Below, one piece after another: positions 1 through 26,493 of a DNA stretch of 26,493 bases. Every line of letters starts with the position of its first letter. Position 1 is the stretch's first letter. The DNA is from a virus: positions 1-26,493 of the IMG/VR virus record IMGVR_UViG_3300009155_000216; one strand, given 5' to 3'. The notes below the pieces were generated by a model, which did not search any database, was not told the origin of the DNA, and saw only the letters and a list, made by a program, of their open reading frames with translations. The translations under genes and the position numbers were made by a program.

Positions 1-123
1 CCGTCGAACTCGCCGCCCGCGCCACTATCAAAGCCGCTGCTGCCAACGAATCCGAGGCCGCCTACTTTGCTGAACTTGCCGCCCAAACCCCCGTCGAAGC
101 CGTCGCATACGGCGCCGACGGCC
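1..123. repeat. Terminal overlap of a circular genome (copy at 26371-26493)
   Basis: Bases 1-123 are identical to 26371-26493. The repeat starts and ends in the middle of a codon inside one gene. Joining the ends at this repeat restores a continuous 100-residue reading frame. This is what an assembler leaves when it walks round a circular or circularly permuted phage genome, and it gives a unit length of 26,370 bp. A physical direct terminal repeat is possible but less likely, because nothing in the sequence marks its edges. Confidence 0.95.
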
Positions 124-272
124 AAGTGCTGACCTATGACGAAACCGTCGAAGCCATCGCCAACCGCCAAGGCTGGTTTGACCGCCAAGGGCACTGGGTA
201 AACTACGCTCGCATGATGCAAGAAGCGCGGATGGTCGCCGTGGTGCCCACCGCCAAGCGCTACCCCAACTAA
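3..272 (+). CDS. 3' part of an early hypothetical protein (starts at 26340)
   Basis: This is the remainder of the gene whose start is at the other end of the window. Across the circular junction it encodes 100 residues beginning MTTKTITAMTPVEL and ending AKRYPN. The first half is alanine-rich and helical, and the second half carries aromatic residues (QGWFDRQGHWVNYARM). I do not recognise the family. It is the first gene behind the second early promoter (26269-26296), so it should be made early and strongly. It is followed by a GC-rich hairpin at 290-317. No membrane segment or cysteine is present. Confidence 0.85.
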   Translation, partial: VELAARATIKAAAANESEAAYFAELAAQTPVEAVAYGADGQVLTYDETVEAIANRQGWFDRQGHWVNYARMMQEARMVAVVPTAKRYPN

Positions 273-289
273 GCCCACAGAGATCTTTT

Positions 290-317
290 GGAGCCCTGCC
301 AAGCCGGGCGGGGCTCC
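290..317 (+). terminator. GC-rich hairpin, terminator-like but without a T-run
   Basis: GGAGCCC (290-296), a T that can wobble-pair, and GCC (298-300) pair with GGC (307-309), G and GGGCTCC (311-317), around a 6-base loop. No T-run follows. It may weaken readthrough or protect the 3' end of the upstream mRNA. The ribosome site of the next gene (AAGGAG) starts only a few bases later. Confidence 0.45.
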
Positions 318-333
318 ACACCAAGGAGACACA

Positions 334-546
334 ATGCCACCCAGCCGACAAAGCCTCAATCCCACGACCGGTAGTACACAGGTCACCCACATCATGACGC
401 CGGAAGCGTCGGACACGCTGGAGATACTTAAGCAACGCCTGACCGAAGAAAACAAGGGCTATTTCGTGTCCACATCTGAGGTCATCCGCAGGGCTATCAT
501 GTACATGGAATTTCACACACGCAGCAACAACGCAAAGACAAAGTAG
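334..546 (+). CDS. Ribbon-helix-helix DNA-binding protein
   Basis: A 70-residue basic protein with the layout of a ribbon-helix-helix (Arc/MetJ/CopG) regulator. A short strand (VTHIMTP, residues 17-23) is followed by an amphipathic helix (ASDTLEILKQRLTEEN). Then comes a turn and STSEVIRRAIMYME, a typical second helix starting with Ser/Thr-Ser-Glu. RHH proteins bind DNA as dimers through the strand pair and usually act as autorepressors or early/late switch proteins. The start has a strong AAGGAG site 7 bases upstream. The gene lies between the unknown early protein and the putative ssDNA-binding protein, 16 bases before the latter. The fold is assigned by motif only; the target is unknown. 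Confidence 0.7.
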   Translation: MPPSRQSLNPTTGSTQVTHIMTPEASDTLEILKQRLTEENKGYFVSTSEVIRRAIMYMEFHTRSNNAKTK

Positions 547-562
547 AAAGCAGAGCATCACA

Positions 563-1375
563 ATGTCATTCGACAAAGACATCAGCGCCCTAGGCTTCGT
601 CCCCGACCACGGCGACACCGACGCCACCGACGGCTTCCCCCGGATTATCTGGCTAAGTACCACCAAGTCCAGCGGTGTCGTTGGCAAGTTCTACGCTAAG
701 GCGGACGCGGTCGGCGCAATGAGTGAGCCGTGGCAAGCGGTGGAGCGCTTCGACGACGAAGCGGGTTATGAGACATCACGGCTGCGCATTGTGCCGATTC
801 GCAAGCGTAGCCAAGCCTACACCGAGGTGACCGTCAACGGCCTGCGCTCCAAGACGTGGGAGACACACTACAAGCCCAACGCAGGCATGCGCATCTACAC
901 CGAACTCCTTTGCTTTGTCGAAGGCTACGACGAGCTCGTGGTCTGGCCAATCAAGGGCTTGGTCGGCAAAGCCGTCACCGCCAAGACCGGGTCAGTCTTT
1001 GCCGATGCCAAGTTGGTATTGGCAGAAGCGAAGAAGACGGCGTCGGCGTCAATCCCAGAGTTCGCGTTCTGGGTACCCATAGCGGCTCCTATTGGACCAA
1101 AGGGCAAAGTGGTGACCACGAGTACCGGCTACGGTAGCGACGTCGTTTTGCCGCAGTACGACATCGCCATCGACACCATCACACGCCAAACGTGCATAGA
1201 CTTGTACGTCGGCAAAGCGATGTTGGCCAAGGCGGACGAAGCGTACAAAGCGACCACGACATGGGCGAAAGACCTGCGGGTCAACGAAGCGCCTGCGGAG
1301 GGCTTCGACATGAAGACCGTCGATATCCAGCGCAACGTCATTAAGCCCATCGTGGACGACGAAGGACTTTTCTAG
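563..1375 (+). CDS. Putative ssDNA-binding or replication accessory protein
   Basis: A 270-residue soluble protein that I cannot place in a named family with certainty. Two features point to single-stranded DNA work. It sits upstream of the primase-helicase in the early replication block. Its extreme C-terminus is acidic and ends in an aromatic residue (IVDDEGLF), like the DDDIPF tip by which bacterial SSB and several phage SSBs recruit partner proteins. The N-terminal half carries many aromatic and basic residues. No Walker motif, nuclease signature, cysteine cluster or membrane segment is visible. A hairpin terminator follows directly. Function is an inference; it could also be a recombination mediator or an unrelated abundant early protein. 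Confidence 0.5.
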   Translation: MSFDKDISALGFVPDHGDTDATDGFPRIIWLSTTKSSGVVGKFYAKADAVGAMSEPWQAVERFDDEAGYETSRLRIVPIRKRSQAYTEVTVNGLRSKTWETHYKPNAGMRIYTELLCFVEGYDELVVWPIKGLVGKAVTAKTGSVFADAKLVLAEAKKTASASIPEFAFWVPIAAPIGPKGKVVTTSTGYGSDVVLPQYDIAIDTITRQTCIDLYVGKAMLAKADEAYKATTTWAKDLRVNEAPAEGFDMKTVDIQRNVIKPIVDDEGLF

Positions 1376-1385
1376 AATTACGCAG

Positions 1386-1420
1386 ACAGCCCCGTCGGTC
1401 AAAGGGATCGGCGGGGCTGT
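1386..1420 (+). terminator. Hairpin terminator after the ssDNA-binding-like gene
   Basis: ACAGCCCCGTCGGT (1386-1399) pairs with ATCGGCGGGGCTGT (1407-1420) over 14 positions, including two G-T wobbles, around a 7-base loop. It is followed by TACTTT rather than a clean T-run. It lies 10 bases after the stop of the preceding gene, the usual place for an intrinsic terminator, and ends just before the ribosome site of the next gene, so it may be leaky. Confidence 0.6.
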
Positions 1421-1436
1421 TACTTTGGAGGGGACT

Positions 1437-2009
1437 ATGCAAACCTACACAAGCATCATGGATGACATCAACTTCCGCATTGCCATCCTCGACTCCACCA
1501 AGAAGACCGCAGAGATAGCCGTAGCCTACCACGTCAGCGTGTCGCACGTCCGAGCGCTCAGAGCTAGCCACGGTCGCCCTTACGTCCGCTCGGCGCACTA
1601 TGACACCGTCGCATCGAGGAAATGGCAAGCGAACGCCGAGCTTGTTCACGACGTCCGGACGATGCGAGTCAAAGAGGTCATGGCAAAGCATCGCTACTGT
1701 ATGAGTTCGGTCATCGAGATGCGTCGTCAGCTCGGCATCGCCAAGCAACAGATACTTCGTTCAAAGGAGTTCCGGCACGCCGTAAAGACCAAGGCTCCAG
1801 CCGAAGTCGCAACGATGTTCGGACTAGGGCTTAGCGTCGTGTCAAAACATCGGGTCAAGCTCGGCGTCGCCAAAGTCTTCCGCAATGCCCTGCGCAACAA
1901 TCCGAAGTTCATGACTGCGGTACACGGCGAGGGATCGGCACGAGGCATTGCCGACGACTGGGGATGTACCGCCGCCTATGTGCAGATGCTACGACGGGAG
2001 GCGAAGTGA
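1437..2009 (+). CDS. Protein with four tandem helix-turn-helix-like motifs
   Basis: A 190-residue basic protein. The ATG at 1437 follows GGAGGGG, which decides the start over an upstream TTG. Reading down the protein, four segments of about 23 residues match a helix-turn-helix pattern: residues 24-46 (TAEIAVAYHVSVSHVRALRA), 78-100 (VKEVMAKHRYCMSSVIEMRR), 121-143 (PAEVATMFGLGLSVVSKHRV) and 168-189 (ARGIADDWGCTAAYVQMLRR). Each is preceded by a short helix with F/L-x-x-A/V, so the whole protein looks like four copies of a 45-50-residue unit. Such a chain could wrap along repeated DNA sites. No catalytic motif is seen. Likely a DNA-binding regulator or origin-binding protein; the exact role is unknown. 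Confidence 0.6.
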   Translation: MQTYTSIMDDINFRIAILDSTKKTAEIAVAYHVSVSHVRALRASHGRPYVRSAHYDTVASRKWQANAELVHDVRTMRVKEVMAKHRYCMSSVIEMRRQLGIAKQQILRSKEFRHAVKTKAPAEVATMFGLGLSVVSKHRVKLGVAKVFRNALRNNPKFMTAVHGEGSARGIADDWGCTAAYVQMLRREAK

Positions 2010-2368
2010 TGAAGCCACGTACAGTCTCAACGATACCCCACCAGCGCTTCTATGACGTCTTCGCTCCATCGATGCGCCCGCTTGGCTGGGACGGCCATGC
2101 CTGCGTATCGGTCATCGAAGATACCGGCGAAGTCCGCGTCCACGAAGGCTTCACAGTGTGGGCGGCAATGCCTCACCTGAGCTGTGACCTTGATGAGGCG
2201 GCGCTGCGCTGTGTCGAGGCGATGCAAAACCCCGTCAATGATTGGCGACACTGGACACCGACCATGTGGTGGGACTTGGCAGCGCATGGCATCAGCCCCG
2301 CACCGACCAAGGCAGTGACGACGGCGACGGCGGAGGATGCGTTTTTGCGCCAAGCCAGCCTGTTGTAA
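2009..2368 (+). CDS. Hypothetical early protein
   Basis: A 119-residue protein starting at the ATG that overlaps the TGA of the preceding gene (TGATG) behind GGGAGG, so the two are probably translated together. It is rich in tryptophan and methionine (WDGHACVSVIED, WAAMPHLSCDLDEAALRC, WRHWTPTMWWDL). The N-terminal half looks like a beta-hairpin-rich domain. It has three cysteines without a metal-binding pattern. I do not recognise a family. The 33-bp palindrome at 2374-2406 begins five bases after its stop. Confidence 0.65.
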   Translation: MKPRTVSTIPHQRFYDVFAPSMRPLGWDGHACVSVIEDTGEVRVHEGFTVWAAMPHLSCDLDEAALRCVEAMQNPVNDWRHWTPTMWWDLAAHGISPAPTKAVTTATAEDAFLRQASLL

Positions 2369-2373
2369 ACCAT

Positions 2374-2406
2374 AGCGAACTGACAAGGATTCCTTGTCAG
2401 TTCGCT
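2374..2406. repeat. Perfect 16-bp inverted repeat with a one-base centre
   Basis: AGCGAACTGACAAGGA (2374-2389) and its exact reverse complement TCCTTGTCAGTTCGCT (2391-2406) flank a single T. It lies between a stop codon and a promoter and has no T-run. A hairpin with so tight a centre is a poor terminator loop unless the inner pairs open. A dimer-binding operator, or a bidirectional terminator, are both possible. Confidence 0.8.
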
Positions 2407-2408
2407 GA

Positions 2409-2440
2409 TTGATACGTAGCGTTATTGTGATATAATCACA
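2409..2440 (+). promoter_or_regulatory. Sigma70-type promoter with an operator-like palindrome on the -10
   Basis: TTGATA (2409-2414), a 16-base spacer and a perfect TATAAT (2431-2436) preceded by TG (2428-2429) form a strong extended -10 promoter. The -10 is embedded in TGTGAT-ATA-ATCACA (2426-2440), an inverted repeat of two 6-base arms. The first gene downstream encodes a small RHH protein, which makes autorepression through this site plausible. The 33-bp inverted repeat ends two bases upstream of the -35. Confidence 0.75.
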
Positions 2441-2463
2441 TTCTACACATAGCAGGAGGGCAT

Positions 2464-2649
2464 ATGCCACGACTACGGAATAACCAAGCGCCCGCCGGTG
2501 ACAAAGCACGGTTCAGCATCTTAATATCTGCGGACACCGTCGTCAGGCTGGAGGCAATGGCAGACAAAAAAGGACTCAGTCGCAATGCGTTGATAGCGCA
2601 GTTATTGGCCAAGGCGATAATGCCGAAAGCGAAGAAAGAGGCGAAGTGA
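2464..2649 (+). CDS. Small ribbon-helix-helix regulator
   Basis: A 61-residue, strongly basic protein. ARFSILISADTVVRLEAMADKKGLSRNALIAQLLAKAI has the strand, helix, Gly-Leu-Ser/Thr-Arg-Asn turn and second helix of CopG/Arc-type repressors. The strand (ARFSILIS) would sit in the DNA major groove of a dimer. The start follows AGGAGGG and is the first gene after the promoter at 2409-2436, whose -10 lies in a palindrome. Autoregulation of this promoter is a reasonable inference. The gene ends in a TGATG overlap with the GIY-YIG gene, so the two form one operon. Confidence 0.75.
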   Translation: MPRLRNNQAPAGDKARFSILISADTVVRLEAMADKKGLSRNALIAQLLAKAIMPKAKKEAK

Positions 2650-3200
2650 TGAGCTGGAAGATTTACTTGATTAAGCACCTCGACACCGATATGAAGTACG
2701 TCGGCATCACCGGTGGAGACTTGGTCGCACGCTGGGAACAACACCGCGCGGACACCAACAGCGCAGTGTACAAAGCGTTGCGCACTGAGGGCTACCGCAT
2801 GACCATGGAGCTACTCGAAGAAGTGGCTACGAAGCCCGAAGCACTCAGGAAGGAACAAGAGTACATTCAATCCCTTGGCACCGCCACGCCGGACGGATGG
2901 AATCGCAAAGTATACACGCCGTCATCACCGAAGCCGAAGAAGTGGAAAGCTATTTACGACCGGTCTGACCCTTGGAAAGAAAGTACTCTTCAATGTCAAA
3001 TTTGTAGTTATGAATACACACATATAATTTCAGTAGATTTACGCAGTAATGATGTTAGCATGACATTTTATTGTGAGCAATGTCATGTATACCCTCTTCC
3101 TCATGGTGGTGATGACCGCCCACATTCTAAGCTCTTCATTCGTCAACACAAAGGGCAGACGATGAGCGATACGGTGTACTACATCGAGGATAACTCATGA
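2649..3200 (+). CDS. GIY-YIG nuclease with a C-terminal zinc ribbon
   Basis: A 183-residue protein starting in a TGATG overlap. The N-terminal domain (residues 4-80) fits the GIY-YIG fold: KIYLIKH...MKYVGIT in place of GIY...YIG, the conserved Arg in ARWEQH (R28) and the metal-binding Glu in KEQEYI (E69). GIY-YIG enzymes cut DNA with a single metal ion and are often free-standing homing endonucleases in phages. The C-terminal part has CQIC...CEQC, a four-cysteine zinc ribbon probably used for DNA recognition. Bases about 2985-3110, which encode the ribbon, are visibly AT-rich compared with the surroundings, suggesting a domain of different origin. It overlaps the primase-helicase start (ATGA). 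Confidence 0.75.
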   Translation: MSWKIYLIKHLDTDMKYVGITGGDLVARWEQHRADTNSAVYKALRTEGYRMTMELLEEVATKPEALRKEQEYIQSLGTATPDGWNRKVYTPSSPKPKKWKAIYDRSDPWKESTLQCQICSYEYTHIISVDLRSNDVSMTFYCEQCHVYPLPHGGDDRPHSKLFIRQHKGQTMSDTVYYIEDNS

Positions 3201-5362
3201 CCCAATCAACCGCCGACAAAGTCGTCGCCCAGCTTCGCAACGTCAAGGCACGGGGGAATGGTGAGTACCGCTCATCGTCTCCCCTTCGTGCCAGCTCCGA
3301 CGGCGAAGCGTTTCATCTGACTATCAAAGACGGCGAGCATGGCACGTGGTTTGACCACGTCGCCCAAGAGGGTGGCTCGCTGTACACCTTGGCCAAGCGT
3401 ATGAACATCGAACTCCCAAAGCTTGCCCCAACGACGGACACCGCCAAGGCGAAGACCTTCGCCGAGTTCTGTGCCGATCATGGCGCAAGCGAAGAGGTGT
3501 TTCGCAAGGCGGGGTGGACGCCGTCGAGTCGTGGCGGAAACCCTGCCATCGCCTTCACCACGGACACCGGCACCAGATACCGGATGCTCAGTGGAAGTGC
3601 CAAGTACATCCATGGCAAGGGCTACACCTCGTCATGGTACAAGCTTGGCCAAGCACTGCAAATTGCGGAGTCCGGCGGATTCCCGTTGACGCTTTGCAAT
3701 GGCGAGGCGTCGACCGTGGTCGCCCAAGCGCTAGGCATGCCGGTAACGTGCATTACCGGAGGAAGTGAACGAGAGATACCAGAGAAGCTCCTAGAGTCGC
3801 TCCTAGAGGCGTACAGGGGTGCTATCGTGGTTGCTATGGATTGCGACAACAAAGGAGCGAACGCCGCACGCAAGTTATACAAGCAACTGACCGATGTTGG
3901 CTACGCCGTGACCGTGGTCGATATGAAGCTGGACGCCAAGGGCGACATTGCGGATTACTTGCGCCTATGGAGTCCCACAGAGTTTTACGCATTGCCCCAT
4001 AGTCTCGGCACTGTGGAGTACGTTGAGGCATTGCCTCGCACGGTGACGGCTGCGGACTTACAAAAGAAGGACGTGCCACCCCTCGAGTACATCATTGACG
4101 ACCTCATGAGTACGGGGTGCTACTTGCTGGCTGGGGCACCTAAGAGTCGTAAGAGTTTCTTAGCGTTGCACTTGGCGCTCAACGTAGCGCAAGGCTCCAA
4201 GGTCTTTGAGCGATTCGACGTATTGCAAAGCACTGGCGTGTTATACCTTGACCTTGAGATGAGCGAAAACTCGGTGCATCGTCGTGTCGCCAATATGATG
4301 CACGGCAAGACGTGGCCAACAAATCTGTACTTCGGCTTTGGCGACGATTGGCCATGGCGCGGCAGTGAAGCTGGGGATCACTTGGAGCTATGGCTTGACG
4401 CCCACATGGATGTACGCGTCGTCATCATCGACGTGCTCGCACAGTGGAAAGAAGCGGTAGACCCACGCACCCCAGTCTACACCGCAGACTACGACGCACT
4501 CAAGAAGATTCAGCGCTTGGCCACGAGGCGGAACATCTGTATCATCGTGGTGCATCACACCAACAAAACAAAGATGCTCAAGGGTGACAATCCCTTCGAC
4601 AAAATCAGCGGCTCGACCGGCATCCAAGGCGCCGTCGATGCTATGTGGCTCCTCACCAAAGACCCCGACAATCAGTACAACACCGTACTCCAAATGGTAG
4701 ACCGGAATATCCACGACACCGACCGCGTTGACCTGACGTGGGATGACTTCTTAGGTGCTCACGCTGTTGATCAGAAGCTTCGCCTACTGCAAAGCACAGG
4801 CGCAGAGCGACGGCAGATATACGACGTGTTGGCCGCGGCTAGCATTGCCATGACGCCGTCGGAGATTGCGCTGGAGATTAGCAAAACACCGGAAGCCGTA
4901 AAGAAGTTACTGAGTCGCTTGGTACAGGATAAGCTTGTAGAGAAGATGGGCTACGGAAAGTACAAGCCCTATACAAATATCAGTCACTCTGGTTACTCTA
5001 GTACTTCTAATCACTCTGGTCACTCTGGTTACTCTATAGAATCAGATAAGAATAACCAAGAAGTACTGAAGAGTGACCAAGAGGGAGCAAGAGTGACTAA
5101 GAGTGATTCAAGAGTGACTGAGGGGTTTGAGGCAGTCGAATCAATCAAACAGGGCAAGAGTGACCAGAGTGACATAGTATATAAGGAACAGATAATTACC
5201 ATACTTCGCAAAGAGGCAACGCGCCCAGACAACGTATGTCCGCAGATTGGCCCACGCTCCATCTGGGCCGCCATCAAAGCAGATATGAATGAGCTACTGA
5301 GTCGCAACGTCATCACTTGGCACGACGACGAAGAGCGTTTAATGATTGCCCCGTCTGCCTAA
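3197..5362 (+). CDS. Primase-helicase: Toprim plus RepA-like ATPase
   Basis: A 721-residue replication protein. Residues 20-75 resemble a primase N-terminal zinc domain that has lost its cysteines (SSPLRASSDGEAFHLTIKDG...FDHVAQEGGSLYTLAKRM). Residues 163-255 are a Toprim domain with the catalytic Glu in NGEAS (E170) and the acidic pair in DCDNKG (D215, D217). Residues 300-490 are a RepA/RecA-like hexameric helicase ATPase with Walker A GAPKSRKS (313-320), LYLDLEMS, Walker B RVVIID (407-412) and VVHHTNK (451-457). A winged helix follows (about 540-592: MTPSEIALEISKTPEAVKKL). Then comes a low-complexity Ser/Gly/His linker encoded by the iteron-like repeats, and a short C-terminal domain. It should prime and unwind phage DNA. 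It overlaps the GIY-YIG gene by ATGA. Confidence 0.88.
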   Translation: MTQSTADKVVAQLRNVKARGNGEYRSSSPLRASSDGEAFHLTIKDGEHGTWFDHVAQEGGSLYTLAKRMNIELPKLAPTTDTAKAKTFAEFCADHGASEEVFRKAGWTPSSRGGNPAIAFTTDTGTRYRMLSGSAKYIHGKGYTSSWYKLGQALQIAESGGFPLTLCNGEASTVVAQALGMPVTCITGGSEREIPEKLLESLLEAYRGAIVVAMDCDNKGANAARKLYKQLTDVGYAVTVVDMKLDAKGDIADYLRLWSPTEFYALPHSLGTVEYVEALPRTVTAADLQKKDVPPLEYIIDDLMSTGCYLLAGAPKSRKSFLALHLALNVAQGSKVFERFDVLQSTGVLYLDLEMSENSVHRRVANMMHGKTWPTNLYFGFGDDWPWRGSEAGDHLELWLDAHMDVRVVIIDVLAQWKEAVDPRTPVYTADYDALKKIQRLATRRNICIIVVHHTNKTKMLKGDNPFDKISGSTGIQGAVDAMWLLTKDPDNQYNTVLQMVDRNIHDTDRVDLTWDDFLGAHAVDQKLRLLQSTGAERRQIYDVLAAASIAMTPSEIALEISKTPEAVKKLLSRLVQDKLVEKMGYGKYKPYTNISHSGYSSTSNHSGHSGYSIESDKNNQEVLKSDQEGARVTKSDSRVTEGFEAVESIKQGKSDQSDIVYKEQIITILRKEATRPDNVCPQIGPRSIWAAIKADMNELLSRNVITWHDDEERLMIAPSA
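4982..5173. repeat. Iteron-like array in both orientations, candidate replication origin
   Basis: Six tandem 9-bp units related to GGTCACTCT occupy 4982-5035: AGTCACTCT, GGTTACTCT, AGTACTTCT, AATCACTCT, GGTCACTCT, GGTTACTCT. The same word in the opposite orientation, AGAGTGAC or a close variant, starts at 5070, 5090, 5100, 5111, 5157 and 5166, with a degenerate copy at 5080, giving roughly 9-11 bp spacing within each group. AT-rich sequence follows at 5174-5205 (ATAGTATATAAGG). The array lies in the linker region of the primase-helicase gene, recalling phage lambda, where the iterons lie inside the O gene. Origin function is inferred. Confidence 0.6.
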
Positions 5363-5400
5363 GTTTCAACCTCGCCCCACTTAGTAAAAAAGGAGGTTCG

Positions 5401-5835
5401 ATGAAGTTCTTAACCGTACCGACCACGATGCAATGCTTAGTCTGCCGTGACCGCATCAATGCAAAGTCACCGTATCCGCAGCTATGCGACGGCTGCAGAG
5501 CCAAGCCCAGCCGATCCCTCGTGACGGCACTGCACACCGAAATCGACCGCTTGGCCCACACGTGGGGGAAACTCGTGACACCCGAGCTTGAGCCACGATT
5601 CACCAAGATGCTCGAAGTCGCAGCGGAGCTGAGCGTATTGATGTCACCGTTCCAACGCATGGATGCAATGCAAAAGTTTAGTGTCCGCGTCGTCAAAACA
5701 ATCGAACAGGGTGGTGACTTCGCTACCCTCGTCGAGGCGTGGTGGACACACCGCATCCGCAAGGATGACCTCCGTTCACTCGAAGTACAATTAGCATGGG
5801 CCAAGATACAAGGAGATGACAATGGCAGCACGTAG
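5401..5835 (+). CDS. Zinc-finger protein, hypothetical
   Basis: A 144-residue protein. The ATG at 5401 is set by a very strong AAAGGAGG site; an ATG-started longer frame upstream would overlap the primase-helicase end. Near the N-terminus, CLVC (residues 12-15) and CDGC (29-32) make a compact four-cysteine zinc finger. The rest is mostly helical (TEIDRLAHTWGKLVTPELEPRF; FATLVEAWWTHRIRKDDL). No catalytic motif is visible. It lies between the primase-helicase and the VRR-NUC nuclease and overlaps the latter's start by 14 bases, so a replication or recombination accessory role fits the context. The family is not recognised. Confidence 0.7.
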   Translation: MKFLTVPTTMQCLVCRDRINAKSPYPQLCDGCRAKPSRSLVTALHTEIDRLAHTWGKLVTPELEPRFTKMLEVAAELSVLMSPFQRMDAMQKFSVRVVKTIEQGGDFATLVEAWWTHRIRKDDLRSLEVQLAWAKIQGDDNGST

Positions 5836-6106
5836 ACAAACCAGTTACGACGCCAACCATATCGAAATCGTCGAAAAGCTTCGAGCCATCGGCGCCGTGG
5901 TCATCGACTTAGCAGCAGTCGGCAAAGGGGTGCCCGACATCCTCGTCGGCTGGCGTGGTCGTACCTACCTACTCGAAATCAAAACGACGAAGGGCTATAT
6001 TCGACCGACGCAAGAACAATTCTTCCGAAGCTGGACCGGCGGTCGCATCGCCGTGATACGCAGCTTCGACGAAGCCCTTGACGTACTGACGGAGGAAAGA
6101 CAATGA
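5822..6106 (+). CDS. VRR-NUC domain nuclease
   Basis: A 94-residue, single-domain protein of the VRR-NUC branch of PD-(D/E)XK nucleases. The order is H13-x-E15 in the first helix, G36-V-P-D39-I-L-V, then Y49-LL-E52-I-K54 and the helix PTQEQFF. D39, E52 and K54 are the expected metal-binding and catalytic residues. Stand-alone viral VRR-NUC proteins act as structure-specific or Holliday-junction-type endonucleases. The AAGGAG site at 5810-5815 fits an ATG at 5822 better than the ATG at 5816, which it abuts. The gene overlaps the end of the zinc-finger gene and ends in an ATGA overlap with the membrane peptide. Confidence 0.85.
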   Translation: MAARRQTSYDANHIEIVEKLRAIGAVVIDLAAVGKGVPDILVGWRGRTYLLEIKTTKGYIRPTQEQFFRSWTGGRIAVIRSFDEALDVLTEERQ

Positions 6107-6222
6107 TTGAATTACTTAACTCATTACCACCGCTTATCCAGCTTGTCATTGCCTATGACATTGCGGCAATCATTGCCCTCATCGTTTTCTCGATTCTCAT
6201 CAAATTGCAGGAGTGGAAGTAA
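6103..6222 (+). CDS. Small single-pass membrane peptide
   Basis: A 39-residue frame: MIELLNSLPPLIQLVIAYD then a hydrophobic helix (IAAIIALIVFSILI, about residues 20-33) and a polar end KLQEWK. It starts in ATGA overlap with the VRR-NUC gene behind GGAGGAAAG and stops at TAA sharing one base with the next ATG. The tight coupling at both ends, the good ribosome site and the clean membrane segment support a real gene. It sits directly before the Rpf-like lysozyme, so a role in membrane anchoring or delivery of that enzyme is possible. No homologue is recognised. Confidence 0.7.
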   Translation: MIELLNSLPPLIQLVIAYDIAAIIALIVFSILIKLQEWK

Positions 6223-6587
6223 TGATTGAACTTATGCTCTACCTTGCCTGCTCACTCGGCTCGTGCCACGTGGAGCCGTTGCTTGTGACGCCGGAAGCCG
6301 TCGCCGTGGCGTCGTGCGAATCAGGCGACACCGTGACCTTCGGGAGTTACTCAATGACCGCGCGAAACTCCGTCACCCACGACGGTGGGGCGTGGCAATT
6401 CAACGACGCCACCTACGTCTGGCTCAACGGCTACGACCACGCGGAGCTGGATACGCCGAAAAATCAGTACGACACCTTCGTCTATCTTTGGGACGACGGG
6501 GCCGGCTGGCGTCACTGGGCATCGTCTAAGCCCTGCTGGGCAAAGTGGTTACGAATTGATAGCACGGGAAAGGCGGTGATGAGATGA
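6222..6587 (+). CDS. Rpf-like/lysozyme-fold peptidoglycan hydrolase
   Basis: A 121-residue protein. The ATG at 6222 follows GGAGTGG with normal spacing; a GTG at 6213 lies inside that site and is rejected. After a hydrophobic N-terminus (LMLYLACSLGSC), residues 27-106 match the resuscitation-promoting-factor/transglycosylase-like layout. VAVASCESGD carries the presumed catalytic Glu (E33), GGAWQFNDATYVW corresponds to the GGLQFxxxTW substrate-groove motif, and HWASSKPCW gives the second cysteine (C105), which can pair with C32. Such enzymes cleave the glycan strand. Its place in the early block, far from the amidase and holins, is unusual. It is followed by an overlap with the dCTP deaminase gene. 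Confidence 0.7.
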   Translation: MIELMLYLACSLGSCHVEPLLVTPEAVAVASCESGDTVTFGSYSMTARNSVTHDGGAWQFNDATYVWLNGYDHAELDTPKNQYDTFVYLWDDGAGWRHWASSKPCWAKWLRIDSTGKAVMR

Positions 6588-7138
6588 TACAAAACGATAC
6601 CGAAATCAAAGCCCTGATTGACGCAGGCATGATTGAGGGTGCGGAGCTTAACCAAGTCCGCACCGGCGTTATCAGCTACGGCGTGACGTCGTATGGCTAC
6701 GATATGCGATGCGCCGATGAATGGCAATTCTTCAACCACGACAGCGCCCGAGTCATCGACCCGAAGCGGGGCAACCTGCATGAACTCATGACGGCCACCG
6801 TGGCACCGCATTTTAAGATACCGCCCAATGAGTTTGTACTGTGTCGAAGCTTAGAATACTTCCGCATCCCCAAGGACGTGCTGTGCGTGGTCGTCGGCAA
6901 GTCAACGTATGCCCGCTGTGGGCTCATCGTCAACACGACGCCGCTTGAGCCAGGCTGGGAGGGTCACGTCACCATTGAGCTAAGCAACACCGCCCCTCTG
7001 CCGATCCGTGTCTATGCAAATGAAGGCATCGCCCAGGTCTTGTTTTTTCGTGGTCGCCCCGCTGCCAAAAACTATGCAGACAAAGGTGGTAAATATCAAG
7101 GACAGCGGGGAATCACGTTGCCCAAGGTGGAGCGATGA
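6584..7138 (+). CDS. dcd: dCTP deaminase family protein
   Basis: A 184-residue protein of the dCTP deaminase/dUTPase family. It shows TGVISYGVTSYGYDMR near the N-terminus, the substrate-site stretch GKSTYARCGLIVNTTPLEPGW, EGHVTIELSNTAPLPIRVYANEGIAQVLFF, and the C-terminal YADKGGKYQGQRGI expected to fold over the active site. The Glu in PLEPGW is in the position of the catalytic general base. The enzyme turns dCTP into dUTP, or directly to dUMP in bifunctional members, and so steers the nucleotide pool toward dTTP. No thymidylate synthase is found in the genome, so the host enzyme would finish the pathway. It overlaps the Rpf-like gene by four bases. Confidence 0.92.
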   Translation: MIQNDTEIKALIDAGMIEGAELNQVRTGVISYGVTSYGYDMRCADEWQFFNHDSARVIDPKRGNLHELMTATVAPHFKIPPNEFVLCRSLEYFRIPKDVLCVVVGKSTYARCGLIVNTTPLEPGWEGHVTIELSNTAPLPIRVYANEGIAQVLFFRGRPAAKNYADKGGKYQGQRGITLPKVER

Positions 7139-7191
7139 CATACAGCGAGTATAATGAGATGACACGCAGAGTAAAGGAGATTATCCGATGA
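7135..7191 (+). CDS. Possible 18-residue mini-protein between overlapping stops and starts
   Basis: MTYSEYNEMTRRVKEIIR is encoded between the dCTP deaminase and the fibre-like gene. Its ATG overlaps the upstream TGA (ATGA at 7135) and its own TGA overlaps the next ATG (ATGA at 7188). A GGTGGAG ribosome site precedes it. The exact fit to both neighbours is like other coupled genes in this genome and argues for translation, perhaps only to carry ribosomes to the next start. A TATAAT (7150-7155) lies within it, without a matching -35. Confidence 0.4.
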   Translation: MTYSEYNEMTRRVKEIIR

Positions 7192-7874
7192 CGCAACCAC
7201 AACCACCAACGCCATTACCGATGATTAACAGCTCGTACTCGGGCAGCGGATGCTCATTTGTCATTGACAAAACGGGCACGACGTTCCAAGTCACCGTATG
7301 CAGTACGGTTGCCGGTGGGCCATGGGGTCCGCACGTCGTTCGCACCGTCAGAGGTGGGCAGCCACAAGTCGTGTGGTTTATCCCCGGCACCGCTGGTAGC
7401 TTGGTCATCCTCAATAAGCAACTCTATTTGGGCTATGTTGATAGCAACGGCCAGCAATGGTATCAACCGATTACGGGATATATCGACCCTAGCGACACGC
7501 CGTCCAGCACCGTGGTCAACGTGGATGAATCATCACTCAATGCGGTCAAGCAGAGCGTTACTGCGGCAGACAACGCCGCCAACAACGCCGCGTCCATTGC
7601 CAACAACGCAAAAGACACAGCGAACGGCGCAATGGATAATACGCAAAAGTTGAAAGCCCGTGTCACTACGCTTGAGCAACAAGTGGCAACAATGCAAAAT
7701 CAGATTAATCAACTACTCACCCCCAATCAGGTTGCTGACCTTGTGTGGGCAAAAGTATGGGACGCTAACTACCAAATCCGTATGGGATTTATTGCGGGCA
7801 AGTCATCAATTCAACAGGTGCAAGACTACCTAAACGACTTAGCCAGCTACATCAAGCGCATTGTCAAACTGTGA
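7188..7874 (+). CDS. Coiled-coil fibre-like protein
   Basis: A 228-residue protein behind AAAGGAG. Residues 1-105 look beta-rich (SYSGSGCSFVIDKTGTTFQVTVCS; PQVVWFIPGTAGSLVILNKQLYLGYV), similar in style to adhesin or carbohydrate-binding modules. Residues 112-185 are alanine/asparagine-rich and then heptad-like (AADNAANNAASIANNAKDTA; KLKARVTTLEQQVATMQNQI), which predicts a trimeric coiled coil. A short helical tail ends the protein. This plan suits a fibre or accessory surface protein, yet the gene lies between the nucleotide-metabolism genes and the lysis block rather than with the tail. The stop TGA is part of an extended -10 motif. No precise family is assigned. Confidence 0.5.
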   Translation: MTQPQPPTPLPMINSSYSGSGCSFVIDKTGTTFQVTVCSTVAGGPWGPHVVRTVRGGQPQVVWFIPGTAGSLVILNKQLYLGYVDSNGQQWYQPITGYIDPSDTPSSTVVNVDESSLNAVKQSVTAADNAANNAASIANNAKDTANGAMDNTQKLKARVTTLEQQVATMQNQINQLLTPNQVADLVWAKVWDANYQIRMGFIAGKSSIQQVQDYLNDLASYIKRIVKL

Positions 7875-7880
7875 TATACT
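7872..7880 (+). promoter_or_regulatory. Extended -10 promoter at the start of the late block
   Basis: TGATATACT (TG-A-TATACT) begins at the stop codon of the preceding gene. No good -35 lies at the right distance. The same nine bases occur at 23820-23828 and the related TGATATAAT at 2428-2436. Transcription would start near 7887 and meet the hairpin at 7913-7946. Confidence 0.5.
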
Positions 7881-7912
7881 AAATCTTGCATGGTCACTGA
7901 CTCCGGATACCG

Positions 7913-7946
7913 AAGCCCCCACGACGCGCCATCATCGTGGGGGCTT
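7913..7946 (+). terminator. Intrinsic terminator upstream of the lysis genes
   Basis: AAGCCCCCACGA (7913-7924) pairs perfectly with TCGTGGGGGCTT (7935-7946) over 12 bp around a 10-base loop, followed by TGCTTTGCC. It ends the early transcription unit or the short transcript from 7872-7880, and would have to be passed or bypassed for late expression. Confidence 0.75.
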
Positions 7947-7953
7947 TGCTTTG

Positions 7954-7978
7954 CCCTTGACACCCCCCTGACAATAGA
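7954..7978 (+). repeat. 25-bp exact repeat, copy 1 (before the amidase gene)
   Basis: A 25-base stretch containing CCCTTGACACCCCCC followed by TGACAATAGA is identical to 14386-14410. Similarity continues as GTTAGGG here and AGTAGGGG there. Here it is non-coding and ends 18 bases before the amidase ATG. It holds two TGACA words 11 bases apart, the first part of a TTGACA hexamer, but no -10 is present at normal spacing. It may be the site of a phage-specific transcription factor; the function is unknown. Confidence 0.75.
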
Positions 7979-7996
7979 GTTAGGGAGGAATTTTCT

Positions 7997-8500
7997 ATGC
8001 CATACCCCGTCGATATTGTGCCCGCACTAAGCCAAGGCGGTGCCCGACCAATGCCACCCGAGGTCATCGTCTTGCATCACACCGGCTCGGCTGGGTCACC
8101 ACAAAGTCAGATAGAGTACCTGCGGAATAATCCCCGTGGCGTCTCGATACACTGCATCATTGCCAAGGACGGACGGCGTACTCGCATGGTCATCGATGAA
8201 CGCATCGCCTATCACGTCGGCTATAGCGTCATTGGCAGCTTGGGGAATCGCAGTCCGAACGGAATGAGTCTTGGGATTGAGATTATGAACAGCGGGTCAA
8301 AAACGGTGCCCGATCCGTACCCGCATAGTCAAGTAGATAGCACCGCCGAGCAAGTCGCTATCTGGCTTAAGAAGTGGCCAAGCATACAGATGATTACGCC
8401 ACACGCTGGGATTGATACGCAAGGCAAATACGACCCCTACGCTTTTCCGTGGGATGTCTTTTGGCAGTTACTGAGTTTACACATGGGAGTAACAGGATGA
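7997..8500 (+). CDS. N-acetylmuramoyl-L-alanine amidase (endolysin)
   Basis: A 167-residue single-domain amidase_2/PGRP enzyme, the likely endolysin. It cuts the bond between N-acetylmuramic acid and the stem peptide. Residues VIVLHHTG carry the first zinc ligand (H27). SIHCIIAKDG and YHVGYS line the groove, MSLGIEIMN is the central strand, and TPHAGIDTQGKYDP gives the second His (H136), catalytic Lys (K144) and third ligand position (D146), as in T7 lysozyme-type enzymes. There is no signal peptide or separate wall-binding domain, so release should depend on the holin. The start is set by GGGAGG. It is first in the late block and overlaps the XhlA-like gene by ATGA. Confidence 0.92.
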   Translation: MPYPVDIVPALSQGGARPMPPEVIVLHHTGSAGSPQSQIEYLRNNPRGVSIHCIIAKDGRRTRMVIDERIAYHVGYSVIGSLGNRSPNGMSLGIEIMNSGSKTVPDPYPHSQVDSTAEQVAIWLKKWPSIQMITPHAGIDTQGKYDPYAFPWDVFWQLLSLHMGVTG

Positions 8501-8709
8501 CCACACCGCCCCAAAACGTTGACGTCGCCATCGCAGAGATAAGCCGTGACATCAAGTACATCGCCAAGCGCTTGGACGATGGCGCGCTCCGCTTCGAAAT
8601 GATTGAAGCACGAGTATCAAAGTTAGAAGACCATGTGAATCGACTGTACGGTGGCTTAGTCTTGGCCAGTGTGGTTGTACCTATCGCCTTAAAGTTTATG
8701 GAGAAATAA
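8497..8709 (+). CDS. XhlA-like holin accessory protein
   Basis: A 70-residue protein starting in ATGA overlap with the amidase behind ACAGG. Residues 8-45 form an amphipathic, coiled-coil-type helix (VAIAEISRDIKYIAKRLDDG; FEMIEARVSKLEDHV). A single C-terminal membrane segment follows (GGLVLASVVVPIALKFM). This plan matches haemolysin XhlA-type proteins, which work with a holin in lysis. The sequence supports topology but not specific activity. It lies between the amidase and the holin candidate, completing a compact lysis cassette. Confidence 0.7.
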   Translation: MTTPPQNVDVAIAEISRDIKYIAKRLDDGALRFEMIEARVSKLEDHVNRLYGGLVLASVVVPIALKFMEK

Positions 8710-8710
8710 T

Positions 8711-8911
8711 ATGAAGCCATGGTATGAATCAAAGACCCTGTGGTTTAACGTGTTCGCATTGCTCGCCGTCGTTATTGGCACGCTGACCAAGTGGCCAGAG
8801 TTGACCGAGTTTTATCCTCAGCTTACCGTCGCATTGAGTATCGTGAATATGATTCTGCGCTTTATGACGTTTGAGGCAATCGGCAATGGCGACACCACGA
8901 CAGAAGATTGA
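8711..8911 (+). CDS. Putative holin
   Basis: A 66-residue membrane protein. KPWYESKTLWFNVFALLAVVIGTL is the typical opening of small phage holins, with a first membrane segment after SKTLW-N. FYPQLTVALSIVNMILRFMT is the second membrane segment, and the tail is short and acidic (GNGDTTTED). Holins gather in the inner membrane and form holes at a set time, letting the endolysin through. It comes one base after the XhlA-like gene, and its 3' end overlaps the small terminase start by 26 bases. Confidence 0.8.
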   Translation: MKPWYESKTLWFNVFALLAVVIGTLTKWPELTEFYPQLTVALSIVNMILRFMTFEAIGNGDTTTED

Positions 8912-9299
8912 CGTCGTCAAGTTAAAGTTTGCCGACCTCCTCGAAGCCGTCGCTGAGATTGGGCTAACAAGCCTTGCCTGCGAAAAGGTTGGCGTCGACA
9001 AAAAGACCATGTGGCGTCAAGCGCAGGTCGACCCTGATTTTGCCGAGCAATTACAACACGCTCGCGAAGTCGGCAAAGCCAAGCGCCTCGAGTACTTAGA
9101 AGACATCGCTTATCGCATGGCGCCAACCAATCCGACCATGGTCATGTTCCTGCTAAAGAAGCTCGACCCGAGCTACAGAGAATCCTACAATGTCACTTCG
9201 TCCGCTACTCCTACCAACTACACAATCGACCTCAGCTTGCCCACCGGTGACGATACGCCACACGACGCAGACCAGAGCCCAACAAAGATTCTGGAGTGA
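8886..9299 (+). CDS. terS: Terminase small subunit
   Basis: A 137-residue DNA-binding protein expected to recognise the packaging site. Residues 10-60 contain a homeodomain-like HTH (LLEAVAEIGLTSLACEKVGVDKKTMWRQAQVDPDFAEQLQ), as in many small terminases where the pattern is A..vGvs..T...W...DpeF. The helix EVGKAKRLEYLEDIA leads into an oligomerisation core (NPTMVMFLLKKLDPSYRE). The ATG at 8886 has GAGG upstream and is preferred to a TTG at 8871. It overlaps both the holin gene and, by 110 bases, the large terminase frame. Confidence 0.85.
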   Translation: MATPRQKIDVVKLKFADLLEAVAEIGLTSLACEKVGVDKKTMWRQAQVDPDFAEQLQHAREVGKAKRLEYLEDIAYRMAPTNPTMVMFLLKKLDPSYRESYNVTSSATPTNYTIDLSLPTGDDTPHDADQSPTKILE

Positions 9300-10410
9300 C
9301 AGCGCCCGGTTCCGTATGTTCATCGGCGGTCGTGGCTCAGGCAAGACGAGGGCTGGCGCAGTGGAAGCGTTGCGCCAGCCGGAGGGATCGCTTGGCCTCA
9401 TCATTGCCCCAACGTATCCGATGCTTAAGCTCGGCGCCATGGAGACTATCTTGAGTCTCGTGGCGTCGGCGGGCATCGCCACGTCGTGGAATAAGAGCGA
9501 CAAAGAACTGCGCTTGCTTGGTGACCGCACCATCATCTTCCGCAGTGCCGACAATCCCGACGCCTTGCGTGGTGCCAATGCGTCGTGGCTGTGGCTGGAC
9601 GAGGCGGCGATGATGACTGACACCACCTGGCCAACATCCATCGCTACCCTTCGTCGTGCACCGGGTCGGGCATGGGTCACCACGACGCCACGTGGCAAGA
9701 ATTGGCTGTACGACGTGTGGCAAAGTGGTGGCGAAGACTACACCGTGACCCAAGCCAAATCCACGGATAATCCGTATCTTCCAAGTCACTTCATCGAGAC
9801 ACTTCGTCAGTCAATGACAAGCGAGATGTACCGCCAAGAAGTTGACGGTCAATTCATTGACCCCATCGGTGCAATGTTTCAACGTCACTGGCTCGGCGTG
9901 GTACCTCGTGCGCCGGAGGGTCTCAAGTGGTTTCGGTATTGGGATCTCGCCGCCTCCACCAAGACAAGCGCAGACTACACCGCCTCCATCCGTGCTGCCC
10001 TTGGTGATGACGGCGTGGTCTATCTTGACGCAGGCATTCACATGAAAGCGGAGTGGCCAGACGTCCGCAAGGTCATCGTGTCAACGATGCACAGCGAAGC
10101 CGGCACGCAGGTCGGCATCGAAGAAGCGATACACGGCTTGGCCGCCATTCAGGAACTGCGCCGTATGCCGGAGATATCCGGCGTCACCCTCAAAGGAATC
10201 AGGGTTGACAAAGATAAGCAAAGCCGAGCGATGCCGTGGGCGGCGCGTGCTGAGGGTGGTAAGGTGCGCTTGGTCGCCGGCGCATGGAATAGACAATTCA
10301 TCGACGAGGTCGTCGGCTTCCCCTCATCGCCACATGACGACTACGTAGACGCCGCCTCGGGCGCCGTGGCGATGATGAGTAAGCCAAGAGTATCATGGGG
10401 GTTTGCGTAA
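9190..10410 (+). CDS. terL: Terminase large subunit
   Basis: The packaging ATPase and nuclease, 406 residues from the ATG at 9190. Walker A is GGRGSGKT (46-53), Walker B is LWLDE (134-138), and the coupling motif is TTTPRGKNW. The C-terminal RNase H-like nuclease has YWDLAAST (first Asp), VYLDAGIH, GIEEAIHG and SSPHDDYVDAASGAVAMM with the last acidic residues. The protein would pump DNA into the prohead and cut it. The true start is uncertain. A GTG at 9247 would also keep the conserved TQTRAQQRFWSDSARFRMF stretch, while an ATG at 9316 would lose it. The overlap with the small subunit is therefore real, at 53 bases or more. Confidence 0.93.
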   Translation: MSLRPLLLPTTQSTSACPPVTIRHTTQTRAQQRFWSDSARFRMFIGGRGSGKTRAGAVEALRQPEGSLGLIIAPTYPMLKLGAMETILSLVASAGIATSWNKSDKELRLLGDRTIIFRSADNPDALRGANASWLWLDEAAMMTDTTWPTSIATLRRAPGRAWVTTTPRGKNWLYDVWQSGGEDYTVTQAKSTDNPYLPSHFIETLRQSMTSEMYRQEVDGQFIDPIGAMFQRHWLGVVPRAPEGLKWFRYWDLAASTKTSADYTASIRAALGDDGVVYLDAGIHMKAEWPDVRKVIVSTMHSEAGTQVGIEEAIHGLAAIQELRRMPEISGVTLKGIRVDKDKQSRAMPWAARAEGGKVRLVAGAWNRQFIDEVVGFPSSPHDDYVDAASGAVAMMSKPRVSWGFA

Positions 10411-12422
10411 TGCCAATAGTAGGCTATCCCGGCTGGGTTGATGCCCTTCGTAACGGTGAGGCACTGACATCAACCATCGATGGGTATAACTCCGTGCCGA
10501 TGTTGTACCGTGCCGTGAATCTACGGTGCGATGCCATTAGCTCCGTGCCGTACCACATCATGCGAGACGGTACCGAGATTGAATGGCCATGGGCACAAAG
10601 TTTTACCCAGCTCATCAAAGAGACCGAGCGGGCTTTGCTGCTGACGGGGTCGGCGTTTTGGCTCAAGCTCAAAAAAGGCAACGTGTTGACGGGGTTTCAA
10701 GCCCTGAATCCGCAGACCGTCACCGTCAAATTTGACGCCAGCAAAGCAACGCCGGGTAATCCCTTTGCGGGTGTGACGTTTACTCAGCAGTTCCGCGGTA
10801 TGACCTTCGGGCCATGGACGGTTGACGACGTCGTCTACTTCCGTGAACCGTCGATGACTGACGAAGTCGGGCCCGGTCTTCCACCGGCACGCGTCGCCTT
10901 GCAGAGTGCGCAACTTGCCCACTACTTGGAGCGCTTTGCAAGCCACTTCTTCGAAGGCGGTGCGCAACCGGTGACCATTATGAATCTACCTGAGAATATG
11001 GACGAAGCGGAGTTCCAACGATTTAAAGGAGAATGGGGGAAATTCAGTGGAGTGGTCAACGCGTTTCGCACCGCCTTTGTGCGCTCACCCGAAATCAAAG
11101 CGACGGTCATCACGCCGCCGATCAAAGACCTCATGTTACCTGAATTGCAAGAGCGCGTAGTTACTACCATTGCAATGACGCTGGGCGTACCGCGTACCAT
11201 GCTTGAAGCCAGCGCCGCCAACTATGCGACCGCAGACTCCGACCGTCAAAGTTTTTGGCGAGAGACGATTGTGCCACGGCTTAGCTTGTACGAACACGTA
11301 ATCAATACGCAACTCTTTGCGCCCATTGGCTACGAACTTGTCTATCACCCTGATGAGCTTGACGTCATGCAGGCCGACGAAGCCGCCCGCGCTGGCTCAC
11401 TTAAGATGTTAGTCGAGGCAGGGATGCCGCTCCGTGGCGCAATGCAAACGCTGGGTTATAAGAACATCGAAGAGACCTTGGCGATGACGGGGCCAGAAAC
11501 CGTGGTGCCCGAGGTCGTAGCATTGCCCACCCAAGTCGCCGACAATGTGGAACCGACGTCGGCTGCACTGCGCTCCGTAGACTGGGCGCTACTGTCAAAA
11601 AAATTAGAACGGCGCATTAAGGCAGGGAAGTCGCCGTGGTGTGACTTCGATAGCGCCGTTATCTCTGCCGACGAAGTAAAGTCTGTAATGGCACGGATTG
11701 GCCACGATGCCACGGTGTCCGACGTGGTGCGTATCGTCGCCGAGGTCAAAGCCGTTGACGATATGACCCCGAATGAGCGACGCATCTACAACGCCATCGC
11801 ACCGGAACTCGCCAAGCGGGGCGCTACGTGGGCACGGCAAATTACCCAGAACAAAGAAGTAGACCCGACGCTTAAAGACGTCATCGCCCCGGTGTTAAAC
11901 GCCGAGCTGGCAACGCAGATGGGTAAGCGCATCGACACGCTGGGGACACAGTTTAGTATCCCTATGGATACCGGCGAAGAGTCACAGCGGATCACTGACT
12001 GGCTTAGCGACTACGTGCCAAAACTGACCACACGCATAGACCAGACGACGGCAGACCGTATCAAGCCCATCATCGAAACCTACCGCACCACGCCGGGTAT
12101 GACGATAGACGATGTCACGGCGATGCTATTGCCGTTATCTGACGCCGCACGGTCTCGCATGATAGCCGTGACCGAGACGACGCGGGCGGCGGCGCAGGCC
12201 ACGGTGGAATATCAGCAGTATTTAGGCAAGGCGGGGATTACCATGATTCGCGTATGGAACACCGATGCCGACGAAAAGGTGTGCCCGATATGCACCGGCG
12301 AAGCCTACGGGGTTGACCTTAACGGCATGACCGAGGATGATTGGCCAACAGAAGTCGCCAGTGGCCCGCCTGCCCACGTGAACTGTCGCTGTGATACGTC
12401 GTTGCGCTTGGTGCGCCCATGA
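10410..12422 (+). CDS. Portal protein fused to a MuF-type minor head domain
   Basis: A 670-residue fusion. The ATG at 10410 shares a base with the terminase stop (TAATG) and follows GGGGG, so an in-frame ATG at 10395 is rejected. Residues 1-370 are an HK97-type portal (YNSVPMLYRAVNLRCDAISS, LLLTGSAFWLKLKKG, LPPARVALQSAQLAHYLERF, MLEASAANYATADSDRQSFW), the ring through which DNA passes. A helical linker follows, then a C-terminal MuF-like domain ending EKVCPICTGEAYG...PPAHVNCRC, the CPxC...H.NCRC pattern of Mu gpF/SPP1 gp7-like proteins. MuF domains are usually a separate gene directly after the portal; here they are joined with no stop. The next gene overlaps by ATGA. Confidence 0.9.
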   Translation: MPIVGYPGWVDALRNGEALTSTIDGYNSVPMLYRAVNLRCDAISSVPYHIMRDGTEIEWPWAQSFTQLIKETERALLLTGSAFWLKLKKGNVLTGFQALNPQTVTVKFDASKATPGNPFAGVTFTQQFRGMTFGPWTVDDVVYFREPSMTDEVGPGLPPARVALQSAQLAHYLERFASHFFEGGAQPVTIMNLPENMDEAEFQRFKGEWGKFSGVVNAFRTAFVRSPEIKATVITPPIKDLMLPELQERVVTTIAMTLGVPRTMLEASAANYATADSDRQSFWRETIVPRLSLYEHVINTQLFAPIGYELVYHPDELDVMQADEAARAGSLKMLVEAGMPLRGAMQTLGYKNIEETLAMTGPETVVPEVVALPTQVADNVEPTSAALRSVDWALLSKKLERRIKAGKSPWCDFDSAVISADEVKSVMARIGHDATVSDVVRIVAEVKAVDDMTPNERRIYNAIAPELAKRGATWARQITQNKEVDPTLKDVIAPVLNAELATQMGKRIDTLGTQFSIPMDTGEESQRITDWLSDYVPKLTTRIDQTTADRIKPIIETYRTTPGMTIDDVTAMLLPLSDAARSRMIAVTETTRAAAQATVEYQQYLGKAGITMIRVWNTDADEKVCPICTGEAYGVDLNGMTEDDWPTEVASGPPAHVNCRCDTSLRLVRP

Positions 12423-12883
12423 TTCGCACCGAGGTCGATATCATCAACCGCATAAGCACCGCAGCGATCCTCGACGCCTGTCGAGCGGTCACGTTGGCAT
12501 ACGCCGTTGTTGTTCAGGGGCAACTTAACGAGGATAAGCCACCGCCGCCAAAGCGTGGCTCGATGAAGTGGAAGTCTGAGAAACAACGGCGCTTTGTGAT
12601 GATGATGTGGAAGCGTGGGCAACTGCGCATCCCCTACTTACGTGGCACGGGCAACGGACTCAACGGCAGCGAAACACTCAACCGGAGCTACCGCGTCGAC
12701 CTTGACGGTGACACTGCGGTGCTTATGTCGGCGGCGTCGTATGCGCCGTATGTCGTCGGTGACCAACAAGCCGAGATACACAAAGGACGATGGAAAACGG
12801 CGAGAGACGCCGCCGCCATTGTGCGCCAACGGGGTGACTTGCAAACCATCACCGACCAAGCCTTCGCACAGTTCAAACCATAG
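12419..12883 (+). CDS. HK97 gp10-like head-tail protein
   Basis: A 154-residue protein in ATGA overlap with the portal-MuF gene. The core (SMKWKSEKQRRFVMMMWKRG; PYLRGTGN; NRSYRVDLDG; AASYAPYVVGDQQAEIHKGR) follows the pattern of small HK97 gp10-type or minor capsid proteins: a Trp-Lys-Ser-x-Lys-Gln-Arg-Arg helix, a Pro-Tyr-Arg turn, and a strand with YAPYV-G-QQ-xIHxGRW. These usually complete the neck between portal and tail. Placement this early, before the capsid gene, is less usual. The N-terminal 40 residues are a separate helix. The family assignment is by motif and is moderate. Confidence 0.6.
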   Translation: MIRTEVDIINRISTAAILDACRAVTLAYAVVVQGQLNEDKPPPPKRGSMKWKSEKQRRFVMMMWKRGQLRIPYLRGTGNGLNGSETLNRSYRVDLDGDTAVLMSAASYAPYVVGDQQAEIHKGRWKTARDAAAIVRQRGDLQTITDQAFAQFKP

Positions 12884-12891
12884 GAGATACG

Positions 12892-13320
12892 ATGAACGAC
12901 TTAATTACCACGCTTCGCACGTTGCTCGCTCAGACCCTCTTCGCCTACTACAAGGCGCACGCCTCGCATTGGAATGTCACCGGCGCCGACTTTCCGCAGT
13001 ACCACGAATTCTTAGGCGATACCTACCAAGAACTCTTCGACGCCATCGACGCCATCGCCGAGATTATCCGAAGCCTTGGATTCAAAGCGCCGGCGACGCT
13101 TGCCACACTTGCCACGATGCAACCCATTGACCCGGCGACGGAAGACGACACGTTACCCATGATGATTACTCAGCTCAAGGCGACGAACGACCTCATCATG
13201 GTGACGGTGCGCCAAGGAATCACACAATCAGACACCGAGCCAGCGGTGCAAAACTTTTTGCAAGACCGCTTGATGGCGCATCAAAAACTCGGCTGGATGC
13301 TTAGCGCAATTTTGTCCTAG
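12892..13320 (+). CDS. Dps-like ferritin-fold protein
   Basis: A 142-residue four-helix protein of the Dps/ferritin family behind TAGGAG. It contains KAHASHWNVTGADFPQYHEFLGDTY, which is the Dps signature HW-N-x-x-G-x-x-F-x-x-x-H, followed by FDAIDAIAEIIRSLG. Compared with E. coli Dps, H26, H38, D53 and E57 fall at the spacing of ferroxidase ligands H51, H63, D78 and E82. The position of D67 is Gly42, with Asp43 beside it. Dps proteins store iron by using up peroxide and can coat DNA. The gene lies between head genes, one base-pair step from the HiPIP-like protein, so a virion or head-assembly role is possible; free cytoplasmic protection of DNA is the alternative. Confidence 0.82.
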   Translation: MNDLITTLRTLLAQTLFAYYKAHASHWNVTGADFPQYHEFLGDTYQELFDAIDAIAEIIRSLGFKAPATLATLATMQPIDPATEDDTLPMMITQLKATNDLIMVTVRQGITQSDTEPAVQNFLQDRLMAHQKLGWMLSAILS

Positions 13321-13328
13321 GAGGAATC

Positions 13329-14465
13329 ATGGCAGACAGCTACATACCACCGGCGTCGGTCGCTGAGAACGCACGGCGAGCGCTCGACATCCGCAAAGCC
13401 AAGCCACCATCACAGCGTGGCATGACACCGGTCGGCATTGCGAGGGCGACGCAGTTGGCGAGTCGCAGTCCGGTATCGCTTGACACGATACAGCGCATGG
13501 CGTCGTACTTTGCTCGCCACGAAGTCGACAAAGAGGGGTCGACGTGGGACGAGCAAGGCAAGGGCTGGCAAGCATGGCACGGCTGGGGTGGCGACGAAGG
13601 ACGCACGTGGGCAAACAGTATTTTAGCAAAACAGGAGACGAAGATGGAAAAGTCCTTCAAAGCCGGGTCACGGCATAGCGCCGCCGATCAGCAACTCATC
13701 GCCAAAAGCTACGGCTATGCTAAGTCAATGATGGAAACCATGGTGCAACTCGGTCACGCCGAAGTTGACCCCGACCCCGCAAAGGCAGTCAAAGTGCTGA
13801 CGCCGGAGGGACTGAGCCCACGCCAAGACGCCATGGTCGCCGCCTATACGAACATCGTGACAACGTCGGGGAAGTTTAGTACCGGCATCAGCGAAAGCGG
13901 CGCCCACTACTGTGCGGACTCACCGTGGGACGACGAAGGCATGGTCTGCGCGAACTGTGTCTTTTACCAAGGCGGGGCGTGTCAGCTCGTTGAGGGCACG
14001 ATTGACCCTGAGGGAATTTGTAAGCTATGGGTTATCCCGGAAAAGTCCTTAGTGATGGCAGCGCTTGAGCCGATGCCCGAAGACATGGGCGACATGATGA
14101 TGGACTATGCAGTGGACGACATGAAAGCCATCGAGGACCGCAACACCACACCCAAGGAACGCGAAGCCATGCCTGCAGGCGACTTTGTATTCCCCGATAC
14201 CCGCAACTTTCCCATCGTCACGCCGGGCGATATCAGTGCGGCGGTGTCGTCATGGGGTCGCTACGGTGGGACGGAGTCCTTCGACAGTTTCAAAGAGAAA
14301 CTCATCGCCCTCGCCAAGCGCAAAGGGCAAAACTTCGTCGACGCCTTGCCCCAAGCATGGCTGGACGAGATGACCGCAAAGTCGACCCTTGACACCCCCC
14401 TGACAATAGAAGTAGGGGACGAAGTTAAGGCTTTGGCCCGTCGCTTACTCGGAGTAGCACAATGA
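13329..14465 (+). CDS. Multi-domain head protein with HiPIP-like four-cysteine motif
   Basis: A 378-residue protein behind TAGGAGG. Three parts are visible. Residues 8-100 are a basic domain (VAENARRALDIRK; GIARATQLASRSPVS; RMASYFARHEVDK) of a kind seen in phage structural clusters. Residues 190-240 contain C207-x2-C210-x7-C218-x12-C231, the layout of a high-potential iron-sulfur protein-like motif found in other phage proteins (CVFYQGGACQLVEG; EGICKLW). Residues 285-335 form a small helical domain (DFVFPDTRNFPIVTPGDISA) also common in phages, of DUF6582 type. The middle is methionine- and acid-rich. It probably serves head assembly, perhaps as a scaffold. The 25-bp repeat copy 2 lies inside the 3' end. 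It overlaps the capsid gene by ATGA. Confidence 0.6.
   Translation: MADSYIPPASVAENARRALDIRKAKPPSQRGMTPVGIARATQLASRSPVSLDTIQRMASYFARHEVDKEGSTWDEQGKGWQAWHGWGGDEGRTWANSILAKQETKMEKSFKAGSRHSAADQQLIAKSYGYAKSMMETMVQLGHAEVDPDPAKAVKVLTPEGLSPRQDAMVAAYTNIVTTSGKFSTGISESGAHYCADSPWDDEGMVCANCVFYQGGACQLVEGTIDPEGICKLWVIPEKSLVMAALEPMPEDMGDMMMDYAVDDMKAIEDRNTTPKEREAMPAGDFVFPDTRNFPIVTPGDISAAVSSWGRYGGTESFDSFKEKLIALAKRKGQNFVDALPQAWLDEMTAKSTLDTPLTIEVGDEVKALARRLLGVAQ
14386..14410 (+). repeat. 25-bp exact repeat, copy 2 (inside a gene, before the capsid gene)
   Basis: Identical to 7954-7978. Here it is translated, giving STLDTPLTIE near the end of the HiPIP-like protein, and it ends 51 bases before the capsid fusion ATG. 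Exact conservation at the base level in one coding and one non-coding place points to a DNA or RNA signal rather than a protein constraint. Confidence 0.75.
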
Positions 14466-16057
14466 CCGACTTTGTAAAATCCTACGGCAGCGGAGTCAAG
14501 GCGGTAGGCGACTACACCTTACAGGGTCGTGGCATCGTCTACGGCGGGCAAGACCTTACCGGCGACCGCTTTACCAAGACGACCGACCTCGGCGATACCC
14601 GGAGCTTTGTCGGTACGCCGGTCTATTACGACCACGGGCTTAGCTCAATCCGTGGTCAAATCGGCACGGTCAAAGCATGGACACCGGTCGGCGACGGCAT
14701 CGACGTACAGATTGAGTTAGACAAGCGCCTCGACTACATTGACGAGGTTATGGCGTTGGTCAAGAGTGGCGCACTGGGACTCAGTACCGGCGCACTTAGT
14801 CACCTCGTGGTACGTCAGAATGGCGAACTCAAGCGCTGGGTCGTCGGCGAAATCTCTCTGACTCCAACTCCAGCGGAACCTCGGACTCTTACCGAAGTGA
14901 AGGCAACTCAGGACGGCACCGTGCGCACTGCGACGGCGACGTTGAGCCCTAGCGATACAACCTCAACCAATAACACTAAAGGAACTTACAACGTGGAAAA
15001 CATCAACCAAATCGTACAAGACGCCGTCGTGGCAGCGCTCAAGAACGTCGCCGGCACCCCCGTCGAAGGCGGCGTGATGACTGCGCCTGCTACCAAGACC
15101 GTGACGAGCCGTGGCTTCAGCAACGAGCCGAACGAAGCCCTCAAGTACTACCTCAAGACCGGCGACCGCATCGCCGCCAAAGCCACGCTCGCCGAAGGGT
15201 CAAACAACACCGGCGGCTTCTTGGTACCTACTGACCTCTACGACCAAATCATCGCCCGCCGTGACGAACAGAGCCTACTCGGCGCATTTAACATTCGCCG
15301 CATTGTCACCGGCGAAAAGTCCATCGTCGTACCTGGCCAAGACACCAAGGGCTCCTTTGCCATCGTTGCGGAATCAGGGTCGGCTAATTTCTCAGAGCCC
15401 AACTTTGCAAACAGTCGCACAATCACCACGTACAAATACAGCTTGGCGATGAAAATCACCAACGAACTCTTGACCGACGAACGCAGCAACTTGCAAAGCT
15501 TCCTGACTCAGGAAATCGCACGCGCCTACGCCCAAGCAGTGAATAGCTTCATCATCACCGGCACCGGCTCAAGCCAGCCCTACGGCATCTTGGCTCGCGC
15601 ATCAAACAGCGTCACCGCAGCCAGCGCCACCGCGGTCACTTTCGCCGAAGTAAGCCAGCTCGAGTACACCGTACCCGGCGCCTACATGACCGGCGGAAAC
15701 GACGTGGGCTGGATTATGAAGAACTCAACCCTTGGCAAGATTCGCGCCTTGACCGGCAACTATCCTCAGTTCATGCCGTTGTCAACCAACAGCATCAGCG
15801 GGAAAACCGGTAACCTCCGCGACCTCGACGGCTACCCTGCGTTCACGTCTGAGTACACCCCAGCCATGACCACGGGCTTGAAGTCAATCATCTTCGGTAA
15901 CATGAACTACTACAACTTCGTCGAAAACGGTCAACTCGAAATCAAGCGCAACGACTCGTTGTACATGGCCACTGACGAAATCGGATACTTCTGTTACTTC
16001 CGTGCCGGCGGCGATGTCAATCAAGGCGAAGCCTTCGCATACCTCGTCCAAGCTTAA
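14462..16057 (+). CDS. Prohead protease fused to HK97-fold major capsid protein
   Basis: A 531-residue fusion in ATGA overlap with the upstream gene, with GGAG before the start. Residues 1-141 are an HK97-type prohead protease: GRGIVYGGQDLTGD, the catalytic His in VYYDHG (H58), the catalytic Ser in LGLSTGA (S108), and VGEISLTPTPAEPRTL. A Thr/Ser-rich linker (142-177) follows. Residues 178-531 are the major capsid protein, with a short helical delta-like segment, EGSNNTGGFLVPTDLYDQII, the N-arm and E-loop region, a P-domain (LTDERSNLQSFLTQEIARAY) and the A-domain (GTGSSQPYGIL; RDLDGYPAF). Protease and capsid are usually separate genes. An internal start at 14993 can supply capsid protein alone. 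Confidence 0.93.
   Translation: MTDFVKSYGSGVKAVGDYTLQGRGIVYGGQDLTGDRFTKTTDLGDTRSFVGTPVYYDHGLSSIRGQIGTVKAWTPVGDGIDVQIELDKRLDYIDEVMALVKSGALGLSTGALSHLVVRQNGELKRWVVGEISLTPTPAEPRTLTEVKATQDGTVRTATATLSPSDTTSTNNTKGTYNVENINQIVQDAVVAALKNVAGTPVEGGVMTAPATKTVTSRGFSNEPNEALKYYLKTGDRIAAKATLAEGSNNTGGFLVPTDLYDQIIARRDEQSLLGAFNIRRIVTGEKSIVVPGQDTKGSFAIVAESGSANFSEPNFANSRTITTYKYSLAMKITNELLTDERSNLQSFLTQEIARAYAQAVNSFIITGTGSSQPYGILARASNSVTAASATAVTFAEVSQLEYTVPGAYMTGGNDVGWIMKNSTLGKIRALTGNYPQFMPLSTNSISGKTGNLRDLDGYPAFTSEYTPAMTTGLKSIIFGNMNYYNFVENGQLEIKRNDSLYMATDEIGYFCYFRAGGDVNQGEAFAYLVQA
14993..16057 (+). CDS. Nested start giving the major capsid protein alone
   Basis: Within the fusion, GTG at codon 178 (14993) is preceded by AAAGGA at 14978-14983 with a 9-base gap, a good ribosome binding site that lies exactly at the linker-capsid junction. 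The product would be 354 residues, beginning MENINQIVQDAVVAALKN, the normal size of an HK97-type capsid protein. This would let the phage make many capsid subunits and few protease-capsid fusions from one frame, like the nested C/Nu3 genes of lambda. The use of this start is inferred. Confidence 0.55.
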   Translation: MENINQIVQDAVVAALKNVAGTPVEGGVMTAPATKTVTSRGFSNEPNEALKYYLKTGDRIAAKATLAEGSNNTGGFLVPTDLYDQIIARRDEQSLLGAFNIRRIVTGEKSIVVPGQDTKGSFAIVAESGSANFSEPNFANSRTITTYKYSLAMKITNELLTDERSNLQSFLTQEIARAYAQAVNSFIITGTGSSQPYGILARASNSVTAASATAVTFAEVSQLEYTVPGAYMTGGNDVGWIMKNSTLGKIRALTGNYPQFMPLSTNSISGKTGNLRDLDGYPAFTSEYTPAMTTGLKSIIFGNMNYYNFVENGQLEIKRNDSLYMATDEIGYFCYFRAGGDVNQGEAFAYLVQA

Positions 16058-16068
16058 CCAACGCAATG

Positions 16069-16096
16069 CCCCGGCGTCGTGCGCACGGCGTCGGGG
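16069..16096 (+). terminator. Strong GC hairpin after the capsid gene
   Basis: CCCCGGCGTCGTGC (16069-16082) can pair along its whole length with GCACGGCGTCGGGG (16083-16096), with two G-T wobbles; in RNA the innermost bases would form the loop. No T-run follows. It probably shields the capsid mRNA 3' end or partly terminates, keeping capsid expression above that of the connector genes. Confidence 0.55.
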
Positions 16097-16111
16097 TCTA
16101 AGGATGTCACA

Positions 16112-16297
16112 ATGCAAGTACAAATGTTAGACGGATTATCCGGCACGTATGAAGACGGCGTCACGCCGTTGTATGCGTCGACCGGCGACATTATCGACAT
16201 AAGCCCGGAGTGGGCGCAACGCCTCATCACTGCCGGCTTTGCCGTGGCGGTGGAAGCCGACCCCGTCGAAGCGCCGAAGAAAAAGCGGGTGGTCTAA
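16112..16297 (+). CDS. Small hypothetical head protein
   Basis: A 61-residue protein. The ATG at 16112 follows AAGGA with 7-base spacing, deciding it over the longer upstream frame. The sequence (MQVQMLDGLSGTYEDGVTPL; TGDIIDISPEWAQRLITAGF) forms a small beta-strand and one helix and ends in a Lys-rich tail (PKKKRVV). Short proteins with this pattern often sit between capsid and connector genes in siphoviruses and are taken as head-tail joining or decoration proteins. No firm family is recognised. Confidence 0.6.
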   Translation: MQVQMLDGLSGTYEDGVTPLYASTGDIIDISPEWAQRLITAGFAVAVEADPVEAPKKKRVV

Positions 16298-16909
16298 GTG
16301 GCATACACGACGACAGCATTGCTCAAAAGCTACATGGGCGTCACGGCAAGTACTGACGACACCCTGCTGTCGCTCTGTATCGACCGTGCGCAAAGCACCA
16401 TCGAAAGCTACACCAATCGCCTGTTTGAAGCCAGCGCTGACACGACACGCAAGTATACGCCAATCATTGACCGCATCGGATCGGGCATGGGTTTTAACGG
16501 CAGTCTCATAGACGACTACACCATAGACCTCGACTACGACCTCATCTCCATTACGAGCATTACGAACGGCGACGGCAACGCAGTACCGACGGCGAGTGTT
16601 ATCACATTACCGCTGAATTTTACGCCGGCGTATGCGGTGCGTATCAAGCAAGCGTCGGGCTATTTTTGGACGTACACCGGAAGCCCTGAAGCCAGCGTCT
16701 CCATCGTCGGACGGTGGGGCTACTCGTTGACCGCACCGGCGAACATCGTCCAAGCAACGCTTCGTCTCGCCTCGCAGATGTATCGCCAACGAGACGGCTC
16801 TCCTGACCTTGGCAACAGCATCATTAGCGCCGACGGTAGTACCATTGTCACCTCGGCAATGTCACGCGATATCGAAGCGCTCCTTAAGCCGTACCGAAGG
16901 CGGTCATAG
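16298..16909 (+). CDS. Head-tail connector protein (gp6/gp15-like)
   Basis: A 203-residue protein starting at GTG directly after the upstream TAA, with GGGTGG as the ribosome site. The N-terminal helices (TTALLKSYMGVTASTDDTLL; CIDRAQSTIESYTNRLFEAS) are typical of the HK97 gp6/SPP1 gp15 adaptor family that docks under the portal. The middle is a beta insertion (DLISITSITNGDGNAVPTAS). The C-terminal helices (NIVQATLRLASQMYRQRDGS; IEALLKPYRRR) complete the fold. It should form the ring that extends the portal channel. The assignment rests on helix pattern and position. Confidence 0.75.
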   Translation: MAYTTTALLKSYMGVTASTDDTLLSLCIDRAQSTIESYTNRLFEASADTTRKYTPIIDRIGSGMGFNGSLIDDYTIDLDYDLISITSITNGDGNAVPTASVITLPLNFTPAYAVRIKQASGYFWTYTGSPEASVSIVGRWGYSLTAPANIVQATLRLASQMYRQRDGSPDLGNSIISADGSTIVTSAMSRDIEALLKPYRRRS

Positions 16910-16910
16910 T

Positions 16911-17360
16911 ATGGGCTCACAACTTACCACGATAATCGACGCCGTCTGTGCGCTGTCAATCACTGGCTACTCGATGAACGTCCTGCGTGGCACGACGCTC
17001 AAAGACCAAGTCGACGACGCCGACGTCCCGACCCGCATCGTCAACGCCATCGGCTTGGCTTCGGCTCGGACACGAACAACGACGCTGGGTGGCTCAGGTC
17101 ACGTCATGCAGGCGGAGTGGGCGGTGCAAGATGTCGCCCTTCTTCGTGCGGCAGGGCTTGGGCTTGGGCTCAAAGACATCGCTGGAAGCGTCGAAGGCTA
17201 CCTCGCCGCCTACCACAACGCACTGCGCACCCTCATCGCCCCGACGTGGGTACTCAGTAACGCTTCGCTTCGCGCGACGGTACTCGAGTGGCCACAGGGA
17301 TCGGGCAGATACTACGACGCTATTACTGCGACGCTCACCATCACCGAAATCATCCAATAG
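16911..17360 (+). CDS. Tail completion/terminator-like protein
   Basis: A 149-residue protein. The ATG at 16911 follows AAGG one base after the connector stop; a longer in-frame start upstream lies inside the connector gene and is rejected. The alternation of helices and strands (TTIIDAVCALSITGYSMNVL; MQAEWAVQDVALLRAAGLGL; HNALRTLIAPTWVLS; YYDAITATLTITEIIQ) and its place just before the major tail protein match tail-terminator or neck proteins of siphoviruses. These cap the tail tube and join it to the head. No catalytic motif is present. Confidence 0.6.
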   Translation: MGSQLTTIIDAVCALSITGYSMNVLRGTTLKDQVDDADVPTRIVNAIGLASARTRTTTLGGSGHVMQAEWAVQDVALLRAAGLGLGLKDIAGSVEGYLAAYHNALRTLIAPTWVLSNASLRATVLEWPQGSGRYYDAITATLTITEIIQ

Positions 17361-17369
17361 GAGGACTCC

Positions 17370-17819
17370 ATGGCACAAACAACCGGCGGAATGACCGGAG
17401 CGGCGGCTACCGTCTCCATCTACGTAAGCGCAGCCTACGTCGACATCTCCGGCTCTTCGCAGTCAATCGACGTGACCACCGCCACCGTCGTCACCGGCGA
17501 AGCCTACACCTTCGATGGCAACTTCGCATTGACCACGGTCGGCAAGTATGAGCCCGTGGAAGTCAAGGTCAACATCATTTACACCGAGACCGCAGCCGAA
17601 GCCTTTCAATCAGTGCGTGCATTGTTTGAAGCCCGCACGGCAACACAGCTCAAGTGGCTTCCCAACGGTGCCACTGCGGGCGCCGACCAATACGAAACCA
17701 AGACCATCGGCTACATCACGGCAATGGATTACCCACCTATTGACAGCACAAGCGCTGGCCCGCTTATGGTCAGCTTCACGGTGCGGGCGCCCGGCATCCT
17801 TTACACCGCCAACACCTAA
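17370..17819 (+). CDS. Major tail protein
   Basis: A 149-residue beta-rich protein behind AGGAGG. The sequence is composed of strands with many Thr, Val and Ala (VSIYVSAAYVDISGSSQSID; AYTFDGNFALTTVGKYEPVE; VKVNIIYTETAAEAFQSVRA). One helix (EAFQSVRALFEAR) lies at the place where tube proteins have theirs. Length, composition and position before the tail chaperones identify the tail tube subunit. It is followed by the terminator at 17831-17867, which should let this gene be made in excess of the chaperones and tape measure. Confidence 0.82.
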   Translation: MAQTTGGMTGAAATVSIYVSAAYVDISGSSQSIDVTTATVVTGEAYTFDGNFALTTVGKYEPVEVKVNIIYTETAAEAFQSVRALFEARTATQLKWLPNGATAGADQYETKTIGYITAMDYPPIDSTSAGPLMVSFTVRAPGILYTANT

Positions 17820-17830
17820 TCATCGGGCTG

Positions 17831-17867
17831 GGCGCACGTCGGACATCCGTGCGCCACGCCATTTTTT
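17831..17867 (+). terminator. Intrinsic terminator after the major tail protein
   Basis: GGCGCACG (17831-17838) pairs with CGTGCGCC (17848-17855) around a 9-base loop. A run of six T (17862-17867) follows after six bases. The stem and T-run indicate partial termination between the abundant tube protein and the less needed chaperone and tape measure genes. Confidence 0.7.
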
Positions 17868-17895
17868 ACGATGTCCATAATAGGAGATGTCCCCT

Positions 17896-18111
17896 ATGTA
17901 TACCATCGACGCAGACCGCTTAACCATCCGTGATATGATGACGCTTTCCAAAGTCGGGCCCAGTGGCGACATCGAATCAATGTTGCCAATCCTTGAAAAG
18001 TGCGTTGTGACGGACGACGGACGCAAAGTCGAGGACTTGCCCGCACGTCACCTCAAACTCATCACCGAAGCCTTAACGAAGAAACTCAGCGGCACCGACT
18101 CGGGAAACTAA
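17896..18111 (+). CDS. Tail assembly chaperone, short form (G-like)
   Basis: A 71-residue protein. The ATG at 17896 lies 9 bases after AGGAG; an ATG at 17887 is too close to it. The protein (IDADRLTIRDMMTLSKVGPS; EDLPARHLKLITEALTKKLS) is helical and of the kind encoded between the major tail protein and the tape measure in most siphoviruses. It coats the tape measure protein during tail assembly. The last codons are TCG-GGA-AAC-TAA, and the frame before the stop holds the slippery heptamer GGGAAAC. A -1 slip adds 60 residues to make the long form. Confidence 0.85.
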   Translation: MYTIDADRLTIRDMMTLSKVGPSGDIESMLPILEKCVVTDDGRKVEDLPARHLKLITEALTKKLSGTDSGN

Positions 18112-18159
18112 TGCTAGCAGTGCGGGCACATCTTTGGACACACAGCCCCGCGCCGCTAG
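18102..18159 (+). promoter_or_regulatory. Programmed -1 ribosomal frameshift signal
   Basis: The slippery heptamer GGGAAAC (18102-18108) is in the exact reading phase G-GGA-AAC required for -1 slippage. The stop TAA follows at once. Five bases later a hairpin begins: CTAGCAGTGCGGG (18114-18126) pairs with CCCGCGCCGCTAG (18147-18159) over 13 positions, with one A-C mismatch and one wobble. Lambda uses GGGAAAG for the same purpose between G and GT. All three elements of a frameshift cassette are visible. Confidence 0.88.
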
Positions 18160-18290
18160 AATACATCGAGCTTGTGTGTTGTCGCGATATCTATCACTGC
18201 CCGCCAAGCCAGCTTCCTCCGTGGCACATCATTCAGCAACATCTTGAGATGATTGGCATAGAGTCCGAAGTGAGCAAAAGGAAGAAGTAA
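18108..18290 (+). CDS. Tail assembly chaperone, frameshift extension (GT-like)
   Basis: The -1 frame after the slippery site reads CTA-ATG-CTA-GCA and continues for 60 residues (LMLAVRAHLWTHSPAPLEYI ... SKRKK) to TAA at 18288-18290. The fused product of both frames would be 131 residues. In lambda the T part binds the tube subunit while G binds the tape measure, so this extension should recruit the major tail protein. An ATG at 18111 could also start it as a separate 59-residue protein, but it lacks a ribosome site. The segment is rich in cysteine, histidine and proline. It ends 3 bases before the tape measure start. Confidence 0.82.
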   Translation, partial: LMLAVRAHLWTHSPAPLEYIELVCCRDIYHCPPSQLPPWHIIQQHLEMIGIESEVSKRKK

Positions 18291-18293
18291 CTC

Positions 18294-20150
18294 ATGGCCG
18301 AAGAAACCGTCGTTATACGTTTTATCGGTGACGACCAAGTCAGCAAAGTCGCCGACGATGCCAGCAACGCCGTCGAAGGCGTCGGCAAAAAAGCATCGTC
18401 GGCGGGTGGCGGATTCAATGCCCTGCAAAGCATCGCCACCGGTGCCTTCATGGCGATTGGCGCCGCTGCTGCAAACCTTGCCGGCGCCGCCCTCAGTAAA
18501 GTCGGCGACTTCCTTACTGGCTCCATCGCTGAGGCATCGCAATGGAACTCGGTTATTGCACAGACCGAAGCAGTCGTCAAGTCAACGGGCAAGGCGGCGG
18601 GGTTCAGTGCCAAGCAATTTGCGGACATGGCGCAAAACATGAGTGCAAGCGCCGGTCAATCCATATTTAGCGACGATGTCATCCTTGGTGCGACCAACGT
18701 CCTTGCGACGTTTACCGAAATCAAAGGCACGTCATTCACCAGTGCGACACAGGCAATCCTCGACATTAGCCAAGCCATGGGCACTGATTTACAAAGCTCG
18801 GCAGTGCAAGTCGGTAAGGCGCTCAATGATCCCATCGCAGGTATCTCCGCATTGAGCCGTGTCGGCGTGACGTTTAGCGAAGACCAAAAGGCGCTGATTA
18901 AGAGCATGGTCGAAACCGGTGACGTCGCCGGCGCACAGCAGGTTATTCTCAACGAGCTGGGTAAAGAGTTTGGAGGCAGCGCTGCTGCTGCCGTTGACAC
19001 CTTTGCCGGACAGCAGATTGTCTTAGCAGAGCAATTTAAGAATGTTCAGCAAAGCCTTGGCGAGTCACTCATGCCGGTGCTTATGCGCTTCGGAAGCTTT
19101 GCACAGGAAGTCATCGTTCCTGCCGTGCAAGACTTAGTCAACGTGTTTATCAAGTGGATTGATGGGGTCAACTGGGATGCCGTGATGAGCTTCTTAGGCG
19201 GCATTACCGACGCCTTGTATGACTTCATTTATGGCACGGATTGGCAAGGCGGACTCGACGGAATCAACGAAGGGCTTGCATCGTTTACCCGATTCATTGC
19301 GCCGATTACGTCGGCACTCAGTGACCTCTACGATACTGCCGCGCCAATCATTGCAAAACTCTATGATGCCATCGTCACTCAGCTGGCCTCACCGTCAACG
19401 CAGGGGCAACTTGACGGACTCACAAAAATCTTTACGCTACTCGCCGACATCCTCGTTGGCGTTGTTGCCCTTGCCATCAACATAATGAAAGTGCAGTTTC
19501 AAGGTTTCTATAACGTCTTTACCGTCGTCTGGCCGTATGTAGAAACAGCGATTCGCATATGGTTGACCATTATGCAGCCGTTGCAAGACCTCGTGATTGG
19601 TGTGCTATCTGCGATTAGCGATGTACTAAAAGGTAACTTCCTAGGCGCATGGGACACAGTGAAAAACGCGATACTCACCTTTATCTCAACAATTAACACC
19701 TCCATAAACACCTTTGCAAGCAATGCAATAGCTAAAATTATTGAGATGATTTCGTCACTTGCTACGCAGGCGGCAAAGGTTGGCTCAGCCATAGCCAACG
19801 GAATCGCAAGGGGAATCAGCGACGGTGCCGACGCTATTGTCAACGCCGCCAAGGAAGCTGCAATGGCTGCGTTTAACGCCGCCAAAAAAGCACTGGGCAT
19901 CGCGTCGCCATCAAAACTCTTTGCCGATCAGGTTGGGTTTCAGATGAGCGCAGGTATGGCGGCGGGTATTATCCGCGGTATCCCTGACATCACCGGTGCA
20001 ATCAGCGGTGCAACCGGTGCATCGGTTGGCGCCGTCAATCAGACGACACAAAACTATTACTTGTCGGCGTCGTATCAAACGGCGCAGTCGGAGTCCTCGA
20101 TTAGCAACGACTTGCGAGCGATGCAATTACTCGCCGGAGGCATGGCATGA
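18294..20150 (+). CDS. Tape measure protein
   Basis: A 618-residue protein that sets tail length. The N-terminal part (VVIRFIGDDQVSKVADDASN AVEG...) is the usual amphipathic start. AQTEAVVKSTGKAAGFSAKQ ... ILDISQAMGTDLQSSAVQVG belongs to the conserved tape-measure core with ALNDPIAGISALSRVGVTFS. Hydrophobic helices in the middle (ILVGVVALAINIMKVQF) probably insert in the membrane during ejection. The C-terminus has the familiar AMAAFNAAKKALGIASPSKL-F motif. At about 1.5 angstroms per residue this would give a tail near 90 nm, which is an estimate from the family rule. It follows the chaperone pair by three bases and overlaps the distal tail gene by ATGA. Confidence 0.92.
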   Translation: MAEETVVIRFIGDDQVSKVADDASNAVEGVGKKASSAGGGFNALQSIATGAFMAIGAAAANLAGAALSKVGDFLTGSIAEASQWNSVIAQTEAVVKSTGKAAGFSAKQFADMAQNMSASAGQSIFSDDVILGATNVLATFTEIKGTSFTSATQAILDISQAMGTDLQSSAVQVGKALNDPIAGISALSRVGVTFSEDQKALIKSMVETGDVAGAQQVILNELGKEFGGSAAAAVDTFAGQQIVLAEQFKNVQQSLGESLMPVLMRFGSFAQEVIVPAVQDLVNVFIKWIDGVNWDAVMSFLGGITDALYDFIYGTDWQGGLDGINEGLASFTRFIAPITSALSDLYDTAAPIIAKLYDAIVTQLASPSTQGQLDGLTKIFTLLADILVGVVALAINIMKVQFQGFYNVFTVVWPYVETAIRIWLTIMQPLQDLVIGVLSAISDVLKGNFLGAWDTVKNAILTFISTINTSINTFASNAIAKIIEMISSLATQAAKVGSAIANGIARGISDGADAIVNAAKEAAMAAFNAAKKALGIASPSKLFADQVGFQMSAGMAAGIIRGIPDITGAISGATGASVGAVNQTTQNYYLSASYQTAQSESSISNDLRAMQLLAGGMA

Positions 20151-21025
20151 GCTACGCAATCACCTACACCATCGGTGCGATTACGTTTAATCTCAACGGC
20201 TACGACAGCGTCACCGGTTTCACGTTTAACTACCAAGGCGACCAAGGCTTTGGCCTGGCACCAATGCACCGCATCACCCAGCGCGGCCCGATGCAACACG
20301 GCGACAGCGACGTAGACTTCCGCCTAGACCCGCGTATCATACAGATACCGGTCTTCGTGCCGACTACGTCAATCAATGAGCAATACGCCGCCCGAAATCG
20401 CCTGCTGAGTATCTTTTCGCCGTCCAACGTTGCGGGCGTGGTGACCGTGACGACGGACACGTTTACCCGGAGTATCAACGTCAAAACACTAGGCGGTATG
20501 AGCTTTGACGTTGACGCCAAGGCGAGCTATGCCCTGCATGCGGTGATTCAGTTACGAGCAGACGACCCGACATGGTACGATGCAACGCCGCAAATCGTGA
20601 GCGGTGCGTCGGGCATCGCAGGCACCGCCACGGCTTACCCGGTCATCTATCCGCGGACCTACGGCACCACAAACATCAACGCTACGACCACGTTTAGCTA
20701 CGACGGAACGTGGCTGTCTTACCCAGTTATTACTGCGCTCGGGCCAATTACCGGCTTAGTCATCACCAACAACACCACGGGGCAAATCATCACGACCACA
20801 GGGTCAATCGGTGCCGGGCGTACCTTTACCTACGACCTACGCTACGGAAAAAAGACGGTCTATGATGACCTTGGTAATAACCAAATCGCTACCGTGTCCG
20901 CTTCGTCAAACTTAGCGACCTGGGCTATTGTCACCGGCATCAACTCAATCACCATTGCCGCCTCGGCATCTGCATCGCCAGCGGCGGTCAGCATCATATA
21001 CTACACCCGATACATCGGGATATAG
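20147..21025 (+). CDS. Distal tail protein (Dit-like)
   Basis: A 292-residue beta-rich protein behind GGAGG in ATGA overlap with the tape measure. The first 135 residues (ITFNLNGYDSVTGFTFNYQG; QRGPMQHGDSDVDFRLDPRI; YAARNRLLSIFSPSN) match the N-terminal ring-forming domain of siphovirus distal tail proteins. HAVIQLRADDPTWYD closes it. The C-terminal half (ATAYPVIYPRTYGTTNINAT ... TYDLRYGKKTVYDDLG) is the galectin/carbohydrate-module-like part. Dit forms the hub joining the tail tube and the receptor-binding proteins. The order tape measure then Dit is standard. Confidence 0.82.
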   Translation: MSYAITYTIGAITFNLNGYDSVTGFTFNYQGDQGFGLAPMHRITQRGPMQHGDSDVDFRLDPRIIQIPVFVPTTSINEQYAARNRLLSIFSPSNVAGVVTVTTDTFTRSINVKTLGGMSFDVDAKASYALHAVIQLRADDPTWYDATPQIVSGASGIAGTATAYPVIYPRTYGTTNINATTTFSYDGTWLSYPVITALGPITGLVITNNTTGQIITTTGSIGAGRTFTYDLRYGKKTVYDDLGNNQIATVSASSNLATWAIVTGINSITIAASASASPAAVSIIYYTRYIGI

Positions 21026-21034
21026 GAGAGCATC

Positions 21035-21955
21035 ATGGCAAGCACAGAACGGTCTTTGGGATGGGCGACGGGCGTCGCCGCTACCGACGGCGCAACCACG
21101 TATGCGTCGGACAGAATGAGCGCCTTCGAGCGGGCGGGGCTAGGTCACGGCGTACTGCTCACTGGCTCATATCTCGCAATGTCGGGCACCGGCACCACGA
21201 CGCTGACCATCGCAGACGGCGCCGCAATCGTCGGCGGCTACTTCTATGAGAGCAATGGCAGCGTCACTATTGCCACGTCAACACTGGGCTCGGCAACGTA
21301 TAATGTCGTTATCATTGCAAACACCGCAGCAGGAAATCAGACCGTCACTGCGAACGGCGCCGCCACAACAACGGTCGTCCCAGCGGTGACTCGCATCGCC
21401 TTGACGACCGTTGCGCAACTTACGACAATCACAGCGTCAATCACGACGACAAACTTTGTCACGCTCGGCACCATCACGACGTCGGCAGGGACAATCACCG
21501 CCATTACGCCGTACTATCCGTATACATCGACACGTCAGCAAAAAAACACGCAGTACTGCGCAGCCAATGGAGGCACGGTTTCCATGCCGCTTGCGAGCAC
21601 AAATTACGATATTGTTGGCTATTCGAGCAGTGCAAATAGTAGTGACGGTTCAATGACGGTAACCACGGGAACCGGAAGCTTTAATCTTGGCACAAGCGGA
21701 GTATATCAAATAGATTTTGAAATTACCTTTGATACTAATGCCACGGGTAATCGACGTGCGGACGTCTTTGGTATGAGTAGTAGTTTTAATCTTGTTTCGG
21801 CAGCTCTTTATGCAACATCAAGCATATATCGTGCAAGCGCTACGCAATACATCACAGTGGCGCCCGGCGGCCCATATTACTTGATATTAAGAAGCTACGC
21901 AACCGTTGCCGGTCGGTCTGTAACGGACTCAAGGGTAACGGTCACGAGGTTATAA
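21035..21955 (+). CDS. Baseplate/receptor-binding protein with jelly-roll-like tip
   Basis: A 306-residue, Thr/Ala/Gly-rich protein behind TAGGAGAG. Residues 1-160 look like a baseplate upper-type platform (LLTGSYLAMSGTGTTTLTIA; ATYNVVIIANTAAGNQTV). The C-terminal 140 residues (from about TRQQKNTQYCAANGG) have the strand pattern of a C1q/TNF-like jelly roll (GSFNLGTSGVYQIDFEITFD; ATQYITVAPGGPYYLILRSY). Bases about 21600-21860, encoding that tip, are AT-richer than the flanks, suggesting exchange of the tip domain between phages. It probably helps recognise the host. The fold is inferred from strand pattern. Confidence 0.6.
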   Translation: MASTERSLGWATGVAATDGATTYASDRMSAFERAGLGHGVLLTGSYLAMSGTGTTTLTIADGAAIVGGYFYESNGSVTIATSTLGSATYNVVIIANTAAGNQTVTANGAATTTVVPAVTRIALTTVAQLTTITASITTTNFVTLGTITTSAGTITAITPYYPYTSTRQQKNTQYCAANGGTVSMPLASTNYDIVGYSSSANSSDGSMTVTTGTGSFNLGTSGVYQIDFEITFDTNATGNRRADVFGMSSSFNLVSAALYATSSIYRASATQYITVAPGGPYYLILRSYATVAGRSVTDSRVTVTRL

Positions 21956-21956
21956 C

Positions 21957-23045
21957 ATGGCACCAGAGTACGCAGTCTATGTCTACACCGCGGGCGGGAC
22001 ATTGTCGGCAATCTGTACCGACTTCCTGACCGTCGCCGTCAATCGCACCGTCAATAGCGTTGACATTGCGCAATTCGACGTCAATGCCGTGTCAACCACG
22101 GCGCCATACATCGTCTACGGCGCTATCGTCGAAGTGTATCGTCAAGACATCGTCGCCGGCATTGCCTCGACACGGGAATTCGCCGGAACGATTCGGGGCA
22201 TCATACAAAGCTACGGACAGACGACGGTTATCACGGCGCAGGCCGTGGGCACCAATGCAATCCTCAGCGACCGCATCGTGGCGTATAAGAGTGGCGTCGC
22301 CAACCGCAGTCAATTCACCGCAGTCGTTGCCGAGACGGTGATGAAGACGTTGTATAACTACAATCTCGGCGCATCGGCAACGACGGCCAATGGGCGTATG
22401 CTCAGTGGAGTGCTCACCGGCGCAGCGGTGGCAACGTCGGGCGGACTGGGTACGGCAACGTCACTCTCATGCAGTGGACAAAATCTCCTTAGTGTCCTTC
22501 AAGAAGTCCAGCTCACCGCCGGCGGTGACTTTGCCTTGGTCTACACTGCGCCGACTACGTGGACGTTCACGTGGTACACCGGGCAACTCGGCACCGACCG
22601 CAGTGCGAGCGTCATTCTATCCGTAGAGACCGGCACCATTGCCAAGTTAGTACTGCGTACCAACCGCATCAACGACACGACGGCAGCAGTGGTGGCGGGG
22701 CAAGGCGAGGGATCGGCACGGGCTATTGTCACGCGTCCGGCGTCGCTCCCGACTGGGCTTGACCTGCGCGAAACGTGGATAGACGCACGCAACCAAAAGA
22801 CCACCGCAGAGTATACCCAGCTTGGTGACATTGCACTGCGCAACGCTACGCGCAGTCGGGTCACGCTGCAGACCGAGGTACTACAGAACGCCGCGCTCCG
22901 CTACGGGCGCGAATACTTCCTCGGTGACCTCGTGACCGTCTATGCGTACAGCGCAGGCAACATCACACAGAAGGTGCAAAGCGTTGCGCTGTCAATGAGC
23001 GCGTTAGGAGCGGAGAGCGTCAATGTCGGACTTATATCAAACTAG
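21957..23045 (+). CDS. Siphovirus Gp37-like tail protein (tail-associated hub)
   Basis: A 362-residue protein with the features of the Siphovirus ReqiPepy6 Gp37-like family. It begins with YVYTAGGTLSAICTDFLTVA, then VDIAQFDVNAVST, REFAGTIRGIIQSY and TVITAQAVGTNAILSDRIVA. The middle contains CSGQNLLSVLQEVQLTAGGD. The end has VVAGQGEGSARAIVTRPASL ... GREYFLGDLVTVYA, typical of hub proteins built like the T4 gp27/Tal fold. It should cap the tail tube below Dit and open on infection. The start follows GAGG. Its 3' end overlaps the next gene by 23 bases. Confidence 0.82.
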   Translation: MAPEYAVYVYTAGGTLSAICTDFLTVAVNRTVNSVDIAQFDVNAVSTTAPYIVYGAIVEVYRQDIVAGIASTREFAGTIRGIIQSYGQTTVITAQAVGTNAILSDRIVAYKSGVANRSQFTAVVAETVMKTLYNYNLGASATTANGRMLSGVLTGAAVATSGGLGTATSLSCSGQNLLSVLQEVQLTAGGDFALVYTAPTTWTFTWYTGQLGTDRSASVILSVETGTIAKLVLRTNRINDTTAAVVAGQGEGSARAIVTRPASLPTGLDLRETWIDARNQKTTAEYTQLGDIALRNATRSRVTLQTEVLQNAALRYGREYFLGDLVTVYAYSAGNITQKVQSVALSMSALGAESVNVGLISN

Positions 23046-23502
23046 TGCTGACCTAAGAGCGGCAGCGCAAGACCTTGCCCGCCAAGAGCGACCAGGGGCG
23101 GCGTTGACACTGACTCGGTCGGCAAGCCTTGCCATCACGACGGCAGGCACGCTTATCACATGGCAGACCGAAACACGCAACCAAGGCTTCACGTGGGCGA
23201 CGACGGATATTACGATGCCAACGTCGGGATACTACGCCGTACAGACGTTTTTACAGACATCCAGCAACGTCACCTTCTTTACCCAGCGGGTCGTCAATGG
23301 AACAAACATTGGATACTTCGGTCGATCTTGGGTGGCCATCAATTATCACGTCGCCACCATGGTCAGGTACTTCGCTACCGGCGACGTGTTGCAAATCCGG
23401 GTGATCCCTTCAGTCAATGACAACCTCGCCGTCGCTGCGGAAAACAGCAACAACGAATCGCCACTCCTCCACATCGCACAGCTGACAGGAGCCGTTTCAT
23501 GA
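23023..23502 (+). CDS. Tail-tip jelly-roll-like protein, putative receptor binding
   Basis: A 159-residue protein. A short helical stem (SADLRAAAQDLARQER) leads to a beta-sandwich of C1q/TNF-like pattern: AALTLTRSASLAITTAGTLI, FTWATTDITMPTSGYYAVQT, TFFTQRVVNGTNIGYFGRSW, VRYFATGDVLQIRVIPSVND, and SPLLHIAQLTGA as the last strand. This head type is common in trimeric receptor-binding proteins of phages and in head fibres. The gene overlaps the Gp37-like gene and ends in ATGA with the tail-assembly gene. It is the second jelly-roll-like candidate in the tail block. The function is inferred. Confidence 0.6.
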   Translation: MSDLYQTSADLRAAAQDLARQERPGAALTLTRSASLAITTAGTLITWQTETRNQGFTWATTDITMPTSGYYAVQTFLQTSSNVTFFTQRVVNGTNIGYFGRSWVAINYHVATMVRYFATGDVLQIRVIPSVNDNLAVAAENSNNESPLLHIAQLTGAVS

Positions 23503-23822
23503 TTATCAACCGCATCTACGACCCCGAAGCAATCCGCATCGCCTATTACGATGACTACGGCGTTGAATATCCGCAGCCACCAGAGGGCGCCACCGTGGTT
23601 GACAGTCCCTACACCTACGACGAAGCCATGGCGGCGCTCCGCGTTGAGCGTGACCGTCGCTTGCAACTGTGCGACTGGACACAGCTTCCCGACGTGCCGC
23701 TGGCGGCGTATGAGGTCGCACAGTGGCGGGCATATCGCAAAGCCTTGCGTGACATACCGGAAGCGGTGCAGTCACAAGGCTGGAGCGGTGCGGTCGATTG
23801 GCTCACGCCGCCCGCTTCGTGA
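23499..23822 (+). CDS. Phage tail assembly/fibre-assembly-like protein
   Basis: A 107-residue protein behind AGGAG. The C-terminal half (MAALRVERDRRLQLCDWTQL, PDVPLAAYEVAQWRAYRKAL, RDIPEAVQSQGWSGAVDWLT PP) is the well-known pattern LR-x-x-RD-x-x-L-x-x-x-DWTQL-PD...W-x-x-YR-x-x-LRDIP. It occurs in phage tail assembly chaperone-like and tail-fibre assembly proteins. The N-terminal part is a small beta domain (AIRIAYYDDYGVEYPQPPEG). It is the last gene of the late block. Its stop TGA is the first part of the extended -10 motif at 23820. Confidence 0.8.
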   Translation: MIINRIYDPEAIRIAYYDDYGVEYPQPPEGATVVDSPYTYDEAMAALRVERDRRLQLCDWTQLPDVPLAAYEVAQWRAYRKALRDIPEAVQSQGWSGAVDWLTPPAS

Positions 23823-23828
23823 TATACT
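23820..23828 (+). promoter_or_regulatory. Extended -10 motif at the end of the late block
   Basis: TGATATACT, identical to the motif at 7872-7880, begins at the stop codon of the last late gene. TTGGCT at 23798-23803 is a weak, distant -35. Transcription would start near 23835 and run into the hairpin at 23882-23927, giving an RNA of about 95 bases. Confidence 0.4.
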
Positions 23829-23881
23829 ACTAGTGACGTTTTGGGTGTCGCGCTTCAAACGTTATGCTCCTTCACACCAAC

Positions 23882-23927
23882 GCACCAAGCCCCGCTACGA
23901 CGTAAAAAACGTAGCGGGGCTTGGTGC
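23882..23927 (+). terminator. Long perfect hairpin closing the late block
   Basis: GCACCAAGCCCCGCTACG (23882-23899) pairs perfectly with CGTAGCGGGGCTTGGTGC (23910-23927), an 18-bp stem with a 10-base loop ACGTAAAAAA. The sequence after it (AGTTATTTAGC) is only weakly T-rich. It is the strongest hairpin in the window and sits between the late and early blocks, where it should block transcription from the late side. Confidence 0.75.
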
Positions 23928-24007
23928 AGTTATTTAGCGTGAACCCAGTTTCTTGACAAAGCGATAAGCAAGAACCGAGCCGTTGGCTTGACTTCATTAT
24001 AGCATAA
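23928..24007. other. Non-coding spacer between late terminator and early promoter
   Basis: No credible gene lies in the 299 bases between 23822 and 24122. This part, between the hairpin and the repeated promoter region, holds an isolated TTGACA at 23953-23958 without a -10. On the minus strand, TGCTATAAT (24004 to 23996) is a perfect extended -10 with TTGACA (24021 to 24016) at a short 14-base spacing. A leftward transcript from it would run into the hairpin at 23927. Confidence 0.4.
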
Positions 24008-24121
24008 AAAACTCGTGTCAAATTGGTGCTAAATTGGTCTAAAAACTACTTGACAAGTAAATTAGTACCGTGGTATACTGTTATCAGTTAGGAAGCAGTA
24101 GCACAGAAAGCGACACACACC
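24008..24121 (+). promoter_or_regulatory. Early promoter region, copy 1
   Basis: TTGACA (24050-24055), an 18-base spacer and TATACT (24074-24079) preceded by TG form a near-consensus sigma70 promoter. Two direct AAATTGGT words (24020-24027, 24031-24038) 11 bases apart lie just upstream, one helical turn from each other. A partly symmetric sequence around the -35 (AACTACTTGAC, then GTAAATTAGTA) resembles the perfect inverted repeat of copy 2. The leader ends AAAGCGACACACACC before the ATG with no Shine-Dalgarno sequence. Copy 2 is at 26227-26339. Confidence 0.85.
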
Positions 24122-24331
24122 ATGAACATCGACAACCTCCCAATCCGCATCCGCACCGAAGCTGAAATCGCTCAGATTCACTTTTTTTATAGTATTGCAA
24201 AGCAAATCATCGAGGCGCTCAATTACACCACGGAATCAATGCAAGAATCCATTGCCATGTGGGAAGCCATGGGCACCGATGACACCCTCGCAATGGCTTC
24301 CGCATATCGCGATGTACTGGCCACCCGCTAA
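24122..24331 (+). CDS. Early hypothetical protein, first gene after promoter copy 1
   Basis: A 69-residue acidic, helical protein (AEIAQIHFFYSIAKQIIEAL; ESMQESIAMWEAMGTDDT). I do not recognise it. It has no cysteine, metal motif or membrane segment. It lacks a Shine-Dalgarno sequence; instead its leader shares AAAGCGA, 8 bases and ATG with the gene at 26340. Being first behind the strongest early promoter, it may be a host-takeover or regulatory protein, but nothing in the sequence proves this. A hairpin at 24351-24371 follows. Confidence 0.75.
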   Translation: MNIDNLPIRIRTEAEIAQIHFFYSIAKQIIEALNYTTESMQESIAMWEAMGTDDTLAMASAYRDVLATR

Positions 24332-24350
24332 GCCTCACCACGGTCAGCAC

Positions 24351-24371
24351 GGCGCCTCACCCTGAGGCGCC
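24351..24371 (+). terminator. Tight hairpin between early genes
   Basis: GGCGCCTCA (24351-24359) and TGAGGCGCC (24363-24371) form a perfect 9-bp stem with a CCC loop. There is no T-run. It could be a processing or mRNA stability element that lets the first gene exceed the rest, or a weak terminator. Confidence 0.5.
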
Positions 24372-24398
24372 GAAGACATACAACGAAAGCGAAGAACC

Positions 24399-24602
24399 AT
24401 GCACAGCGATCACCCCGACATCACCCAGTTCGAGACACCGCTTGAGACCGCAGCCAAAAGCATCGCCATGGCGGCGTACATGATGGAGCAAGCCAAAGCC
24501 AAGGGCAAGGAGGCCGAGGTCAAGCGGCTGATGACACAGATTGACCGCTTGGAACTCGCCGTCGCCAAGTACCTCGACAGTCACCGCAAAGGGACAAAGT
24601 AA
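24399..24602 (+). CDS. Early hypothetical helical protein
   Basis: A 67-residue protein, nearly all helix (LETAAKSIAMAAYMMEQAKA; EAEVKRLMTQIDRLELAVAK), with heptad-like leucines that suggest a dimeric coiled coil. No family is recognised. The leader has AAAGCGA six bases before ACC-free spacing to ATG (AAAGCGAAGAACCATG), resembling the leaders at 24122 and 26340. It ends in a TAATG overlap with the next gene, starting a run of coupled genes to 25400. Confidence 0.7.
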   Translation: MHSDHPDITQFETPLETAAKSIAMAAYMMEQAKAKGKEAEVKRLMTQIDRLELAVAKYLDSHRKGTK

Positions 24603-24871
24603 TGCCACAGTCAGCACAGCACCACGCTTACTTCACTGACCTCTTTATCCTTGGCGACGGAGTGACCGTCGAGTTCATCTACACCAAACTCAGTGGCAAC
24701 CGCTGGGCAGTCCGCGCCAGCCTCATCGCTGGCATGACCAATGCGGAGTTCTACGCCATCGTCGACGAAAACCCCGAGTCCCTCGAGGAGCTCATCGCCA
24801 CTCATCGCATCGCCGTGTCGCACATCGTTGCCAGCTGGGCAACCGCCATTATGCCAAAGGGGAAAAAGTAA
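24602..24871 (+). CDS. Early hypothetical protein
   Basis: An 89-residue protein starting in a TAATG overlap. The N-terminal half is probably a beta-hairpin domain (YFTDLFILGDGVTVEFIYTK LSGN), the C-terminal half helical (NAEFYAIVDENPESLEELIA THR). It ends with a basic tail KGKK. No known motif is seen. Translational coupling with both neighbours suggests the group 24399-25400 acts together, possibly in early takeover or DNA metabolism; this is only context. Confidence 0.7.
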   Translation: MPQSAQHHAYFTDLFILGDGVTVEFIYTKLSGNRWAVRASLIAGMTNAEFYAIVDENPESLEELIATHRIAVSHIVASWATAIMPKGKK

Positions 24872-25224
24872 TGACTGAGCTAGACTTCGACCGCGCCAAG
24901 TTCGACCGTGAAGCCGCTGCGCTCTTGCTTCGTGATTACTTCGAGATGAAGTCGGAGCTCGAAGCGCACGAAGCCAACATCGACGACCTGCGGCGCAATC
25001 TGCAAGTACTCGTGGAGGCGCTTGGGGGATCACTCAAGGTTGACCACGTCGGCTCTGCGTTGATTACGCCGCCGTCAACGTCGCACAGCTACGACACCAA
25101 AGCAATCGACGCAATCAAAGACAAAGCACTGCAGGACGGCGACGTCCACACCGCCAAAGCCATCGCCGATGCCCGCAAAGAGACGACGCGCAAAGCGACG
25201 CTAAGAATTACGGGAGCGAAGTAA
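24871..25224 (+). CDS. Early protein, weakly Gp157-like
   Basis: A 117-residue protein in TAATG overlap, ribosome site AAGGGGA. The N-terminal helix (AKFDREAAALLLRDYFEMKS; ELEAHEANIDDLRRNLQVLV) is a likely coiled coil. A short strand-turn follows (GGSLKVDHVGSALITPPSTS), then YDTKAIDAIKDKALQDGDVH and a basic end. The coiled coil followed by a strand with a TPP and a later Tyr-Asp helix recalls phage Gp157-type or host-nuclease-inhibitor-like proteins, but the match is weak and I would not rely on it. Confidence 0.65.
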   Translation: MTELDFDRAKFDREAAALLLRDYFEMKSELEAHEANIDDLRRNLQVLVEALGGSLKVDHVGSALITPPSTSHSYDTKAIDAIKDKALQDGDVHTAKAIADARKETTRKATLRITGAK

Positions 25225-25400
25225 TGAGCACTATCTTAGTGGGTCTGTGTATCACGGCGATGGTCATGGGAGCAAGCGTCACCATCGTGCGGTGCTGGGT
25301 CTGGTATGAAAAGCAGATGGCGGACTGGCACCACAAGATGATGCAGGAATCATTCGCAGACGGCTGGGACGCCGCCGTCCACATGATGGAAGATAAGTAG
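25224..25400 (+). CDS. Small single-pass membrane protein
   Basis: A 58-residue frame in TAATG overlap with the preceding gene and with GGGAG upstream. MSTILVGLCITAMVMGASVT is one membrane helix, followed by IVRCWVWYEKQMADWHHKMM and an acidic amphipathic tail (ESFADGWDAAVHMMEDK). The topology would put the tail in the cytoplasm if the positive-inside rule is followed. It is the last of four coupled genes and is directly followed by the terminator at 25408-25441. Function unknown; superinfection exclusion is a common role for such early membrane proteins, stated here only as a possibility. Confidence 0.7.
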   Translation: MSTILVGLCITAMVMGASVTIVRCWVWYEKQMADWHHKMMQESFADGWDAAVHMMEDK

Positions 25401-25407
25401 GCGCACA

Positions 25408-25441
25408 AAGCCCCGCATGGTTGTTACACCGTGCGGGGCTT
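25408..25441 (+). terminator. Intrinsic terminator after the first early operon
   Basis: AAGCCCCGCATGG (25408-25420) pairs with CCGTGCGGGGCTT (25429-25441) over 13 positions with one G-T wobble around an 8-base loop, followed by CGTACATATGTCTTT. The AAGCCCC...GGGGCTT core is shared with the hairpins at 23882-23927 and, in part, at 7913-7946, suggesting a favoured terminator type in this phage. Confidence 0.75.
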
Positions 25442-25493
25442 CGTACATATGTCTTTGAGTCTTGGCAAATCGCCAATTAGCAGGGAGTATACC

Positions 25494-25706
25494 ATGAATC
25501 AGCACAGTTTGATTAGTTACCGCCAAGTCGGGCACACCGAAATCTGGGTACACCGCACGTCACCCAGTACCATCGAAGTGACGGTCTATGATGCCATTGA
25601 CGAGTCTATGAAGGACACGGTCGTCACCACGCTCGACCGGGCGATGACGGTGACCGGCGACGCAATCAGCCGCGAGCTACGACGGCAGCAGGGTGACAGC
25701 GTATGA
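25494..25706 (+). CDS. Hypothetical protein coupled to the methyltransferase
   Basis: A 70-residue protein whose ATG at 25494 follows GGGAG; a longer frame upstream would run through the terminator. The sequence (SLISYRQVGHTEIWVHRTSP; STIEVTVYDAIDESMKDTVV) suggests a small beta-alpha fold with a C-terminal basic helix (ISRELRRQQ). The family is not recognised. It ends in an ATGA overlap with the DNA methyltransferase gene, so the two are translated together. It follows a terminator, so either readthrough or a weak promoter near 25462-25493 must serve it. Confidence 0.65.
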   Translation: MNQHSLISYRQVGHTEIWVHRTSPSTIEVTVYDAIDESMKDTVVTTLDRAMTVTGDAISRELRRQQGDSV

Positions 25707-26227
25707 AGGCGCAGTATCTCATTGAGTCATCGACGAACGAGTGGTACACACCGCATCACATCGTCGCCAGCGTCAAGGCGGTGTTTGGCGGTGTTATTGA
25801 CCTCGACCCCTACTCATGCGACGCCGCCAACGTCATCGTCGGAGCCGACCACTACTTCACCAAGGAAGACGACGCCTTCCTCAGTGAGTGGCCAGTGGTC
25901 ACCAAAGTATTCGCCAATCCACCCTATGAGCGCAAAGTCATCGACCGTTGCATTACCCAGCTCATCACGTACCAACGACGCTTCACCACGGTCAGGGACT
26001 TTGAGATGATTGTGTTGGTCAACGCGGCGACGGAGGTGGGCTGGTTTTTTACGTTGCTCACCAACTGCGATGCGGTGTGCTTTACGCGCGGTCGGCTCGA
26101 GTACATCCGCGGAGCCAACCAAGGCAAGGCAGGCAATCCGCGCGGTCAAGCACTGTTCTACTTTGGCAACGATGCGGAAAGGTTCGGTGAGATATTTAGT
26201 CAGCACGGCTATATTTTCGTACAATGA
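25703..26227 (+). CDS. dam: DNA N-6-adenine methyltransferase (phage Dam type)
   Basis: A 174-residue enzyme of the phage DNA N-6-adenine-methyltransferase family. It shows EWYTPHHIVASVKAVFGG, VIDLDPYSCD, the catalytic ANPPYE (a DPPY-type motif), VLVNAATEVGWFF, and the end pattern FTRGRLEYIRG...GNPRGQALFYFGNDAERFGEIFSQHG. It moves a methyl group from S-adenosylmethionine to adenine N6. In phages this often hides DNA from host restriction or marks it for gene control. The target site cannot be read from the sequence. It is in ATGA overlap with the preceding gene and ends just where promoter copy 2 begins. Confidence 0.92.
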   Translation: MKAQYLIESSTNEWYTPHHIVASVKAVFGGVIDLDPYSCDAANVIVGADHYFTKEDDAFLSEWPVVTKVFANPPYERKVIDRCITQLITYQRRFTTVRDFEMIVLVNAATEVGWFFTLLTNCDAVCFTRGRLEYIRGANQGKAGNPRGQALFYFGNDAERFGEIFSQHGYIFVQ

Positions 26228-26339
26228 AAACTCGTGCCAAATTGGTGCCAAATTGGTCTAAAAACTATTTGACACGTCAAATAGTTGTGTTATACTAAAG
26301 ATGGTTAGAATAGCAGTTACACAGAAAGCGACAGACACC
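26227..26339 (+). promoter_or_regulatory. Early promoter region, copy 2, with perfect operator-like inverted repeat
   Basis: TTGACA (26269-26274), a 16-base spacer and TATACT (26291-26296) with TG two bases before make a strong promoter. The arms AACTATTTGAC (26263-26273) and GTCAAATAGTT (26276-26286) form a perfect 11-bp inverted repeat with a 2-base centre that covers the -35. Two AAATTGGT words (26239-26246, 26250-26257) 11 bases apart lie upstream at the same distance as in copy 1. The leader AAAGCGACAGACACC replaces a Shine-Dalgarno sequence. Confidence 0.88.
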
Positions 26340-26493
26340 ATGACGACCAAGACCATCACCGCAATGACCCCCGTCGAACTCGCCGCCCGCGCCACTATCA
26401 AAGCCGCTGCTGCCAACGAATCCGAGGCCGCCTACTTTGCTGAACTTGCCGCCCAAACCCCCGTCGAAGCCGTCGCATACGGCGCCGACGGCC
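26340..26493 (+). CDS. 5' part of the early hypothetical protein continued at 3-272
   Basis: ATG at 26340 opens MTTKTITAMTPVELAARATI and runs off the window end; positions 3-272 hold the rest, for 100 residues in total. The start is 44 bases after the -10 of promoter copy 2, with no Shine-Dalgarno sequence, but with the AAAGCGA leader shared with 24122. The second Met at codon 9 would be an alternative start, also without a ribosome site. Part of this segment (26371-26493) is the duplicated circular overlap. Confidence 0.85.
   Translation, partial: MTTKTITAMTPVELAARATIKAAAANESEAAYFAELAAQTPVEAVAYGADG

Follow-up and report, generated by a model that had tools for sequence, protein, structure and literature searches.

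Organization of the fused gene and its surroundings

The window, i.e. the whole stretch of DNA that was analysed, is a 26.5 kb virus contig from IMG/VR. It carries a gene in which a putative prohead protease and an HK97-fold major capsid protein are joined in one open reading frame by a variable linker, with a predicted Shine-Dalgarno (SD) sequence and start codon at the joint (Table 1). The 4-nt ATGA overlap between the start of the fusion and the upstream stop, an arrangement typical of coupled translation, is found in 49 of the 74 relatives that have sufficient flanking sequence. SD strength is given throughout as the duplex energy (dG) to the anti-SD ACCUCCUUA, with a cut-off of ≤ -5 kcal/mol. 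The ORF located directly upstream of the fusion (13329-14465), of unknown function (phrog_2859), has an SD of -10.2 kcal/mol at its start, the strongest among the start sites checked.

The head module around the fusion is ordinary and siphovirus-like, with a terminase, a portal protein with a MuF domain, a head-tail connector and a tape measure protein. The Mu F-like domain lies at the C-terminus of the portal ORF 10395-12422 (PF04860 and PF04233). Between the genes of the portal and capsid proteins lies a Dps/ferritin-like gene (12892-13320; PF00210, E 1e-20; phrog_3636, 'DNA binding protein'); a DNA-protection protein is unusual at this location. Upstream of the head module are found genes for a homing endonuclease-like protein (2646-3200), a dCTP deaminase (6584-7138) and an endolysin/amidase (7997-8500).

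Table 1. Features of the protease-capsid fusion gene and of its joint, in coordinates of the window.
Feature	Position	Strand	Evidence
Fused prohead protease-major capsid protein gene, 531 aa	14462..16057	+	open frame ATG to TAA; fused in 78/78 sequences
ATGA overlap of fusion start with stop of upstream ORF 13329-14465	14462..14465	+	4-nt overlap, likely translational coupling
Putative prohead protease domain, residues 1-147, S78/HK97 type	14462..14902	+	PF04586 matches in relatives; predicted fold
Putative catalytic His58 codon	14633..14635	+	invariant in 35 aligned relatives
Putative catalytic Ser108 codon	14783..14785	+	invariant in 35 aligned relatives
Variable Thr/Ser-rich linker, residues 148-177	14903..14992	+	divergent, in-frame indels among relatives
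AAAGGA, predicted SD of internal start	14978..14983	+	SD-like site in 78/78, two codon phases
GTG, predicted internal start codon, residue 178	14993..14995	+	ATG/GTG in 78/78, ≤8 codons from the column
Predicted short product, 354-aa major capsid protein	14993..16057	+	inferred from conserved internal start
Predicted helix 181-197, start of short product	15002..15052	+	AlphaFold model, low confidence here
HK97-fold capsid domain, residues 251-528	15212..16045	+	PF05065 (Phage_capsid) E 9e-43; Foldseek to R. capsulatus GTA capsid E 4e-13

Identity of the protease and capsid domains

In addition to its Pfam and structural matches (Table 1), the capsid part is matched in PHROGs by phrog_10, major head protein. 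The N-terminal domain of the window is too divergent to give any Pfam match, including to Peptidase_S78 (PF04586), and its match to the PHROGs family 'major head and protease protein' is weak (E 0.006-0.011). Among the relatives, PF04586 is matched by 16 of 35 N-terminal domains (best E 4e-5), one of which (L080), with 21.2 bits, lies just above the gathering score of 21. The residues H58 and S108, which are invariant across the 35 aligned domains, correspond to H85 and S137 of the RcOceanus protease in a profile comparison based on shallow alignments, whose probability is low (1.4%, E 0.037). The predicted model of the domain has a pLDDT of 68; its top named matches in BFVD are prohead or head maturation proteases (E 1.5e-10), and solved structures give weak matches only, including T4 gp21 (E 0.08) and herpesvirus proteases. 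Altogether, sequence and predicted fold identify the N-terminal ~147 residues as a putative prohead protease of the S78 (HK97) type. The first-pass annotation, which had placed a protease with H58 and S108 and an HK97-fold capsid protein in one frame, is thereby confirmed.

A related domain, 33% identical to that of the window, is located within the C-terminal half of an ORF of 847 aa in Salinibacter phage 15_1 (L093 2306-4846). This ORF is followed by a separate 461-aa ORF and the pair looks like a portal-protease fusion and a separate capsid gene.

Conservation of the fusion and of a predicted internal start at the joint

The family of the window (W family) was defined from two scans of viral contigs as 78 non-redundant sequences that span the joint (the window and its relatives), which share 43-100% amino acid identity and fall into 10 clusters at 70%. 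It is known so far solely from metagenomes. None of the 78 sequences, including those of contigs from other samples, carries a stop or a frameshift between the protease and capsid parts. A sequencing error hiding a stop, envisaged in the first-pass annotation, is thus rejected, because all the relatives are fused and open through the joint. The linker itself varies both in sequence and, by whole codons, in length.

The positions of AAAGGA and of the GTG, their spacing of 9 nt and the 354-residue length of the capsid protein that would start there were all as first annotated. An in-frame ATG or GTG preceded by an SD of dG ≤ -5 kcal/mol is found at the joint in all 78 genes and in 10 of 10 clusters, the latter being the better count since relatives share ancestry. 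The start codon lies in the joint alignment column in 91% of the family and a few codons downstream in the remainder, for example 6-7 codons downstream in the L072 group (GAGGAG ACC AAA GCC ATG). By comparison, the next-best conserved start-codon column has a mean SD dG of -3.1 kcal/mol and reaches the cut-off in 1% of cases. Start codons with such an SD represent 0.8% of the codons elsewhere in the W-family genes, and 8.5% of random 14-codon windows taken elsewhere in these genes contain a start and an SD (8.5-13% of control windows from the same genes in three fusion families). A chance occurrence of the SD at the joint is therefore rejected by its conservation, 78/78 against 8.5% of control windows.

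The SD core occurs in two codon phases (36/42). It is written as AAA GGA (Lys-Gly), A AAG GAA (Lys-Glu), CAA GGA or ACA GAG GAC, so that the encoded dipeptides differ (KG, KE, QG, ED). Therefore, it is the DNA motif that is conserved, not the peptide. The start codon likewise alternates between GTG and ATG within the family. In the members that start with GTG, the glycine codon of the SD is GGA, which encodes 9% of the glycines in those genes.

The same site in other fusion families

About 80 loci were fetched for each of two other fusion families, the RcOceanus type and the Circum/1706 type (Arthrobacter phage Circum, Lactococcus phage 1706). In the RcOceanus type, an ATG is present at one column in 74/74 sequences, with an SD ≤ -5 kcal/mol in 72/74 and an SD core that uses all three codon phases (26/26/22); the internal SD is better than that of the annotated first start (-7.6 vs -5.4 kcal/mol). 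In the Circum/1706 type, ATG, GTG or TTG is found at Circum residue 242 in 75/75 sequences, with an SD ≤ -5 kcal/mol in 74/75, equal in strength to that of the first start.

Examination of individual phages reveals an SD and a start at or near the joint in Maggie (M160), Circum (M165 and M242), RcOceanus (M214) and RRH1 (M274), and at the joint in Gordon, Qui, GMA5, Schiebs, Berka, PensacolaC28 (GTG) and McGonagall. Root (AAGGAA, with a longer spacing) and Atraxa (GAGAGG) have SD-like sites, and that of Yavru is weak. In Lactococcus phage Q54, ATG144 lies behind AAAGAGG at the joint. The family of Pseudomonas phage MD8, whose protease is of the ClpP type, keeps ATG220 with an SD in 13 of 13 representatives; this is weaker evidence, since the local amino acids are conserved along with the SD. 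Furthermore, Circum residue 551, located inside the conserved capsid fold, also has a good SD score, so SD energy alone can mislead where the protein is conserved.

This raises the question of whether it is for the sake of the protein that the residues before or at the joint are conserved, for example as a K/E/G-rich cleavage site, the SD-like DNA being a by-product. Pairs of a charged residue with a following G or E are indeed common just before the joint, and the MD8 family taken alone cannot separate amino acid conservation from SD conservation. In the W family, shuffling synonymous codons gene by gene with the amino acids fixed fairly often leaves SD-like scores and gives no significant result (mean P 0.28). 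However, such a shuffle takes Lys-Gly or Lys-Glu as given, although the SD itself shapes those amino acids; the codon-phase and cross-family tests were used in its place. They reveal that one DNA motif, suitably spaced from the start, underlies 21 different tetrapeptides in the W family and 35 in the RcOceanus family, that all three codon phases occur, and that ATG, GTG and TTG, i.e. Met, Val and Leu, alternate at one site. A constraint on the protein is thus a very unlikely explanation. The argument for an internal start is based on an SD that is kept in a variable linker, at a domain border, with a shifting codon phase and alternating start codons, in several families.

Another explanation is that the full-length fusion is the sole product, bringing one protease per capsid subunit and releasing itself at the linker, the SD-like site being inert. 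It agrees with the frame being open in all W-family sequences, with a linker that looks cleavable and with Gordonia phage Emperor (L192), which manages without an SD at the joint. However, it leaves unexplained why 78/78, 72/74 and 74/75 sequences have an in-frame start and an SD at one site, in varied codon phases. Given what is known of HK97 assembly, it would also crowd the lumen with hundreds of proteases per shell. A full-length fusion as the only product is therefore considered improbable.

Some side observations concern these families. In Emperor, a clear SD and ATG immediately precede the protease domain, which suggests that gene 10 has been annotated with a start too far upstream. Circum-type fusions, including L203, may have a further internal start ahead of the scaffold region, the candidates being Circum M165 (L095 8036-10012), M191 of a human faecal phage (SD -12.2 kcal/mol) and GTG171 of 1706; three nested products are therefore possible in some members. 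The C-terminal domain of Circum gp12 (residues 589-654; L095 8036-10012) recurs in a downstream gene in about ten loci, and in Circum this downstream copy is in gp15 (11317), the major tail protein.

Exchange of the two halves at the joint

The protease and capsid halves of some members differ strongly in their relatedness to the window. L030 shares 90% identity with it in the protease half against 47% in the capsid half, whereas L007 shares 72% and 87%, respectively. In L039 and L042, the identity switches at the start codon itself. The halves have thus been swapped between lineages near the joint, which therefore behaves as a module border.

Comparison with known systems

Protease-capsid fusions have been described in phages of Arthrobacter (clusters AM, AU and AN) and Rhodococcus (RRH1) (PMC5513430), of Microbacterium (EE, EL and others) (PMC7302621) and of Rhodobacter (RcC phages) (PMC8601537). 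Pseudomonas phage MD8 encodes in one gene a triple protease-scaffold-capsid fusion, gp5, with a protease of the ClpP type (PMC8508860). The first-pass annotation regarded the two proteins as usually encoded by separate genes; this holds for HK97, but the view of the fusion as unusual needs correcting, as it has been described in several phage groups. The accessible text of the actinobacteriophage and RcC reports gives one fused product (PMC5513430, PMC7302621, PMC8601537); neither that text nor the passages covered of the MD8 paper (PMC8508860) mention an internal start, the term 'internal start' being absent from PMC7302621 and the word 'internal' from PMC5513430. A search of the full-text literature, in which subscription journals are thinly covered, found no internal start in a protease-capsid fusion, and no solved structure that might show the N terminus of the capsid protein was found for RcOceanus, Gordon or Maggie.

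Like the gene of the window, the fusions of actinobacteriophages (Maggie, Circum, Gordon, RRH1, EE/EL) and of RcC phages encode in one frame the protease first and an HK97-fold capsid protein second, but they belong to different sequence families. MD8 shares with the window a one-gene fusion with a start codon (ATG220 in MD8) and an SD at the joint, whereas its ClpP-type protease has an unrelated fold. Genes 4 and 5 of HK97 resemble the window in that an S78-type protease lies beside a capsid protein of the HK97 fold whose N-terminal region is scaffold-like; however, they are two separate genes, whereas the window carries one fused gene.

Separate and adjacent protease and capsid genes elsewhere, such as those of HK97 (PMC8508860), could suggest that two once separate genes fused recently by loss of a stop codon and left the internal start as a relic. 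Such a relic would decay, whereas the start and its SD persist down to 43% identity despite the turnover of the linker, and in several families. A recent fusion is thus an extremely unlikely explanation of the internal start.

The closest parallel in operation is provided by the C and Nu3 genes of lambda. C encodes an N-terminal protease followed by an assembly protein, and a nested 3' gene makes the second part alone by means of an internal start. Lambda differs in that its nested product is a scaffold, its capsid protein E has a gene to itself and its protease belongs to the ClpP/S49 type; in the window, the predicted nested product is the capsid protein. Therefore, the gene of the window would operate in the manner of C/Nu3 without belonging to that group.

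One gene for two probable nested products

Sequence comparison establishes that the fusion, the active-site residues, and the internal SD with its start codon are all conserved. It strongly supports initiation at the joint, and the separate capsid protein proposed in the first-pass annotation gains the same support from the conservation in 78/78 sequences and from unrelated fusion families. The gene thus very probably encodes two nested products, the full-length fusion and a short capsid protein.

For initiation itself, the ratio of the products, their co-assembly and cleavage, we infer the following scheme. Initiation at ATG14462, which overlaps the upstream stop, would yield the 531-aa protease-capsid fusion, and initiation at GTG14993, guided by AAAGGA, the 354-aa capsid protein as the main shell subunit. 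The two forms would co-assemble through their common capsid part, so that a fraction of the subunits would carry a protease, and the prohead lumen would receive fewer proteases than subunits. The capsid part would thereby tether the protease inside, as proposed in the first-pass annotation. There, the protease would cleave the shell proteins in their short N-terminal region and free itself by cutting the linker. The predicted helix 181-197 is likely to be a short delta (scaffold-like) region of the short product.

The low protease-to-capsid ratio that had been expected from this arrangement finds no backing in SD strength. The SD of the internal start in the window (-5.6 kcal/mol, GTG) is not stronger than that of the first start (-6.1 kcal/mol, ATG), which is at least as good by sequence; therefore, the sequence does not predict an excess of the capsid protein, and SD strength failed as a predictor of the product ratio.

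Implications for tailed phages

The fusion of protease and capsid protein was known already, and the conserved internal start appears to be unreported in the literature searched. It is reasonably probable that such fusions are, as a rule, dual-product genes across tailed phages, that the internal start is kept or acquired at the joint and sets the protease-to-capsid ratio, and that the joint is a border for the exchange of capsid modules. This generalization covers S78 and ClpP-type proteases in phages of Arthrobacter, Gordonia, Rhodococcus, Rhodobacter, Lactococcus, Pseudomonas and uncultured aquatic hosts.

As an answer, the conserved internal start can be tested in phages already in culture. 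It also implies that the capsid protein of these phages carries a wrong annotated start. More broadly, the nested protease gene known from lambda would be extended from scaffolds to the shell protein itself.
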